NCBI RefSeq assembly: GCF_000877395.1
Contig: NZ_JYFE01000023.1
Span: forward strand, 1 to 64,000
Reading direction: 5' to 3'
Length of the DNA stretch: 64,000 bases
Source: Jannaschia aquimarina
GTDB lineage: Bacteria; Pseudomonadota; Alphaproteobacteria; Rhodobacterales; Rhodobacteraceae
Shown in pieces: positions 1 through 64,000 of the stretch (positions are counted from its first letter, which is position 1; each line of letters begins with the position of its first letter). The position numbers and the translations under genes are program-made. Below the pieces are notes generated by a model. The model saw nothing but the letters and a program-made list of their open reading frames with translations. It did not search any database and had not been told where the DNA came from.

Positions 1-737
<737 letters not shown>

Positions 738-761
738 GGCCTGATAGAAGCGGGACAGCCC

Positions 762-1157
762 GTGCGCGTCGCAGTCCTTCGTGTTCTTCTGGCGCGACCG
801 GGGTTCCATACACGGGTCGCGGCGTCGGGTGTGTTCCTGTTGGTCTGGGTCGCCCAGGCGTGGGAGCAGTATCGTCAGACGACGCTTTTCGGGTCCGAGG
901 GAGATTTGGTGGCCGTGTTCGACAGAATGTGGCTGCCACTTCTGATCTACGGGATCGGCGTCGTCCTGATAGTGTGGATCCCGCTCGTCGCGCTGTTGGG
1001 ATTGCTGGTATTGTCTGGCCTCATCCTGGCGGAATTCGCGGCGTCCGACCGCATACCCCCGGACGTCGTGAATATGATGGTCCCGATCCTGATCGCGACC
1101 GTCCTGCTTGCCGCAGGCTTCGTGCGGCACGTCATGTCACGCGAGCGGGAAGGCTGA
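762..1157 (+). CDS. Small integral membrane protein, function unknown
   Basis: A 131-residue protein starting at GTG 762, 24 bases after the odhB stop, so probably cotranscribed with it. It has three hydrophobic stretches (about residues 18-32, 55-85 and 105-122) with charged ends, giving an Arg-rich cytoplasmic N-terminus and a C-terminus ending in Arg/Glu. I recognise no family motif. Rhodobacterales often carry a small unannotated gene between odhB and lpd; here no lpd follows, and asd is next after about 200 bases with no other gene. The ribosome binding site is weak, so the exact start is uncertain. Confidence 0.55.
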   Translation: MRVAVLRVLLARPGFHTRVAASGVFLLVWVAQAWEQYRQTTLFGSEGDLVAVFDRMWLPLLIYGIGVVLIVWIPLVALLGLLVLSGLILAEFAASDRIPPDVVNMMVPILIATVLLAAGFVRHVMSREREG

Positions 1158-1358
1158 CCGAGGCGCGGGCGGGACAAAGATCATTGGATCGTGGTCGGGA
1201 CAGGCGAGACCGGGAGGACCTGGCGGACCATTCGCGCGACCTGACGTCTTGCGACACGCATCCGTGGCTTTCCCTGAGCTGGTCGGTCACGCCGCTTGCC
1301 CCACGGACGTATCCCGTATAGCCCCCGCCCTCGCTCCCCAACCCATCGGAGAGGATCA

Positions 1359-2381
1359 ATGGGCTACAAGGTCGTCGTCTGCGGCGCCACGGGGAACGTG
1401 GGCCGCGAAATGCTGAATATCCTGGCCGAGCGCCAGTTTCCCGTGGACGAGATCGCCGCTCTGGCGTCGCGCCGTTCGTTGGGTACGGAGGTCAGCTTCG
1501 GCGACAAGACACTCAAGACGAAGGACCTGGCCGAGTTCGACTTCACCGGCTGGGATATCGCCTTCTTCGCCATCGGCTCTGACGGGTCGAAGGAATACGC
1601 GCCCAAGGCCGCGAAGGCCGGATGCGTCGTGATCGACAACTCGTCGCTCTATCGCTACGACCCGGACGTTCCGCTGGTCGTGCCGGAAGTGAACCCGGAA
1701 GCGGTCGAGGGCTATTCGAAGAAGAACATCATCGCGAACCCCAACTGCTCGACGGCGCAGATGGTGGTGGCGCTCAAGCCGCTGCACGACCGCGCCCGGA
1801 TCAAGCGGGTCGTCGTCTCGACGTATCAGTCTGTCTCGGGCTCGGGCAAAGGCGGGATGGACGAGCTGTGGGATCAGACGAAAGCCGTCTACAACCCGAC
1901 CACCGATGTCGAACCCGATGTCTACACCAAGCAGATCGCCTTCAACGTCATTCCCCATATCGACGTCTTCATGGAGGACGGGTCGACCAAGGAAGAGTGG
2001 AAGATGGTCGCCGAGACCAAGAAGATCGTGGATCCGGCGATCAAGGTCACGGCCACCTGCGTGCGCGTCCCGGTCTTCGTCGGTCATTCGGAGTCGATCA
2101 ACATCGAGTTCGAGGACTTCCTCGACGAGGACGAGGCCCGCGACATCCTGCGCGAGGCGCCGGGGATCATGGTGATCGACAAGCGCGAGGACGGCGGCTA
2201 CGTCACCCCGGTTGAATGCGTCGGCGACTTCGCCACCTTCATCAGCCGCATCCGCCAGGATTCCACGATCGAGAACGGTCTGAACCTCTGGTGCGTCTCC
2301 GACAACCTGCGCAAGGGCGCCGCGCTGAACGCGGTACAGATCGCCGAGACGCTGGGCGCACGGGTCCTCAAGAAGGGCTGA
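1359..2381 (+). CDS. asd: Aspartate-semialdehyde dehydrogenase
   Basis: A 340-residue enzyme that reduces aspartyl-4-phosphate to aspartate semialdehyde with NADPH, the branch point to lysine/diaminopimelate, threonine and methionine. The Rossmann motif GATGNVG is at residues 9-15 and the catalytic cysteine sits in NPNCST near residue 130; the length is normal. The ATG at 1359 is chosen because GGAGAGGA lies 4-11 bases before it; an earlier in-frame start at 1296 has no such site and would add a tail not found in the family. A strong hairpin follows the stop, so the gene is probably transcribed alone. Confidence 0.95.
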   Translation: MGYKVVVCGATGNVGREMLNILAERQFPVDEIAALASRRSLGTEVSFGDKTLKTKDLAEFDFTGWDIAFFAIGSDGSKEYAPKAAKAGCVVIDNSSLYRYDPDVPLVVPEVNPEAVEGYSKKNIIANPNCSTAQMVVALKPLHDRARIKRVVVSTYQSVSGSGKGGMDELWDQTKAVYNPTTDVEPDVYTKQIAFNVIPHIDVFMEDGSTKEEWKMVAETKKIVDPAIKVTATCVRVPVFVGHSESINIEFEDFLDEDEARDILREAPGIMVIDKREDGGYVTPVECVGDFATFISRIRQDSTIENGLNLWCVSDNLRKGAALNAVQIAETLGARVLKKG

Positions 2382-2423
2382 TAGGCGATACGGCTTGCCC
2401 CTCGCCTCCGGCCGCGACACGTT

Positions 2424-2452
2424 GGCCCCCGAACGCAATTTCGGGGGCCTTT
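2424..2452 (+). terminator. Hairpin terminator of asd overlapping the MuiA ribosome binding site
   Basis: Perfect 10-bp stem: GGCCCCCGAA (2424-2433), loop of 6 bases, TTCGGGGGCC (2440-2449), then TTT. It lies 43 bases after the asd stop. The right arm contains GGGGG (2443-2447), which is the only ribosome-binding-like sequence before the next ATG at 2455, so folding would also hide that site. Confidence 0.7.
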
Positions 2453-2454
2453 CC

Positions 2455-4083
2455 ATGCGCGCCATCCTTCTCGCCTCTCTTGCCCTGCCCGGCATCGCCT
2501 TTGCCGACGATGTCCCGCTGCGTGCCGGCGTCACCTCCGCCACGATCTACCCCGCAGGTGCCGAAGTCGTGCGCGAGACGCAGGTGGACGTGCCTGAGGG
2601 CGCGCACCGGCTGCTGATCCCCTTCCCGCCCGGAGTGGTTCCCGATGTGGTTCTGGATGGGGCAAGCCTGACGGGGGTCGCGATCCTGCCGGATGCCGGG
2701 CTCGACCTCGAAGCGCTGGATAGCGACGCACAGGCCCGCGCACGGGACGCGGTGGAGGCCGCCGAGAACGAGACCGAAGCGGCGGCCCGGGCCGTCGAGG
2801 CCGCGCGGGCCGAAATCCGGGGGGCAGAGATCCGACTGCGATGGCTCCAGACCCTGACCGGCGGGGGCGAAGGCGGCCTGCGCGCGCCCCGCGATGCAGA
2901 GGGGCTGACCACGCTGCTGGGCACATTGGCCGAGCAGGTCGCGCAGGCAGAGGCCGATCGCGTGGCCGCCTCAGAGGCGGTGTCGGCCGCCGAGGACGCA
3001 CTGACGGAGGCGAGAGAAGCCGAGGCAGAAGCGCGTGCCGCCCTCGCCCGGCTGAGGCCCCTGCCCGAAGACGTTCCAGTTCTGGCCATTTCCGCCGACG
3101 TGCCGGAGGCCGGTGAGATCGACATTCGCATCGAAGGCTTCGACCGCTTCGCCGGTTGGTCGCCGCTCTACGACATGCGGCTGGACACAAAGGAAGGCAC
3201 ACTGGCCCTCGACCGGAAAGCGTCCATTCGTATCGGTGGCGCGGAGCTTTGGTCCGATATCGACCTCGCCCTGTCCACCGCGAACCCCACGCGCGGGACG
3301 GATCCCGCTCCGGCCTTCCCGGACCCGGCCCGTACCGTCAATCCGAACCTGGAGCAGTTTGCGGGGGACGCTGTGGCCGAGCCGCTCGTCATGGAAGAAA
3401 GCGCCCCGATGCAGCGCAGGCTCGCCGCCCCCGCACCCGCGGCGGCACAGGCGGTGAACTACGGATTGTCGCTGACCTACACCTATCCGCGGCCCGTCAC
3501 GCTGGAGCCCGGCGCAGAGGTGGCGATCCTGCTCGATACACTGGCGCTGGAGGCGGAGACCGCGCTGCGCGCCGTGCCACGGCGGGACGAGACAGCCTTC
3601 CTGATGGCGGATGTGACCAACATGACGGCCGAGACGATCCTGCCCGGGCCGATGACCCTCTACCGGGACGGGGACCGGCTGGGCACCGGCAGCGTGCCCC
3701 TGACCCCGCCGGGCGGAGAACTGCAGGTCGGCTTCGGGCCCGTCGACACGATCCAGCTGGAATGGGAACGGCTGACCCGCGACGAGGGGGATACGGGCAT
3801 CTTCCGCACCAACTCGACCTTGCGCGAACGCGTGGCCTTTGTCGTCCGGAACACGGGGGCCGATCCCGAAGAGGTGACCGCCCTCTACTCCCTGCCCTTT
3901 TCCGAGCAGGAAGATGTTGGCGTCGAGGTTGCCGCGCAGCCGGGCCCGAGCGAGATGGACTGGCGCTTCCGGCGTGGCGTCGCCGCATGGGAGATGACGC
4001 TGGAGCCGGGCGAGGAGCGGCGCGTGGAACTGACCTTCGAGATCGACTGGCCCGAGGGCCAACAGCTTCGCTGGCAGCCCTAG
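2455..4083 (+). CDS. Secreted DUF4139/MuiA-family (mucoidy inhibitor A-like) protein
   Basis: A 542-residue protein with a signal peptide (cleavage about IAFA-DD, residue 19). The N-terminal DUF4140-like segment contains an alanine/glutamate-rich coiled coil (about residues 85-205) and is followed by the beta-rich DUF4139 domain, which includes YGLSLTYTYP around residue 340. The family is named for an effect on mucoid (capsule-related) phenotype in enterobacteria; no biochemical activity is established. The start is taken at ATG 2455 because only this gives a signal peptide; a TTG further upstream is open but runs through the terminator. It has no obvious operon partner; the next genes are on the opposite strand. 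Confidence 0.85.
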   Translation: MRAILLASLALPGIAFADDVPLRAGVTSATIYPAGAEVVRETQVDVPEGAHRLLIPFPPGVVPDVVLDGASLTGVAILPDAGLDLEALDSDAQARARDAVEAAENETEAAARAVEAARAEIRGAEIRLRWLQTLTGGGEGGLRAPRDAEGLTTLLGTLAEQVAQAEADRVAASEAVSAAEDALTEAREAEAEARAALARLRPLPEDVPVLAISADVPEAGEIDIRIEGFDRFAGWSPLYDMRLDTKEGTLALDRKASIRIGGAELWSDIDLALSTANPTRGTDPAPAFPDPARTVNPNLEQFAGDAVAEPLVMEESAPMQRRLAAPAPAAAQAVNYGLSLTYTYPRPVTLEPGAEVAILLDTLALEAETALRAVPRRDETAFLMADVTNMTAETILPGPMTLYRDGDRLGTGSVPLTPPGGELQVGFGPVDTIQLEWERLTRDEGDTGIFRTNSTLRERVAFVVRNTGADPEEVTALYSLPFSEQEDVGVEVAAQPGPSEMDWRFRRGVAAWEMTLEPGEERRVELTFEIDWPEGQQLRWQP

Positions 4084-4111
4084 CCTTCGACAGACCCGCG
4101 GGTCGGCCGGA

Positions 4112-4423
4112 TCAGAACCGTTCGGCCCGCAGGACCTCGCAATCCGTGATCGAGACCACGCCGATGTGGGGTTTCACCACCGCGAAGGCCGCGTCCAGCA
4201 GCGTGTCCAGCCGTTCGGCCCGGACGATACAGACGAACGCCAGCATCCCTTGCGCCCGTCCGACCTGTCCGGCCCGCGACCAGGTCCCGGATCGACCCGA
4301 CCCGCCCTGCACCGGAAGGATCGTGTAGCCCGTCACATCGACCTTGCGCAGCGCCTCGCTCAGTCGCCGTTCCATGATGGCTTCGATGATGATCTCGACG
4401 CGCTTGGCGGGATGGGTATCCAT
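4112..4423 (-). CDS. PII-like regulator of the SbtB type
   Basis: A 103-residue protein with the ferredoxin-like pattern of PII proteins: beta strand, helix with IMERRLSEALRKVDVTGYTILP, a Gly/Ser/Arg-rich T-loop region (GGSGRSG, about residues 40-46), and a second strand-helix repeat. In cyanobacteria SbtB binds adenine nucleotides, including cAMP, and gates SbtA. It lies one base after the sbtA stop on the same strand, which strongly supports the pairing. The C-terminal CGPEGC-type redox loop of many cyanobacterial SbtB proteins is absent; the chain ends EVLRAERF. Could also be another PII-like protein, but the neighbour decides the call. Confidence 0.8.
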   Translation of the reverse strand: MDTHPAKRVEIIIEAIMERRLSEALRKVDVTGYTILPVQGGSGRSGTWSRAGQVGRAQGMLAFVCIVRAERLDTLLDAAFAVVKPHIGVVSITDCEVLRAERF

Positions 4424-4424
4424 G

Positions 4425-5399
4425 TCAGCCTCCGGCGATCATGTGGGCAGCGGCGAGATAGACGCCCAGCCCGATGGTCAGATTGAAGGGAAAGGTCACG
4501 CCCAGCGAAAGCGTGAGGTAGATCGACGGGTTCGCCTCTGGCAGCGCCACGCGCATGGCCGCGGGGACGGCGATATAGCTGGCCGATGCCCCCAGGACCG
4601 CCATCAGCATCGCACTGCCCGGGTTGAGCCCCAGCAGGAAGGCCGCGGCCAGCCCGGCCGTGGCGCCGACCAGCGGCATCGTGACGCCGAAGGCGAGCAG
4701 ACCGGCGGTCAGAATGCCCCGCGCCTCGCGCAGGCCACGTCCCGCGACGAGGCCCATATCCAGCAGGAACAAGCAGAGTACGCCCTGAAAGGGCGCTTCG
4801 ATGAAGGCGGAGATGCGGGCCATACCGTCCTGCCCCGTGATCCAGCCGATGAAGAAGGCTCCGACCAGAAGAACGATAGAGCCGTTCAGCACGATTTCCC
4901 GCCAGAGATCCGCATCCATGTCACGCCCGTCGCCGGATCGCGCGACGAGCCAGAGCGCGGACAGGATCGCAGGCGCCTCCATCACGGCGGCGACGGCGAC
5001 CATCCAGCCATCCGGGTTGAGACCCGCACTCTGGGCGACAGAGGTGCCGGCCACGAAGGTCACGATCGAGATCGAGCCGTAATGCGCAGCCACCGCGGCC
5101 GCATCCAGCGGCGTGAGGCCGGTCATCGCCCGAAGCAGCGCGAAGGCCACGAACGGCAGCGCGGCCGACAGCACGAGGCCCGCAAGGAGCGCCCCGACGA
5201 GTTGCCAGCCCAGACCTGCCTCGGCCACCGAGACGCCGCCTTTGAAGCCGATGGCGAAGAGCAGATAGATCGACAGGCCCTTGGCGATCGCTTCGGGGAT
5301 GGACAGGTCCGATCGGGCCAGCGCGGCGACGACGCCGAGCGCGAAGCTCAGGATGACCGGCGACAACAGGTTCGCGAGCGCCAGATCGACCACGTTCAT
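4425..5399 (-). CDS. sbtA: SbtA-family sodium-dependent bicarbonate transporter
   Basis: A 324-residue polytopic membrane protein with about ten hydrophobic segments in two inverted halves, matching the SbtA (DUF897) family in length and in motifs such as the N-terminal LSPVILSFALGV and the FAIGFKGG stretch near residue 50. Cyanobacterial SbtA imports bicarbonate with sodium across the inner membrane. It sits between carbonic anhydrase (21 bases upstream) and an SbtB-like PII gene (1 base downstream), so the three are likely one transcript devoted to inorganic-carbon supply. Substrate specificity outside cyanobacteria is inferred, not shown. Confidence 0.88.
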   Translation of the reverse strand: MNVVDLALANLLSPVILSFALGVVAALARSDLSIPEAIAKGLSIYLLFAIGFKGGVSVAEAGLGWQLVGALLAGLVLSAALPFVAFALLRAMTGLTPLDAAAVAAHYGSISIVTFVAGTSVAQSAGLNPDGWMVAVAAVMEAPAILSALWLVARSGDGRDMDADLWREIVLNGSIVLLVGAFFIGWITGQDGMARISAFIEAPFQGVLCLFLLDMGLVAGRGLREARGILTAGLLAFGVTMPLVGATAGLAAAFLLGLNPGSAMLMAVLGASASYIAVPAAMRVALPEANPSIYLTLSLGVTFPFNLTIGLGVYLAAAHMIAGG

Positions 5400-5420
5400 C
5401 GGAGAACCCGCCGGATCACG

Positions 5421-6068
5421 TCAAAGCGCAACAAAGGCGTCCGCGGCCGGATCGTAGGCTTCAAGGACGCCGGACGAGATATCGTTCCACAACCCGTGCA
5501 AGGCGAGGTCGCCCGCCTCGACCGCGGCGGCGACGAAAGGGAACGTCATCAGGTTTTCGAGGGAGACCAGGACGGCACGTTTTTCGAGCGCCGTCGGTCG
5601 GATTGCGAGGTCGAGGTCCTTCACGGACTCGTAGCCGGGACGGAGGATGTCCATCCAGCGGCCCACGTAACTGTCGTCGTCGTCCAGTTCCGGAGCTGCG
5701 CCCTCGCACATCTCGGCACAGGCCGCGACGCCGCCGCAGCGGGAATGGCCCACGACGATGATCTGGCTGACATGCAGGCCCGTCACGGCATATTCTACGG
5801 CGGCAGACGTCCCGTGTTGCCCGGCGCCGGGATCATGGGACGGCACGAGGCCGGCGATGTTGCGATGGATGAAGAACTCGCCCTGCTCCGCTCCGAAGAT
5901 CGACGTGACATGAACCCGGCTGTCGCAACAGGCGATGATCATCGCGCGCGGCCGCTGCCCCTCGGCGGCAAGGCGGCGATACCAGGCTGCATTCTGCGCA
6001 TAGGTGGTGGCCTTCCATCCGTGATATCGCTGGATCAGGGATGGAGGGAGCGGGCTGGCATGCTTCAT
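5421..6068 (-). CDS. Beta-class carbonic anhydrase
   Basis: A 215-residue enzyme interconverting CO2 and bicarbonate. The zinc ligands are visible: CCDSR (residues 47-51, Cys plus the Asp/Arg dyad) and GHSRCGG (His108, Cys111), with the GEFFIHRNIAGLVP stretch between. The start is ATG 6068, preceded by AAGAGGA; the frame stays open for a long way upstream but crosses other genes on the other strand. It is the first gene of the probable operon carbonic anhydrase-sbtA-sbtB, transcribed from the 123-base divergent region shared with the next gene on plus. Confidence 0.93.
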   Translation of the reverse strand: MKHASPLPPSLIQRYHGWKATTYAQNAAWYRRLAAEGQRPRAMIIACCDSRVHVTSIFGAEQGEFFIHRNIAGLVPSHDPGAGQHGTSAAVEYAVTGLHVSQIIVVGHSRCGGVAACAEMCEGAAPELDDDDSYVGRWMDILRPGYESVKDLDLAIRPTALEKRAVLVSLENLMTFPFVAAAVEAGDLALHGLWNDISSGVLEAYDPAADAFVAL

Positions 6069-6191
6069 GGGTCGTCCTCTTGGCGGGTCCGCACTACCGT
6101 CCTCCGCGCGTTCGTGCAATTCGACCATTTCCACCCTAGGCCGCCCGGCCCACGCCATGATCGCGCCCTGATCCCGGGTGACCTTCCGAGC

Positions 6192-6635
6192 ATGGCACAG
6201 ATCGTTCCCTTCTCCTCCGCAAGCTCCAACGGCGGCACCGCGTCGCTCCTGCCCCGCGAACCGATGCAGATCGACACCCGACGCTTGCGGGCCGTCTGCG
6301 ACGCCCACGGCGCCGCCGCCGAAGAAACCATCGCAGCGGCGCTCTTCCGGATCGAGGAACGTCTCATCCTCGCATCCTGGCAAATCGAGAAATTCGAGTT
6401 GGGCGGTCTTCGCCGGACCGCGACCGAGTTGGTCGACTTGTCCGGTGAACTGGGCCTCGTCTCGCTCGAACAGGCCGCGGGCGCCGTGATCGAAGTGCTC
6501 GACAGACCGGATCCCGCGCAAGAAGAGACGACGCTTGCCGCCGTCGCCGCTCGGCTGGCCCGGATGGGACAGGCCGGATCTCTCGGGCATTGGGATCTGA
6601 CGGGGGACAGCGGCCCGGACGGCTTCGCCTCCTGA
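6192..6635 (+). CDS. Conserved-looking helical protein of unknown function, Hpt-like
   Basis: A 147-residue protein, divergent from the carbonic anhydrase gene. Residues about 35-125 are predicted helical and follow the spacing of a histidine phosphotransfer (Hpt) domain, with LRRTATELVDLSGELGL in the place of the usual His-x-x-Lys-Gly helix, but with no histidine there. That makes it at best a degenerate Hpt, which is inference from pattern only. The N- and C-terminal ends are low-complexity. An M17 aminopeptidase starts 117 bases downstream on the same strand. The start at ATG 6192 avoids overlap with the divergent gene; the frame upstream is a shadow. Confidence 0.6.
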   Translation: MAQIVPFSSASSNGGTASLLPREPMQIDTRRLRAVCDAHGAAAEETIAAALFRIEERLILASWQIEKFELGGLRRTATELVDLSGELGLVSLEQAAGAVIEVLDRPDPAQEETTLAAVAARLARMGQAGSLGHWDLTGDSGPDGFAS

Positions 6636-6752
6636 GACGACAGGCAGGGCATGGCCGTCCTGCATCGCCCCGACCTCGCCATGCGCCGTTCCTCTTGCGG
6701 TGGCGCGCAGCGGGCCTAGGGTCCGCGCAGCCGTTCCTGCTGCGAGAACCCG

Positions 6753-8156
6753 ATGAGCGCCCCCCTTTTCGCCGATCCCGATACACGAGCCATCCCGCTT
6801 CGACCCGTCTGGAGCGACGATCTGGAGGCGTGGCTCGCCGATCAGGACGAGCCGGCGAGGGATTGGGTCGAGGCCACGGGTTTCCGCGCCAAGGCCGGCG
6901 AACTCTGCCGGATACCCGGACCCGATCTGACGGTCTCGCGCGTCCTTCTTGGCATGGGGCGCCGGACGACCCGCCGCCGCACGCGCTTTGCCGTCGCGCG
7001 GGCCGCCAGGGCGCTGTCGGAGGGGACCTACAGGCTCGACGGCGAAATGACGGTCAACGACACGGAAGAAGCCGCGCTCGGCTGGCTGCTCTCGGGCTAC
7101 CGGTTCACCCGCTACAGGCCCGGCGACGGCGGATCGCATCCCGGCCTGATCGCACCGCGCGGCGTCGATGCTTCGCGCCTCGAAACGATCGCGGAGGGCG
7201 AGTTCCTGACACGGGACCTCATCAACACGCCCGCGCAGGACATGGGCCCCGATGAGCTGGAGCACGCGGCCCACGACCTGGCCCGCCGTCACCAGGCCAC
7301 CTGCACCGTCACGACCGGCGACGACCTGCTGAACTCCGATCTGCCGCTGATCCACGCTGTCGGACGGGCGAGCACCCGTGCCCCACGGCTGATTGACCTG
7401 ACATGGGGAGCCGAAGACGCCCCAAAGCTGACGCTGGTCGGAAAGGGCGTGTGCTTCGACACGGGCGGGCTGAACCTGAAACCGGCATCGTCGATGGGAT
7501 TGATGAAAAAGGACATGGGCGGCGCGGCGACCGTCCTGGGCCTGGCGTATATGGTCATGGCGAGCGGTCTGGACCTGCGCCTCCGGGTCCTGATCCCCGC
7601 GGTCGAGAATGCCGTCGCGGGCAACGCATTCCGTCCCGGCGACGTCCTGACGTCCCGTTCGGGAAAGACGGTGGAGATCAACAACACCGACGCCGAGGGG
7701 CGGCTGGTCCTTGCCGATGCCCTGACCGTCGCAACCGAAGACGAGGATGCGCGCCCCGATCTGCTGGTCTGCATGGCCACGCTCACAGGTGCAGCGCGTG
7801 TCGCTCTGGGTCCGGACCTCGCCCCGTTCTATACCGACGACGATGCGCTGGCGATGGCGCTGGCCCATGCGGCCGCGCGCGTCCGCGATCCGGTCTGGCG
7901 GATGCCGTTCCACCGGCCCTACGAGACCATGATCGAACCCGGCATCGCGGACCTGGACAACGCGCCGTCAGGCGGTTTCGCCGGATCGGTCACGGCCGCG
8001 CTGTTCCTCGACAGGTTCGTCCCGGACGCCGTGCGGTTCGCGCATTTCGACATCTATGGCTGGAACCCGACTGCGGCGCCCGCGCGCCCCAAGGGCGGCG
8101 TCGGCCAGGGGGCACGCGCCTTGTTCGAAGCGTTGCCCAAGGTCCTCGCCCGATGA
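6753..8156 (+). CDS. Leucyl aminopeptidase family protein (M17)
   Basis: A 467-residue two-metal aminopeptidase of the M17 family, releasing N-terminal residues from peptides in the cytoplasm. The metal-binding core is intact: GKGVCFDTGGLNLKP (about residue 230), MKKDMGGAA (about 250) and the signature NTDAEGRLVLADAL (about 310). The N-terminal domain is shorter and more divergent than in E. coli PepA, as in the second M17 type common in alphaproteobacteria. Its stop overlaps the start of the next gene (ATGA), so the pair should be translationally coupled, suggesting that peptides released by the NlpC/P60 enzyme and this peptidase act in one recycling process (inference). Confidence 0.92.
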   Translation: MSAPLFADPDTRAIPLRPVWSDDLEAWLADQDEPARDWVEATGFRAKAGELCRIPGPDLTVSRVLLGMGRRTTRRRTRFAVARAARALSEGTYRLDGEMTVNDTEEAALGWLLSGYRFTRYRPGDGGSHPGLIAPRGVDASRLETIAEGEFLTRDLINTPAQDMGPDELEHAAHDLARRHQATCTVTTGDDLLNSDLPLIHAVGRASTRAPRLIDLTWGAEDAPKLTLVGKGVCFDTGGLNLKPASSMGLMKKDMGGAATVLGLAYMVMASGLDLRLRVLIPAVENAVAGNAFRPGDVLTSRSGKTVEINNTDAEGRLVLADALTVATEDEDARPDLLVCMATLTGAARVALGPDLAPFYTDDDALAMALAHAAARVRDPVWRMPFHRPYETMIEPGIADLDNAPSGGFAGSVTAALFLDRFVPDAVRFAHFDIYGWNPTAAPARPKGGVGQGARALFEALPKVLAR

Positions 8157-9007
8157 CGCAAGACCCGCGGACCACACCAGCGAACGGACATGCGGCCGCG
8201 TCCGAACTGCGGGGCAAGGTCGAAGCCGCGCGTTACGTGAAGGGCACGATGAAGACGGTGCGCCAGCCGCTGGCGAACCTGCTCGACAAGCCGCGCGGCG
8301 AGCGGACAAGCCAGTTGCTCTATGGCGAGACGTTCCGGGTGATCGACGAGCGGGAAGGATACTCCTTCGGACAGGGTTTGCGCGACGGGTATTGCGGATG
8401 GGTCGCGACGACCGCGCTTGCGCGCCATGAAGAGGCGACCCACTGGATCGCGGCACCCGCGACGCATCTCTACGTCAAGCCGAGCCTGCGCGCGCAACCG
8501 GAAGTGTCGCTCTATTGCGGCAGCCGCGTCCGCGTCGTCTCCGAGCAGGGCGACTTCTGCAAGCTCTCGACCGGGCACCACGCCCCGGTTCAGCATCTGC
8601 GGCTTTTGCGTCAGACCTATATGGATGCGGTCCGTCTGGCGGACCTGTTTTTGGGGACGCCGTATCTCTGGGGCGGCGTCTCGCCCTGGGGGGTGGATTG
8701 TTCCGGTCTGGTACAACGCGCGCTGCTGGGCGCGGGTCACGAATGCCCGCGCGACTCGGATCAGCAGATGGCCGAACTCGGGCGGCCTCTCTTGGGCGGA
8801 GAAGACCTGAAGCGTGGCGACCTCATCTTCTGGAAGGGCCATGTCGGTATCCTCGCCAGCCCGACCCGGCTGCTCCACGCGAACGCCTACACGATGTCGG
8901 TGGCCTACGAGAATCTGGGCGAGGCGATTGAGCGCATCGCCCGAAGTTCCGGGCCCGGACAGGGCAGCGGAGAGGTTCTTGCGATAAAGCGGTTGGAACG
9001 TCTCTGA
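8153..9007 (+). CDS. NlpC/P60 family peptidase with SH3-like N-terminal repeats
   Basis: A 284-residue protein. The N-terminal half (residues about 30-145) contains two bacterial SH3-like repeats ending in Trp-Val and Val-rich strands; the C-terminal NlpC/P60 domain has the catalytic cysteine in WGVDCSGL (about residue 183) and the histidine in GHVGIL (about 229). Family members cleave gamma-D-Glu-diamino acid bonds of peptidoglycan stem peptides. No signal peptide or membrane segment is visible, so it is probably cytoplasmic and acts in murein peptide recycling, like the dipeptidyl-peptidase VI type. ATGA overlap with the aminopeptidase gene; a hairpin follows the stop. Confidence 0.88.
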   Translation: MTQDPRTTPANGHAAASELRGKVEAARYVKGTMKTVRQPLANLLDKPRGERTSQLLYGETFRVIDEREGYSFGQGLRDGYCGWVATTALARHEEATHWIAAPATHLYVKPSLRAQPEVSLYCGSRVRVVSEQGDFCKLSTGHHAPVQHLRLLRQTYMDAVRLADLFLGTPYLWGGVSPWGVDCSGLVQRALLGAGHECPRDSDQQMAELGRPLLGGEDLKRGDLIFWKGHVGILASPTRLLHANAYTMSVAYENLGEAIERIARSSGPGQGSGEVLAIKRLERL

Positions 9008-9013
9008 ACGTGC

Positions 9014-9041
9014 GGGGGCGGCACCGCTTGGTGCCACCCCC
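9014..9041. terminator. Hairpin between converging genes
   Basis: GGGGG (9014-9018) and GGCACC (9020-9025) pair with GGTGCC (9030-9035) and CCCCC (9037-9041), with one C/A mismatch and a 4-base loop. It lies between the NlpC/P60 gene on plus and the acidic orphan on minus. There is no T run on either side, so termination is inferred from position. Confidence 0.5.
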
Positions 9042-9073
9042 ATCGGACCCACGACGGGTCTGGATCGGTGTGA

Positions 9074-9388
9074 TCAGCCCAGCATGAAGTCCATCTCGAC
9101 CATCGGCGGCATTTCGATGAGGTCCGCCTCGATCGTCGGTACGGGAAGGATCGGGCCGCCGTCCGATCCGCAGAAGCCGTCATGTTCCAGCGTGACCACC
9201 TCTGCCGCGATGAACTCGATCTGGTCGGCGTCAATAGCATCCTGAAACCGCTTCATCGCTTCGGCTTCGGCAGCCGCGGCGATCTCCATCTGGATGGCAG
9301 CGAATTTCGGTGTCGGAACGTACTCGATCGTGGTGACGGACTTGGTTCCGGTCCACTCGACCGACTTCAAGGGAAAGGTAAGCGCCAT
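9074..9388 (-). CDS. Small acidic protein of unknown function
   Basis: A 104-residue protein with a strong ribosome binding site (GGAGGT, about 6 bases before ATG 9388), which is the best evidence that it is real. It is acidic, rich in Glu, Ala, Ile and Met, with a helical middle (EIAAAAEAEAMKRFQDAI, residues about 35-52) and a single Cys in DGFCGSDGG. There is no signal peptide or membrane segment. I recognise no family. It stands alone, converging on the NlpC/P60 gene and separated from the DUF2794 gene by 143 bases. Confidence 0.65.
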   Translation of the reverse strand: MALTFPLKSVEWTGTKSVTTIEYVPTPKFAAIQMEIAAAAEAEAMKRFQDAIDADQIEFIAAEVVTLEHDGFCGSDGGPILPVPTIEADLIEMPPMVEMDFMLG

Positions 9389-9531
9389 GACATGACCTCC
9401 GATTGGTAAGCGTTAACAAATGCTTGCAAGAAGCCCCTCGGAGGTAGCAGGCGCGTTTAAATGCGATCAGTGGGGTATTCCGTACCGCGGAACCCGTCGG
9501 GGGTAAGTCAATCCTGACTTTCCGTCGTCGG

Positions 9532-9861
9532 TCAGTCGACGGGGCGGATCAACTTGCGTTCGAGGACCCGCAGGACCTGTTGCAGATCGTGTCCGCGGCG
9601 CAGGATGCGGCCATCCATACCGATCACCGAATACTGACCTTGCCGTGCCGCCAGCTTGGGCCGTTTCTCGATCCGGTACATCGGCTGTTCGGCCGTCCGG
9701 CGGAACACGGAAAAGATCGCGACGTCCCTGAGCGCCGAGATCCCGTAGTCGCGCCATTCGCCCGCAGCCACCATCCGACCATAGAGACGAAGGATCGCGT
9801 TCAGTTCGGACCGCTGAAACTGGACCTGCTCGGGGGGGTGGATTGGCTGGTGGGCCGTCAT
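9532..9861 (-). CDS. DUF2794 family protein
   Basis: A 109-residue soluble protein matching the alphaproteobacterial DUF2794 family: FQRSELNAILRLYGRMVAAGEWRD near the N-terminus and ISALRDVAIFSVFRR in the middle, followed by the conserved YRIEKRPKL region. No function is established. ATG 9861 is chosen because the family starts shortly before the FxRxEL motif; longer in-frame versions run into the noncoding region upstream. It is a single-gene unit, reading away from the structured region at 9.9-10.4 kb. Confidence 0.85.
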   Translation of the reverse strand: MTAHQPIHPPEQVQFQRSELNAILRLYGRMVAAGEWRDYGISALRDVAIFSVFRRTAEQPMYRIEKRPKLAARQGQYSVIGMDGRILRRGHDLQQVLRVLERKLIRPVD

Positions 9862-9993
9862 CCGACGACAGTTACGCGAGCACGAGCGCATTTCAAGCGC
9901 TGCCATCGCCCTGCCACGAAATGATCCCCCCTGCGCCGCCATGAGTCCGTGGAATCGCCCGGCACCGGGGTCAGTGTCGTCCCTGCAGCAAGT

Positions 9994-10101
9994 CCTCGGC
10001 GGGTCGACAATCCTGCCCCCACCGTCGGCCCGCCGGGGCGCTGCATCTCTCTCAAGGATAAAGACCGACCCCGCCCCCCTCTGGCGGGGTCGACCCTTTT
10101 T
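9994..10101 (+). ncRNA. Candidate small RNA A: C-rich-loop hairpin plus terminator
   Basis: A 15-bp stem pairs 9994-10008 with 10024-10038, with two G-U type pairs. It closes on the 15-base loop AATCCTGCCCCCACC (10009-10023). About 28 bases later a 10-bp terminator hairpin (10066-10075 with 10083-10092) is followed by TTTTT at 10097-10101, which sets the plus strand as the transcribed one. The same loop occurs in candidate B with a different but equally paired stem, which argues for selection on the RNA fold. The 5' end is unknown and could lie near 9910-9960. The C-rich loop could pair with purine-rich ribosome binding sites (inference). Confidence 0.5.
10066..10101 (+). terminator. Intrinsic terminator of candidate RNA A
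   Basis: CGACCCCGCC (10066-10075) pairs perfectly with GGCGGGGTCG (10083-10092), 7-base loop CCCCTCT, followed closely by five T residues at 10097-10101. No protein gene on the plus strand precedes it within 1 kb apart from the converging units left of 9007, which supports an RNA gene upstream. Confidence 0.7.
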
Positions 10102-10225
10102 CGGCAAGCCGGTGACGGGTGTTACCTGTGCGTCAACCCTGCCACCGCGCCGCCACAAAAGTTTCCCGGGATCGCCCGGAACCCGGCGTGTCTCCGCCGA
10201 ATGGCACGGTCAGAAGGAACGTGTC

Positions 10226-10352
10226 GGAGCGGTTTCCGCTCCGGTCCCGGAAGAGGCGCCAATCCTGCCCCCACCAGGCGCCCTTCCGGGCCAAGTCTGC
10301 CCACGCGGCCGAGTTCCGCGTGACGGCCCCGCCGGAAAAGGCGGGGCCGTTT
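10226..10352 (+). ncRNA. Candidate small RNA B: second copy of the C-rich-loop hairpin
   Basis: The stem pairs 10246-10260 with 10277-10290: 14 base pairs with a single bulged A at 10254. The 16-base loop is AATCCTGCCCCCACCA (10261-10276), identical over 15 bases to the loop of candidate A. A short GGAGCGG/CCGCTCC hairpin (10226-10242) precedes it, a CACGCGG/CCGCGTG hairpin follows, and an 11-bp terminator-like hairpin (10323-10350) closes the unit. The boundaries are estimates; the true 5' end could be upstream, near 10138, where weak similarity with copy A (CCCTGCCAC, TCGCCCGG) begins. Confidence 0.45.
10323..10352. terminator. Terminator-like hairpin beyond ilvE and candidate RNA B
   Basis: ACGGCCCCGCC (10323-10333) pairs with GGCGGGGCCGT (10340-10350) around the loop GGAAAA; 11 perfect base pairs and a short T run (10350-10352) on plus. 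It can end candidate RNA B on plus and lies 30 bases beyond the ilvE stop on minus, so it may serve both directions. Confidence 0.55.
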
Positions 10353-10379
10353 GGATTCGGGCCGCAACCGCGTGATACG

Positions 10380-11249
10380 TCAGCTTCGAACGAGTGTCTC
10401 GTAGGATTGTGCGATATCGCGCGTGATCGCTCCGACTTCGAAGTTGTAGTCACCGATCTGGCCCACCGGCGTCACCTCGGCCGCGGTCCCGGTCAGCCAG
10501 CACTGCTCGAACCCTTCCAGCTCTTCGGGCATGATATGGCGCTCGTGGACCTTGATCTGGCGGTCCTTGAGCATGCCGATCACCGTCTGACGCGTGATCC
10601 CGTTCAGGAAGCAATCCGGGTCCGGTGTGTGCACTTCGCCGTCCTTGACGAAGAAGATGTTGGCGCCGGTCGCTTCGGCCACATAGCCGCGATAGTCGAA
10701 CATCATCGCGTCCGAGCATCCCTTCGCCTCGGCGGCGTGCTTGGACATCGTGCAGATCATGTAGAGACCGGCCGCCTTGGCCATGTGCGGCGCCGTTTCG
10801 GGAGACGGACGCTTCCACTTGGCGATATCCAGCTTGGCGCCCTTCATCTTGGCATCGCCGTAATAGTCGCCCCACGCCCAGGTCGCGACAGCCATCCGAA
10901 CCGGGTTCCGGGAGGAACTGACGCCCATATCCTCGCCAGCGCCCCGCCAGGCTAGCGCGCGCACATAGGCGTTCTCCAAGCCGTTGGCCTTGAGCGTCTC
11001 GTATTTGGCGGCCTCGATCTCATCGACCCTCCACGGGATTTCCATGTCGAGCGCGCGACCGCTCGCGATCAGGCGTTCGGAATGCTTGCGGCTCTCGAAG
11101 ATGGTGCCGTCATAGGCGCGCTCTCCTTCGAAGACGCTGGACGCGTAATGCATCGCATGGGTCAGCAGGTGCACGTTGGCCGACTGCCAGTCGACCAGCT
11201 TGCCATCCATCCAGATCTTGCCCGTCATTTCCGCATAGGAGCCCGCCAT
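10380..11249 (-). CDS. ilvE: Branched-chain amino acid aminotransferase
   Basis: A 289-residue class IV PLP aminotransferase that makes leucine, isoleucine and valine from their 2-oxoacids and glutamate. Recognisable parts are the N-terminal GKIWMDGKLVDW, HAMHYASSVFEGERAY, the PLP lysine in HMAKAAGLY, and EATGANIFF and WLTGTAAEVTPV of the cofactor-binding half. ATG 11249 is preferred because AAAGGA lies 8 bases before it; an ATG 21 bases upstream is also in frame. It is divergent from petP across 121 bases and a terminator-like hairpin lies beyond the stop. Confidence 0.95.
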   Translation of the reverse strand: MAGSYAEMTGKIWMDGKLVDWQSANVHLLTHAMHYASSVFEGERAYDGTIFESRKHSERLIASGRALDMEIPWRVDEIEAAKYETLKANGLENAYVRALAWRGAGEDMGVSSSRNPVRMAVATWAWGDYYGDAKMKGAKLDIAKWKRPSPETAPHMAKAAGLYMICTMSKHAAEAKGCSDAMMFDYRGYVAEATGANIFFVKDGEVHTPDPDCFLNGITRQTVIGMLKDRQIKVHERHIMPEELEGFEQCWLTGTAAEVTPVGQIGDYNFEVGAITRDIAQSYETLVRS

Positions 11250-11370
11250 CGCATCATCCTTTCCGATCATGTCCCCGGTCGGTCCGGTTCAGACATTTTA
11301 TTTCGTCAAATCTGTCTTCGCCTACGGATTCGGGCTTGGAATGTCAACAAGGCTGACTTAATTTGCTGCC

Positions 11371-11862
11371 ATGTCGGATCGGGACAGCGAATCCCTGCTC
11401 TTCTTGACGGATGAGCAACTGCGCCGCGCTATCGAGGCCATGTTCTTTGCCTATCGGGGTTTTACCGCCGACCCGGACCGCATTCTGGCCGAGCGGGGAT
11501 ATGGTCGCGCTCATCACCGGGCGATCCACTTCATCAACCGAAGCCCCGGAACCACCGTCAACAATCTGCTCGCCATCCTGGGCGTCACGAAGCAGTCGCT
11601 CAACCGCGTGCTGCGAAGCCTCGTCGAGGACGGCCTCGTCGAGAGCCGCGTCGGCCCGCGCGACCGGCGCGAGCGGCATCTCTACCTGACCGAGACGGGT
11701 GCCGCGCTCGAAGCGGAGCTGTCGGATGCCCAACGGACGCGGATGCGTGCGGCATTCCGCGAAGCGGGGCCGACAGCCGTCTCTGGCTTCCGAGAGGTCT
11801 TGGAGCATATGATGGACCCAGACCTGCGCCGCCACTTCGCCGCCGTGCGAGAGGACAGATGA
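11371..11862 (+). CDS. petP: MarR-family transcriptional regulator PetP
   Basis: A 163-residue winged-helix protein of the MarR type: HHRAIHFINRSPGTTVNNLLAILGVTKQSLNRVL is the DNA-binding helix pair (split here: HFINRSPGTTV and GVTKQSLNRVL), and the wing is SRVGPRDRRERHLYLTE. Its size and its ATGA overlap with a following OmpR-type response regulator match petP-petR of Rhodobacter capsulatus, a pair needed for normal growth and cytochrome bc1 expression. In that organism the pair lies beside petABC; here it does not. An inverted repeat GTCA-N7-TGAC (11343-11357) lies just before the start and could be an operator (inference). Confidence 0.85.
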   Translation: MSDRDSESLLFLTDEQLRRAIEAMFFAYRGFTADPDRILAERGYGRAHHRAIHFINRSPGTTVNNLLAILGVTKQSLNRVLRSLVEDGLVESRVGPRDRRERHLYLTETGAALEAELSDAQRTRMRAAFREAGPTAVSGFREVLEHMMDPDLRRHFAAVREDR

Positions 11863-12572
11863 CGGACATCCCAACCCAACAGGCCCATGTCCTGTTGGTC
11901 GACGACGACGAACGGATCCGCGAGCTTCTGCAGAAGTTCCTTGTCCGGAACGGCTATCTCGTGACGACGGCCCGCGACGCGGATCACGCGCGGCGCCTGT
12001 TGCTGGGGCTGGATTTTGATATCGTCATTCTGGATGTGATGATGCCGGGCGACGACGGGATCACCTTGTGCGGCGAGATCCGGGAGAGCCGCGCCAGCCT
12101 GCCGATCTTTCTGCTGACCGCCAAGGGGGAGACGTCCGACCGGATCGCGGGACTTGAGGCGGGGGCCGACGACTACCTCCCCAAGCCGTTCGAGCCGAAG
12201 GAGTTGCTTCTGCGGATGAAGGCCGTTCTTCGACGGGCGCCCGCCTCCGGAGAAGCCCTTCCGAAGACGCTGCAACTTGGCCCGCGCCGGTACGACCTCG
12301 AGCGTGGGGAGTTGTGGAAGGGATCGGATCCGGTGCGACTGACGGCGACGGAGACGACCCTGATGCGGATCTTCGCCGCGACCCCCCATGAGCCGGTGAG
12401 TCGTGCGACCCTGGTCGAGAAGTTGGGGCGCCACGGCGACGGGGACACGACATCGGAGAGGGCCGTGGACGTGCAGGTCACGCGCCTACGCCGCAAGCTG
12501 GAGCCCGATCCGAAGCAGCCGCGATACCTGCAGACGATCCGGGGCGAAGGCTACATGCTGGCGCCGGACTGA
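11859..12572 (+). CDS. petR: OmpR-family response regulator PetR
   Basis: A 237-residue response regulator: a receiver domain with acidic DDDE at residues 15-18, phosphoacceptor Asp59 in VILDVMMPG, and Lys in PKPFEP, joined to a winged-helix output domain ending VTRLRRKLEPDPKQPRYLQTI. No sensor kinase gene is nearby; in R. capsulatus PetR likewise works with the MarR-type PetP rather than an adjacent kinase. It is translationally coupled to petP (4-base overlap). About 176 bases without features separate it from the next gene. Confidence 0.88.
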   Translation: MTDIPTQQAHVLLVDDDERIRELLQKFLVRNGYLVTTARDADHARRLLLGLDFDIVILDVMMPGDDGITLCGEIRESRASLPIFLLTAKGETSDRIAGLEAGADDYLPKPFEPKELLLRMKAVLRRAPASGEALPKTLQLGPRRYDLERGELWKGSDPVRLTATETTLMRIFAATPHEPVSRATLVEKLGRHGDGDTTSERAVDVQVTRLRRKLEPDPKQPRYLQTIRGEGYMLAPD

Positions 12573-12748
12573 CCTCCGTTCGAGCAGATCGGGGCCGTCT
12601 GTCCAAACCTGTCCAGCACTCTGATCGACGCAGAAATACGACCGGCGTTGCACGGGTCGAGCGCATCGCGGGACTCTGCCGCTTGCCCAAATTCCCAGCG
12701 GGCTAAGGGGAGTGGCGGAGGAGCGATCTCGCTTGCTATGCGTCGGTA

Positions 12749-13651
12749 ATGACGATCCTCTTTTCCCACGACGCGGCCGCGCGGCACGTCACGCCCCCCG
12801 GCCATCCCGAACAGGTCGCCCGCTACGGCGCGGTCATTGACGCGCTGTCGGATCTGACGCTGGACCGGCGCATCCCCGAGCGGGCGGCGGCCGAACAGGT
12901 CCTCCGCTGCCATCCGCAAAGCTATCTTGACGAACTCGAGGCGACCGTCCCTGCAACCGGCACCGTCCAGCTGGACCCCGACACCCATATGTCGCCGGGC
13001 TCTCTGGACGCGGCATGGCTTGCGGCCGGCGCCGCCTGCCAGGCCGTGGACGCAGTCGCGGATGGCGGGCGTGCATTCGTCGCGATGCGCCCCCCCGGTC
13101 ATCACGCCGAGACCGCCAAGCCGATGGGATTTTGCCTGCTCGGAACCGTTGGGATCGCCGCGAAACACGCGCTTCAGACCTATTCGCGGATCGCGGTCGT
13201 GGATTTCGATGTCCATCACGGCAACGGCACGCAGGATCTTCTGTGGGACGAAGAGACCGCGCTCTTCGTATCGACGCATCAATCGCCGCTCTGGCCCGGA
13301 TCTGGAGATCCGTCCGAGACGGGCGCCCACGGCCAGATCATGAACCGCACGCTGGAGCCGTTCTCGGACGGCCATGCTTTCCGCAAGGTGATGGAGCGGG
13401 ACGTGCTGCCCGCTTTGGACGCGTGGCGGCCCGAACTCGTGCTCGTCTCGGCCGGTTTCGACGCCCACGCAGACGACCCGTTGGCGCAGTTGCAATGGTC
13501 GGAAGACGACTTCTCCTGGGTCACCGAGCGGCTTTGCGAACTCGCGGACACACATGCGGGCGGACGGGTGGTCTCGTGCCTGGAAGGGGGCTATGACCTG
13601 CCGGCGCTCGGCCGCTCGGCCCGGGCCCATGTGACTGCGCTGGGAGAGTGA
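12749..13651 (+). CDS. Histone deacetylase-like amidohydrolase
   Basis: A 300-residue zinc amidohydrolase of the arginase/deacetylase fold. Conserved parts are HPEQ (20s), PPGHHAE (about 114-120), the metal site DFDVHHGNGTQD (about 151-162), VSAGFDAHADDP (about 234) and LEGGYD near the C-terminus, so the enzyme should be active. Bacterial members deacetylate small molecules such as acetylpolyamines or acetoin-related compounds; the substrate cannot be told here. It is the first gene of a tightly spaced run (1-base gap to xseB, then overlaps through ispA and dxs). Confidence 0.9.
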   Translation: MTILFSHDAAARHVTPPGHPEQVARYGAVIDALSDLTLDRRIPERAAAEQVLRCHPQSYLDELEATVPATGTVQLDPDTHMSPGSLDAAWLAAGAACQAVDAVADGGRAFVAMRPPGHHAETAKPMGFCLLGTVGIAAKHALQTYSRIAVVDFDVHHGNGTQDLLWDEETALFVSTHQSPLWPGSGDPSETGAHGQIMNRTLEPFSDGHAFRKVMERDVLPALDAWRPELVLVSAGFDAHADDPLAQLQWSEDDFSWVTERLCELADTHAGGRVVSCLEGGYDLPALGRSARAHVTALGE

Positions 13652-13652
13652 A

Positions 13653-13889
13653 ATGGCCGACGACATCGCCGAAATGAGCTTCGAGGCGGCCATGGCGGAA
13701 CTGGAGAAGCTGGTGACGCAGCTGGATTCCGGCGATGTGCCATTGGAGGAGTCGATCGCCCTCTATGAGCGCGGCGCTTTGCTGAAGGCCCATTGCGAGG
13801 CCAAGCTGAAAGCCGCCGAAGAGCGGGTCGAGCAGATCACCCTCCGGGACGGTCAGCCGACCGGAACGACCCGGTCCGACGTGTCGTGA
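13653..13889 (+). CDS. xseB: Exodeoxyribonuclease VII small subunit
   Basis: A 78-residue protein with the family pattern MSFEAAMAELEKLV, SGDVPLEESIALYERG and a C-terminal coiled segment ending in Lys/Glu-rich sequence (KLKAAEERVEQI). It forms exonuclease VII with XseA, degrading single-stranded DNA; xseA is not in this window. It starts one base after the deacetylase stop and overlaps the ispA start by four bases (GTGA). The xseB-ispA-dxs order is widespread in proteobacteria. Confidence 0.93.
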   Translation: MADDIAEMSFEAAMAELEKLVTQLDSGDVPLEESIALYERGALLKAHCEAKLKAAEERVEQITLRDGQPTGTTRSDVS

Positions 13890-14755
13890 GCTTCGAAGCC
13901 GCGCTCGCGCGCGCGCAGGCGGACACGCAAGCCACATTGGATGAGATGCTTGCCCGGTTCGACGGGGCGGTTGGCGACGCGATGCGCCACGCCTGCAACG
14001 GCGGCAAGCGGCTGCGCGCTTTCCTGTGTCTCGAAAGCGCGGCGCTGCATGATGCCCCGCGGGATCGCGCCCTGCGCGCCGCGGCGGCGATCGAATGCGT
14101 CCATGCGTACAGCCTGGTTCATGACGACCTGCCCTGCATGGACGACGACGACATGCGGCGGGGGCGGCCGACCGTGCATCGCCAGTGGGACGAGGCGACG
14201 GCCGTTCTTGCCGGAGACGCCCTCCAGACGCTGGCTTTCGAGATCCTGGCGGATCCGGCGACACACCCGGACGGCGCGGTCCGGTCCGAGCTTGTCCTGA
14301 CGCTGGCGCGGGATGCAGGGGCGGCCGGAATGGTTCGCGGTCAGGCCCTGGACATCGCGGCAGAGGAAGCGGAGGCACCGCTTTCCCTCGATCAGATCAC
14401 CGAAATGCAACGCCTTAAGACCGGGCGTCTGCTGGAATGGCCTTGCCGGGCGGGTGCCGTGATGGGTCGTGCGGATCCGGCGCCGATGCTGGATTTCGCG
14501 GGCCATCTGGGCCTCGCCTTCCAGATTGCTGACGACTTGCTGGACGTGGAAGGCGACGCGGCGGCGACGGGAAAGGCCGTCGGCAAGGATGCGGCGGCGG
14601 GCAAAGCGACCTTCGTCTCGCTTTTGGGTGTCGAGGGTGCCCGCGCCCGCGCGCGCCAATTGATCGAGACAGCCGAGATGTCTCTTTTGCCTTACGGACC
14701 CGCTGCCGCTAATCTCAAGGGTGTCGCCCGCTACGTGGTGACCCGCGACAGGTGA
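13886..14755 (+). CDS. ispA: Farnesyl diphosphate synthase (polyprenyl synthetase)
   Basis: A 289-residue trans-prenyltransferase that condenses isopentenyl and dimethylallyl/geranyl diphosphates. Both aspartate motifs are present: [15 protein letters not shown] (about residues 78-92) and DDLLD (about 216-220), with [10 protein letters not shown] before the first and KTGRLLEW between. The start is GTG 13886, overlapping the xseB stop; the open frame further upstream overlaps xseB completely and is not used. Product chain length (C15) is inferred from overall similarity and the xseB-dxs context. Confidence 0.92.
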
Positions 14756-14760
14756 AGCTC

Positions 14761-16671
14761 ATGACCGAACGACCGCATACACCTCTTCTGGACCGGGTCG
14801 CCGGCCCGGCCGATCTCAAGGGCATGAGCGATCGCGACCTGACCCAGCTCGCACACGAGCTTCGCGCCGAGACAATCCACGCCGTCTCCGGCACCGGCGG
14901 GCATCTGGGATCGGGGCTGGGCGTCGTGGAACTGACCGTCGCGCTCCACGCGGTCTTCGACACGCCGCGCGACCGGCTGATCTGGGATGTCAGCCACCAA
15001 TGCTATCCGCACAAGATCCTGACCGGGCGCCGCGACCGGATGCACACGCTGCGGCAGAAAGACGGCCTGTCCGGCTTCACCAAGCGGGCCGAGTCGCCCT
15101 ACGACCCATTTGGCGCCGCGCATTCCTCGACCTCGATCAGCGCGGCGTTGGGATTTGCCATGGGCCGGGAGCTTGGCGCACCGGAGGTGGGCGACGCCAT
15201 CGCCGTTATCGGCGACGGTGCCCTGTCGGGAGGCATGGCCTACGAGGCGCTCAACCACGCCGGTCACCTGAAAAAGCGGCTGATCGTGATCCTGAACGAC
15301 AACGAGATGTCGATCGCGCCGCCGGTCGGCGCGATGTCGTCCTATCTGTCGCGTCTCTACGCGGGAGCGCCGTTCCAGGATTTCACAACCGCTGCCAAAA
15401 CCGCAGTCGGTTTCCTTCCGCCTCCGCTGCAGGAAGGTGCGCGCCGCGCAAAGGAAATGATCAAGGGCATGACCGTCGGCGGCACGCTCTTCGAGGAATT
15501 GGGCTTCAGCTATGTCGGTCCGATCGACGGGCACGACATGGAGAGCCTGCTGCAGGTCCTTCGCACGGTGAAGGTTCGCGCGACCGGGCCGATCCTGATC
15601 CACGCGGTCACGCAAAAGGGCAAGGGCTATGCGGAGCATCGCGCCGACAGGGGACATGCGACCGCCAAGTTCGATGTCGCGACCGGAGAGCAGAAGAAGG
15701 CGCCGTCCAATGCACCCAGCTACACAAAGGTGTTCGCCCAATCCCTGATCCAGGAGGCAGCGGAGGACGACCGAATCGTCGCCGTGACGGCCGCGATGCC
15801 AGACGGCACGGGGTTAAACCTCTTCGCCGAACGGTTTCCGGCCCGTTGCTTCGACGTCGGCATCGCCGAGCAGCATGGTGTCACCTTCTGCGCGGGTATG
15901 GCGGCCGCAGGGCTGAAGCCGTTCGCGGCGATCTACTCGACCTTTCTTCAGCGCGGCTACGATCAGGTGGTGCACGACGTCGCTCTTCAGAACCTGCCGG
16001 TGCGCTTTGCCATCGACCGGGCGGGACTGGTCGGCGCCGACGGGGCCACCCATGCGGGCAGTTTCGATATCGCCTATCTCTCCAACCTGCCCAATTTCAC
16101 AATCATGGCTGCCGCCGACGAGGCAGAGTTGCGCCATATGGTGGCGACGGCTGCCGCCCACGACAGCGGTCCCATCGCCTTTCGCTTTCCACGCGGCGAA
16201 GGCGTCGGGTGCGAGATGCCCGAACGGGGCGAGCCGCTCGAAATCGGCCGTGGCCGGATCGTACAGGAAGGCGAGCGCGTCGCGATCCTCTCCTTCGGGG
16301 CACGGCTGCGCGAGGTCGAGGCGGCATGCGAGAAGCTGGCGGCACGGGGGATCAAGCCGACCGTCGCTGATGCGCGGTTCGCCAAGCCGCTGGACCGAGA
16401 GTTGATCCTGTCGCTGGCGCAGGGCCACGAGGCGCTGATCACGATAGAAGAGGGCGCCGTGGGCGGCTTCGGCAGCCATGTCGCGCAGCTTTTGGCCAGC
16501 GAAGGCGTATTCGACAGCGGTCTGCGGTTCCGATCGATGGTCCTGCCGGATCGCTTCATCGATCAGGCGGGCCCGTCGCAGATGTACGAAAGCGCAGGGC
16601 TTCAGGCGGAAGACATAGAAGGGATGGTCCTGCGCGTTCTGGACGTCGAGGTCCTGGAACGTCGGGCCTAG
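14761..16671 (+). CDS. dxs: 1-deoxy-D-xylulose-5-phosphate synthase
   Basis: A 636-residue thiamine-diphosphate enzyme that joins pyruvate and glyceraldehyde 3-phosphate, the first step of the MEP isoprenoid pathway. Visible motifs are [13 protein letters not shown] (about 78), the diphosphate/Mg site [15 protein letters not shown] (about 150) and the transketolase pyrimidine domain with [17 protein letters not shown] (about 360). Start: ATG 14761 with AGGTGAAG just before; a GTG at 14752 overlapping the ispA stop is the alternative. It ends the isoprenoid run and is followed by a strong terminator. Rhodobacter species use Dxs for carotenoids, quinones and bacteriochlorophyll. Confidence 0.96.
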
Positions 16672-16693
16672 CGCCGCATCTCGGCACGAAGAA

Positions 16694-16720
16694 AAAGGGC
16701 GGCTCGATAAGCCGCCCTTT
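16694..16720. terminator. Bidirectional terminator between dxs and the yjbEFH-type operon
   Basis: AAAGGGCGGCT (16694-16704) pairs with AGCCGCCCTTT (16710-16720), 11 perfect base pairs with a 5-base loop. A-rich on the left and T-rich on the right arm, it provides a T tail in both directions and separates converging units ending at 16671 and 16744. Confidence 0.85.
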
Positions 16721-16743
16721 CCAAATTCGGATCCGCGAGAAGA

Positions 16744-17025
16744 TTACTCGAGGATTTCCTCGATCTCTTCTTCGCCGGTCGTGTCCGAAGAGTCGCCACC
16801 CGACAGAGCGGCAGCTGCCAGGATCACGGCGCCGGCGCCGATCGCCAGCGGCAGGAGGCCGGGGCCACCAACGCCCTCGTCCACGATGACGACTTCGTCG
16901 CCGACGACGGCTTCGACGTTGCCGGTGGACTTCGTGCTGTTGAGCAGCAGGGGCGATTCGGCCAGAGCGGTCACAGGCGCGAAAGCGACCATGGTGGCGG
17001 CCGACAGCGCAAAGAGCTTGGTCAT
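16744..17025 (-). CDS. Small exported protein with C-terminal hydrophobic segment (YjbE/GfcA-like position)
   Basis: A 93-residue protein with a signal peptide (MTKLFALSAATMVAFAPVTALA), a short Val/Gly-rich middle, a hydrophobic segment LPLAIGAGAVILAAAAL (about residues 60-76) and a Ser/Asp/Glu-rich tail. GGAGA precedes ATG 17025. In E. coli the exopolysaccharide operons yjbEFGH and gfcABCD begin with a short exported protein of similar size and low complexity; the same strand and neighbours (YjbF and YjbH upstream here) suggest an equivalent, but sequence similarity is too weak to name it. Here it lies last rather than first, 147 bases after yjbF. Confidence 0.65.
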   Translation of the reverse strand: MTKLFALSAATMVAFAPVTALAESPLLLNSTKSTGNVEAVVGDEVVIVDEGVGGPGLLPLAIGAGAVILAAAALSGGDSSDTTGEEEIEEILE

Positions 17026-17172
17026 GGTTGTCTCCAATTCGACGTGCACGCCCAGAACGATAGGGCGATTGATCACGCCTTACAACCAAAGGCCCCGGGA
17101 AATCGAATACTTATTGAGACGATCGGCGCCAATTCGCTGCCTTCTGTGGCGCCCTTGCAGCGTTGACGCCGA

Positions 17173-17841
17173 TCAGTTGCGCAGAAGGCTCAGGTCGAAG
17201 CGGCCGAGCTCGTCGCTGACTTCGACTTGCTGGCGACGGACGGCCCCGGTCGTGTCCACCCAATAGCGGTTGGTCAACGCCTGCCCTTCGCCAACGCACC
17301 GCTCCTCATAGAGCGATGTGCGCCAGGACTGTCCGTAGAACTCGATGGTTTCGCTTCCGACAGGGACAACGTCGCAGAGATAGTCGCGCACCTCGATCGT
17401 GCTGTCGCCTCTCAGACGACGCTCCACTCGGAGGACGTCTTCGCCGCCTCCACGGCCAAGCGCACCGATTAGGCCGTCCACATCCGCGGTGAGCAGATCG
17501 AACCCGAGCCCGCGCGTGCCCACCAGGATACCGGAGCGCAGCAGGACGCCGATGCCAGACCCGTCGCGCCATTGCACCACGTTGCCCACGCCTGTCGCAA
17601 CCGGCGTGAAGCCTGCCGCCTGATCGCGGTTCACATCGACGACCAGAAGGACGGGTTTGCCCACCTGCTCCAGAAACGCCGGAGACAGCAGGGGCCGGAC
17701 ATCGCTTTCCGGTTCGGGAGAGCCCAAGCCGATCAAGGTTCCAAGCGAGCTCGTCGTGAGATCGATCAGGCCGCCCGGCTCACGTTCGGAGCCGCAGCCG
17801 GCAAGGACGGCGAAGGACAGGATTGCCAGCAGACGCTTCAT
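17173..17841 (-). CDS. yjbF: YjbF/GfcB-family outer membrane lipoprotein
   Basis: A 222-residue lipoprotein precursor: MKRLLAILSFAVLAGCGSE contains the lipobox LAGC with Cys16 as acylation site. The mature part has the family's pattern of aromatic-poor beta strands and ends with YWVDTTGAVRRQQVEVS, typical of YjbF/GfcB. In E. coli the yjb operon is linked to production of an extracellular polysaccharide and gfcB to the group 4 capsule; the exact role of the lipoprotein is unknown. It overlaps the yjbH stop by 4 bases, so the two are translationally coupled. Confidence 0.85.
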   Translation of the reverse strand: MKRLLAILSFAVLAGCGSEREPGGLIDLTTSSLGTLIGLGSPEPESDVRPLLSPAFLEQVGKPVLLVVDVNRDQAAGFTPVATGVGNVVQWRDGSGIGVLLRSGILVGTRGLGFDLLTADVDGLIGALGRGGGEDVLRVERRLRGDSTIEVRDYLCDVVPVGSETIEFYGQSWRTSLYEERCVGEGQALTNRYWVDTTGAVRRQQVEVSDELGRFDLSLLRN

Positions 17842-19976
17842 CGCCAGAACCGTCCCCAGTCTTCCGTCAGCTCCGGCCCGGACTGGTCAGAAACCAGACC
17901 GTACAGCCGGTTCTGCAACCTCAGGCGCGCGCCACCGTCCCTCAGGATCGGCTGAATGACCGTATTGCGCTCCCCCCGGCTCGGCTGTCCGGTGAGGAAA
18001 CTCGTCGGGATCGTGATCTTGATGCCCTTGTCGAACGACCCTTCACCGAATTCCTCGGACGACACGTTGGTCTTGGTCGCGTAGGCTCCAAGTTCCCAGC
18101 CGTTGGCGAAGCGGCGCGACAACTCGTAGGTCGCACCCTGGTCCCCGGCGAGGTACTGTCCCACATGCAAGGTCGAGTGATAGCCGCCGCCGTGATTGTA
18201 GTAGGCGGACACGTAACCCGTCGTCGCATCGAGATCCTGGAATCCGAAACGCATGTCGAAATCGCGCTGCCGCACGTGGTTGACTTCGACACCCAAGGCG
18301 AGCGGTCCAGTCGCCGGTTTCCACAGGAGTTCGGCTGATACGCCGCCGAATTGACGCTCCAGCAGGCCGGCGCTCAGGCGGCCATAGAGGTTCCGGCCGG
18401 GGCGGAAGAAATACTCGGCCGTCAGGTAGGGAATGAACGGTTCGTCGGTCTTCGCGAAAAGGTTCGACTCTGACCGGACCCGGGGCAGGACCGAGTTCGA
18501 CTCGCGGGTGGACTCGTCGCGGTTTCCGATCAGACGCTGGCGGATCGCCCCCGAGAAGACGAGACCGGGCGTCGGCTCGAAGCGGGCGGACAATTGGGCC
18601 CCGAGATCGATGCGAAGCGGATTGTCCGGATCGAACGTGCTGATCGAGACATAGGGGCCCAGCCCCCAGTCGAAGCGCGGATAGGCGCCGGGCGCGAGGA
18701 CGAGACCTTCGCGCGAAAGGGTTTGCGCATCGACGATGCCCGCGACCGCGAGGATCTCATCGGCGCCGTCCGGGCGGTTCTCGATCGCCTCGACATCCGA
18801 ACGGCGCAGAACCACGGCGGCACCCGGTTGGCTTCGCGAGTTCAGCGGCACCAGAACCAACGTCTCGACGGATGCGGGAAGGGACCGGGTCGCGGCGCGC
18901 GCGGCGCGGCCGATGGCCTGCGCCTGGCTTTCGTAGGTCGGGTTGAAGAACCGGATCTGCGCTTCATCGGCCGAGACGCGATAGGAGTGAAGCTCCAGTC
19001 CGGCCGCCTCGAGCGCGCGGGTCAGCGAGTCCTCGATCACCGGACCAGAGCGCGGGTTCGTGAGCCATTCCGTCAGCCAAAGCTCGGGCGCAACGTTTCT
19101 CGAAGGGCGGACGAGCACCGGTTCCGGCACGACGTCTGTCCCGCCGCCTGCAGGCGCCTGCTTGGGGTTCAGCGCGTAGACCAGGCCGATCCCGATATCA
19201 CTGCCGAACCGATAAGCGGCCTGAAGCCTGAGGCGCGGCGAGTATTCATAATCCAGCCCCAGATTGACGCTGGTCTTGCGGTCGACGATCCCGGCTTCGA
19301 CTTCCTGTTCATAGGCATCGGAGGAATACTCCGCCTTGAACGTCAGCTTGTCGGTCGCGCGCCAGGCGACACCCCCGAACAGGGCCGCATCGCCCCGGAA
19401 CCATTGATCCGCTTCGAAGTCGCCGCCCGTCCCGCCCTCGAACTCGGGTCGGTCGCCCAATCCGAACGGATTGGAAAATCCGTTCTCGGTTCCCAGTCGG
19501 CCCCAGCCGATGCCTCCGCTGACCGTGAAGTCGCCCAGCGTCTTCGTCGCGACGATGTATTCACTGCTGTAGATCCCGGTTCCGCCGAAATCCTGCAGGC
19601 CGACCGTGACGGCGGGGCGTCGCGCGGTCTCTTTCAGAAGCTGCAGGCGGAGGTCGAAACTGCGGTCGTAGGTCCGCTCCCGCTCCCCGTTCACGATCAG
19701 CAGGTCGTCGATCGTCGCATAGCGGAAGACACCCTGGACCCGAGGCGCGATCTGAAAGGTCAGGGCGGTGCGGGTCGTGCCGTTGTCGAATGCATGAACC
19801 GAGGTCGTCAGCGTTCCGTCGGGCTGCATCTCTGCCGAGGGCGTGTCGATCAGGCCGGGGACGCCAAGAAAGTTCGTCGTGACCGGACGCTGGTTCTGCT
19901 GCGGAACGGCCGAATGGCCGGATAGCATGACGGCCAGGGCAGCCGCCGTGCCCGGAAGATACCGCTTTGCCCCCAT
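17838..19976 (-). CDS. yjbH: YjbH/GfcD-family exopolysaccharide protein
   Basis: A 712-residue exported protein: a signal peptide (about residues 1-24 from ATG 19976), then NFLGVPGLIDTPSAEM, the N-terminal motif of the family, and long stretches of alternating polar/hydrophobic residues that suggest an outer-membrane beta barrel, with the C-terminus ending in an aromatic-rich strand (DWGRFWR). The family is tied to polysaccharide secretion in the yjb and gfc operons. An in-frame ATG 72 bases upstream would put 24 charged residues before the signal peptide and is rejected. It is the first gene of the minus-strand operon, divergent from the epimerase gene. Confidence 0.87.
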   Translation of the reverse strand: MGAKRYLPGTAAALAVMLSGHSAVPQQNQRPVTTNFLGVPGLIDTPSAEMQPDGTLTTSVHAFDNGTTRTALTFQIAPRVQGVFRYATIDDLLIVNGERERTYDRSFDLRLQLLKETARRPAVTVGLQDFGGTGIYSSEYIVATKTLGDFTVSGGIGWGRLGTENGFSNPFGLGDRPEFEGGTGGDFEADQWFRGDAALFGGVAWRATDKLTFKAEYSSDAYEQEVEAGIVDRKTSVNLGLDYEYSPRLRLQAAYRFGSDIGIGLVYALNPKQAPAGGGTDVVPEPVLVRPSRNVAPELWLTEWLTNPRSGPVIEDSLTRALEAAGLELHSYRVSADEAQIRFFNPTYESQAQAIGRAARAATRSLPASVETLVLVPLNSRSQPGAAVVLRRSDVEAIENRPDGADEILAVAGIVDAQTLSREGLVLAPGAYPRFDWGLGPYVSISTFDPDNPLRIDLGAQLSARFEPTPGLVFSGAIRQRLIGNRDESTRESNSVLPRVRSESNLFAKTDEPFIPYLTAEYFFRPGRNLYGRLSAGLLERQFGGVSAELLWKPATGPLALGVEVNHVRQRDFDMRFGFQDLDATTGYVSAYYNHGGGYHSTLHVGQYLAGDQGATYELSRRFANGWELGAYATKTNVSSEEFGEGSFDKGIKITIPTSFLTGQPSRGERNTVIQPILRDGGARLRLQNRLYGLVSDQSGPELTEDWGRFWR

Positions 19977-20084
19977 CTTCGCCCTTGGCCCCCGCTTGTC
20001 TGGCCCGCCGTGACGCCCGTCAGACCATTGCCGCCGTCGCTTGTCCATTGCTCTTGGCCGCAGATCGGCTCAACTGTCCCGTCC

Positions 20085-20861
20085 ATGCAACGTGTCGCTC
20101 CCCCGCCTCGCACGATCGTCACCGGCGCTTCGGGCCGTGTGGCACGGCTCTTGCGCGCGGTTTGGGGAGAGACGGTCGAATGGCGATCCCGCGCCGGCGG
20201 AGATCCGCTGGCAGACCTGCCGGAAGGCGGCAGCCTGCTGTGCCTGGCCGGCATCGTGCCCGGCGCTGGCGACCTGGCAGAGAACGCTCGCATCGCGCGC
20301 AAGACGTTGGATGCGGCGGGGCGGGTCGGCCTGCGCCGCGTCCTGCTGATGTCGAGCGCGGCCGTCTATCCCGTCGGCGAGCGGCTGACCGAGGCGCAGG
20401 CGGCCCCGTTCTCCGACTACGGGCGGGCCAAGCTGGCCATGGAGACCGAGGCACAAGGGGCAGACGTCGAGACCTGCTGCCTCCGGTTGGGAAACCTGGC
20501 CGGAGCCGATGCCCTGCTTGGGCGCCTGACAAGGGCCGACCCGGTTCTCGACGTGTTTGCCGACGGGCGGGTCCCGCGGCGCAGCTACATCGGACCCGTG
20601 TCGCTGGCGAACGCCCTGGCGCGCCTGCTGACGCTGCCCCAGCCGTTGCCGCCGGTTCTGAATCTCGCGGCGCCGGGTGTCGTCGGGATGGACGAGCTTT
20701 TGTCCGCCGCCGGGCGCGCCTGGATCTCGCGGCCGGCCCCGGAGACGGCCATCCCCGTGATCGGCCTCGACACGGCCGCGCTGCGCGCGCTGGTCCCGAT
20801 CGGCGACGATGACGGGGACCCGGCGGAAATCGTCCGGCAATGGCGGCAGGTGCGTCCGTGA
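20085..20861 (+). CDS. NAD-dependent epimerase/dehydratase family protein
   Basis: A 258-residue short-chain dehydrogenase-like sugar nucleotide enzyme: Rossmann entry TIVTGASGRVARLL (residues 10-23), catalytic serine in LLMSSAAVYP (about 90), and YGRAK (about 112-116). It is shorter than most UDP-hexose epimerases and has a shortened C-terminal substrate domain, so the substrate is uncertain. ATG 20085 is chosen because it places the glycine motif at the expected distance. It overlaps the sugar transferase gene (GTGA) and is divergent from yjbH, suggesting it supplies or modifies the first sugar of an exopolysaccharide. Confidence 0.82.
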   Translation: MQRVAPPPRTIVTGASGRVARLLRAVWGETVEWRSRAGGDPLADLPEGGSLLCLAGIVPGAGDLAENARIARKTLDAAGRVGLRRVLLMSSAAVYPVGERLTEAQAAPFSDYGRAKLAMETEAQGADVETCCLRLGNLAGADALLGRLTRADPVLDVFADGRVPRRSYIGPVSLANALARLLTLPQPLPPVLNLAAPGVVGMDELLSAAGRAWISRPAPETAIPVIGLDTAALRALVPIGDDDGDPAEIVRQWRQVRP

Positions 20862-21472
20862 GCGCGGGGAAGCGTCTGCTCGATCTCGTGCTGGCATGCT
20901 TTCTTGCGGTGATCCTCGCTCCGGTCATCGCGGTCATCGCCGTCTGGCTCGCGATCCGTCAGGGGCGACCCGTCCTCTATGGGTCAGAGCGGATGCGCAG
21001 CCCGGAGCAGCCCTTCACGCTGTGGAAATTCCGCACGATGGCCCCCGATCCCGCCGATGCAGGCGTGACCGGCGGCGACAAGGTCGACCGCATCACGCCG
21101 CAGGGCGCATGGTTACGCGCCCGAAGGCTGGACGAGTTGCCCCAACTCTGGAACGTGCTGCGCGGCGATATCAGTTTCGTGGGTCCCCGCCCGCCCTTGC
21201 GCCGCTATGTGGACCTTCGCCCGGACCTCTACGCGCGCGTTCTGCGCTCGCGTCCCGGCATTACCGGGCTGGCGACCCTCACCTACGAGGCGCACGAGGA
21301 GGCCCTGCTTAGCCGGTGCCGGACGGGGGCAGAGACCGAAGCGGTCTACCTCCGCTCCTGTGTGCCAAGAAAGGCGGCGCTGGACCTGATCTATCAGGAA
21401 CGGCGGACGCTGTGCCTGGACCTGTGGCTTATCGGCCGAACGGCGGCGAAGGTCATACCGAAACGGAAGTAG
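20858..21472 (+). CDS. Initiating sugar-phosphate transferase (bacterial sugar transferase, PglC/WcaJ type)
   Basis: A 204-residue membrane enzyme that transfers a sugar-1-phosphate to undecaprenyl phosphate, starting a glycan repeat unit. It has one N-terminal hydrophobic helix (LLDLVLACFLAVILAPVIAV), the cytoplasmic motifs WKFRTM and RLDELPQLWNVLRGD, then SFVGPRPP and SRPGITG; this is the short, single-domain form. Start GTG 20858 overlaps the epimerase stop and has AGGTG before it; ATG 20840 is the alternative. Together with the divergent yjbFH genes this marks the region as an exopolysaccharide locus. Confidence 0.9.
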   Translation: MSAGKRLLDLVLACFLAVILAPVIAVIAVWLAIRQGRPVLYGSERMRSPEQPFTLWKFRTMAPDPADAGVTGGDKVDRITPQGAWLRARRLDELPQLWNVLRGDISFVGPRPPLRRYVDLRPDLYARVLRSRPGITGLATLTYEAHEEALLSRCRTGAETEAVYLRSCVPRKAALDLIYQERRTLCLDLWLIGRTAAKVIPKRK

Positions 21473-21504
21473 CTGTTGTCCGCCCGCGAATGGCTCGCCC
21501 GCGC

Positions 21505-22281
21505 CTATCGGCCCTCGCCCAGTCGCTTCTCGATCGCTTCGAGCCGGGCCAGCACCTCGTCGCGATAGGCATCCGTGGCGGCGTTGGATTCCTCGGCATG
21601 CGCGTCCTGCATCGAGTTGACGATCAGGCCGACCAGAAGGTTCACCACCGCGAAGGTCGTCACCAGGATGAAGGGCAGAAAGAAGGCCCAGGCCCAGGGG
21701 TGGACCTCCATCACCGGTCGGACGATCCCCATGGACCACGATTCCAGGGTCATGATCTGGAACAGCGTATAACCGGACCGGCCCAGATCCCCGAACCAGT
21801 CCGGATGGGTCGCTCCGAAGAGCTTCGTCGCCATGACCGCGCCGACATAGAAGACCAGCCCCATCAGCAGGAACACGCTGGCCATGCCGGGCAAGGCGGT
21901 GACCAAACCCTCGACCACCCGGCGGAGACGGGGAAAGACCGAAACCACGCGCAGCACGCGAAGGACGCGAAGCGCGCGCAGGACGCTGAAACCTTGCGTG
22001 GTCGGGACCAGCGCGATGCCCACGATCACGAAATCGAACAGGTTCCAGCCGTCGCGCCAGAACCGCCGCCCATAGCCAACCATCTTCAGAACGAGCTCGA
22101 TGACGAAGATCGTCAGGCAGATCCTGTCGAGCGTCAGGATCAGTTGCCCTGCCGTGGCCATGGCGACCGGAACAGTCTCCAGCCCAAGCGTCACCGCGTT
22201 GAACAGGATCACGCCGGTTATGAACCACCGCACCTGTGGCGTCTCGAGCCACGTGGACAGGCGAGATCGGAAGTCGGTCAT
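21505..22281 (-). CDS. Bacterial voltage-gated sodium channel (NavAb/NaChBac type)
   Basis: A 258-residue six-helix ion channel subunit. S4 carries the regularly spaced arginines LRALRVLRVLRVV (about residues 100-115), and the pore loop has TLESWSMG (about 177-184), the same filter as the well-studied NavAb, predicting a homotetrameric sodium-selective channel. S6 is TTFAVVNLLVGLIVNSM, followed by a C-terminal coiled coil ending in LEAIEKRLGE. Such channels are common in marine alphaproteobacteria and are tied to motility and ionic homeostasis. It overlaps the upstream methyltransferase gene by 4 bases, converging with the sugar transferase on plus. Confidence 0.94.
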   Translation of the reverse strand: MTDFRSRLSTWLETPQVRWFITGVILFNAVTLGLETVPVAMATAGQLILTLDRICLTIFVIELVLKMVGYGRRFWRDGWNLFDFVIVGIALVPTTQGFSVLRALRVLRVLRVVSVFPRLRRVVEGLVTALPGMASVFLLMGLVFYVGAVMATKLFGATHPDWFGDLGRSGYTLFQIMTLESWSMGIVRPVMEVHPWAWAFFLPFILVTTFAVVNLLVGLIVNSMQDAHAEESNAATDAYRDEVLARLEAIEKRLGEGR

Positions 22282-23483
22282 GGGGTCTCTCGGCGGAAGA
22301 TGGCGGCAAGTTCCAGATGGGCCGACCAGCGGAACTGGTCAACAAGTGTGACAGGCCCCGGCCGCCATCCGCCCGCGACGAGGTTGGCGGCGTCGCGGGC
22401 GAAACTGTCTGGATCGCAGGACACATAGGCGATGGCGGCGATATCCACCTCGGCGAGATGCGCGATCTGAGCCGCCGCCCCTGCCCGGGGCGGATCGAGG
22501 ATCACCATGTCATAATCCGACAATTCCTCAACGGTCAGGGGTTCGCGAAAGAGGTCGCGGCGCGTCGTGGTGATTGCCTTGCAACCCGGGGCGTGCCGGA
22601 TGCCGCCGTTCAGCGCTTCCACAAGATCCGCAGCGCCCTCGAACGCATCGGTCGGCGCGACTTGTGCCGCCGGGAAGGTGAACGTGCCCATGCCCGCGAA
22701 GAGATCGGCAATCCGGCGCGCGCCGCCGAATGCCGGCGCGATCGCAGCGACGAGCGTCGCCTCGCCTTCGGCCGTGGCCTGAAGGAAGGCGCCAGGCGGC
22801 GGAACGACGCGTGCAGGCCCAAGCTGCACCTCCGGCGCGACCGTCTGGGCAATGGGCTCACCATCCTGGGTCACGCGCGCGAAAGGCAGATCGGCGACCA
22901 TTCCGGCGTCGAGCGGTCGCCCCCCCGTGATCGACAGATCGAGCCCGGTGGCGGTTTCGGTCAGGTGAAGCCCGATTTCGGCGCCACGCGGGGCGGTCCG
23001 TCGGGTCAGGACCTCCAGCGCCGGGAGGGCGCCCATCAGCCTCCGGGACAGCAGGCGGCAATCGGGGATCGCCACAAGGTCGTGACTTCCGGCCGCGTGA
23101 AAGCCGACTTGCGCGCCCTTCTTCGTCTTTCGGCCTTTCAGGGCCGCACGACGGCGGCTGTTCGGGGGCGACGTGTGGACAGGGCCGATCTGCGCCTTGA
23201 CGCCCGCACGGCTCAGGGCATCGGCGACGCGGCTGCGTTTCCATTCGGCGACGAATCCATCCGAGGCATGCTGCAGCACGCATCCGCCACAACGCCGGAA
23301 ATGCGGACAGGGCGGCGCGACGCGGTCAGGGCTGGGCGTGACGATCCGGGGCTCCGGGACACGGTCGCCCACGATGTCGCCCGTCACCTCTTCGCCGGGC
23401 AGCGTCCGCGGCACGTAGATCGGACCCGGGGCGATCCCGTCCCCGCGATGGCCAAGGCGGTCGATGAGATGGCTCTGCGTCAT
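22278..23483 (-). CDS. Class I SAM-dependent RNA 5-methyluridine methyltransferase (TrmA/RlmD family)
   Basis: A 401-residue enzyme with the iron-sulphur cysteines Cys59, Cys65 and Cys68 (CPHFRRCGGC) and Cys142 (PDCRL), the SAM-binding loop DLFAGMGTFTFP (about 263), ILDPPRAG, and the catalytic cysteine in YVSCDP (about 357). It methylates the C5 of a uridine in rRNA or tRNA; which one cannot be told. The N-terminal TRAM domain is short and partial. Translational coupling (ATGA) to a sodium channel gene is unusual functionally but probably only reflects compact gene order. Confidence 0.9.
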   Translation of the reverse strand: MTQSHLIDRLGHRGDGIAPGPIYVPRTLPGEEVTGDIVGDRVPEPRIVTPSPDRVAPPCPHFRRCGGCVLQHASDGFVAEWKRSRVADALSRAGVKAQIGPVHTSPPNSRRRAALKGRKTKKGAQVGFHAAGSHDLVAIPDCRLLSRRLMGALPALEVLTRRTAPRGAEIGLHLTETATGLDLSITGGRPLDAGMVADLPFARVTQDGEPIAQTVAPEVQLGPARVVPPPGAFLQATAEGEATLVAAIAPAFGGARRIADLFAGMGTFTFPAAQVAPTDAFEGAADLVEALNGGIRHAPGCKAITTTRRDLFREPLTVEELSDYDMVILDPPRAGAAAQIAHLAEVDIAAIAYVSCDPDSFARDAANLVAGGWRPGPVTLVDQFRWSAHLELAAIFRRETP

Positions 23484-23546
23484 GGAACGGGATCAATCCC
23501 ATTCCATCCCGGTTGCAAATCACTCCGCAGCGATTTGCACGGACCG

Positions 23547-25409
23547 CTACTCGGCAGCCACATCCTCGATCCCGATGAAGCCGCCGGACTGACGGTCCCA
23601 GTACCGGGCATAGGTGCCCCTCAGCGCGATGAGTTCGGCATGGGTTCCCTGCTCGACGATCCGGCCCTCTTCCAGTACGATAATCCGGTCCATCCGGGCG
23701 ATGGTGGACAGGCGGTGCGCGATGGCGAGGACGGTCTTCCCCTCCATTACCCGTTCCAGCGCGGTCTGGATCGCGGCCTCCACCTCGCTGTCGAGCGCAC
23801 TGGTCGCCTCGTCCAGCACCAGGATGGGGGCGTCCTTCAGGATCGCGCGAGCCAGGGCGATGCGCTGCCGCTGACCGCCCGACAACTTCACCCCCCGCTC
23901 CCCGAGAGTGGCCTCGTAGCCGGTGCGCCCCTTGTGGTCGTGCAGCCCGGTGATGAAATCGTGCGCCTCCGCTGCGCGGGCGGCAATCATCACCTCCTCC
24001 TCCGTGGCGCCGGGCTTGCCGTAGCGGATGTTGTCCATCGCGGAGCGGTTGAACATCGCCGTCTCTTGCGTGACCATCCCGATCTGGCGGCGCAGGCTGT
24101 CCTGCGTGACGTCGCGCACGTCCTGTCCATCCACCGCCACACGTCCGGCCTCGACATCGTAGAGCCGCATCAGAAGGGCCACCAGCGTCGACTTGCCCGC
24201 GCCGGAGGCGCCGACGATGCCCAGCTTTTCCCCGGGCGCGATCCGCAGATCCAGATCGAAGACGCCGCCGGCCTGGGCGGCATCGGGGTCGCGACCATAG
24301 GTAAAGGTCACATCCTCGAATGCGATCCGGCCGTCCGTCACATCCAGATCCACCGCATCCGGCTTGTCGGTCAGGTCATGCAGATGGGCGAGGGTCCGCA
24401 TCCCGTCCTCCACCTCTCCGACATTCGCGTAGAGCGCCATCAGCGTGAAGCTCACCCACCCCGTCATCTGGCTCAGGCGGAATGCGATGGCACCGGCCGT
24501 CGCGATGTCGCCGGCGCTCGCCTGACCCGATTGCCACAACAGGACCGTGCCGCCGATCATCAGGATCGGCAGCAAGCCGGCCGTGAACATCAGGCTGAAG
24601 CGGAACCCGGTTGACATCCGCCCGAAGGCGAGGCTGTCGTCGCGAAGCCTGCCCATCGCATCCAGCGCGGCGCGATCTTCATGATCGGCATGGCCGAACA
24701 GCTTGACCGTCTTGATGTTCGTGATCGTGTCGACGACCTGCCCCGTCACCATCGCCCGGCTGGCGGCGCGCGCCTTCGACCGGGCCCGGATGCGCGGCAT
24801 GAACCACCGGAAAAGCGCCAGATACCCGATCAGCCACAGCGTCAGCGCCAGCGCGACGCGCCAATCGATCGCAAGCATCAGAAGCGCCGATCCGATCAGC
24901 GAGGCGAGCGCAAAGGCCACGACGTTGATGAACTCGTTCGTCACCTCGGTCACGGCACGGGCCGTCTGCATCTGCTTGGAGGCGATGCGCCCCGCGAAGT
25001 CGTTGTCGAAGAAGCTGACCGACTGGCCCAGCGACCAGCGATGAAGCCGTGATTGGACCAAGGGGTAGACGTTGGGCACGACCGCAAGCCCGTTGAACGC
25101 CGCCGAGGTGCCGAAAACGAGCGGCCGGGCAATCAGGTAGAAGCCGAGAAACGCCGTCAGCAAGAGCGCGTTGCGCGCGAAATACCCGTCAGGCGCCGTC
25201 GCGCTGTCGATCACGGCGCCCAGGAAGAAGGCCGTCACGATCTCTGTCGTTCCGGCCAGTGCCGAAACCGCGAAAGCGACGATCAGGGGCGGCCAGGCCC
25301 CGGAAAGGCACCAGCGGAAGAAAGACAACAGGTCGCGCGGCGGCGGCCCGTCCGCGTGGCGAAAGGCGGGAACGAGGCCTGCAAAGCGGTCGGCGAGGGA
25401 ACGAAGCAT
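23547..25409 (-). CDS. ABC exporter half-transporter (membrane domain fused to ATPase) 1
   Basis: A 620-residue type IV ABC exporter: six transmembrane helices in residues about 35-335, then the nucleotide-binding domain with Walker A GASGAGKS, Q-loop VTQETAMF, signature LSGGQRQR, Walker B ILVLDEATSALDSE and the His-switch IAHRLST. Start ATG 25409 has GGAGG 4-8 bases upstream; the earlier ATG 25433 is disfavoured. It lies 176 bases downstream of a second, clearly related half-transporter on the same strand (shared ends such as QSGGFI), so the two may form a heterodimer. The substrate cannot be inferred. Confidence 0.92.
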   Translation of the reverse strand: MLRSLADRFAGLVPAFRHADGPPPRDLLSFFRWCLSGAWPPLIVAFAVSALAGTTEIVTAFFLGAVIDSATAPDGYFARNALLLTAFLGFYLIARPLVFGTSAAFNGLAVVPNVYPLVQSRLHRWSLGQSVSFFDNDFAGRIASKQMQTARAVTEVTNEFINVVAFALASLIGSALLMLAIDWRVALALTLWLIGYLALFRWFMPRIRARSKARAASRAMVTGQVVDTITNIKTVKLFGHADHEDRAALDAMGRLRDDSLAFGRMSTGFRFSLMFTAGLLPILMIGGTVLLWQSGQASAGDIATAGAIAFRLSQMTGWVSFTLMALYANVGEVEDGMRTLAHLHDLTDKPDAVDLDVTDGRIAFEDVTFTYGRDPDAAQAGGVFDLDLRIAPGEKLGIVGASGAGKSTLVALLMRLYDVEAGRVAVDGQDVRDVTQDSLRRQIGMVTQETAMFNRSAMDNIRYGKPGATEEEVMIAARAAEAHDFITGLHDHKGRTGYEATLGERGVKLSGGQRQRIALARAILKDAPILVLDEATSALDSEVEAAIQTALERVMEGKTVLAIAHRLSTIARMDRIIVLEEGRIVEQGTHAELIALRGTYARYWDRQSGGFIGIEDVAAE

Positions 25410-25585
25410 GAGCCTCCTTTCGTAATTGCGCAAATGAGCAACCTAGCTCCGGCAGATGCGATTGGCAGGCCGGGGGCGGTGCAGCACGACGGAGCGGAAA
25501 CGGCTTCCGTCTAGGCGATCCGGGGCCGGATTGGTATTCTTGAAGGCCAGCGGATTAGGGTTATCTCATAGTCAACGCAGCAAAA

Positions 25586-27433
25586 TTACTCCGCAGCCTC
25601 TCCCGCCACATCGATGAAGCCACCTGATTGCCGCGCCCAGAAGCGCGCGTAGAGGCCTCCTTCCGCCAGAAGGTCGTCGTGGCTGCCCTGCTCTACGATG
25701 CGGCCCTCGTCGATGACGACGATCCGGTCCATTGCGGCAATGGTCGACAGCCGGTGCGCAATCGCGATGACGCTCTTGCCTTCCATCATCCCGTAGAGCG
25801 TGTCCTGGATCGCAGCCTCGACCTCGCTGTCGAGCGCGCTCGTGGCTTCGTCCAGAACGAGGATGGGCGCGTCCTTCAGGATGACACGCGCGAGCGCGAT
25901 GCGCTGGCGCTGGCCGCCCGACAGCTTGACGCCGCGCTCGCCGACATGGGCGTCGTAGCCCGTTCGGCCTTCGCTGTCTTCGAGCGCAAGGATGAAATCG
26001 TGAGCATGGGCCCTTCGCGCCGCGGCCTCGACATCCGCGTCGGTCGCACTCGCAAGACCGTAGCCGATATTGTCCCGGATCGAGCGGTGCATCAGGCTCG
26101 AATCCTGCTGGACCATGCCGATGGCACGGCGCAGCGAGGCTTGCGTCACGCTGCTGACGGACTGGCCGTCGATGGCGATGCGTCCGTGCTCTGCGTCGTA
26201 GAACCGCAGGAGCAGCTTGACCAAGGTCGACTTTCCGGCGCCCGACCGTCCGACGATGCCGACCTTCTCGCCCGGCGCGATAGCAAGCGACAGACCCGTC
26301 ACGCCGCCCTGCGTGCCGCCGTAGTGATGACTCACGTCTTCGAATACGATCGAGCCGTCCGTCACCGTCAAATCGCTCGCGTCGGTGGCATCGGTCAGCG
26401 CGATGGGTTGCGCGATCGTCTCCATCCCCTCGGCGATGATCCCGAGGTTCCGAAAGAAGGACGACAGCGCCCACATGATCCAGCCCGTCATGGCGTTGAG
26501 CCGCAGGACCAGCGCCGCGGCCGCCGCCACGATCCCGACGCTGGCCGTCCCCTGCGACCAGAGCAGGATCCCCCATCCGACGACGCCCACGATCAGCAGC
26601 CCGTTCAGCGTGACGAGCGCAACATCCATAATCGTGAAGATCCGCATTTCGGCGGCGAAGGTCCGGCGGGTATGCTCGATGGCATCCTTGGCGTAATCCA
26701 GCTCCTGCCCTTCATGGGCGAAGAGCTTGACGGACTGGATGTTCGTATAGGCATCCACCACGCGTCCGGTCGTCATCGACCGGGCATCGGAGGCGGCCTT
26801 GGAGGCCGGGCCGACATTCCGGATCGTCCACCAGACCAGACCGGCATAGAGCGCGAACCAGATCGCCAAGGGGATCAACAGGCGCGGATCGCCTCCCCAG
26901 AGAAGGATCGCCGCCCCCAGGAGATAGGCCAGCGCAAAGGTGATCGCATCGAAGACCTGAAACATCGCCTCGCCCGCGGCGGGCGGCGTCTGCATGATGC
27001 GGTTGGCGATGCGCCCGGCGAAATCGTTCTCGAACCAGCCCACCGATTGGCGCAACACATGCTTGTGCGCCCGCCAGCGGAAGACGGTGCCGTAGTTCGG
27101 CAGAAGCGCGTTGTTCAGCAAAAGCACGTCCAGGGCCTGGATCGCCGGACGAAGGATCAGCACGAAAGCCGCCATCAGAAGCAGTTCGGTCCCGTAGCGC
27201 GACAGGACCTCTGATGGGCTACCTTGGGACATCAGGTCCACGACCCGCCCCATATAGGCGATGAGGCCGACCTCGACGGCCGCAACGACGACGGAAATCA
27301 GGGCAGTCAGCGTGAAGAGTTTTGTGAAGGGCCGTGAATATTCCTGCAGAAATGGCCAGAGCGCGCGGGGCGGTGCATCCGCTTCGGGGACGGGTGCGTA
27401 GGGGTCGATCAGGTTCTCGAAGTAGCGGAACAT
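25586..27433 (-). CDS. ABC exporter half-transporter 2
   Basis: A 615-residue type IV ABC exporter with the same architecture as the neighbouring gene: membrane domain in residues about 35-330, then Walker A GRSGAGKS, signature LSGGQRQR and Walker B ILVLDEATSALDSE, all intact. Start ATG 27433 with GGAGG about 10 bases before it. The pair looks like an old tandem duplication; both have intact catalytic sites, unlike many heterodimeric exporters with one degenerate site. The two are separated by 176 bases with no visible terminator. Confidence 0.92.
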   Translation of the reverse strand: MFRYFENLIDPYAPVPEADAPPRALWPFLQEYSRPFTKLFTLTALISVVVAAVEVGLIAYMGRVVDLMSQGSPSEVLSRYGTELLLMAAFVLILRPAIQALDVLLLNNALLPNYGTVFRWRAHKHVLRQSVGWFENDFAGRIANRIMQTPPAAGEAMFQVFDAITFALAYLLGAAILLWGGDPRLLIPLAIWFALYAGLVWWTIRNVGPASKAASDARSMTTGRVVDAYTNIQSVKLFAHEGQELDYAKDAIEHTRRTFAAEMRIFTIMDVALVTLNGLLIVGVVGWGILLWSQGTASVGIVAAAAALVLRLNAMTGWIMWALSSFFRNLGIIAEGMETIAQPIALTDATDASDLTVTDGSIVFEDVSHHYGGTQGGVTGLSLAIAPGEKVGIVGRSGAGKSTLVKLLLRFYDAEHGRIAIDGQSVSSVTQASLRRAIGMVQQDSSLMHRSIRDNIGYGLASATDADVEAAARRAHAHDFILALEDSEGRTGYDAHVGERGVKLSGGQRQRIALARVILKDAPILVLDEATSALDSEVEAAIQDTLYGMMEGKSVIAIAHRLSTIAAMDRIVVIDEGRIVEQGSHDDLLAEGGLYARFWARQSGGFIDVAGEAAE

Positions 27434-27469
27434 TGGCGGCTGCCTCCGGGCCAGCCGCCTCATATAGGG

Positions 27470-28057
27470 TCAACCAGGCACAAAGACCATGACAGCGGAC
27501 GCGGAAAGCGCGATTGCCATCACTGTCGTGAACATCCGCCACGCGATCGGGGTCGTCAGCAGGTATGCCAGCAGCGACCCGGCAATGGCCCAGAAGACGC
27601 AGACGAAGAGATTGATCCCGGAGAACGCGGAAGCGATCCGCGCCGCCTCGAGAAGCGGCGGGAGACCCAGCGAATGACCAGCAACCGCGGCGAGGGCGAT
27701 CGCCCAGGCTTTTGGATTGACCCATTGGAAGAGAACCGCCTCGACGAAGGTGAAGGGGCGCCCGTGCCCTCCTTCCTGACCCGGCGCCGAGACCAACAGC
27801 TTCCAGGCCATCCACAGGATCCAGGCGGCGGCCCCGACTTGGAGCGTGAATTTGAGCGCCGGAATTGTGACGAGCAGGGCGCCAAGCCCGAACGTCGCCA
27901 CAGCCGACGTGACCCCGACGCCGACCACTACGCCGCAAATGTGCGGCACGGTCGCATGGAACCCGAACCGGGCCCCGGACGCCGTGATCAGGATGACATT
28001 CGGGCCGGGCGAGAACAGCCCGGCAAACACGAAGAGATAGAGAGGGTCGAGCGTCAC
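27470..28057 (-). CDS. LysE/RhtB family amino acid exporter
   Basis: A 195-residue membrane protein with about six hydrophobic segments. The family motif SPGPNVILITASGARFG is at residues 16-32 and QWVNPKAWAIAL around residue 110. LysE/RhtB proteins export amino acids or homoserine lactones from the cytoplasm; substrate unknown. It lies 36 bases upstream of the second ABC exporter on the same strand and may be cotranscribed. Confidence 0.9.
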   Translation of the reverse strand: MTLDPLYLFVFAGLFSPGPNVILITASGARFGFHATVPHICGVVVGVGVTSAVATFGLGALLVTIPALKFTLQVGAAAWILWMAWKLLVSAPGQEGGHGRPFTFVEAVLFQWVNPKAWAIALAAVAGHSLGLPPLLEAARIASAFSGINLFVCVFWAIAGSLLAYLLTTPIAWRMFTTVMAIALSASAVMVFVPG

Positions 28058-28145
28058 GCGAGCCGAAGGGTTGAGGACAAGGAAAATGGCGGATCGGCGG
28101 TTTCCCGGTGCACCTGTTGCAGGGCGAAGGGAAGGCTAGTCGCCA

Positions 28146-29279
28146 TCAACCCAGCGCCCGCGCCCTGAGATCGTCCCGTTCAATCTCGCCCGAAGCCGCG
28201 AGCCAGACGGCCTTTGCCTCTGCAAGGGCGCGGCCAAGATCGGGCCCTTGGAGCGCCGGCATCAGATCGGCTGCGACAAGTGGAAACGGCGTATCGGCGC
28301 CGCGCTCCGCTGCGGCGAAATCCCCCGGCCCGGGCGCGTGCCCGATGCTCGCCGCGCGGATCAGCAGCGCATCGCGCGCCCGCTCTGCCCCCAGGATGTG
28401 GCCCAGTGCAAAGGGCGGCCCTTCCGTTTCCCGCAAGGACTCAATCGCTTTCTCCTCGGCCCGTGAGAGGCGGAGCCCGGATGTGTCCCCTCCGATCGCC
28501 GCGAGGCGACGAAGCCAATCCGGCGAGATCTCTCCTTCAAGGTGGACCAACGGGGCCAATGCAGTCGGATCGGCCCCCGGAAGGACCCGCGTCAGGATCC
28601 CCGTCTGGGCCATCGCGCCGATGCACGGTGCAGGATCCGGCGCCGCAAGAAGCTTGCGGATTTCGTGGCCCACCCTCTCTCGGCTCAGACGATCGAGACC
28701 GGCCGCCTCTCGCGCGCAGGCGGACAGGCCCTCGGCGTCAAGCCCGTCGCGTCCGTACCAGGCCGTGAAGCGAAAGAACCGGAGGATCCGCAGATAATCC
28801 TCTTTGATCCGCGCATGCGGGTCCCCGATGAAACGGACGCGCCCGGCGCGCAGATCGGGCATCCCCCCGAGCGGGTCGACGATCGTGCCATCGGCCCGCG
28901 CATAGAGTGCATTCATGGTGAAGTCGCGCCGGCGGGCATCGTCGGTCGCATTGTCCGAGAAGGCCACGGTCGCGTGCCGCCCATCGGTATCCACATCCCG
29001 GCGGAACGTCGTGATCTCGTGGGGCAGACCACCGCTCATGACGGTGACCGTGCCGTGATCCAGACCGGTCGGAATGACCCTCAGTCCATTCTGTTCGGCG
29101 AGGTCGATGACCCGTTCCGGACGCGCATCGGTTGCGATGTCGATATCGGCGACAGGCGCGCCGAGCAGGGAATTGCGGACGCAGCCACCGACTGCGAGCG
29201 CGTCGTGCCCGGCATCTTCCAGCAATTTCAGGACAGCCTGCGTCGGCGCGGCACTCAGCCAGTCAGCTTCGATCCTCAT
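28146..29279 (-). CDS. cca: CCA tRNA nucleotidyltransferase/poly(A) polymerase family protein
   Basis: A 377-residue class II nucleotidyltransferase. The head domain has GGCVRNSLLG (about 28-37) and the metal-binding DIDIAT (about 41-46), then the RRDFTMNALY motif (about 115) and the tail of helices. It adds or repairs the 3' CCA of tRNAs, or acts as a poly(A) polymerase; the two cannot be separated by sequence reading. ATG 29279 gives the normal start of the family; the open frame continues upstream over the Nudix gene. It overlaps the Nudix gene end by 17 bases, so hslO-Nudix-cca is one compact transcript. Confidence 0.9.
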   Translation of the reverse strand: MRIEADWLSAAPTQAVLKLLEDAGHDALAVGGCVRNSLLGAPVADIDIATDARPERVIDLAEQNGLRVIPTGLDHGTVTVMSGGLPHEITTFRRDVDTDGRHATVAFSDNATDDARRRDFTMNALYARADGTIVDPLGGMPDLRAGRVRFIGDPHARIKEDYLRILRFFRFTAWYGRDGLDAEGLSACAREAAGLDRLSRERVGHEIRKLLAAPDPAPCIGAMAQTGILTRVLPGADPTALAPLVHLEGEISPDWLRRLAAIGGDTSGLRLSRAEEKAIESLRETEGPPFALGHILGAERARDALLIRAASIGHAPGPGDFAAAERGADTPFPLVAADLMPALQGPDLGRALAEAKAVWLAASGEIERDDLRARALG

Positions 29280-29853
29280 GCACCCTCTCGGCCAATCCGC
29301 GCAGGATGCGTGCCGTCGCACCCCAGACGTAGTAGGGACCATAGGGCACGGCGTAGTAGCGGCGCCACTCCCCGCGCCACCGCCTCGCTTCGATCGTGTA
29401 GTTAGCGGGCTCAAGCAGATGGCTCGCCGGGATCGAGAAGACTTCGGCGACCTCCCCCGCCTCCGGCACAGGATCGAATTGCGGCACTTCGGCAAGGATC
29501 GGCGTCACCGTGAAGCCGGTGACCGTCTCGTGGCTCGGCAGATGGCAGAGGACCGATGCCTCGCTGAGCCCGACTTCTTCCGATGCCTCGCGGAGCGCGG
29601 CCGACTCAGCGGTCTCGCCCTCCTCGGTCTTGCCGCCCGGAAAGGCGATCTGTCCGGGGTGATGCTTCAATCGGCTGGAACGCTTGGTCAACAGAATGCG
29701 CGGGCCTTCTTCCGCATCCATGAGACCGACCAGAACGGCCGCATCGCGTAGCACCCTTCGTCCCGGCAGGACGACCTCCGGATTGAGATCGAAATCCGAA
29801 GACGCGCCGTCCGAATGTCGGGCGGCGCGCGTAATTCCGGCGATTGAAATCAC
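29263..29853 (-). CDS. Nudix hydrolase, CoA pyrophosphatase type
   Basis: A 196-residue Nudix protein. The Nudix box reads GGKTEEGETAESAALREASEEVGL (positions about 92-115; Gly-x5-Glu-x7-Arg-Glu-x-x-Glu-Glu-x-Gly), and LKHHPGQIAFPGG just before it is the extra motif of CoA-type members (NudL). It probably hydrolyses CoA or its oxidised or acylated forms to 3',5'-ADP and phosphopantetheine. The start is GTG 29853, overlapping the hslO stop (GTGA). Confidence 0.88.
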   Translation of the reverse strand: MISIAGITRAARHSDGASSDFDLNPEVVLPGRRVLRDAAVLVGLMDAEEGPRILLTKRSSRLKHHPGQIAFPGGKTEEGETAESAALREASEEVGLSEASVLCHLPSHETVTGFTVTPILAEVPQFDPVPEAGEVAEVFSIPASHLLEPANYTIEARRWRGEWRRYYAVPYGPYYVWGATARILRGLAERVHEDRS

Positions 29854-30845
29854 GGCGCCTTCGTTGCCTCGAACCCGAGCGTCTCGGGCTCGAACTCGTA
29901 ATGCGCTCCGCAGAACTGGCAGTCTGCCGTGACGATGCCGTCCTCCGTCGTCATGTGGGCGATATCCTTTGCAGAATAGATCGACAGGGATTGCCGCACC
30001 CTCTCCGACGAACACGTACACCCGAAGCGGATCGGCTGAGGATCGAACACCCTCGGCCCCTCCTCATGGAACAGACGGACCAGCAGGTCGGTCGGGCTGA
30101 CGGACGGGCCGATCAACTCGAGGTCCTCGGTCGTGTCGAGCAGCAGGTTGGCCCGGTTCCAGTTCTCCTGCCCGTCGTCATCGAGGATGTCCGACGCGGT
30201 CAGGAGCCCGCCTTCACCGGATCCGCCCTCGCCGCTCGCGTAGGGGCTGGCCTTCGGCATGTGCTGCAGCATCACGCCTCCGGCTCGCCACCCCTCCTCC
30301 ACGCCAGGCTCGGTGGGCCGGCCATGGGACAACGCAAAGCGCGTCGAGATCTGCTCGGATTGCGCGAAGTAGGTTTCCGCGCAGGCCGACAGGCTCCCCC
30401 CGGCGATGGGCGTGATCCCCTGATAGGGCGCCATGTCCTTGCCTTGGTCGATGAGGATCGCAAAGTAGCCCTTTCCGATCAGGTCGAACGGCTCGTCCCG
30501 GACATGCGCCAGCAACCTATCGCGATCGAAGCTCGCATAGGCGCGGATCCGAGCCGGTTGCCCGTCCTCGGTAGGCCCGTAGTAATCGGTCGCGATAAGC
30601 CGCGCCGGACCGTCGCCGCGAACCTGGAGCGAGAGCTTCCAGCGCAGCTTGATCGTCTGACCGATCAGTGCAGTCAGCAAGGCCATCTCGGCCACCAGCG
30701 CCTCGATCTGAGGCGGGTAATCGTGCTGGCGCAGCACCTCGTCGAGCACTCCGTCCAGACGGGCCACGCGGCCGCGGATGTCGGAAGCATCGAGCTGAAA
30801 CGGCAACACGGTGTCGTCCCAGATGTGGGTCATCGTATTGATCAT
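29850..30845 (-). CDS. hslO: Hsp33 redox-regulated chaperone
   Basis: A 331-residue cytoplasmic holdase switched on by oxidation and heat. The redox switch near the C-terminus is complete: CTC (Cys276, Cys278) and CQFC (Cys309, Cys312) can bind zinc when reduced. The N-terminal domain contains LLTALIGQTIKLRWKLSLQ and DPQPIRFGC. ATG 30845 has AGGA about 9 bases before it and avoids the upstream extension, which runs across a divergent gene. First gene of hslO-Nudix-cca; shares a 96-base divergent region with another Nudix gene. Confidence 0.93.
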   Translation of the reverse strand: MINTMTHIWDDTVLPFQLDASDIRGRVARLDGVLDEVLRQHDYPPQIEALVAEMALLTALIGQTIKLRWKLSLQVRGDGPARLIATDYYGPTEDGQPARIRAYASFDRDRLLAHVRDEPFDLIGKGYFAILIDQGKDMAPYQGITPIAGGSLSACAETYFAQSEQISTRFALSHGRPTEPGVEEGWRAGGVMLQHMPKASPYASGEGGSGEGGLLTASDILDDDGQENWNRANLLLDTTEDLELIGPSVSPTDLLVRLFHEEGPRVFDPQPIRFGCTCSSERVRQSLSIYSAKDIAHMTTEDGIVTADCQFCGAHYEFEPETLGFEATKAP

Positions 30846-30941
30846 GGCGGAGTTCCTTTCCGGCACGGGTATCCCGCGCCTGTCTGGCGAGCCATATAGG
30901 ACCGCGGCAGCCCCCGATAAACCCTTCCGCCCGGAGAGCCG

Positions 30942-31397
30942 ATGATCCCTCGCCTTGGACGCCCGCCCCCATCGGTTCCGCACCGCTTCCGGCCCGGCGC
31001 CTATGCGATTCTGGTCAAAGGAGACCGGATCCTGCTCACGGAGCAGGACATGCCCGACGGGGTGGAGCTTCAATTGCCGGGCGGTGGCCTGGAACCGGAA
31101 GAGACGACGATACCCGGTCTGGTCCGCGAAGTGATCGAGGAGACGGGATATCGCTGCCGTATCCTGCGCCGCGTCGGTGCATATCGGCGCTTCACGATGA
31201 TGGAAGACTACGGAGTCCGCGCCGAGAAGCTCTGCCATATCTATCTGGGCCAAGCCGGGCTTCGGATCGGGCCGCCGCGGGAACAGGGGCACAGGGCAAT
31301 CTGGGCTCATCGTGACGAAGCCATCCGCGGGCTTGCGAACCGGGCGGATGCTGAGATCCTTCACCGTGTCTTGCGGAACCGATGGACTCGCCGCTGA
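30942..31397 (+). CDS. Nudix hydrolase
   Basis: A 151-residue protein with the Nudix box GGGLEPEETTIPGLVREVIEETGY in parts (Gly at about 46, REVIEETG at about 62-69), including the catalytic glutamates. It belongs to the small ADP-ribose/nucleoside diphosphate type but the substrate is not clear. It is divergent from hslO, which itself is followed by a different Nudix gene; the two Nudix proteins are not close copies. Confidence 0.85.
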   Translation: MIPRLGRPPPSVPHRFRPGAYAILVKGDRILLTEQDMPDGVELQLPGGGLEPEETTIPGLVREVIEETGYRCRILRRVGAYRRFTMMEDYGVRAEKLCHIYLGQAGLRIGPPREQGHRAIWAHRDEAIRGLANRADAEILHRVLRNRWTRR

Positions 31398-31712
31398 GGC
31401 TCTTTGCAACCAGGATCCCGGGCAATGACCAGCGTCTCGGCACACTCGCGACGACACGTCGAGCCGCGCTGCGCGTCCAGATCGGTGGCGAGATGACCCG
31501 GCATTTCACGACAATTCTTGCATCGGGACGTCGCGCCGGCTTCAGGGTCCGTCGAAGAAATCACGTGATTGCAATCACGCCGTTCCACCGGCCGGAGTGA
31601 AATCGCCACAGATAGAGATCAGCAGTTTGCTGCCCGCTGCTTTCGCGGACAGCCACTAGAAGACCGCTGAGACGTCGCAGCGATCTTTCGGAAGACCCGC
31701 CGCGCTGTCGGG
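31398..31712. other. Convergent intergenic region
   Basis: 315 bases between the Nudix gene (plus) and the phosphatase gene (minus). Short frames on both strands lack ribosome binding sites and recognisable sequence. The only structure seen is the overlapping palindrome set at 31559-31579. No terminator hairpin was found for either flanking gene. Confidence 0.5.
31559..31579. promoter_or_regulatory. Overlapping palindromes, operator-like
   Basis: AATCACGTGATT (31559-31570) is a perfect 12-base palindrome and overlaps CGTGATTGCAATCACG (31564-31579), a perfect 16-base palindrome. Together they give three half-sites of the form ATCAC/GTGAT. GTGAT-N4-ATCAC resembles the Crp/Fnr box shape. No promoter or gene start is seen beside it, so the role is open. 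Confidence 0.3.
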
Positions 31713-32999
31713 TCACCTTGCCGTGCCGGTTTTAGCGGGATCGCCGAATGCGAAGCTGAGCATCGAGACGTCGTCATCGAAGTCGGCTATCTCCGCATGG
31801 GTTCGGAGGCCTTCCTCGATCGCCTTCAGCATTCCTCCCGGGTCCGGGGGAGAGGTCGCAAGCATTTCAATCAGGCCCACCTCGCCCAGCATATCGCCCC
31901 AGCTGTTCATGCATTCCGTGACGCCATCGGAATAGAGGAGCAGGGTATCGCCCGGCGCGAGCCGGGCTCGTGACCGCTCGAACGGGGCCTCGGGCAGCAG
32001 TCCGACTGGGGGGCCGCCTTCACCGATCGGATCGACGCTGCCATCTGCCCGCCGGATCAGCGGATGCGGGTGACCGGCCTGACAGAATTCGATCTCGCCC
32101 GTCTGAGTGTCCACATATGCGAGCGCCGCCGTGAAATAGATGTCGGTCGACATCTCGGAAATCATGTAATCGTTGATCCGGGCCAGCACCGCCTCGGGTG
32201 GATCCGGCCGCCCATAGCCGTGACGGAAGAGAGCACTGTCGCGCGCGGTGCCGGTCAGAAAGGCGCCGGCAAGTCGGCCCGTCAGCAATGCGGATGCAAT
32301 TCCATGTCCGGATACGTCGATCGAGAGAAGGGCAAGACGTCCGTCTCCGAGGTCGAGATATCCCAGAAGGTCGCCGCCTACCGGTCCCTGCGTGATCAGC
32401 TTCAGCTGGACGCCATGAGGCCCGAACGTCTCGGCGTCTGGGGGCAGGAATGACCGCTGAAGGTTCCGAGCCTCGATCAGGTCACGGTCGGTCGCATCCT
32501 GTTGCAGCCGCAGGTCGTGCAGCATGACCGCCACTTCGTGATTGCGATGCAAGAGCACCTCTTGCATCGACAGCATTCGCTGTCCCGACCGGACGCGCGC
32601 CCGCAACTCGTCCATATCGATCGGGCGGGTGACGAAATCATCGGCGCCGGCCTCCAGGCCCCGTGCCTTGGTCCGAGCGTCCTTGGCCGCCGTCATGAGA
32701 ATGAAGTAGGCGTAGCGATCCGCCTGACTGCGACGGAACGCCCGGCAAAATTCCGGCCCGTCCATACCCGGCATCTGCCAATCCGAGACGATCAATCCGA
32801 TCGGCGCCGCTTCCGCCTCTCTTTCGACGATATCGAGAGCTTCGACCGGGCTTTCGGCCTGCAGAACCTCGATACCCATCTTCTCCAGCACACGCGCGAC
32901 GAGCCGGCGTTGCGCCCTACTGTCGTCGACTACCAGCGCACGCAGCGAAGCGACCGCAGGCGGCGGCGGCGGCGGCGACTGGATCGGAACGTGTTTCAT
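31713..32999 (-). CDS. Response regulator with SpoIIE/RsbU-type PP2C phosphatase output
   Basis: A 428-residue protein: a proline run (residues 9-14) and a receiver domain with Asp25-Asp26 and phosphoacceptor Asp73 (SDWQMPG), a coiled linker (about 140-185), and a PP2C-type phosphatase with GGDLLGYLDLGDGR, DVSGHG (about 230) and SDGVTE near the C-terminus. Such proteins dephosphorylate anti-sigma antagonists or similar partners. The usual receiver lysine is Arg125 (VTRPID). A small Hpt protein is divergently encoded 110 bases away and is the likely phosphodonor or relay partner (inference). No sigma-factor partner gene is seen here. Confidence 0.9.
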   Translation of the reverse strand: MKHVPIQSPPPPPPAVASLRALVVDDSRAQRRLVARVLEKMGIEVLQAESPVEALDIVEREAEAAPIGLIVSDWQMPGMDGPEFCRAFRRSQADRYAYFILMTAAKDARTKARGLEAGADDFVTRPIDMDELRARVRSGQRMLSMQEVLLHRNHEVAVMLHDLRLQQDATDRDLIEARNLQRSFLPPDAETFGPHGVQLKLITQGPVGGDLLGYLDLGDGRLALLSIDVSGHGIASALLTGRLAGAFLTGTARDSALFRHGYGRPDPPEAVLARINDYMISEMSTDIYFTAALAYVDTQTGEIEFCQAGHPHPLIRRADGSVDPIGEGGPPVGLLPEAPFERSRARLAPGDTLLLYSDGVTECMNSWGDMLGEVGLIEMLATSPPDPGGMLKAIEEGLRTHAEIADFDDDVSMLSFAFGDPAKTGTAR

Positions 33000-33109
33000 C
33001 CCAACCGCGATAGCGCGGATACGCTAACGGAACGTGAACCGCCGGGAGCCTGCCCGATCATCCGCTGCGCGTTAACGCGGTCTTCAACCTTGCACGCCAT
33101 ATCGGCGGC

Positions 33110-33442
33110 ATGAACGCGAATATGCTGGACATCGAACGTCTGTCTGAACTTGCCGGGGAAGTCGGCGAAGAGGATCTCGATATGGTTCTGAACCTCTTCC
33201 TCGACGAGGCGGAAGAGGTGATCGAACGAATTTCCAAGCGCATGGAAGACGAAGACTTCGCCAAGGCGACCCACTTCCTTCGATCCGGCGCTTTGAACAT
33301 CGGCTTCTCCGGGCTCGCATCTGCGGCCGGCGCGGCAGATGATCTTCCGCCGGACCGTCGCGGCGAAGCCGCCGCATCCCTAACGGCGGTCCTGCTCGAA
33401 ACCCGTCGCGTGGTGGGCAGTACGGTCGGATTCGCAGCCTGA
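33110..33442 (+). CDS. Hpt domain phosphotransfer protein
   Basis: A 110-residue all-helical protein made of a single Hpt domain. The active site is His55 in ATHFLRSGALNIGF, close to the consensus H-x-L-K/R-x-x-x-x-x-x-G. Acidic N-terminal helix (EDLDMVLNLFLDEAEEVIERI). It would accept phosphate from a kinase and pass it to a receiver. It is divergent from the receiver-phosphatase gene; no histidine kinase lies nearby, so the partner kinase is elsewhere. Confidence 0.8.
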   Translation: MNANMLDIERLSELAGEVGEEDLDMVLNLFLDEAEEVIERISKRMEDEDFAKATHFLRSGALNIGFSGLASAAGAADDLPPDRRGEAAASLTAVLLETRRVVGSTVGFAA

Positions 33443-33486
33443 TTCACGCGCAAACAGGACAGGCAGACCCTGATCCGCACCTGCGA

Positions 33487-34722
33487 TCAGATGACGAGTT
33501 CGGCCAGAACCGGATCGCCTGTTATGTCTCGCCAGGTAAAACCGCTGTCATCCATTCGCGCCTGAAGCCGCTCGAATGAGGCAGGGTCGGTGGTTTCGAT
33601 CCCCATGAGCACGGTCCCGAAGTTCCTGGCCGACTTCTTGAGGTATTCGAATCGCGCGATGTCGTCGTCGGGGCCCAGCAACTCAAGGAAGTCCCGGAGG
33701 GCGCCCGGCCGCTGTGGCATCCGCAGAATATAGTACTTCTTCAACCCCCCGAACCGCATCGCGCGCTCCTTGACGTCGGGGAGTCTCTCGAAGTCGAAGT
33801 TGCCGCCAGTCGTCACACAGACCACGCGTCGGCCTTCGATTTCCGGCCGCAAGTCCCGCAATGCATCGACCGAGAGCGCGCCCGCGGGTTCTAGGACGAT
33901 CCCTTCGATGTTCAGAAGCTCTTGGATCGTCAGGCACAAGCGACCCTCCGGAACCCGCAGAACGTGCTGCGGAGGGGTCTGCCGCAACAGCTCGAACGGG
34001 CGGTCGCCGATCCGCGCGACCGCGGCCCCGTCGACGAAGCTGTCGATCTGGTCCAGCGTCACCGGATGCCCCGATACCAGCGCCGCGGCAAGCGAGGCCG
34101 CGCCCACAGGTTCGACCAATCGGACGTCCTGCGGCATCTGGCGGGCAGCGCGAAGATAGCCGACCACCCCGGCCGAAAGCCCCCCACCGCCGACCGGCAT
34201 GACGAGCATGTCGGGAGGCCCGTCCATCTGCTCCAGCATCTCGACCGCAACGCTGGCTTGCCCCTCGATCACATCGTCATCGTCGAACGGAGACAGGAAA
34301 TGCGCGCCGGTCTCCTCGCAGAATCGTCGAGCTGCGGCGAGGGTCGCGTCGAAGAAATCGCCTGTCAGCTCGATCCTGACATGCTCCCCGCCGAAGGCAC
34401 GCGTCTTGTCGATCTTTTGACCTGGAGTCGTGACCGGCATGAAGATGGTTCCGTCGACACCCAGATGCCGACACATCCAGGCAACGCCCTGTGCGTGGTT
34501 TCCGGCACTGGCACACGCCACCGCCTCGCCGCTCAGCTTGCGCATGGCGTTGAACGCGCCCCTCAGCTTGTAGGAGCGGACCGGCGTCAGATCCTCGCGC
34601 TTGAGCCAGATATCAGCGCCGTAGCGGTCGGACAGGAAATCGTTGCGCAGGCACGGGGTCGCTGGAAAGACCTCGCGCATCGCATCGGTCGCCGCGAGCG
34701 CGCCTGCGACGCGGTCATTCAA
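33487..34722 (-). CDS. ilvA: Threonine ammonia-lyase (threonine deaminase)
   Basis: A 411-residue PLP enzyme converting threonine to 2-oxobutyrate, the first step of isoleucine synthesis. The PLP lysine is Lys52 in SYKLRG, with ASAGNHAQGVA, the glycine loop MPVGGGGLSAGV (about 177) and a C-terminal ACT-like domain (FGGLKKYYILRMPQRPG, about 325 onward). This is the shorter form with one regulatory domain, as in many alphaproteobacteria. It overlaps the end of the membrane-protein gene upstream by 8 bases. Confidence 0.93.
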   Translation of the reverse strand: MNDRVAGALAATDAMREVFPATPCLRNDFLSDRYGADIWLKREDLTPVRSYKLRGAFNAMRKLSGEAVACASAGNHAQGVAWMCRHLGVDGTIFMPVTTPGQKIDKTRAFGGEHVRIELTGDFFDATLAAARRFCEETGAHFLSPFDDDDVIEGQASVAVEMLEQMDGPPDMLVMPVGGGGLSAGVVGYLRAARQMPQDVRLVEPVGAASLAAALVSGHPVTLDQIDSFVDGAAVARIGDRPFELLRQTPPQHVLRVPEGRLCLTIQELLNIEGIVLEPAGALSVDALRDLRPEIEGRRVVCVTTGGNFDFERLPDVKERAMRFGGLKKYYILRMPQRPGALRDFLELLGPDDDIARFEYLKKSARNFGTVLMGIETTDPASFERLQARMDDSGFTWRDITGDPVLAELVI

Positions 34723-35512
34723 GAGGTCGGCCCTCGACCACGTGACCGTACAGCACCGTCAATGTCCCGACGCCGACCATCAGGGCAATCCACTGGACGA
34801 CGATCTGGTAGATCACGGTGATGGGCCCGGCGGCCTGCATCTCGCCCTCCGGCAGGTCGGGTGCCGTGTCCAGAAGCGTCGGGACCTCGAGAAGGAAGGT
34901 AAATCCGACGGTTAGCAGGGCGAGCACGATGGCCGTCCGCGAATGGCCGGACGTCTCGCGCATTGCCTCGCCGAAACTCATGCGCCGTCCGATCGCGCCC
35001 GCCGGGAGAACCACGCCGAGCCGGTAGAACAGCAACAGCGCGATGAATAACGAGGTCGCGCTGACCAGCGGCTGCGCCGCGAGACCGAACAGGGGGTAGA
35101 GCAGAACGGCGACCATCGTCCCCGCAGCAAGCATGATCAATCCGATCGCAAGTCCCAGAAGCAGTGTCCGGCCGAGATAGCCGAGGACAAGTCCGCCATT
35201 GAAGGGAGGAACCCAGCCGGCCGGCGGCTCGCCCAGCAGGGTCCGCCGATGCCAGGCCACGGCGACCCATGTGAAGAGGAACAGGCTCAGAAAGCCGACA
35301 CCTAGGGCGGAATTGACGAAGCCGGGTGGTATCTCGCCGGCCTGCATCATCTCCGGGTCCAGCGCCATGAGGGAGAGGTCCGGATAGGACGAGGTCAGCC
35401 ACCAGGATGCCGCGCCCGCGATGATGAAGGGAATGAGGGATACTCTCAATGCATCCGACAGCCCATCGGTGATCTGCAGCACCGCATGCTTGAAGATCGT
35501 CCAGCCCAACAT
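34715..35512 (-). CDS. Multi-spanning membrane protein, function unknown
   Basis: A 265-residue protein with about six hydrophobic segments (around residues 20-40, 72-95, 115-145, 152-175, 203-222 and 240-258). I recognise no family. ATG 35512 is chosen for GAAGGGA about 9 bases upstream; earlier in-frame ATGs at 35539 and 35599 lack such a site. It overlaps ilvA by 8 bases and is probably cotranscribed with it, though a functional link is not evident. About 180 bases without other features separate it from the PRC-barrel gene. Confidence 0.7.
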   Translation of the reverse strand: MLGWTIFKHAVLQITDGLSDALRVSLIPFIIAGAASWWLTSSYPDLSLMALDPEMMQAGEIPPGFVNSALGVGFLSLFLFTWVAVAWHRRTLLGEPPAGWVPPFNGGLVLGYLGRTLLLGLAIGLIMLAAGTMVAVLLYPLFGLAAQPLVSATSLFIALLLFYRLGVVLPAGAIGRRMSFGEAMRETSGHSRTAIVLALLTVGFTFLLEVPTLLDTAPDLPEGEMQAAGPITVIYQIVVQWIALMVGVGTLTVLYGHVVEGRPLE

Positions 35513-35693
35513 CTCGCAAATCCCTTCAATCCTGTCAGGCATCTGGCGTGCCACCCGGCGAGCGTCAATGTCGTCGCATTTCGCTGCCCGCTTTGGCAAA
35601 GGTGCCGTCTTGTGTATCTTTTTGAACCAGCGAGCTTTTCAGGCGTTCGAGTTCATGTGCCGACACGGCACTGGATATCTGAGGAGTCCCAAG

Positions 35694-36143
35694 ATGCCCT
35701 TCCTTCGCCCCGCCTTGACCGCTTCCCTCTTACTGGCCGCGCCCGGTCTCGCGCTTGCGGACGCGCACGCGTCGTCGCCATTCGCGGAGTCCACGCTGGA
35801 ATACGGGGAAAGCTATATGGCAACCACGCTGATCGGAACGCGGATCCACGCGACCGAGGCCGAGTTGACGCCCGGCATGTCGCTCCCGGCCGGCACCGTC
35901 GCGGAATGGGACGACATCGGCGAGATCGGAGATCTGATCATCGGCACCGACGGTTCGCTTGAAGCGGTAGTCGTGGATGTCGGCGGCTTCTTGGGCCTCG
36001 GCGAGAGGGAAGTCGCCATCTCGTGGGACATGCTGCGCCCGGTCTACGAAGAGGACAACATTCAGGAATATTTCCTCGGCGTGAACGCCACCGAGGAGAT
36101 GATGCGGAACGCCCCGCAGGTAACGCGCGTCCCGACCGAATAG
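35694..36143 (+). CDS. Exported PRC-barrel domain protein
   Basis: A 149-residue protein with a signal peptide (MPFLRPALTASLLLAAPGLALA, cleaved near residue 22). The mature part contains a PRC-barrel pattern: GTRIHATEAE, EIGDLIIGTDGSLEAVVVDVGGFLGLGEREVAI in broken form, and FLGVNATEEMMRNAP. Periplasmic PRC-barrel proteins are common in Rhodobacterales, often in several copies; function unknown. ATG 35694 has GAGGAG 8-13 bases upstream. Confidence 0.85.
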   Translation: MPFLRPALTASLLLAAPGLALADAHASSPFAESTLEYGESYMATTLIGTRIHATEAELTPGMSLPAGTVAEWDDIGEIGDLIIGTDGSLEAVVVDVGGFLGLGEREVAISWDMLRPVYEEDNIQEYFLGVNATEEMMRNAPQVTRVPTE

Positions 36144-36220
36144 CCGGCCTCCGGCCTCTGCCCCATCTTGCGGGCGGGGGCCGCCAGCGTTAGGCGCCTG
36201 CGGGACCGAAGGAGGACCGC

Positions 36221-37441
36221 ATGGACGCGCCCAAGAAAGTCGTGCTCGCCTATTCCGGGGGGCTGGATACCTCGATTATCCTCAAATGGCTGCAGACCGA
36301 GTATGGTTGCGAGGTCGTGACCTTTACGGCCGATCTGGGCCAGGGCGAGGAACTGGAACCTGCCCGGAAGAAGGCCGAGATGATGGGTGCGACCTCGATC
36401 CATATCGAGGATCTGCGGGAGGAATTCACTCGCGACTTCGTCTTCCCGATGTTTCGGGCCAACGCGCTTTACGAGGGGCTTTACTTGCTCGGCACATCCA
36501 TCGCGCGGCCACTCATCTCGAAGCGGCTGGTCGAGATCGCAGCCGAGGAAGGCGCCGATGCCGTCGCGCACGGAGCCACGGGCAAGGGCAACGACCAGGT
36601 CCGCTTCGAGTTGGCGGCCTATGCGTTGAACCCCGACATCAAGGTCATCGCACCCTGGCGCCTCTGGGACCTGACGAGCCGGACAAAGCTGATTGATTTC
36701 GCCGAGAAGCACCAGATCCCGATCGCAAAGGACAAGCGCGGCGAGGCGCCATTCAGCGTCGATGCCAACCTCCTGCACACCTCATCCGAGGGTAAGGTTC
36801 TCGAGGACCCCGCCGAGGAGGCGCCGGACTACGTTCTGCAGCGGATCACGCGGCCCGAAGATGCGCCGGATGAGCCGGAAATGGTCGAGATCACGTTCGA
36901 GCGCGGAGATGCGGTCGCGATCGATGGCGAGGCGATGTCCCCCGCGGCGATCCTGACACGCCTGAACGAACTCGGCGGCAAGCATGGCGTCGGTATCCTG
37001 GATCTTGTCGAAAACCGCTTCGTCGGGATGAAGTCCCGCGGCATCTACGAGACGCCTGGCGGGACGATCCTGCTGGAGGCCCATCGCGGGATCGAACAGA
37101 TCACGCTGGATGCGGGCGCAGGCCACCTGAAGGACTCGATCATGCCCCGCTATGCGGAGTTTATCTATAACGGCTTCTGGTTCTCACCCGAGCGGGAAAT
37201 GCTGCAGGCGCTGATCGACAAGAGTCAGGAGCATGTGTCCGGAACGGTTCGCGTGAAGCTCTACAAGGGGTCCGCCCGGACCGTGGCCCGCTGGTCCGAT
37301 CACAGTCTCTATTCAGAGGCGCATGTGACCTTCGAAGAAGACGCCGGGGCCTATGATCAGCGCGACGCGAAGGGCTTCATCCATCTGAACGCACTTCGAC
37401 TGAAGCTCGTGGCGAACCGGAACAAGCGGGTCGGCGGATGA
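36221..37441 (+). CDS. argG: Argininosuccinate synthase
   Basis: A 406-residue ATP-dependent ligase joining citrulline and aspartate in arginine synthesis. The P-loop-like ATP site [12 protein letters not shown] is at residues 10-21, followed by [28 protein letters not shown] (about 115) and [13 protein letters not shown] (about 178). AAGGAGGA precedes ATG 36221. Length and motifs are normal. A hairpin without a T tail follows the stop. Confidence 0.97.
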
Positions 37442-37450
37442 ATCGGGATG

Positions 37451-37470
37451 CCGCCCGGCGCAACGGGCGG
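37451..37470 (+). terminator. Hairpin after argG
   Basis: CCGCCCG (37451-37457) pairs with CGGGCGG (37464-37470) around GCGCAA, 9 bases after the argG stop. No T tail follows, so termination is only suggested. Confidence 0.35.
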
Positions 37471-37484
37471 TCCGCACCACGTCG

Positions 37485-38501
37485 GTGCCGATGCGAATAG
37501 CGATCACGTTCGCGATTTGCGCCGCGGGTGTGGGCGTCTTCCAGCTTCTCGGCCTGCCCCTTCCCTTTCTTCTGGGTCCGCTCTTCGCATGTCTCGCCGC
37601 CGCTCTTGCGGGGATCCGGCTCGATAGCTGGAAGATCCTGACAGACGGCATGCGCACGATCCTCGGGGTCGCCGTCGGCGCATCGGTCACGCCCGCCCTG
37701 ATGGGCCAACTGCCGTCAATGGCATTGTCGCTGCTGCTCGCGCCGCTCTTCCTCTTGGTGTCCGGCCTTGCGGGTTATCCGTATCTCCGCGCGGTGTGCA
37801 GGTTCGACAAGCCGACGGCATTCTATGCCGCGATGCCGGGCGGCCTGCAGGACATGCTGGCCTTCGGAGAAGAGGCCGGCGGGGATCCGAGGGCCCTCTC
37901 TCTGCTGCACGCGACGCGCGTCCTGCTGATCGTGTCGGTCATCCCGGCGGTTCTGGTCCTCTACTACGAAATCGACCTGACGGTCGCTCCGGGTGCACCG
38001 GCACGTGACCTTGAACCCGGACAAATGGCGTTGATGGCGATCGCGGCCCTCTTGGGATGGCGGGCCGCCAAGTGGATCGGGTTGTTCGGCGCTTCCATTC
38101 TCGGTCCGATGATCGTCGCCGCGCTCCTTTCGCTCATGGGTCTGATCGAGAGCCGTCCGCCTGCCGAAGCCATCCAGGCGGCGCAGTTCTTCATCGGCAT
38201 GGTCGTCGGAGTGAAATATTCCGGAATCACCGTGACAGAAGTTCGCCGGATCCTCGTCTCTGGCCTCGGACACGGCCTGATCCTCGCCGTCATCGCGGGG
38301 ATCTTCGCCGAAATCGTCGTTCTTGCCGGGCTCGCTCCGCCACTTGATGCGATCCTCGCCTTCTCGCCGGGCGGGCAGGCGGAGATGGCGATCATGGCCA
38401 TCATCGCAGGGGCGGACTTGGCCTACGTGCTCGTCCACCACATCACTCGAATCGTTCTGGTCATTACCTGTGCCCCGCTGGTTTATCCGTACCTGAGATG
38501 A
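37485..38501 (+). CDS. AbrB family membrane protein (putative ammonia monooxygenase-like annotation)
   Basis: A 338-residue membrane protein with about ten hydrophobic segments in two halves, each containing a motif of the type LPLPFLLGPLFACL / WIGLFGASILGPMIVAAL. This matches the AbrB (DUF/ AmoA-like misnamed) transporter family, related to regulators and transporters of unknown substrate. The name ammonia monooxygenase sometimes attached to this family has no experimental support that I know of. GTG 37485 and ATG 37491 are equally possible starts; neither has a clear ribosome binding site. Confidence 0.8.
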   Translation: MPMRIAITFAICAAGVGVFQLLGLPLPFLLGPLFACLAAALAGIRLDSWKILTDGMRTILGVAVGASVTPALMGQLPSMALSLLLAPLFLLVSGLAGYPYLRAVCRFDKPTAFYAAMPGGLQDMLAFGEEAGGDPRALSLLHATRVLLIVSVIPAVLVLYYEIDLTVAPGAPARDLEPGQMALMAIAALLGWRAAKWIGLFGASILGPMIVAALLSLMGLIESRPPAEAIQAAQFFIGMVVGVKYSGITVTEVRRILVSGLGHGLILAVIAGIFAEIVVLAGLAPPLDAILAFSPGGQAEMAIMAIIAGADLAYVLVHHITRIVLVITCAPLVYPYLR

Positions 38502-38605
38502 GGCACATCGAACGCGCATCGGCAGGGTCGACCCGCGCGGACAGAGCAACCAAAGTAGACCGAGAGCCCGCACCGCCATTCGACGACCACACCCGAGATT
38601 TGCCC

Positions 38606-39715
38606 ATGACCTCCTTGCCCGACGATGACGACGCAATCCCGGCGGCGCTGCGACGCTGGCTGACCGAAGACGCCCTTCCGCTGTGGACGGGACTAGGCTT
38701 CGATGCAGCGACAGAAACGGTCTGGGAATCGCTGACCCATGACGGGGCGCCGCGTCGCCATCAGATCAAGCGATTGCGGGTCCAGGTGCGGCAGGCCTAC
38801 GTCTTCGCGCAGGCCAGAGGAATGTCACCCGGGGCCGAAGACCTCGCGGTTCGTCTCTTCGCCCGCACCATGGAAGACGGGTTTGATCAGGACGGACATC
38901 TCGCGGCCAATCTGGATCCACGGACCGGCGCGCGCCTCGATAGTCCGCACGACCTCTATGATCTGGCCTTCGTCCTCCTGGCGACGTCCGCACTGATCGA
39001 CGCAGGGCACGGGATCGAGAGCGATCTGAAAAAACTGCGGTCCGCCTTGGAAAAGCTCAAGGCGGCACGAGGCTGGCACGAAACGGCGGAGCGACGGCAG
39101 CCACGTCGCCAGAACCCTCATATGCACCTGTTCGAAGCCAGCACGGCGCTCTTCGCGGCGACTGGCGATGCCTTCTGGCGCGATGTCGCTCAGGAATGCC
39201 TCGACCTGCTTGGGGAGGTTTTCCTGGCCCCCGAAGGACGCCTTCTTGAGCATTTCGATGCGGATTGGTGCCCCTTGCCCGATGGCGGAGGGCAGCAATA
39301 CGAACCGGGCCACATGGTCGAATGGATCTGGCTCCTCGATGCGTGGGAGAAGGCCACCGGCCTCTCATCCGGCATCGATCCCGCGCCGCTTTGGCACCGG
39401 GCCCTGGATCGCAGGTTCGAATTGACGGGTTGCCTACCGGACCAGTCCGATCCGACCTCCGATTTCGCGCGCACCTGGCCCCAGACCGAGATGCTCAAGG
39501 CGGCGATCGTGATGACGGCTAGAGGCGATAACCGCCTGGAGCCCGATCAGGCGCTGCGTCTGCTGTGGGACCGATACCTGACTGGCCCTGTCCCGGGCGG
39601 CTGGTACGACCGCCTGGATCGCCACGGCTCCGTCATCTCCGACAACATGCCGGCCTCGACATTCTATCACATCTGGGTTGCACTCCGTGCCCGGATGACC
39701 GGGCCATCCCGATAA
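38606..39715 (+). CDS. AGE family epimerase/isomerase (N-acylglucosamine 2-epimerase or mannose isomerase type)
   Basis: A 369-residue alpha/alpha-barrel protein. Family features are HQIKRLRVQVRQAYVFA (early), NPHMHLFEASTALF (about 170), QQYEPGHMVEWIWLL (about 230, active-site histidine) and RTWPQTEMLKA (about 290). Members interconvert mannose/fructose/glucose, mannose-6-phosphate/fructose-6-phosphate or N-acylglucosamines; the exact substrate is not clear. ATG 38606 is preferred to an in-frame ATG at 38498 that overlaps the preceding gene's stop codon. Confidence 0.85.
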   Translation: MTSLPDDDDAIPAALRRWLTEDALPLWTGLGFDAATETVWESLTHDGAPRRHQIKRLRVQVRQAYVFAQARGMSPGAEDLAVRLFARTMEDGFDQDGHLAANLDPRTGARLDSPHDLYDLAFVLLATSALIDAGHGIESDLKKLRSALEKLKAARGWHETAERRQPRRQNPHMHLFEASTALFAATGDAFWRDVAQECLDLLGEVFLAPEGRLLEHFDADWCPLPDGGGQQYEPGHMVEWIWLLDAWEKATGLSSGIDPAPLWHRALDRRFELTGCLPDQSDPTSDFARTWPQTEMLKAAIVMTARGDNRLEPDQALRLLWDRYLTGPVPGGWYDRLDRHGSVISDNMPASTFYHIWVALRARMTGPSR

Positions 39716-39742
39716 CGCACTCGGAAGCTGACTGCGTCCGGA

Positions 39743-41800
39743 TCAGCTCCGCCCTTCGCGCATCCAGGCGCCGACGGTGAGACCCGCAGCGATCAACAGG
39801 AACAACCAGGGCGGCACGAGCGACAGCAGTCGGATATCGGCCGTGAGATACGCCTGACGGGGGGTATAGCCCAGCCACCCCCGGCCTGCCGCCTCGCGAT
39901 CCGCGCGAACAGCCCGCAAATCCGGCGCGCCGTCTTCGACCGCCCAGACGCCACCATTCGTCGCATCGACCGCCTCTGCGACGACCTCCTCGCTCGCGAT
40001 CGTCTGTTCGAATTCGCGTGGGGCGGCAGGTCCCAATCCGATGACGGCGGTCCGATCCCCTTCCTGCAACCGATAGAGGCCCTGCATCTCGCCGAGATGG
40101 CGCGCCACGTAACGACCCGGCGCCTCCTCCTGGAGCGTCAATTCGATTGTCGATCCATCCGGCGCGGTCAGCGTTACGGGGCCCGGTTCGTCGCCAAGCG
40201 TCCGGCGTGTCACCGTGATCTCCTGTCCGAGCGCAGTGGCCGTCAGCGCCTCTTCTTCCAGTTCGGGCTCACCCATCAGCCAATGGGCGAGACGCCGCAA
40301 CAACTCCGCCTGCGGACCGCCACCTTCATAGCCGCGATCCCAAAGCCAGACATGATCGGATCCAAGCAATGCGACGCGGCCCGCCTTTACGCGGTCGAGG
40401 ATCAGCAACGGTTCATCCTCGACACCGGTCATGACGATCTGTGCGTCGGACGGGGTAAGCTGAATCTGACGATGCCACCGGCCCCAAGGCGCCTCGCCAT
40501 CCCCATACCCTGTCGGCAGACCTTCGGTCACCGGATGCTTCTCGCCCGTATCCGACACGGTGGGCAGGAAGCCCTCCTCGATGACACGCGCGGTGGGTTC
40601 GGCCGGTAGGACCGACGCCAGAGGAGAGCGGAAGATCGAGTCGGCGGTCGCGAAGTCCGGGCCGGCCGCAATCAGCAGGGCGCCCCCCTCCTCGACGTAG
40701 CGGCGGACATTCTCGAGATAGATGCCCGGCAGAATACCACGCCGTTGATATCGGTCGAAAATGATCAGGTCGAATTCGTCGATCTTCTCGAAGAACAGCT
40801 CTCGCGTGGGGAATGCGATAAGGCTGAGTTCCGTCACGGGAACCCCGTCCTGCTTGCCCGGTGGCCGCAGAATCGTGAAGTGAACCAGGTCCACCGACGC
40901 ATCCGCCTTCAGCAGGTTGCGCCAGGTCCGTTGGCCCGGATGCGGCTCGCCGGAGACGAGCAGGACGCGAAGCCGATCGCGAACACCGTTGATCTGAATG
41001 ATCTGGGCGTTGTTCCGGTCGGTCAGTTCGCCATCTGCTTCGGGCAGGCGGAACTCCATGACATTCAACCCGCCATGGGGCAGGACAATCGGCAGGTTCA
41101 GGTCTTCGCCCACCGGGATCCGATAGGCCCGGGGCTGCCCTCCGTCGATCGAAAGAACGATATCCGCCTCGTTCCCGATATCCGGCGGAACATCCCCGAC
41201 ATCTTCCACGCGGAGGGTTATCGAGAACTCTTCATCGAGGATCGCAAAAGCAGGCGCGTCCCGAACGATCAGACGGCGATCCCAGTCGCCGCTACGTCCG
41301 GTGCGAAGCAAGTGAAGCGGCGCAGGCAGATCCGGTGCGAGCTGAGGATCGTGGATCCGGCCATCCGAGATCAGGAATGCGCCGGCCACGCGATCCTGCG
41401 GGACTTCGGCGAGAAGTTCGGAAAGGGCGGTCATCGCCAGCGTACCCGCGTCCCCCTCCCCGTCGGACACCCGGACGACACGGGTATCGAGACCTTCACG
41501 CTCTGCCTCCGACAATAGCTCAGCGAGCGCCTCGCGTGTCTGCTGTTCACGGTCGGACAGACGCTGCGATGCGCTCTCATCAACGGCGACCAGCAGGATG
41601 TCGGAAAGGGGTTCACGCTCCTCGGTCTGGAGCGAGGGGTCCAGCAACGCCACAGTCAGCGCCGCGGCAGCAAGCGCGCGCAGCCACCATCCCGGCAGGC
41701 GCCGCCACAGGGCCAACAGCGCTGCGGCGAAAGCCAGCGCCGCCACGGCACCGATCAGCCAGAGCGGAAGGGTCGGATCGAGGACGATTTCACGGGTCAT
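39743..41800 (-). CDS. Large membrane-anchored protein with vWA-like and GATase-like regions, MoxR cluster
   Basis: A 685-residue protein with two hydrophobic helices near the N-terminus (about 10-50), one at the C-terminus (VPPWLFLLIAAGLTVGAW), and a periplasmic-looking middle. LLVAVDESASQ (about 73-83) matches the DxSxS metal-site pattern of vWA-like folds, and FDLIIFDRYQ and GGALLIAAGPDFA resemble a class I glutamine-amidotransferase-like domain without catalytic residues. ATG 41800 has GGGGA 9 bases before it and lies 4 bases after the upstream stop. It is the last gene of a four-gene operon. Confidence 0.82.
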   Translation of the reverse strand: MTREIVLDPTLPLWLIGAVAALAFAAALLALWRRLPGWWLRALAAAALTVALLDPSLQTEEREPLSDILLVAVDESASQRLSDREQQTREALAELLSEAEREGLDTRVVRVSDGEGDAGTLAMTALSELLAEVPQDRVAGAFLISDGRIHDPQLAPDLPAPLHLLRTGRSGDWDRRLIVRDAPAFAILDEEFSITLRVEDVGDVPPDIGNEADIVLSIDGGQPRAYRIPVGEDLNLPIVLPHGGLNVMEFRLPEADGELTDRNNAQIIQINGVRDRLRVLLVSGEPHPGQRTWRNLLKADASVDLVHFTILRPPGKQDGVPVTELSLIAFPTRELFFEKIDEFDLIIFDRYQRRGILPGIYLENVRRYVEEGGALLIAAGPDFATADSIFRSPLASVLPAEPTARVIEEGFLPTVSDTGEKHPVTEGLPTGYGDGEAPWGRWHRQIQLTPSDAQIVMTGVEDEPLLILDRVKAGRVALLGSDHVWLWDRGYEGGGPQAELLRRLAHWLMGEPELEEEALTATALGQEITVTRRTLGDEPGPVTLTAPDGSTIELTLQEEAPGRYVARHLGEMQGLYRLQEGDRTAVIGLGPAAPREFEQTIASEEVVAEAVDATNGGVWAVEDGAPDLRAVRADREAAGRGWLGYTPRQAYLTADIRLLSLVPPWLFLLIAAGLTVGAWMREGRS

Positions 41801-41804
41801 CGCG

Positions 41805-44663
41805 TCAGTTCCCCAACCGATCAAGCAGGGCCGGGACGTGCACCTGGTCGGATTTGTAGTTACCGGAAAGCACGTGCATCACCAGATTCACCCCGAACCG
41901 GTACGCGATCTCGCGCTGTTGCTCGCCGGAATAGCCCGAGCCGACCGGCAAGAGCGGACGACCGCCCTGATCCGTGGCCCATGCCGCCGCCCAATCGTTT
42001 CCACCGATCAGAACCGGCGTCACGCCATCGTTCAGGTTTCGGAACGGCATGCCTTCCACCTGCTCCGCCGCGGGACTGGCTTCGACCCACACGTCGCGGC
42101 TTGCGAAGCGGCCGGGGAAATCCTGGAGCAGATAGAAGCTCCGGGTCAGAACGTGGTCACCCGGGAGGGGTTCGAGAGGCGGAATGTCAAGCGGCGCCGC
42201 GAGATCCCGAAGTCGCCGCGAGGCCGGGGAATTCGACCCGAACCCGCCGAGATCGGCGTCGCGTGTATCGAAGACGATCATGCCCCCGCCGCGAAGATAG
42301 CGGTTCAGCTTGGCGTATGCATCCTGGGACGGAAGCGGTTGGTCCTCCGTCACGGGCCAATAAAGAAACGGAAGAAAGGCGAGTTCGTCGGTTTCGAGGT
42401 TCACCCCCCTTGGCGCCTCGGGCTCCACGCTGGTGCGCTGCGTCAGAATTCTGGACAGACCGCGCATCCCCGCTTCCGACACGTCATCGATCCGGGGATT
42501 CCCCGTCTGGACATAGGCCAAGGAGACGTCGGTCGGGAAAGGATCGTCCTGGGCCGAAGCCGGCATTGCCGAAAGCGCGATCAGGGCCGCCGCGCCGAAG
42601 CGCCGGAGGATCGGAATTGCGGCGAGCGCCGTCATGACGATGAGAACGAGTAGGATCATACCTTGCACGTGGGAACTGATCGCTCCACCGCAATGCCATT
42701 GCGTCGAACAGGTCGAACCCGCGGATGCGGCATCAGGCAGCACGAGAACGAACGGGGTCGCCAAAACGGCCACCGCACCGCGCAATCTGCCTCCCAGCCA
42801 GAGGGTCGCTATCGCATCCATCGCCAGCAGGATCAGCGCGACGGCGAGCAACCAGGGCGCGAGATCCGTCTCTTCTTGAATGGCCAACGCTTCGACGGTC
42901 GCACCGGCCGGATAGCTCGCCGGCACAAGCTCCGCCTCGGGTCCGAGGACGTTCAAGGCAAGCGAACGGCCCGGACCCTCGTATACGCCGGGTGGCAGAT
43001 CAGCGGTGGGAATTCCATCCGCCAGGTCTTCCCCGGCGACTCCAGGAAGCGTGCCCGCATCCCGCACACGTCCGAAGCCGTCGAGAACGATGCGTGGTGT
43101 CCAGGTGGTTCCCTCAAGCTCTTCCGCCTCGATGGCAGCGGGCCGGGTGGACACCGCAAGCCTTTCGAGCATCTGGACGAAGAGCCCAGAGATCGGCAGG
43201 TTCGACCATTCCGCATTCGCGGTCACATGGAAGAGAACCACTTGCCCCTCCCCCAAGGACTTCCGCGTGACCAGGGGCGTGCCATCCGCAAGAGCTGCGA
43301 TCGCGCGCTCCGCCAAGGTCGGATCCGGTTGGGCGACAACCTGCGATGTGACGGTCACCTCCTGCGGAAGGTCCAGCCCCGCAAAGGGGCTTTCGTCGGG
43401 GAACGGGCGGAGCAGCTTAGGCTCGCCCCATGACAGGGCGCCGCCCACCGTGCGCCCTCCGCTTCTCAGCCGGACGGGCATCAGCGGATCCTCATCCGCC
43501 CGCGACACGTCGGACGCGGCAAGACGCGGACCCGCAAAGCGAAGCAGCAGGCCACCCCCTTCGACCCATTCCTCGACGCGCAGCGCTTCGGATGGCGACA
43601 ATCGCGCGACATCGGCGAAGACGAGGACGTCAGGGTTGGCAGGCAAGATCGTGTCGAGATCGCCCTCGATGAGATCCGCTGTCGGCGCGAGGGCTCGGCG
43701 CAGGTAGAAGAGAGGATCAAGCAAATCCTCGCTCTCGCCGCCGGCGGTCGCCAGCAACGCCACTTCACGCCGGGCGAGGCTGTCATCGGCAAGCGCCACG
43801 GCACCGGCCGTCCGCTCTCCGGCGATTTCGATCCGTGAAACCCTGTTTCTCAGCTCGGGCGGCAAACGCAGTTCGGCCTCGGCACGGTCCGAGGCCTCTT
43901 CGAAGACAGCCTCACCTGTCCCCAACTCGGCCATGGCGCCGGTCGGGCCCGGTCCGATCGCGCGCAGCGCGACAGTCCGTGTGCCAGCGTCTCCGAGACG
44001 CACGACATGCAAGCGGATTGCGCCCTCCTCGTAGCGCGGCGGAGTCAGCCCGATGATGGGTCGACTTCCAGCCACGAAATGCGCGCCGATCTCGCCCCGG
44101 CCCTCTCGTTCCAGACCGTCAGAAAACCAGACGACTTCAGCGCCTTCCAGATCGAGGGAGGAGAGACCGGAATAGTCCGGCTCCCATGCACGGGGCTGAA
44201 CGGAAGGCAATCGTTCGATCCAGGCCTGTGCGCCCTGAAACGGGATCTCGTCGGGCAACTCGTCCGTCAGGGACAGGACTGCGGCAACACGCCCGGCCCG
44301 AGCCGCATCGCGCAAGAGCCCTTCGACCCGTTCCATGCGCTGCGGCCAATCCCTCGCCGAGGCCCACGATGCGTCCATGAGCACGAGCAGAGGTCCACGG
44401 CCCGTCCCCGCCTCTCGCGGGTTCAGCACCGGGCCGGCGAACGCGATGATTGCCGCCGCAACCGCCAACATCCTGAGGAGCAGAAGCCACCAGGGCGTCG
44501 TCGATGTCTGGCTCTCGTCGTCCTTCAATCCGAGAAGCAGGATGATCCCCGAAAAACGCCGCCGGATCGGGGCAGGCGGAACGGCACGCAGAAGCCACCA
44601 GAGGATCGGGAGAAGCAGAAGCCCCAGCAAGAGAAGCGGTGTTGTGAAAGCGATCGCGCTCAC
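41805..44663 (-). CDS. BatA-like/DUF4159 membrane protein of the MoxR cluster
   Basis: A 952-residue protein. The N-terminus (FTTPLLLLGLLLLPILWWLL) is the aerotolerance-regulator (BatA) membrane anchor; LLVLMDASWASA (about 90-101) matches a vWA DxSxS pattern; two hydrophobic helices lie around residues 635-690; and the C-terminal third is a DUF4159 domain (SLAYVQTGNPRIDDV, FLYWPVTEDQ, GGGMIVFDTRD). The start is GTG 44663, overlapping the DUF58 stop. These proteins go with MoxR ATPases and are thought to help assemble or activate envelope complexes. Confidence 0.87.
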   Translation of the reverse strand: MSAIAFTTPLLLLGLLLLPILWWLLRAVPPAPIRRRFSGIILLLGLKDDESQTSTTPWWLLLLRMLAVAAAIIAFAGPVLNPREAGTGRGPLLVLMDASWASARDWPQRMERVEGLLRDAARAGRVAAVLSLTDELPDEIPFQGAQAWIERLPSVQPRAWEPDYSGLSSLDLEGAEVVWFSDGLEREGRGEIGAHFVAGSRPIIGLTPPRYEEGAIRLHVVRLGDAGTRTVALRAIGPGPTGAMAELGTGEAVFEEASDRAEAELRLPPELRNRVSRIEIAGERTAGAVALADDSLARREVALLATAGGESEDLLDPLFYLRRALAPTADLIEGDLDTILPANPDVLVFADVARLSPSEALRVEEWVEGGGLLLRFAGPRLAASDVSRADEDPLMPVRLRSGGRTVGGALSWGEPKLLRPFPDESPFAGLDLPQEVTVTSQVVAQPDPTLAERAIAALADGTPLVTRKSLGEGQVVLFHVTANAEWSNLPISGLFVQMLERLAVSTRPAAIEAEELEGTTWTPRIVLDGFGRVRDAGTLPGVAGEDLADGIPTADLPPGVYEGPGRSLALNVLGPEAELVPASYPAGATVEALAIQEETDLAPWLLAVALILLAMDAIATLWLGGRLRGAVAVLATPFVLVLPDAASAGSTCSTQWHCGGAISSHVQGMILLVLIVMTALAAIPILRRFGAAALIALSAMPASAQDDPFPTDVSLAYVQTGNPRIDDVSEAGMRGLSRILTQRTSVEPEAPRGVNLETDELAFLPFLYWPVTEDQPLPSQDAYAKLNRYLRGGGMIVFDTRDADLGGFGSNSPASRRLRDLAAPLDIPPLEPLPGDHVLTRSFYLLQDFPGRFASRDVWVEASPAAEQVEGMPFRNLNDGVTPVLIGGNDWAAAWATDQGGRPLLPVGSGYSGEQQREIAYRFGVNLVMHVLSGNYKSDQVHVPALLDRLGN

Positions 44664-45544
44664 CGGCGGGGGCCCAATGCGGAATGAAGTGAAAGAAGGG
44701 CGGCGCCCGCGGACTCGTCGGTGTGATGCGTCATGAACCGCCAGCCGGTTCTGGTGCAAAGCCCGTTCAGCGTGTCGCGCCGTTCAGCCAGCCGTGTGAG
44801 GTAGTCTTCGCGCAAACGGCTCGCCTTGAGCGTTTCGAACTGAATCGCGCCGGACATGCTTTGGAACACGGTGCGTCCATCGTAGGGGAAGGCCTCCTCT
44901 TCGGGGTCGAGGATCTGCAACAAAATCCCCTCGACCCCTCGGTCCGCGGCCGAAGTCAACGCGTCTACGAGTTTCTCCGGTGGCCCGAGGAAATCCGACA
45001 GGAAGACCGCGCGCGCCCCCCACGGCATCGTCTGGGGACGAGGTGTACCGTAATCGGACCGGTCTCCGTCCTGCATCAGTGAGTTCGCCATGGCCATCAA
45101 CTGTGCCCGCCCACCCTTCGGTGGCTCGGCCAGATTGGCGAGGCCCGCCCTCTCTCCGGCGCGGATCGCCAGTGTCGCGAGCGCGAGCGCCAGCGTCTGT
45201 GCCCGCCGCAGCTTCGAGGGACGATCACCGCCGGAGAACTGCATCGATGCGGCATCGTCGACCCAAATCGTAAGGGCCTGCGCCGCCTGCCACTCGGTTT
45301 CCCGGACGAAATGGGCATCGGTCCGGGCCGATTGGCGCCAGTCGATGGAGCGGCGCGGATCGCCAGGCTGTGCGGACCGGTACTGCCAGAACGCATCCCC
45401 GGGTCCGGCCCGTTTGCGGCCATGATGCCCCATCAGAACAGTCGCCGCCAACCGTTCGGCATGCAGAAGCAGCTGAGGAAGAGCGCTGGCTTCCGCTTCG
45501 GACCGGGCTCTCAGAGAGCCGGGGGTGTGGATGGCCGCATCCAA
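44660..45544 (-). CDS. DUF58 domain protein of the MoxR cluster
   Basis: A 294-residue soluble protein with the family signature PGDPRRSIDWRQSART (about 60-75) and a vWA-like strand IWVDDAASMQFSG (about 92-104). DUF58 proteins almost always sit beside MoxR ATPases and vWA/BatA proteins, as here. It lies 3 bases after the MoxR gene stop and overlaps the next gene by 4 bases. Confidence 0.9.
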   Translation of the reverse strand: MDAAIHTPGSLRARSEAEASALPQLLLHAERLAATVLMGHHGRKRAGPGDAFWQYRSAQPGDPRRSIDWRQSARTDAHFVRETEWQAAQALTIWVDDAASMQFSGGDRPSKLRRAQTLALALATLAIRAGERAGLANLAEPPKGGRAQLMAMANSLMQDGDRSDYGTPRPQTMPWGARAVFLSDFLGPPEKLVDALTSAADRGVEGILLQILDPEEEAFPYDGRTVFQSMSGAIQFETLKASRLREDYLTRLAERRDTLNGLCTRTGWRFMTHHTDESAGAALLSLHSALGPRR

Positions 45545-45547
45545 TTG

Positions 45548-46549
<1,002 letters not shown>

Positions 46550-46615
46550 TGCGAACCCCTTCTGCGCCACTACTCTTGCACTAGCTATGGTGTCCGGAAC
46601 GCGGGGCAAAGGGTA

Positions 46616-47185
46616 ATGTCGGATAACGGACGCGTGAGCACGTCGACGGATGGGCTGATCTCCGCCGCAAGGCAGGCCGCAAAGGAGGGGAAACGTGGCT
46701 CTCCCCCCGTCCACCTCTGGGACCCGCCCTATTGTGGAGAGATCGATATCGTCATCAAACGGGACGGAACCTGGTTCCACGAAGGGACACCTATAGGCCG
46801 ACCCGGCCTTGTGAACCTGTTCGCATCGATCCTGAAACGCGAAGGGGACAAGCACTACCTCGTCACGCCAGTCGAGAAGGTCGGAATCGAAGTCGAAGAC
46901 GCACCGTTCGTTGCGGTCGATTTCGAGACCGGGCCGAACGGAATTGCGTTCGTCACCAATGTCGATGATCGCGTCACCGCTGGTCCCGAGCATCCGATCC
47001 GCGTCGATCTGGCGCAGGATGGAGAGCCGTCACCCTATGTCGAGGTGCGCCGCGGCCTGGAGGCGCTCATCGACCGCAAGAGTTTCTATCGGCTCGTCGA
47101 GATCGGCGAAGAGCGCGATGGCGTCTTCGGACTAAGCTCCGGGGGCGCATTCTTCCCAATCATTGCGGCCACCGGACTCGATTGA
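46616..47185 (+). CDS. DUF1285 family protein
   Basis: A 189-residue soluble protein matching DUF1285: LWDPPYCGEIDIVIKRDGTWFHEGTPIGR in the N-terminal half, KHYLVTPVEKVGIEVEDAPF in the middle, and YVEVRRGLEALIDRKSFYRL near the C-terminus. No function is established. It is divergent from the MoxR gene with 66 bases between them, and the pairing of DUF1285 with MoxR clusters is common in alphaproteobacteria as far as I recall. Confidence 0.88.
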   Translation: MSDNGRVSTSTDGLISAARQAAKEGKRGSPPVHLWDPPYCGEIDIVIKRDGTWFHEGTPIGRPGLVNLFASILKREGDKHYLVTPVEKVGIEVEDAPFVAVDFETGPNGIAFVTNVDDRVTAGPEHPIRVDLAQDGEPSPYVEVRRGLEALIDRKSFYRLVEIGEERDGVFGLSSGGAFFPIIAATGLD

Positions 47186-47206
47186 GCGGACTGAGGTCAC
47201 GCAACG

Positions 47207-47536
47207 TCAGTCGTCGTCGCCGCCCGGTCCGTCTGGTGTTACGGGGCGCCGCTCGTCATCGCTGACCCTGTCGCTCGGCCGCGCGGTCTCCTGCTCGCGC
47301 GCCGTCTCCATCTGCTCGCGGGTCGAAGGCTGACCGGCAGCTTCGGCCCCTGTCCCGAGGGGAGCCGCGCCGGGATCGGGAAAGCCCTGCTTGTCGCCGG
47401 TCCTCCCCGAAGCGATGTCGTCCTTCAGCATCGCGGACGTCGCGCCTTCGCGTTCTTCCAGCGGCGTGTCGGGATCATAGGGCAGCTCCTTGCCGTCCTT
47501 CTTCGGTCCCTTTCCCTGAGCGTCGTTCTTGGTCAT
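47207..47536 (-). CDS. Hydrophilic, probably disordered protein of unknown function
   Basis: A 109-residue protein of almost only polar and small residues, rich in Asp, Glu, Gly, Pro, Lys and Arg, with no hydrophobic core, no cysteine and no signal peptide; it begins MTKNDAQGKGPKK and ends in GGDDD. It is likely disordered. ATG 47536 is the start that gives this composition; the open frame continues far upstream over other genes and is not used. I recognise no family; stress-related hydrophilins have similar composition. Confidence 0.55.
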   Translation of the reverse strand: MTKNDAQGKGPKKDGKELPYDPDTPLEEREGATSAMLKDDIASGRTGDKQGFPDPGAAPLGTGAEAAGQPSTREQMETAREQETARPSDRVSDDERRPVTPDGPGGDDD

Positions 47537-47678
47537 GGCGGCCTCCGTCATCTGCTCCCTGCACAACCGGCCGGGGCACGCATACGTTCCGGCGCGCCCG
47601 TTTAGGGGAGCAAGCGGATGGCCGTGGCGGGACCGACGGGGCAGACTGCCCGCGAACCGACGCCAAAGGAGCCGCACC

Positions 47679-47903
47679 ATGATTCCCGCCCGCTTCGCTC
47701 CCGCGCTTTTCGGCCTGATCCTCTCCGGCCTCATGTCGCTGATCGTTTCCGGCTTCGCGACCTGGCGCGCGATCGGTCTGGTCGAGGGCTTCGGCGCCAC
47801 ATGGACGGGCGCGTGGCTGGGATCATGGGCCATCGCGTTTCCGACGGTGCTGGTGGTCGCCCCCCTGACCCGGCGGCTGGTCGATCGACTGGTCGCCCGA
47901 TGA
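47679..47903 (+). CDS. DUF2798 family small membrane protein
   Basis: A 74-residue protein with two hydrophobic helices (about residues 8-28 and 44-62) joined by a short loop, matching the DUF2798 family (LFGLILSGLMSLIVSG, then WAIAFPTVLVVAPLTRRLV). AAAGGAG lies about 8 bases before ATG 47679. Function unknown. Divergent from the disordered-protein gene. Confidence 0.8.
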   Translation: MIPARFAPALFGLILSGLMSLIVSGFATWRAIGLVEGFGATWTGAWLGSWAIAFPTVLVVAPLTRRLVDRLVAR

Positions 47904-47968
47904 TGCTGACACAATGCTGTCAGCAGGGGCGCGCGATGGTCTAGGCTCCAACCATTCGGAGCTGACCC

Positions 47969-48355
47969 ATGACCTTCGCACCCCAACATCCCGTCGTCTG
48001 GACCGAGATCCCCGTCACCGACCTCGCGGCCGGCCGGCGCTTCTATGAGAGCGTGTTCCAGTGGGCGATGGCACCCCAGTCCGGCCCGCCGAACGATTTC
48101 GTGTTCTTCACTCCGCCCAGCGCGGACGAGGGCATCGGCGGCCACATATACCCCGGCACACCGGCGCAGGATGGCGGCCCCACCATTCACCTCCAAGTCC
48201 CCGGGACGCTCGAGGATGCGGTGGATCGCGTTTGGAACGCAGGCGGCAAGGTGTTGGACATGCCGCCCGTCACCATCCCCGCCGGCCGTTTCGTCTATGC
48301 GCTCGACCCCGACGGCAATTCCATAGGTCTCTTCGAGCCCAAGCAGGGCGGATGA
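47969..48355 (+). CDS. VOC family protein (glyoxalase/dioxygenase fold)
   Basis: A 128-residue protein of the vicinal-oxygen-chelate fold with the opening WTEIPVTDLAAGRRFYESVFQW and closing FVYALDPDGNSIGLFEP; the metal ligands His8 and Glu near 122 are in place. Many such proteins are of unknown substrate. Its stop overlaps the start of a WYL-type regulator (ATGA), so the pair is cotranscribed and the regulator may control it. Confidence 0.88.
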   Translation: MTFAPQHPVVWTEIPVTDLAAGRRFYESVFQWAMAPQSGPPNDFVFFTPPSADEGIGGHIYPGTPAQDGGPTIHLQVPGTLEDAVDRVWNAGGKVLDMPPVTIPAGRFVYALDPDGNSIGLFEPKQGG

Positions 48356-49044
48356 GACGGGCCGACCGCCTTCTTCGGATCACGGATATCCTGCGCGGCG
48401 GTCGGCTGACCACCGCGCAGGATCTGGCCGACCGTCTGGAAGTGTCGAAGCGCACGATCTACCGCGATGTGGCCGATCTGATCGCCAACCGCGTCCCGAT
48501 CGAGGGCGAGGCGGGCATGGGCTACGTCATGCGGCAAGGCTACGACCTGCCGCCGATCATGTTCACCGCCGAAGAGGTGGTGGCCCTGGTCGGCGGCGCC
48601 CGCCTGATCCGCGCCTGGGGCGGGGGCCGGATGGGCCGATCCGCCGAGGCCGCGCTGGACAAGATCGCCGCCGTCCTGCCGGATCCCGAAGCCGCCCGGG
48701 CCGGATCCGTTCACATCCACGCCTTCCGCCCATCGGAGCAGTCGCGAGAGACCGCGGACCGGCTGGACGGTATCGAAGCGGCAACCGAGGCGGGCTGCTA
48801 TCTGTCCTTCGCCTACAGCGACGAACGAGGCCGGCCCACACGCCGTACCGTGCGCCCTCTGGGCCTGTGGTTCTGGGGAAAGGTCTGGACCATGGTTGCG
48901 TGGTGCGAATTGCGACAGGACTTCCGCATGTTCCGCGTCGATCGCATGTCCGAGATGAACGCGGGCGAGCGATTTCCTCCGGATCCCGATCGCACCATCG
49001 AGGCGTTCCGCCGAAGCCAGCCCTGCCTACCGCCGGAATGGTGA
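48352..49044 (+). CDS. HTH_11-WYL family transcriptional regulator
   Basis: A 230-residue regulator of the YafY type: N-terminal helix-turn-helix LLRITDILRGG ... TAQDLADRLEVSKRTIYRDVADL (residues 7-40) and a C-terminal WYL-type ligand domain (LSFAYSDERGRPTRRTVRPLGLWFWG split around residue 150). The motif tyrosine is replaced in part (WTMVAWC). It probably represses or activates the coupled VOC gene. It overlaps the converging YdeI-like gene by 18 bases. Confidence 0.88.
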   Translation: MRRADRLLRITDILRGGRLTTAQDLADRLEVSKRTIYRDVADLIANRVPIEGEAGMGYVMRQGYDLPPIMFTAEEVVALVGGARLIRAWGGGRMGRSAEAALDKIAAVLPDPEAARAGSVHIHAFRPSEQSRETADRLDGIEAATEAGCYLSFAYSDERGRPTRRTVRPLGLWFWGKVWTMVAWCELRQDFRMFRVDRMSEMNAGERFPPDPDRTIEAFRRSQPCLPPEW

Positions 49045-49605
49045 GGGGCGAAGCCCCTGGGCGGCGGACGCTGCGACATCCGCGATCCGCTTGGCGCGGG
49101 TCGCTTCGGTTTTCGCCGTCTTGACCCATTCCAACGTGCCGCGTGTGACCGATCGGGGCCAGCCGTCCCACACGGCGCGCAGATCGCCCAATGCCGCATC
49201 GAGATCTTCCGGCACCACACCGGCCTCGATCTCGTCGAGGAAGGTCCACATCCCCGAGTCCTTCGCGGCCTCAATGGCGTCCTCCCCCGCCTCGGTCATC
49301 GCGCCAGAGGTGCGCGCGGCCTCAACCAAACGCTTGTTCAGAGCCGACCAGGCAGAGCCCGGCCTGCGCGGTGCAATCAGATGGGCCGAGCGGTCTTCAT
49401 CGATCCTGTTAACGACCGCGTCGATCCAGCCCCAGCACAAGAGTTCCTCGACCGCCTCGATCCAGGGCAGGTGATCAGGGTGATGCGCCTTGTAGGTGGC
49501 AAGCCAGACGCCTTCCTCGTCTCGATGATGCACGGCCAGCCACTCGCGCAGATCCGGCCGCGACCGGACCGTGACCAGCGGGCGATCCTTGTGCGTCTCG
49601 CTCAT
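49027..49605 (-). CDS. YdeI/OmpD-associated family protein
   Basis: A 192-residue soluble protein with the family's [18 protein letters not shown] (early), [21 protein letters not shown] (about 52-72) and [12 protein letters not shown] (about 88). It ends in a Lys/Arg-rich segment. The family has no firm biochemical role. ATG 49605 overlaps the stop of the pseudouridine synthase gene (ATGA), so the two are coupled. Confidence 0.85.
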
Positions 49606-50129
49606 ACCGCTCGCCACTCGCCCGGCAGCAGATCCTCGACGCTCCAATCCCCGACCGACCAGCGCACGAGCCTCAGGACAGGTAGGCCCACATGGGCACA
49701 CATCCGGCGCACCTGACGGTTGCGTCCCTCGGTGATCGTCAGCCGCAACCAGGCGTCCGGAACGGTCTTGCGCAGCCGCACGGGTGGATCGCGCGGCCAC
49801 AGGTCGGGGGCCGCGACCTCTTCGACCTCGGCGGGCCGGGTCAATCCGTCCTTCAGGGTCACGCCACGCCGCAAGGCGTTCAGCGCCGCCGCATCCGGCG
49901 TCCCTTCGACAAGCGCGAAGTAGGTTTTCGGCGTCTTCGCCTTCGGCGACGTGATCCGCGCTTGCAGCCGGCCGTCATCGGTCAACGCGAGCAGGCCTTC
50001 GCTGTCCCGATCCAGCCGTCCCGCCGCGTAGACGCCCTTGGGCAGACCGAGCCTCGAAAGCCCCGGCCATTTCCCTTCGTCGGTGAACTGACTCAGCATG
50101 TTCATCGGCTTGTTGACCAGCACGATCAC
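49602..50129 (-). CDS. Pseudouridine synthase, RluE/RsuA type
   Basis: A 175-residue enzyme with the catalytic aspartate in [14 protein letters not shown] (about 43-56) and [20 protein letters not shown] near the C-terminus, matching RluE-type synthases (E. coli RluE modifies 23S rRNA U2457). There is no N-terminal S4 domain, as in RluE. The start is GTG 50129 with GGGGGA 8 bases before it; the open frame upstream crosses the divergent DUF2937 gene region. Confidence 0.88.
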
Positions 50130-50218
50130 GCGACCATCCCCCACTCGTGCGCATATCCTTTGCCCGATCGGGCGGTCCCGCGCTACCTTCGACCCAAAAC
50201 ACGAGGGAGAGCAGCCCC

Positions 50219-50722
50219 ATGATCGGACGTCTCGCAGGCGTCGTGCTGGCCGTGTTTGTGGGCGGCACAGCCAGTCAGGCCCCCGAATTCGCCCAACAAT
50301 ACCAGCAACGCCTTGGCGGCGCGGTGGATGAGCTATCCCGCATTGTCGCCGATTTCGACCGCGACGCCTACGAGGCGGGTCTGACGCGGCAGGACGCCCT
50401 TGCCGCGATGACCGGATCGGAGTTCGTCCTCCGGCGGCAGGCCTCCATGCGCCGAAATATCGACAGGCTGGGGCGAATGGGTGCTCAGATCGACCGCCTG
50501 CGGGCCGAGCCGACCGGACTGGGTCGCGTCGCCCTCGTGGCTCGGGCACCCGATCCCGAACTGGCGCGCCGGACCTGGGACGACTTTCAGCCGGCCATTC
50601 CCATCACGCCGACCGGCTTCGGCCTGGGCGCGACCGGCGCGTTCCTCGGTTGGCTCTTGGCCCAACTTCTCCGAATGCCGTTCCGCAGGCGCACGTCTCA
50701 GCCGGCCCGTTCGTCCCTGTAG
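50219..50722 (+). CDS. DUF2937 family protein
   Basis: A 167-residue protein with a short hydrophobic N-terminus ([20 protein letters not shown]), a helical middle beginning [14 protein letters not shown], and a second hydrophobic helix near the C-terminus ([18 protein letters not shown]), matching DUF2937. Probably membrane bound; function unknown. GAGGGAGA precedes ATG 50219. Its end overlaps a converging gene by 25 bases. Confidence 0.8.
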
Positions 50723-51210
50723 ATCCGGAACTCGGGCGACGACGCGGCATAGATCACATTCGCAAGCTTCGGATCGTCGTAGGCATCGTCATTCGTGACA
50801 TGCCCATCGTAGCCACCGACCTTGACCAGATCCGTCCCGTCCCGCCAGCAGATGTTGAGACCGTGTTCCGCTTCCCAATCGCAATCCGCCTCCAGGCTCA
50901 CGAACCAAGCCGTCTTGAAGTAGTCCTGCCGCACCGTGATCGAGCGGGGGCGGACATGGGCCCAGATCGCCTCAGGCCCGGCGGGGACGCCCATCTGCGC
51001 ATCCAGCCAATCCTCTCCGCCGACGGCTGAGTGGTAATCGCGGTAGTAGGCGTAGACATGGCGCCAGGTCGTGCTCAAGGCCTCGGGAGGCAGCGTCATG
51101 AACCGGTCGAACGCAGCGCGTCCATCGTCGGTGATCGGTTCGAATTCCAACAGCGCGACCTCGACGCCGCCGAAGATTGGCGGCCGGACGGGCGTCTCAC
51201 GATGGGTCAA
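50698..51210 (-). CDS. Uncharacterised protein, possibly DUF6985
   Basis: A 170-residue soluble, acidic and aromatic-rich protein ([39 protein letters not shown] near the end). The length and the DWE-x-EHG-x-x-I pattern resemble DUF6985, but I am unsure. It overlaps the polA stop with a TTG start at 51210 preceded by GAGG; a GTG at 51189 is an alternative. It is coupled to polA but a functional link is not known. Confidence 0.65.
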   Translation of the reverse strand: MTHRETPVRPPIFGGVEVALLEFEPITDDGRAAFDRFMTLPPEALSTTWRHVYAYYRDYHSAVGGEDWLDAQMGVPAGPEAIWAHVRPRSITVRQDYFKTAWFVSLEADCDWEAEHGLNICWRDGTDLVKVGGYDGHVTNDDAYDDPKLANVIYAASSPEFRIYRDERAG

Positions 51211-54011
51211 TGCGCCTCGGCCCAGGTCTTGCCCACACCGGCATCGACGACGATCGGAACCGAGAGCGACCGGACCGGCATGTTCGCACCCTCCATCACC
51301 TCGCGGGCGCGCTCGATCAGCGCGTCAGCGGCGTCCTCGGCGGCTTCGAACAGCAATTCGTCGTGGACCTGTAGCAGCATCCTCGCGTCGATCCCCTCGA
51401 TCGCGGCCTCCATGCGCGCCATGGCGCGGCGGATGATATCGGCATTCGACCCCTGGATCGGCGCGTTGATTGCCGCGCGGCGCGCATAGCCGGCCTGCGG
51501 TCCTTTCTGGCCGACACCCGGTGTGTGGACCTTGCGGCCGAACAGCGTCGTGACGAACCCGTCCTTCTTCGCGCGCTCGGTCGTTTCGTCCATGTAGTCC
51601 TTGATGCCGGGGAACTTCTCGAAATAGCGCTTGATGAACTCGCTCGCCTCCTCACGCGGGATCCGCAGATTGCGGGCCAACCCGAAGCCCGAGATGCCGT
51701 AGACGATCCCGTAATTGATCGCCTTCGCAGATCGCCTGACGTCGGGCGTCATCTCGTCGAGTGGCACGCCGAACATCTCGGACGCGGTGACCGAGTGGAT
51801 GTCATGGCCAGCCCGGAACGCCTCTTCCAGCGCGGGAACGTCTGCGAACTCGGTCAGCAAACGCAGCTCGATCTGGCTGTAGTCGAGGCTGACAAGCACC
51901 CGACCTTCGGGAGCGACGAAGGCCTCGCGGATACGGCGCCCCTCTTCGGTGCGGACGGGGATGTTCTGAAGGTTGGGATCCGAAGACGCCAATCGCCCGG
52001 TATTCGCCCCGGCGATCGAATAGGACGTGTGCACCCGCCCCGTCTCGTCGTTGATATGGGTCTGGAGGTTGTCGGTATAGGTGTTCTTCAGCTTGGCGAT
52101 CTGGCGCCAGTCCAGCACGCGGCGGGCCAGATCGTGTTCCGTCGCCAGGTCCTCCAGTACGTCCGCGCCGGTCGCCCAGGCGCCGGTCTTGGTCTTCTTT
52201 CCTCCCGGCAGGCCCATCTCGTCGAACAGGATCTCGCCCAGCTGGCTGGGTGAGCCGACGTTGAAGGGCTTGCCCGCCAGCGCGTGGATGTCGGCCTCCA
52301 GTTCAGCCATCTTCTGCGCGAAGGCCCCCGACATCCGACTGAGATGGTCGCGGTCGACCTGAATGCCGTGCATCTCCATCCGTGCGAGGACGGGGACCAT
52401 TGGGCGCTCGAGCGTTTCATAGACCTGGGTGACATGCTCGGAATGCAGGCGCGGCTTCAGCAGGTGCCAGAGGCGCCACGTCACCTCCGCATCCTCGGCG
52501 GCATAGGGAGCGGCCTTGTCGATCGGCACCCGGTCGAAGGTCACAGCCGACTTTCCGGTCCCGATCAACTCCTTGATCGGGATGCATTGGTGATTGAGAT
52601 AACGGTCCGCCAGAACGTCCATCCCGTGCGCATGCAGTCCGGAATGCTGAGCGTAGGAAAGCAGCATGGTATCGTCGATTGGGGCGACCGTGACCCCGTA
52701 CCGGGCGAAGATCTTGAAGTCGTACTTCATGTTCTGACCGATCTTCAGGACCGCCGGATCCTCCAGGACGGGTCCGAGCATCTCCAGCGCGCGGTCGAGC
52801 GGCATCTGACCCTCGGCCAGCGTGCCCGTGCCGAACAGATCGTCTTCTCCGGACTTGTGGCCGAGCGGAACGTAGCAGGCCGCTCCTGCTCCGGTGCTCA
52901 GCGAGATGCCGACAAGCTCTGCCGTCATTTCGTTCAGCGACGTCGTTTCGGTGTCGACCGCCACGATGCCCACCGCGTTGATACGGTCGATCCAGCTTTG
53001 CAGACCGGCTTCGTCGGTCACCGTCTCATAGACGGAATGATCGATGGCCGGCATCTCGACGGCGGCCGGCTGGTTCGGCTCCGCTGCGATGTCCGGCGCC
53101 TTCGGCGGTTCCACCTCGAAACGTTCCGCGATCCGGCGCGTCAGGGTGCGGAATTCCATCCGGTTCAGGAAATCGAGCAACGCATCCGGCTCCGGCGCAC
53201 GCAACTCCAGATCGTCCAGCGTGAAGGCGAGCGGCACATCGTCGTCCAGCCGGACCAGCTCGCGCGACATGCGGATCTGATCCGCCTTCTCGAGCAGCGT
53301 CTCGCGACGCTTGGGTTGCTTGATCGCCTCGGCATTGGCCAGCAGATTGTCCAGATCGCCCCATTCACCGATCAGTTGCGCGGCCGTCTTGATCCCAATC
53401 CCCGGCGCACCGGGAACGTTGTCAGTGCTGTCCCCCGCCAGAGCCTGGACATCGACCACCCGATCGGGGCCGACGCCGAAGTACTTCTCGACCCCTTCGA
53501 CGTCGATCGTCTCGTCCGGTTTGCCCTGGATGCCGGGCTTGGTCATCTCGACCCCGCCCCCGACGAGTTGCATCAGATCCTTGTCGGCGCTGACGATGGT
53601 GCAGCGGCCACCCGCCTCCCGGACCTGGCGGGCAAGGGTGGCGATGATGTCGTCGGCTTCGAACCCCTCCATCTCTTCGCAGGCGACATTGAAGGCACGC
53701 GTCGCCTCCCGGGTCAGCGGAATCTGGGGCCGCAGGTCTTCGGGCAATTCCGGACGATGACCCTTGTAGTCCGGATAGATGTCATTGCGGAACGTATGAC
53801 TGCCCTTGTCGAAGATGACCGCCAGATGCGTCGCCGCGTCGGGCCCTTCATTCCGCTCCAGATACCGGTCCAACATGTTGCAGAAGCCGGAGACGGCACC
53901 GATGGGCAGCCCATCCGACTTGCGCGTCAACGGCGGCAGGGCGTGGAAGGCGCGGAAGATGTAGGCCGACCCGTCGATCAGATGCAGGTGGCACCCTTTG
54001 CCGAACGTCAT
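51207..54011 (-). CDS. polA: DNA polymerase I
   Basis: A 934-residue repair and Okazaki-fragment polymerase with all three domains: 5'-3' nuclease (DGSAYIFRAFHA at about 10-21), a 3'-5' proofreading domain that looks active (DTETTSL at about 350, NMKYDFK, YAAEDAE), and polymerase motifs A (DYSQIELR), B (RRSAKAINYGIVYG) and C (QVHDELLFE). ATG 54011 has GGGGGAT just before; an ATG at 54065 is disfavoured. It overlaps the next gene by 4 bases. About 197 bases without features lie upstream. Confidence 0.97.
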   Translation of the reverse strand: MTFGKGCHLHLIDGSAYIFRAFHALPPLTRKSDGLPIGAVSGFCNMLDRYLERNEGPDAATHLAVIFDKGSHTFRNDIYPDYKGHRPELPEDLRPQIPLTREATRAFNVACEEMEGFEADDIIATLARQVREAGGRCTIVSADKDLMQLVGGGVEMTKPGIQGKPDETIDVEGVEKYFGVGPDRVVDVQALAGDSTDNVPGAPGIGIKTAAQLIGEWGDLDNLLANAEAIKQPKRRETLLEKADQIRMSRELVRLDDDVPLAFTLDDLELRAPEPDALLDFLNRMEFRTLTRRIAERFEVEPPKAPDIAAEPNQPAAVEMPAIDHSVYETVTDEAGLQSWIDRINAVGIVAVDTETTSLNEMTAELVGISLSTGAGAACYVPLGHKSGEDDLFGTGTLAEGQMPLDRALEMLGPVLEDPAVLKIGQNMKYDFKIFARYGVTVAPIDDTMLLSYAQHSGLHAHGMDVLADRYLNHQCIPIKELIGTGKSAVTFDRVPIDKAAPYAAEDAEVTWRLWHLLKPRLHSEHVTQVYETLERPMVPVLARMEMHGIQVDRDHLSRMSGAFAQKMAELEADIHALAGKPFNVGSPSQLGEILFDEMGLPGGKKTKTGAWATGADVLEDLATEHDLARRVLDWRQIAKLKNTYTDNLQTHINDETGRVHTSYSIAGANTGRLASSDPNLQNIPVRTEEGRRIREAFVAPEGRVLVSLDYSQIELRLLTEFADVPALEEAFRAGHDIHSVTASEMFGVPLDEMTPDVRRSAKAINYGIVYGISGFGLARNLRIPREEASEFIKRYFEKFPGIKDYMDETTERAKKDGFVTTLFGRKVHTPGVGQKGPQAGYARRAAINAPIQGSNADIIRRAMARMEAAIEGIDARMLLQVHDELLFEAAEDAADALIERAREVMEGANMPVRSLSVPIVVDAGVGKTWAEAH

Positions 54012-54208
54012 GATCTCGATCCCCCGCTGCCATTCGATCGTCCTTCTGACACGATGGCCGGGCACGCGCCACGTCTTGTAGGCAGGCAGGGACCGAGCCG
54101 TGAAAGACCGGCTGGGGCGGACCAGTCTGCCGTTGCCTCGGTCAGCGTCCGGGAATGCGTGGGGTCGGTGCCGTGAGCTTTGTGTTGCGTCAGGGTGAGC
54201 TGACCGCT

Positions 54209-54889
54209 CTAGGCGGCAATCACCGACTGAGCCGCGTGCAGGAAAACCGCGATGAAATAGACCACGGACGCCGCGACGACGAAGGCATGCCAGATCGTGT
54301 TATGGTACCGGACCCGCTCCATCAGCAGGAACGGAGTTCCAAATGTGTACAAAAGACCCCCGGCCACCATCAGCCCCAGTACGGGCCAAGAGACGGTCGA
54401 GATGACCTCCTGCCCGCCCGCCAGAACGGCCCAGCCCATGGCCAGGGCGATACCCACCGAAAGCGCGGTCGACCGGCGGCGCTTGAGAAAGGTGGTCGCC
54501 GTCGCCACGACGGCCGCAGTCCAGATCGCTGCCAGGAAGGTGGAGCCGGCACCGGACAGCATGACAAAAGGCGTAACCGTTCCCGCGATCTTTATGTAGA
54601 TCGCGGACAGGTCGATCCGGCGCAAGCGGTCGGTCCAGCCCGGATGATAGACATGATTGTAGGCAAGCGATGCCGTCAGCATTGCAATAAGGCAGATGCC
54701 GTAAACACTGACACCCAGGACACCTGTCAGATTGCCATGCCACAGAACTGTCAGAGTGATCAGGACGGGCACCGCGGCCAGCGCGGCGATCAGTCCCAGC
54801 AGGTGGACGACTGCATCCGACATCCGCTCGGCCCGGCTGTAGAGCCTTGGACCGTCCAGATCCGGGGGCATGACGACGCGTCTGGACAT
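54209..54889 (-). CDS. Hemolysin III/PAQR family membrane protein
   Basis: A 226-residue protein with seven hydrophobic segments. The PAQR/hemolysin III metal-site residues are seen in SLAYNHVYH (about 73-81) and NTIWHAFVVAAS (about 200). The first cytoplasmic stretch MPPDLDGPRLYSRAERMSDAVVHL leads into helix 1. Related eukaryotic receptors are ceramidases; the bacterial role is unclear, and haemolysis is not implied. It is a single-gene unit. Confidence 0.9.
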   Translation of the reverse strand: MSRRVVMPPDLDGPRLYSRAERMSDAVVHLLGLIAALAAVPVLITLTVLWHGNLTGVLGVSVYGICLIAMLTASLAYNHVYHPGWTDRLRRIDLSAIYIKIAGTVTPFVMLSGAGSTFLAAIWTAAVVATATTFLKRRRSTALSVGIALAMGWAVLAGGQEVISTVSWPVLGLMVAGGLLYTFGTPFLLMERVRYHNTIWHAFVVAASVVYFIAVFLHAAQSVIAA

Positions 54890-55056
54890 GATTCCAGTCT
54901 AGACCTCAACGGAGACGTGACAAATCGCGAAACGACAACCTTTCGTGAACAGAGCGGTTCCGAAAGTAACAGATGTGCGTTTAAGCATCGTAAACGCAGT
55001 GGGCAGGCCAGGATATCCCCTAAGGCGCCCTCAACCTGCGGTCCACCGCTCATGGA

Positions 55057-56649
55057 TCACTGAATAGCCGGGCGGACCTCGTAGAGCGTGAACCGCCCTT
55101 CCTGCGCGACCAGATCAAGGCCGTCTACCAGACCATCAATCGCAGGGCCTCGATCGACAACGATCGCATGGGTCAGCTTTTGGTCCCAGTTTTCGAGGTA
55201 CGGAAGCCGTTCCGCCAGATCTTCGGTCAGCGGCGTCGTCAGAAACCTGTAGTCAATCGCCTGTCCGATGAACACTGCGTGATCCGCCCATTCCGGTCGT
55301 ACCGAAAGCAGATGCGTCCCCTGAAAGAGGGTAGGTACGAACGCGCTACGGGCAGCGACCAGATGAGCATGGACATGATAGTAGCTTCGATCACGCTGGT
55401 GACCTGCGCCGCGAAGCCCAGCCACTCTCGCTCCGGGCGGCAGATCTCGCGAGACTTCTCGGAGATCCGCCACTTCTTGCGAATAGGTAGCCGCGATGTC
55501 GTGAAACACCCACGCTCTGCCGCCGATCAGCAGACCGAGGACCACAGCGATGACGATTGCGCTACGCGGCCGCAGATCAATCCAGAATGTGCTCGCAAAT
55601 AGAACTGCAATCAGGACAACGGGAACGCGAATATGAACGAGTGCGATCCCGTTGAGCCAGGTCGGTGCGAGTAGAGATGCGACAGCGAGCGCGATAATCG
55701 GTCCCTTCATGCGCGGAGCGACTGCAAGGCGGTTGTGTCCCTTGGCAAAAACGCGGAGTCCGCATCCGACAATGACCATGATGGCCGCGGCCGAGATCAG
55801 CGTCATTGAAGAGAACCCGGTCTCACCGACCTGCACCAGCGGCGACATCGCGGCGCGGAAACGATCGCTCAGGATACCGAATTCGGTCCTCGTGCTCGCA
55901 TCGCTTTCTGGCGCGGAAACCAGGCTCACAATGAGGACAACGATCGGCAGGACGAACGGTATACCCTCGATCAGCAGGATACCGATCCGACGTTTGACCG
56001 GTCCGCTTCCGTTGGCAGCCCGTTGGACCTCGCGACCGAAAGCGGCGATGCCGAGAATTAGAAATGCGAAGAAATGCATGATGTAGAGAGCAGCGGCGAA
56101 CAGGATGAAGAAAGGCATCCTCCAGCGAGCCCAACGCCCCTCTTCCATCGCCAGCCAGAGAGCGAGACCATAGAGCATGAATGGCAAGCTGAATACGAAG
56201 TTCTGGAAGCCCCACATGAAGGGAGCTGAAAATACCAGAAGCGCGCTTGCGGCGGGCCAAGTCGTCCATCGCCCGAGGGCGACGCGTGAAACGACCATCG
56301 TCGCCGCGATCAGATTCACCGCATAGATCGCGATAAGGACTGAGGCAAACTCTTCAGCTTCTCCGGGGAAGCCCGTGAGATGCCAGACGAGGTCCGCAGC
56401 AGAATTCGGGATCAGTCCGAATGTATATTCGTAGTAGGTATCGAGAGGGCCGCCTTCGGACGCAGCAGCAATATGGAGCCGGGCTATGTGGTTCGGTAGA
56501 TCGACCAGCGGAAGGTGCGGGTTCGAGACGATCGCGGCGACGGAAACGATAGCGCAGAGCGCGAACGCCATGAAAGGAACTGCGCCGAGGCCGCGCGTCC
56601 TATCGGGGATTGCCCGCTCCTTCGACCCGATATCGAAAACGTGGCTCAT
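55057..56649 (-). CDS. Multi-spanning GT-C-like membrane protein
   Basis: A 530-residue protein with about ten to twelve hydrophobic segments and a soluble C-terminal domain of about 150 residues. The first loop after helix 1 holds LVDLPNHIARLHIAAAS, where GT-C glycosyltransferases using polyprenyl-phosphate sugars carry their catalytic acidic residue (Asp in LVDLPNH). Divergent from a GtrB-type gene across 296 bases, which supports a role in sugar transfer to an envelope glycan (inference). Confidence 0.75.
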   Translation of the reverse strand: MSHVFDIGSKERAIPDRTRGLGAVPFMAFALCAIVSVAAIVSNPHLPLVDLPNHIARLHIAAASEGGPLDTYYEYTFGLIPNSAADLVWHLTGFPGEAEEFASVLIAIYAVNLIAATMVVSRVALGRWTTWPAASALLVFSAPFMWGFQNFVFSLPFMLYGLALWLAMEEGRWARWRMPFFILFAAALYIMHFFAFLILGIAAFGREVQRAANGSGPVKRRIGILLIEGIPFVLPIVVLIVSLVSAPESDASTRTEFGILSDRFRAAMSPLVQVGETGFSSMTLISAAAIMVIVGCGLRVFAKGHNRLAVAPRMKGPIIALAVASLLAPTWLNGIALVHIRVPVVLIAVLFASTFWIDLRPRSAIVIAVVLGLLIGGRAWVFHDIAATYSQEVADLREVSRDLPPGARVAGLRGAGHQRDRSYYHVHAHLVAARSAFVPTLFQGTHLLSVRPEWADHAVFIGQAIDYRFLTTPLTEDLAERLPYLENWDQKLTHAIVVDRGPAIDGLVDGLDLVAQEGRFTLYEVRPAIQ

Positions 56650-56945
56650 CTTGCACCTGTCGGCATCTCGTAAGGAGTATTGTCGATCATTTGCCGGGGT
56701 TCCGCGGCGGAAATGTGTCGATACCTTGAAGGTGACGCGGATTTCTCAGGTGCACGCTATGAGCGTTTGATCCCCGTCATCGGTCTGGCTTGAAAAACCT
56801 TGGCGGCATCGGTCGCATGTCAGGCCTGCTGCGCGCGCCGGACGATCTGACGGCGGAAATGTCACAGCTCCGCCGCACTTCGGCCGACTTGGAGAGGCAA
56901 CCTGCGGCAGTCGTAAGCTGGGCAGTACGTATCCAAGGGGCAGAA
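56650..56945. promoter_or_regulatory. Divergent upstream region of the glycan-tailoring genes
   Basis: 296 bases between the GT-C-like gene on minus and the GtrB-type gene on plus; they must contain both promoters. Longer versions of the plus gene (TTG 56790, ATG 56817) are in frame here but lack ribosome binding sites. I see no clear hairpin or repeat. Confidence 0.4.
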
Positions 56946-57962
56946 ATGGCCAAGATCGAACAGATCCTTCCGGCAGTTCGGGTGCCTTCCGCCTCGAGAG
57001 TGCGCGAGATTCGAAAGGTCTCGCTGATCGTCCCGGTACTCAACGAGCAGGACGCCATCGCCGCCTTCCTCGACCGGATCGAAGAAGTGATGGCACCGCT
57101 TGCCAAGGAGTACGTCTACAGCGTGATCTTCGTGAACGACGGAAGCACTGACGCGACTGAATTCGCCATCCGGAGCAGAATGCAAAGTGACGGCCGTATC
57201 AGTCTCATCAATCTGTCACGGAACTTCGGCAAGGAAGCGGCCCTGTCTGCCGGCCTCGATCATGCGGACGGCGACGCATGCATACCTATCGACGTCGATC
57301 TTCAGGACCCGCCCGAACTCCTCCCGCAAATGCTGGGTCACTGGAAGAAAGGCGCCCTCGTGGTAAACGCGCGACGCACGTGCCGCGCGACCGATACCTG
57401 GATGAAGAGAGCGACAGCCGGCAGTTTCTACAAGATCTTCAACGCAATGGCCGATCAGCGGATCCCTCCGGATGTCGGCGATTTCCGCCTTCTGGATCGA
57501 CAGGTCGTCGATGTCCTGCGCGGCATGGGGGAACGGGTCCGCTTCAACAAGGCGCTCTTCAGTTGGGTCGGATTCGAGACTGCCGAAGTGACTTTCGAAC
57601 GCCCCAGGCGCGAGAGCGGCACAAGCGCATGGAACTACTGGCGCCTGTGGAACTTCGCGTTGGACGGGATTTTTAGCTCGTCGACGGCTCCCCTGCGGAT
57701 CTGGACCTATGCAGGTGCCGTCCTGGCGTCCCTGTCTTTTCTCTACGCAGGCTTCGTTCTGCTTCAGACACTGATCGTCGGCGTCGACGTGCCCGGCTAC
57801 GCATCGACCCTGATCTTGATCCTTCTGTTCGGCGGACTGAACCTTTTCGCCATAGGGATCATCGGAGAATATGTCGGCCGCATCTATTCGGAGGTCCGGG
57901 AGCGGCCGCTCTACGTTCTGCGATCGGTCCATATGACTGAGAAGGCCGCGACCGATGACTAG
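56946..57962 (+). CDS. GtrB-type family 2 glycosyltransferase
   Basis: A 338-residue polyprenyl-phosphate glycosyltransferase: SLIVPVLNEQDAI at the N-terminus, the nucleotide/metal site DVDLQDPPE (about 116-124), NFGKEAALSAGLDHA (about 93-107), and two C-terminal hydrophobic helices (about 250-320). GtrB proteins load glucose or another sugar onto undecaprenyl phosphate at the inner membrane face. ATG 56946 is preferred for the AGGGG before it and normal length. A GtrA-type gene follows 105 bases on. Confidence 0.88.
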   Translation: MAKIEQILPAVRVPSASRVREIRKVSLIVPVLNEQDAIAAFLDRIEEVMAPLAKEYVYSVIFVNDGSTDATEFAIRSRMQSDGRISLINLSRNFGKEAALSAGLDHADGDACIPIDVDLQDPPELLPQMLGHWKKGALVVNARRTCRATDTWMKRATAGSFYKIFNAMADQRIPPDVGDFRLLDRQVVDVLRGMGERVRFNKALFSWVGFETAEVTFERPRRESGTSAWNYWRLWNFALDGIFSSSTAPLRIWTYAGAVLASLSFLYAGFVLLQTLIVGVDVPGYASTLILILLFGGLNLFAIGIIGEYVGRIYSEVRERPLYVLRSVHMTEKAATDD

Positions 57963-58067
57963 CCGGTACGAATGTCTCTACCGCATGAACCCCAGCCGAC
58001 ATTCCACCAGACTTGAAGTGCGGCGAGGCAAGCGCGTCGTTTTTCGACAGAGAACGAAAGCGGCGCG

Positions 58068-58457
58068 ATGATCGGCCAATTGGCTCGCTTTGCCGGCATC
58101 GGACTGCTTGCCACGCTGACCCATGTGTCGGTTGCGCTGCTTGCTTCGTCACTCATCGGCTTCGGCCCTCAGGCGGCAAACTTCGCCGGGTTCCTCTCCG
58201 CGGTGGCGCTCTCCTATTTCGGACATGGCCGCATCACCTTTCGAGCGGAGATGGTTCACGAATTCCACGGACCTCGCTTTCTTGTCGCTTCGATGAGTGC
58301 CCTGTTGCTCTCAACGGCCTTGACCCAGATTCTGACCGTCTGGCTCGGAGCGCATCTGGCAGTGGCAATGGCCGCGGTTGGCGTGGTCGTCCCGGCTGCG
58401 AGCTTTTTGCTCTACAGGTTCTGGGTCTTTCCTCAGGATCAGGCCACAGGCCCGTAG
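58068..58457 (+). CDS. GtrA family flippase-like membrane protein
   Basis: A 129-residue protein with four hydrophobic helices, matching the GtrA family (RFAGIGLLATLTHV at the start, NFAGFLSAVALSYFGHGRITF in the middle and SFLLYRFWVF at the end). In serotype-converting phages GtrA moves the lipid-linked sugar made by GtrB across the membrane. It follows the GtrB-type gene and ends in a 19-base convergent overlap with the second GT-C-like gene. Confidence 0.9.
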   Translation: MIGQLARFAGIGLLATLTHVSVALLASSLIGFGPQAANFAGFLSAVALSYFGHGRITFRAEMVHEFHGPRFLVASMSALLLSTALTQILTVWLGAHLAVAMAAVGVVVPAASFLLYRFWVFPQDQATGP

Positions 58458-60061
58458 ATCGCCAGGGTCTCCGTCTGGATTGCACTCGGCAGTCCATCGC
58501 ATTGGGGTGCGGCCTCGCCAGCGACGAGCGGGCGAACGTAATACTCCGCTCCGACCTCGTTCAGGATGTCTTCCATATACTCGCAGGTCGCCGCACGACG
58601 GGTCGCTTCGTCCCAAGCCTGAGCACCCAACCAGCCCTCCAAAGTCTCGACGTCCGGAGCAGGTCGCGTCACCTGGTCGATGCGCGTGCGTGTCAGCGCC
58701 GCTTGTTCGGGCTGGGCGACCGAGAAGAGCTTGAAATCGACATAGGCGCTCCGCTGGGCGTAGTGGCGAAACTCCATCAGGCTGACGGGGATCACGAACA
58801 GCGCGTCGACCGGCGTCTCTGTCCGGATCCGCTCCAGGGCAATGCGGCTCGATTCCGGCAGGGGTGGAGGCAGAGGGCGCGCCGGAAACAGCAACACGAG
58901 CGATGTGGCGAGGCCGATTGCGAGAAGTTGTCGAGCACGAACGACTCGATCCAAAAAGATCATGCCGATCCCAAGCGCAAGCAGCAGCATCCCGGCTGGC
59001 ACACCGTTCAAAACAGCGAGCGCGGCAAGCAGGGCGACCATCGCAAGGGCCACCGGCTCCCGTAGCCGGTCATGGACGGCGGCAATCGCAAAGACGGGCC
59101 CCAGAACAAAGCCCAACGAGCTGGACCGGGTCGCATCGAGGATGAAGAAACCGACCCAATCCGTGATCTGCCACTTGTAGACAATTAGGGTGACCAGATG
59201 CAGCGCCGTCAGGGCGGCCATCGCTCCGACGGCGAACCGCCCCCCCGCGCGTCCGGTGCGAAGCATCAATGCGGCTCCGGCCCAGCCCGCCAGAAGATAC
59301 AGGGATGTGAGCCCGATATGAGACCAGGGCGGGTCATAATGCGCTGGCGAACGGAATCGGTATGCATCCTGGATCAGATCGATCTGCGTATTCGCATCAG
59401 AGGTCGCGATCATCGATCCGAGGATCGGAATGGCCGCCGGTATGGCGACACCGATCGCTGCCGCAGCCATCGGCAGCGTATCGCCCGGCCTCTGGAACAG
59501 GGCACCCAGACCGACGATCGCAGCGCCGTGAAATGCCGTCATGGGTTGGGCGTAGGCGGCCACCCCAAGCAGGATGCCAGCCAGCCAGACCCGCCGGGCC
59601 AAGGCCATCGCGACGGCTCCGAGGACCAAGGCCAGTGCAACATTGTGGTGATGGAAGAACGGCGAGATCAATCCACCGAAATGCCCCCGCCCCAACCCGG
59701 GAAGCGCAACGACGACGCCCAGGCCCACGACAACCGGCAAGGCCCATGCAGGTGCACCCAGCCGGCGCAGGATGGCCAGAACGGCAACGGCAACCGCCCC
59801 TGCCAAAACCCAGACCGCGATCCGAAAGACCGGCTCGACCCCCGGTCCCCAGAGACCCAATCGATAGATCGCCTCGTAGACCAGTGCATGGTTCGAGAAC
59901 ATGCGCAGTTGCTCGTCACGCGGAAACAGCGATGGGTCGAGGCGGATCTCGGTCAGAGGCGCATAGGCGAAATCATCTCCGAACGGGAACGGTGCGTACC
60001 CGATGAAGCTGTGCGCCAACAGGCCCAGCGCCAAAGCGAAAAGGATCCCCTGCCAGTTCAT
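58439..60061 (-). CDS. Second multi-spanning GT-C-like membrane protein
   Basis: A 540-residue protein with about twelve hydrophobic segments and a soluble C-terminal domain of about 160 residues. Near the N-terminus PFGDDFAYAPLTEIR resembles the acidic first-loop motif of GT-C transferases. It is similar in plan, though not clearly in sequence, to the protein at 55057-56649; together they flank the GtrB and GtrA genes. It could be the third, sugar-specific component of the tailoring system (inference). ATG 60061 has no strong ribosome binding site. Confidence 0.75.
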   Translation of the reverse strand: MNWQGILFALALGLLAHSFIGYAPFPFGDDFAYAPLTEIRLDPSLFPRDEQLRMFSNHALVYEAIYRLGLWGPGVEPVFRIAVWVLAGAVAVAVLAILRRLGAPAWALPVVVGLGVVVALPGLGRGHFGGLISPFFHHHNVALALVLGAVAMALARRVWLAGILLGVAAYAQPMTAFHGAAIVGLGALFQRPGDTLPMAAAAIGVAIPAAIPILGSMIATSDANTQIDLIQDAYRFRSPAHYDPPWSHIGLTSLYLLAGWAGAALMLRTGRAGGRFAVGAMAALTALHLVTLIVYKWQITDWVGFFILDATRSSSLGFVLGPVFAIAAVHDRLREPVALAMVALLAALAVLNGVPAGMLLLALGIGMIFLDRVVRARQLLAIGLATSLVLLFPARPLPPPLPESSRIALERIRTETPVDALFVIPVSLMEFRHYAQRSAYVDFKLFSVAQPEQAALTRTRIDQVTRPAPDVETLEGWLGAQAWDEATRRAATCEYMEDILNEVGAEYYVRPLVAGEAAPQCDGLPSAIQTETLAIYGPVA

Positions 60062-60253
60062 AGGTCCCGTCGGTCATCCCCGTCAGGCGGTTCTGACGCG
60101 CTCGCCGCAGAGCATCAAGCTGATGGCATTCGAAATCCCGAACCGTGGCAAGCGAGCCGCCGAACGGCGGCTTCGGGACACGTGGCCTAAGCTCAGCGAC
60201 CACGGAGATACCTACGACCGTCGCACCTCCGCCGCCGAAATCCTTCCCATGAC
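60062..60253. other. Intergenic space, no gene seen
   Basis: 192 bases upstream of the GT-C-like gene and beyond the end of the mannosidase gene, all on the minus strand. It must hold the promoter of the GT-C-like gene. I see no hairpin, repeat or short gene. Confidence 0.4.
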
Positions 60254-63200
60254 CTAGAGCCGCAGCCTAAGCGTCAGGATTTCGTAGTTTCGCAGGGACA
60301 CGGCAGCCTCGCCCTTCGTTAGCGTAATCGGTTCGCTCTCCGTCTCCAGTAGGCCGCAGCGCTCTACGCTTCTGACGGCCGGATCGAAGCGAAGCGTGAC
60401 CGGCCCGTTCGTGTTGTGAGCCTCGTACAACCGTACGATTATTCCCTCACCATCCTCGGCCGGCTTGATCGTTTCGATCACGATACGCTGGCTTTCGCAT
60501 TCTACGATCGAACCGCGTGAACCAGCCCCGTCACCCGATCCGGCATAAACGCGCGGCTGAAGATTCAACGCATAGGCCTCGCGGCGGACGTCCACGCGCG
60601 TGTCTCCTTCGTGAGGCAAGAGCGCGTAGGTAAAGCGATGATGCCCCTGATCCGCCGTGTTATCTGGCATCGTGGCCGACTTGATGAGCGAAAGCCGAAG
60701 GACATCGCCGCGGACGTCGTAGCCGTACTTGCAATCGTTCAGAAGCGCGACGCCGTAGTCACCTTCGCTCAGATCGGCCCATTTCTGGGCAGGCACTTCG
60801 AATTGCGCGGCGTCCCAACTGGTGTTGCGGTGCCCGGGCCGGTCGATCTGCCCCCACTGGATGTCGAACTCCGCACGAGAGGCACGGACGGAGACGGGGA
60901 AGGCCGCCTTGAGAAGGAGATGTGTCTCGTGCCAATCGACATCCGTGTCGAAATCGATCCGCGCCGAATGGCGGGTCAGGCTGATGCGCTGCGTCAGGCG
61001 TGACTGGCGGAATGCACGCGTCAACTGGATCGTCGCGCGCAGTGGACCGGTTTCCACGACGTCCATCTCGTTGAGCGCGGTCACGACCTCACCGCGATCC
61101 TCGAAGAAGATGTCGATGTCCCAGGCGTCCCAACTGATGGGCCGATCCTCGAAGAGCTCCAGCTTGTTCCCGAGAGCACCGTCCTTGAGGACCTCGCGCC
61201 CCCTGCGCTTGTCCAGGATTGAGGTGATCATCCCATGGTCACCAAAAGTGACGCGCAGGACCGCGTTCTCCAGAATCGCACCGCCGTCGGGCGTCCGCAT
61301 CGCGGTCGCGCCCTGCGGTTCCGTCGCTGGACCCGATGACGGGTAGAGTGGCCGCGTGGAAAGCGGAACGCCGGCAGGAAGCTCGACGAGAACGCCGTCT
61401 TCGATTGACTGCATGGGTAAGGACCCGCCGCCGGCTTCCGCCACCGGCCCCGCCCCATTCGGGAGCTTGACGAGCCGCGCCCCCGGCAGAGGGGCCGTGT
61501 CCAGCACCAAGTAGGCCGCGTCCTGCGGGGCGATCGCCTTGGCCGCACGGTCCAGCACAGCCTCGACCGATTGCGTGATGCGAGCGAAGTCTCGTCTAGC
61601 ATCCTCGAAGACGACGGGGACAGAGGTGCCGGTCAGGATATCGTGGAACTGCATCATGCAGAGCAGCCGCCATTCTTCCGTGAGATCTTCGGGTTCGCGG
61701 CCGCCCATCATCGCCAGCGACATCGCAAGTTCCGCGTCGTGGAGCAGCACTTCCGTCTTGCGGTTGGCACGCTTGATCCAGCCGTTCCCGGTCAGAACGC
61801 CGCGATGCCCTTCGAGGTAGAACTCGCCTTGCCAGGTCGGGAGTGCGGGCGCTTCTTCTTCGAGACGCTCGAAGTAACGGCGGACGGTGGATTGTACGAC
61901 CCGCGGCGCGCCCGGCATCATCTCGTAGGATTTTGCCCTGCGGATCAATTCGTCCGTCGGGCCTCCGCCGCCGTCGCCGTAGCCATAGGCAATCAGCAAT
62001 TCGCGAACGCGATCCTTCATCGTGTTCCGGGACCAGGTTCCGACCACCTCGCCGGCAGTCAGGTCGGACTTGTAGTTGGTCGGGAACGGCAGATGCTGAA
62101 CAGTGCGGGGTGTCGTCAGAAACTGCGCCAGCACGCGGGATCCATCGATCCCCTCCCACCAAGTCGTCGACGCCGGCATCTGGTTGTACTGGTTCCAGTT
62201 CACCTTGTTGGTGACGAACCAGCGCAGCCCGGCCTGAACCATCAGTTGTGGCAGACAGGCCGGAAAGCCGAACGTGTCGGGCAACCAGAGAACCGGAGCT
62301 TCCGCGCCCGGGCCGAAAGTCTCGTCGCAGTACCGGCGGGCGAGCAAAAGCTGCCGGACCAGGGCCTCGGCGCCCGGCATGTTGGCATCGGGCTCGACCC
62401 ACATGCCCCCCAGGATCTCCCAGCGGCCCTCGGCCACCCGTTTGCGGATCCCCTCGAAGATCTCGGGATAGTCCTCTTGCGTCCATGCATAGAGCTGGGG
62501 CTGCGAATGGGAGAAGTGGAACGCGTCGTACTTCTCCATCAGCCGGAGGACGTTGGAATATGTGCGTGCGTTCTTCTGGCGGATCTGAGCCGTCGGCCAG
62601 AGGTAGGCCACGTCCATGTGGGCGTGACCTGCCGCATGGAGCGTGACGTCGAGAGGCGGCCCGGCCCGGCTGAGACCCTCTTTCAACTTCTGCGTCGCGG
62701 GCAGAATGGACGCGCGAAATGCGTCCTCCATGGGATCGCGGGTATCCAGAACGAGAAACGCGGAATCGAGCGCCGACAGGATCGCGTGTTTTTCCGGCCG
62801 GTTGTCATTCATCTGCGCCGACAGGTCGAGCGCGGTCTCGGCCAGCATGATCAGATCCTGAAGGTCGCAATCGACGTCGATCACCGCGCATTCACGCAGG
62901 AAGAGTTGTGAGCGGTCGCGTGGATCGGGCGGCCAGCTTGTCAGGCCTGTCCAGCCGTGAAGGAGCACCTCGTGCGATTGCCCATCGACGAAGCGCCGCG
63001 GGATTTCGATCGTATGGTGATAGCGATCCGCGGACGCGATCGTAGTGCCGTCGATGTGCAGCAATCCTTCCGGATGGGTGAAGATGTCGCCGGCGACGCC
63101 GAGCGGAAAATGCAGTGCCGCATCCTGCCAATCCGCCGGCACGGCGAATTGCGACCGCAGGACGAAATGCAGGTTCTGCCCCCCCCAATAGCTTTGCCAG

Positions 63201-63379
63201 TCAAGGATTTCGCCAGGCGCCTCCCTGGCGGAAACAGACAAGTGGGGCGCGACGGTCGCGTCGGGGAGTTCTTCCAGACGAAACCGATCTATGGGGCGCC
63301 GCTGCTTTGCGATGAGGGGTCTGATCAGGCGCAGGCGTTGCGCGATCTTCTCGGCGGTCAGACGCTGTCGGTGAGACAT
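60254..63379 (-). CDS. Alpha-mannosidase, glycoside hydrolase family 38
   Basis: A 1041-residue retaining alpha-mannosidase. The metal and active-site residues are in HAHMDVAYLWP (about 250), RKRVAEGRWEILGGMWVEPDANMP (split, about 325) and the nucleophile in LPDTFGFPA (about 361-369); the long C-terminal beta domains are intact. No signal peptide is visible, so it works in the cytoplasm on imported mannosides. It starts 6 bases after the stop of an ABC ATPase gene on the same strand, so uptake and hydrolysis are one transcript. ATG 63379 is the family-like start. Confidence 0.93.
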   Translation of the reverse strand: MSHRQRLTAEKIAQRLRLIRPLIAKQRRPIDRFRLEELPDATVAPHLSVSAREAPGEILDWQSYWGGQNLHFVLRSQFAVPADWQDAALHFPLGVAGDIFTHPEGLLHIDGTTIASADRYHHTIEIPRRFVDGQSHEVLLHGWTGLTSWPPDPRDRSQLFLRECAVIDVDCDLQDLIMLAETALDLSAQMNDNRPEKHAILSALDSAFLVLDTRDPMEDAFRASILPATQKLKEGLSRAGPPLDVTLHAAGHAHMDVAYLWPTAQIRQKNARTYSNVLRLMEKYDAFHFSHSQPQLYAWTQEDYPEIFEGIRKRVAEGRWEILGGMWVEPDANMPGAEALVRQLLLARRYCDETFGPGAEAPVLWLPDTFGFPACLPQLMVQAGLRWFVTNKVNWNQYNQMPASTTWWEGIDGSRVLAQFLTTPRTVQHLPFPTNYKSDLTAGEVVGTWSRNTMKDRVRELLIAYGYGDGGGGPTDELIRRAKSYEMMPGAPRVVQSTVRRYFERLEEEAPALPTWQGEFYLEGHRGVLTGNGWIKRANRKTEVLLHDAELAMSLAMMGGREPEDLTEEWRLLCMMQFHDILTGTSVPVVFEDARRDFARITQSVEAVLDRAAKAIAPQDAAYLVLDTAPLPGARLVKLPNGAGPVAEAGGGSLPMQSIEDGVLVELPAGVPLSTRPLYPSSGPATEPQGATAMRTPDGGAILENAVLRVTFGDHGMITSILDKRRGREVLKDGALGNKLELFEDRPISWDAWDIDIFFEDRGEVVTALNEMDVVETGPLRATIQLTRAFRQSRLTQRISLTRHSARIDFDTDVDWHETHLLLKAAFPVSVRASRAEFDIQWGQIDRPGHRNTSWDAAQFEVPAQKWADLSEGDYGVALLNDCKYGYDVRGDVLRLSLIKSATMPDNTADQGHHRFTYALLPHEGDTRVDVRREAYALNLQPRVYAGSGDGAGSRGSIVECESQRIVIETIKPAEDGEGIIVRLYEAHNTNGPVTLRFDPAVRSVERCGLLETESEPITLTKGEAAVSLRNYEILTLRLRL

Positions 63380-63385
63380 CGGGGA

Positions 63386-64000
63386 TCAGTCCACCCCCAG
63401 AGAAAACCCGGGGATCGTACTCCTCAGGATCATCTCGTGCCGGCCGTCGATCCGCGCCAGCTCTGCGAGCCCGGCCTCCGCATCCTCGGACGAGCCCCAG
63501 TCCCGGTCGAGATCCGGCCACGGGATCGAGGAGATGAGCAGCTTCGTATACGCGTGTTGCGGATCGCCGATCACGTCCTTTGGAGGTCCGGCCTCGACCA
63601 CATGCCCCTTGTACAGGACCATCACATAGTCCGAGACATGATACGCCGTCGCGAGGTCATGGGTGATGTAGACGATCGAGATCCCGTGCTGGTCCTTCAG
63701 GTCATGGATGTTTTTCAGGATCGTCGCCCGAAGCGACGCGTCGACCATCGAGACCGGCTCGTCCGCGATCAGCAGCTTGGGACTTAGCATCAGGGCGCGG
63801 GCCACGATGAGGCGCTGCCTTTGTCCACCAGACAATTGGTGCGGATAACGCCCCAGCACGGTTTCGGGGGCGAGACCGACCGCACGGCACGCATCCTCCA
63901 TCGCCTGTTGAACGTGCGCAGGTCCCTCGGAGAGGCCGAACCGCTCGAAAGGAAACTTGAGTGCGTGGTTGACCCGGTAGAAGGGATTGAAGCAGGCATA
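63386..64000 (-). CDS. Opp/Dpp-type ABC transporter ATP-binding protein, 3' part
   Basis: The gene continues past the right edge; the last 204 or so residues are visible. They include FNPFYRVNHAL (bases about 63910-63997), signature LSGGQRQR, Walker B LLIADEPVSMVDAS, the His-switch ITHDLATAYHV, and the C-terminal oligopeptide-transporter extension with GDPQHAYTKLLISSIP. Walker A is outside the window. This class usually imports peptides, but several alphaproteobacterial members import oligosaccharides, and the adjacent mannosidase points that way here (inference). Confidence 0.93.
   Translation of the reverse strand, partial: YACFNPFYRVNHALKFPFERFGLSEGPAHVQQAMEDACRAVGLAPETVLGRYPHQLSGGQRQRLIVARALMLSPKLLIADEPVSMVDASLRATILKNIHDLKDQHGISIVYITHDLATAYHVSDYVMVLYKGHVVEAGPPKDVIGDPQHAYTKLLISSIPWPDLDRDWGSSEDAEAGLAELARIDGRHEMILRSTIPGFSLGVD

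Follow-up and report, generated by a model that had tools for sequence, protein, structure and literature searches.

Organisation of the locus

Within the window, as we call the whole 64-kb stretch of Jannaschia aquimarina DNA analysed here, two hairpins lie in intergenic DNA flanked by a DUF2794 gene on one side and an ilvE-like gene on the other, both of which are encoded on the minus strand. The features of this locus, including those that we predict around the hairpins, are listed below, where P1 is an outer helix, P2 a small hairpin and P3 the long hairpin that carries the loop, and where R1 is a covariance model described in the next section.

9532 to 9861, minus strand: DUF2794 gene, the divergent neighbour (open reading frame; PF10984, E 4.3e-41; start codon chosen by us)
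9900 to 9984, plus strand: putative promoter region belonging to copy 1 (all six phased positions hold C; a -10-like region follows)
9984 to 10101, plus strand: small RNA gene copy 1, predicted transcript with predicted ends (R1 match, fold)
9984 to 10045, plus strand: outer helix P1 of copy 1, enclosing P3 (TGCAGC at 9984-9989 with GCTGCA at 10040-10045; folds, R1 alignment)
9994 to 10038, plus strand: hairpin P3 of copy 1, loop AATCCTGCCCCCACC at 10009-10023
10066 to 10101, plus strand: terminator-like hairpin of copy 1 (10-bp stem at 10066-10092, five T at 10097-10101; terminator scan)
10138 to 10222, plus strand: putative promoter region belonging to copy 2 (four of the six exact phased positions hold C)
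10222 to 10352, plus strand: small RNA gene copy 2, predicted transcript with predicted ends (R1 match, fold)
10226 to 10242, plus strand: hairpin P2 of copy 2 (GGAGCGG TTT CCGCTCC; fold)
10246 to 10290, plus strand: hairpin P3 of copy 2, loop AATCCTGCCCCCACC at 10261-10275
10323 to 10352, plus strand: terminator-like hairpin of copy 2 (11 bp, stem-loop at 10323-10350, TTT only; fold)
10380 to 11270, minus strand: ilvE-like class IV aminotransferase gene, the convergent neighbour (open reading frame; PF01063, E 1.6e-46)

The initial annotation had described two hairpins with an identical loop and differing stems of 15 and 14 base pairs, and both the sequence and the folds confirm this. Namely, the first hairpin pairs 15 bp around a 15-base loop (-30.6 kcal/mol, z -4.5 for the fold against shuffles), while the second, which starts 252 bases further on, forms 14 bp with one bulge (-27.5 kcal/mol, z -5.4) and carries the same 15-mer in a loop of which 16 bases are unpaired in the fold; in either case, none of the 200 shuffles matched the real fold. 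Allowing up to two mismatches, AATCCTGCCCCCACC occurs in the window only at these two loops (0.10 sites expected), and exact copies in the 4.1-Mb assembly of the organism itself likewise number two. Across the family, the exact 15-mer is present in 7 of 295 genomes including our own, each of the other six holding one; as these six show no comparable hairpin around it, the 15-mer was dropped as a family marker. In addition to the hairpins described initially, copy 1 exhibits the outer helix, copy 2 the small hairpin, and both are preceded by phased upstream arrays. In the folds, copy 1 has no P2 and copy 2 does not form P1. A terminator-like hairpin does follow each copy, as had been proposed, with five T after copy 1 and only TTT after copy 2, where the terminator scan did not report the hairpin at 10323-10350.

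Could the stretch simply encode a peptide in which ILPPP recurs? A plus-strand frame of 144 amino acids is open from 9941 to 10375 with both loops in one frame, and the spacing of the copies, 252 bases, is 84 times 3. What is conserved among relatives, however, are base pairs with compensatory changes together with the letters of the loop, and the lengths of the matches described below, 67 to 84 bases, do not change in steps of three, so that we regard a coding function as having practically no likelihood.

Homologues in the genus and in the family

Our genus set comprised 20 genomes including that of the organism itself, and ilvE was located in all 20. Direct DNA similarity in these genomes yielded, besides our own, only two short partial matches (in L010 and L011), the one in L010 being a terminator-like stretch and not the element. 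Reading the DUF2794-ilvE gap, on the other hand, revealed a homologous element in 18 of the 19 same-genus relatives, the exception (L031) having other sequence adjoining ilvE. The relatives' element consists of GTAG, a small hairpin (in many cases GAGC-GAAA-GCTC), a long stem rich in G and C, closed by a loop around GCCCCCACCC, and CTAC, followed as a rule by a further GC-rich hairpin. Two of the 18 elements, in L017 and L025, are degenerate, the loop of L025 reading GCCCCCATC.

From 16 of the 18 relatives, leaving out L017, L025 and the window itself, we built the covariance model R1. Searched against both strands of the window up to E 5, it returned two matches, both on the plus strand, and nothing else: copy 2 at 10219-10300 (29.1 bits, E 7.7e-4) and copy 1 at 9981-10047 (21.8 bits, E 0.022). 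Both scores lie below the 49.3 to 88.7 bits of the 16 training relatives. A second model, R2, was built from 54 matches with both window copies among them, and its scores for the window (35.8 bits for copy 1 and 35.6 bits for copy 2) are for this reason not independent.

The element is widespread in the family. R1 with strict filters at E 0.01 matched 229 of 394 family genomes (58%), missing our own, while R2 at E 0.1 matched 29 of 41 (71%). In a search of 385 genomes of the class, R2 matched only three, all of them from our own family, and again missed our own genome. Within the genus, R2 at E 0.5 matched 17 of the 20 genomes, namely our own and the same 16 relatives from which R1 had been trained; 15 of these relatives have one site and one has two, numbers that are lower bounds because copy 1 of the window escaped this search. 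The same happened in each of the whole-genome searches with R1 in our own genome and with R2 in the 41 family genomes and in the genus, in which copy 2 was reported and copy 1 was missed; with R1 at E 1, copy 2 was the single match in the whole genome. Furthermore, a pattern scan of named genomes gave at least 120 stretches, and R2 matches 111 of the 120 listed (92 of 100 and 19 of 20). Among these matched stretches are members of Roseovarius, Sulfitobacter, Ruegeria, Roseobacter, Octadecabacter, Phaeobacter, Rhodovulum, Pseudorhodobacter and Jannaschia, while the nine listed stretches that R2 does not match carry the titles of unrelated bacteria. Two contigs with foreign titles do carry the RNA, L076 (2927-3004, 65.5 bits; titled Enemella evansiae) and L110 (4306-4384, 61.1 bits; a Flavobacteriia MAG), and are probably mislabelled or contaminating. 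Judging by these searches, the RNA family appears to be confined to our own alphaproteobacterial family, Rhodobacteraceae according to most of the named records. Rfam 15 yields no match in the window at the gathering cut-off, and for the 18 relatives' loci at E 1 it yields one match to a microRNA model, located off the element and below that model's cut-off. The initial annotation had named, as an outcome that would speak against it, related genomes in which neither the loop nor the pairing is kept; in the searches and alignments made here, both are conserved.

Structure, covariation and the RNA strand

Does the conservation concern the fold or only the letters? In the alignment A3 (54 sequences), 94.6% of cells are paired and, in all but one of the 21 pairs, both partners vary; its covariation score of 0.533 exceeds all 500 shuffles (mean 0.184) as well as all slid controls (at most 0.126). 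In A4, which holds 99 sequences fetched by the loop pattern, 97.6% of the cells of the long stem, 83.3% of those of P1 and 50.5% of those of P2 are paired, 18 of 21 pairs have changes on both sides, and the score is 0.282, as compared to 0.188 for shuffled and at most 0.129 for slid alignments. It should be noted that the alignments A3 to A5 were fitted to the model, which favours the structure of the model. Since P2 has no support in A4, we consider P3 and P1 firm, and P2 and a three-way shape firm only for the DUF2794-ilvE type of locus defined below.

What is more, the long stem indicates the strand. G-U cells outnumber A-C cells by 64 to 5 in A3 and by 123 to 9 in A4, and, with duplicates removed, by 179 to 12 over 147 distinct rows; as an RNA from the opposite strand would predict the reverse, the RNA should lie on the plus strand. 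Finally, the loop GCCCCCACC is present in 168 of 168 distinct matches (leaving out L025 with its GCCCCCATC), a conservation that for L074 to L193 is partly due to selection, these having been fetched by a pattern that holds GCCCCCACCCAGT. Taken together, covariation, the excess of G-U pairs and conservation support the original proposal of two related plus-strand RNAs in which both loop and fold are under selection.

Genomic contexts

Pooling A3 to A5 gave 175 matches in 157 loci, all of which fall into two contexts, A and B, or into a fusion of the two. In type A (38 matches), the order is DUF2794, RNA, ilvE, with DUF2794 divergent upstream; in type B (131), a STAS protein, an anti-sigma-like kinase, ggt (gamma-glutamyltranspeptidase) or an acetyltransferase lies near the RNA; and in the fused type (6), the order is DUF2794, RNA, ggt. 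Seven of the 175 are repeats, namely the same element in both collections or near-identical genomes, leaving 168 distinct matches (36 A, 126 B and 6 fused). DUF2794 stands upstream on the opposite strand in all 36 distinct type A matches and convergent ilvE downstream in 22 of them. Of the 126 distinct type B matches, 108 have the kinase and 100 the STAS protein upstream on the same strand, and 107 have ggt downstream on the same strand. The domains of one example gene each are STAS, HATPase_c_2 and gamma-glutamyltranspeptidase. One can also ask how much of this depends on the way in which the loci were collected: 16 type A loci were fetched through ilvE, and without these and the window 150 distinct matches are left (18 A, 126 B and 6 fused), 36 of which (11 A, 19 B and 6 fused) come from model searches only. 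One weak second match, G312:C7:187319-187395 (L339; 33.6 bits, E 0.006), lies away from the usual locus.

A number of type B loci, among them L056, L049 and L053, have upstream of the RNA a STAS and anti-sigma kinase pair that resembles RbaV and RbaW of Rhodobacter capsulatus, a likeness that is one of domains and sizes. RbaV-RbaW is a partner-switching system that is reported to affect production of the gene transfer agent and viability in stationary phase (PMC3999984).

Two or three tandem copies, 180 to 257 bases apart, are found at 16 of the 157 loci, the other 141 holding one, and the pair in the window is hence an instance of a recurrent arrangement. By sequence, copy 2 looks like the orthologue of the relatives' single copy, because it keeps P2 in the place of their GAGC-GAAA-GCTC hairpin, and copy 1, which has no P2, like a diverged duplicate. 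As both share one loop unlike the usual one, they were probably duplicated after their loop had changed.

Strong GC-rich hairpins are common in intergenic DNA, and the one after copy 2 may also serve ilvE from the opposite side, so that one could suspect dispersed repeats, terminators or DNA elements, such as REP-like sequences or ends of mobile elements, devoid of any RNA function. Against this stand the few sites per genome (with the tandems possibly undercounted in the genus numbers above), the fixed synteny, the strand-specific G-U pairs and the conserved phased region upstream, and we therefore hold such an origin to be extremely unlikely. That the element is a real conserved RNA gene is, in our estimation from these comparisons, nearly certain.

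Upstream regions and terminator-like hairpins

When 162 distinct upstream regions are aligned by their P1, C stands at positions -26, -37, -48 and -59 with frequencies of 0.91, 0.85, 0.94 and 0.83, i.e. a phased array of C positions 11 bases apart that alternate with A-rich positions, followed at -13 to -8 by an element similar to CATAAC or CATACC. All four positions are C in 115 of 170 upstream regions (113 of 167 when counted by distinct element), as compared to 1% for phases shifted by 4 to 6 bases. In 36 type A regions, the array reaches -70 and -81. Counted from the P1 base at 9985, copy 1 has its phased C at all of -81, -70, -59, -48, -37 and -26. An array with an 11-nt phase points to a putative activator or to a promoter on curved DNA. 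Between 9800 and 10450, no site resembling a promoter emerged when we scanned for the sigma-70 consensus.

A weight matrix made from 168 upstream regions, with the window left out, ranked the copy 1 site third (13.6) and the copy 2 site fifth (10.7) in the window, both below the training mean of 20.7. Two unrelated sites on the plus strand, at 46702 and 17902, score above both copies, and one at 44976 scores above copy 2; those at 46702 and 17902 may be due to chance or belong to other genes of the same regulon.

Terminator-like hairpins, defined as a hairpin with at least four T, follow the element in 18 of 38 type A matches (1.4 expected by shuffling) and in three of six fused ones (0.4 expected), as opposed to 4 of 127 in type B (1.9 expected). 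In L050, at least six T follow both copies. Promoter-like and terminator-like signals of the kind expected for a separate small RNA gene are present in type A, while the terminator-like hairpins are mostly absent in type B. For the window, the terminator-like hairpin between the copies and the upstream array in front of each suggest that the two are separate RNAs.

The context of type B raises a further question, namely whether the element is a cis-acting leader of ggt, the copies between DUF2794 and ilvE being transposed relics or secondary uses. The same-strand ggt downstream, whose aligned start lies a median of 78 bases beyond the match (a value that still includes duplicates), and the small excess of terminators in type B would both fit such a role. 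In type A, however, the element leads no adjacent gene, DUF2794 always, and ilvE wherever it was noted, being on the opposite strand (with 16 of the loci in question fetched through ilvE), and terminator-like hairpins are seen at type A and fused loci. Moreover, when 124 regions of type B are lined up by the end of the element, the stretch between element and ggt has no conserved letters. We therefore judge a ggt leader to be quite unlikely, and that the RNA acts in trans rather than only as a leader in cis to be fairly probable.

Search for pairing targets of the loop

The initial annotation had suggested that the loop pairs with G-rich ribosome binding sites, for which our searches gave no support. 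The complement of the loop, GGTGGGGGC, occurs at 79 sites in our own genome, as compared to 85 for the backward control, i.e. without excess, and none of the 72 sites scanned passed the start-site filter, a filter used without a positive control. The seven sites left out were the two window loops, three on contig C74 and two at contig ends. A pair of complement sites on C74 that we had considered as an mraZ leader lies elsewhere, next to open reading frames that read as acyl-CoA synthetase-like and biotin carboxylase-like. Among the 22 least coding-like sites there was no clear start-site target. In the 20 genus genomes, a pattern followed by ATG was found 136 times as compared to 22 for the backward controls. 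We give this difference little weight, since it may reflect a bias between ATG and GTA, of which the former is probably the more frequent, and since part of it is the antisense of the RNA itself. A GGGGGC-GCCCCC-CACCCC repeat considered as a partner had two matches in 1.0 Mb. The loop may also resemble the 3' part of a tRNA, but no tRNA gene was found in the window. All in all, that the loop pairs mainly at ribosome binding sites appears doubtful.

Comparison with known RNAs

We take the cuckoo RNAs, alpha-r14 and the family RFM SmelA075 (with NfeR1 and RS0680a of Rhodobacter sphaeroides) to be one group, and RS0680a presumably to be the same as CcsR1-4. The cuckoo/alpha-r14 RNAs are described as trans-encoded alphaproteobacterial RNAs with two to four hairpins each, in which the same ultraconserved C-rich loop, CCUCCUCCC, an anti-Shine-Dalgarno motif, sits on strongly differing stems (PMC3927594, PMC10746234). 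The principle of an invariant C-rich loop on variable stems is the same here, and the likeness to C-rich-loop RNAs of Rhodobacter noted at the outset is an analogy. Nevertheless, the loops differ, CCUCCUCCC there and GCCCCCACC here (168 of 168), because of which we do not count our RNA as a member. Another difference is that here each element has one C-loop hairpin, to which P1 as an outer helix and, in one of the types, P2 are added.

StsR, formerly RSs0827, is a small RNA of similar size from the same bacterial family, being 72 nt long in R. sphaeroides, where it binds UpsM, the mraZ leader RNA (PMC8307010). Identity with StsR was rejected for the loop alone, GGTGGGGGC being found in none of the 16 genus mraZ leaders (330 bases each, from 18 loci), which are themselves C-rich. 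StsR is also characterised by an RpoHI/RpoHII-dependent promoter; at our RNA, a -10-like CATAAC/CATACC is seen. The genus mraZ loci (L194, L197-L207, L209-L211, L213) contain C runs, of which one similar to CCCC-AGGTG is found in 16 of 16 and one similar to CAGGCACCCCC in 13 of 16. In these C runs the mraZ loci resemble the loop of our RNA; UpsM, however, is the leader of the mraZ mRNA and sits at another locus.

The SAM/SAH riboswitch resembles our RNA in being a structured RNA of the same order; it is reported from Rhodobacterales only (PMC2864571). It differs in lying upstream of metK and in having an Rfam entry, RF01727. In the parts of the literature that were available, including small-RNA papers on related species (PMC4809877, PMC5107571, PMC8625941), nothing recognisable describes this RNA, which may stand unnamed in one of the published RNA-seq lists.

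A model of function

What, then, might the RNA do? As sequence comparison shows, the element combines covarying helices P1 and P3, joined in the DUF2794-ilvE type by the small hairpin P2, with an invariant GCCCCCACC loop, fixed synteny, a defined RNA strand, a conserved upstream region at a fixed distance and, in about half of the DUF2794-ilvE type, a terminator-like hairpin. Our preferred reading, to which we assign a probability of roughly 0.6, is that the window holds a small RNA specific to the family in two tandem copies, and that this RNA, which probably acts in trans, makes its contacts through the GCCCCCACC loop. Each copy would have a promoter of its own, with transcription beginning near P1 and ending at its hairpin terminator. 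The RNA would then act on other RNAs in trans, with P3 holding the C-rich loop open as a recognition surface. The letters of the stem would drift while the loop stays fixed, since the stem only has to pair, and it is this combination, along with the signals of its own in type A, that follows the logic of a trans-acting recognition loop.

Most likely, the loop would act as an antisense sequence and pair with target RNAs where these are rich in G. Alternatively, it could bind an RNA-binding protein that the RNA titrates or delivers, with no pairing to another RNA. A single-stranded motif that never varies, carried by a stem whose sequence is free to change, fits a protein site as well, and our target searches surfaced no complementary target. 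We know of no candidate protein, and for the nearest analogues, antisense pairing is what has been predicted for their C-rich loops (PMC10746234, PMC3927594). In our opinion, a pure protein site is unlikely, and base pairing is the somewhat favoured mode of action over protein binding.

A more specific scheme, which we consider very unlikely, would make the RNA a decoy in a circuit of cell division and stationary phase in Rhodobacteraceae. In this scheme, the loop would imitate the C runs of UpsM and compete for its G-rich partner RNA, thereby tying the neighbouring STAS/anti-sigma switch of the RbaV-RbaW type to the division genes.

If the reading of a family-specific small RNA is true, a group of bacteria that is abundant in the sea would have in it a core regulator, carried by 58% to 71% of the family genomes searched and with no entry in Rfam 15. 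The RNA would be fixed either beside DUF2794 and ilvE or beside a partner-switching pair similar to RbaVW together with ggt, and the invariance of its loop would make target capture and mutational tests simple.
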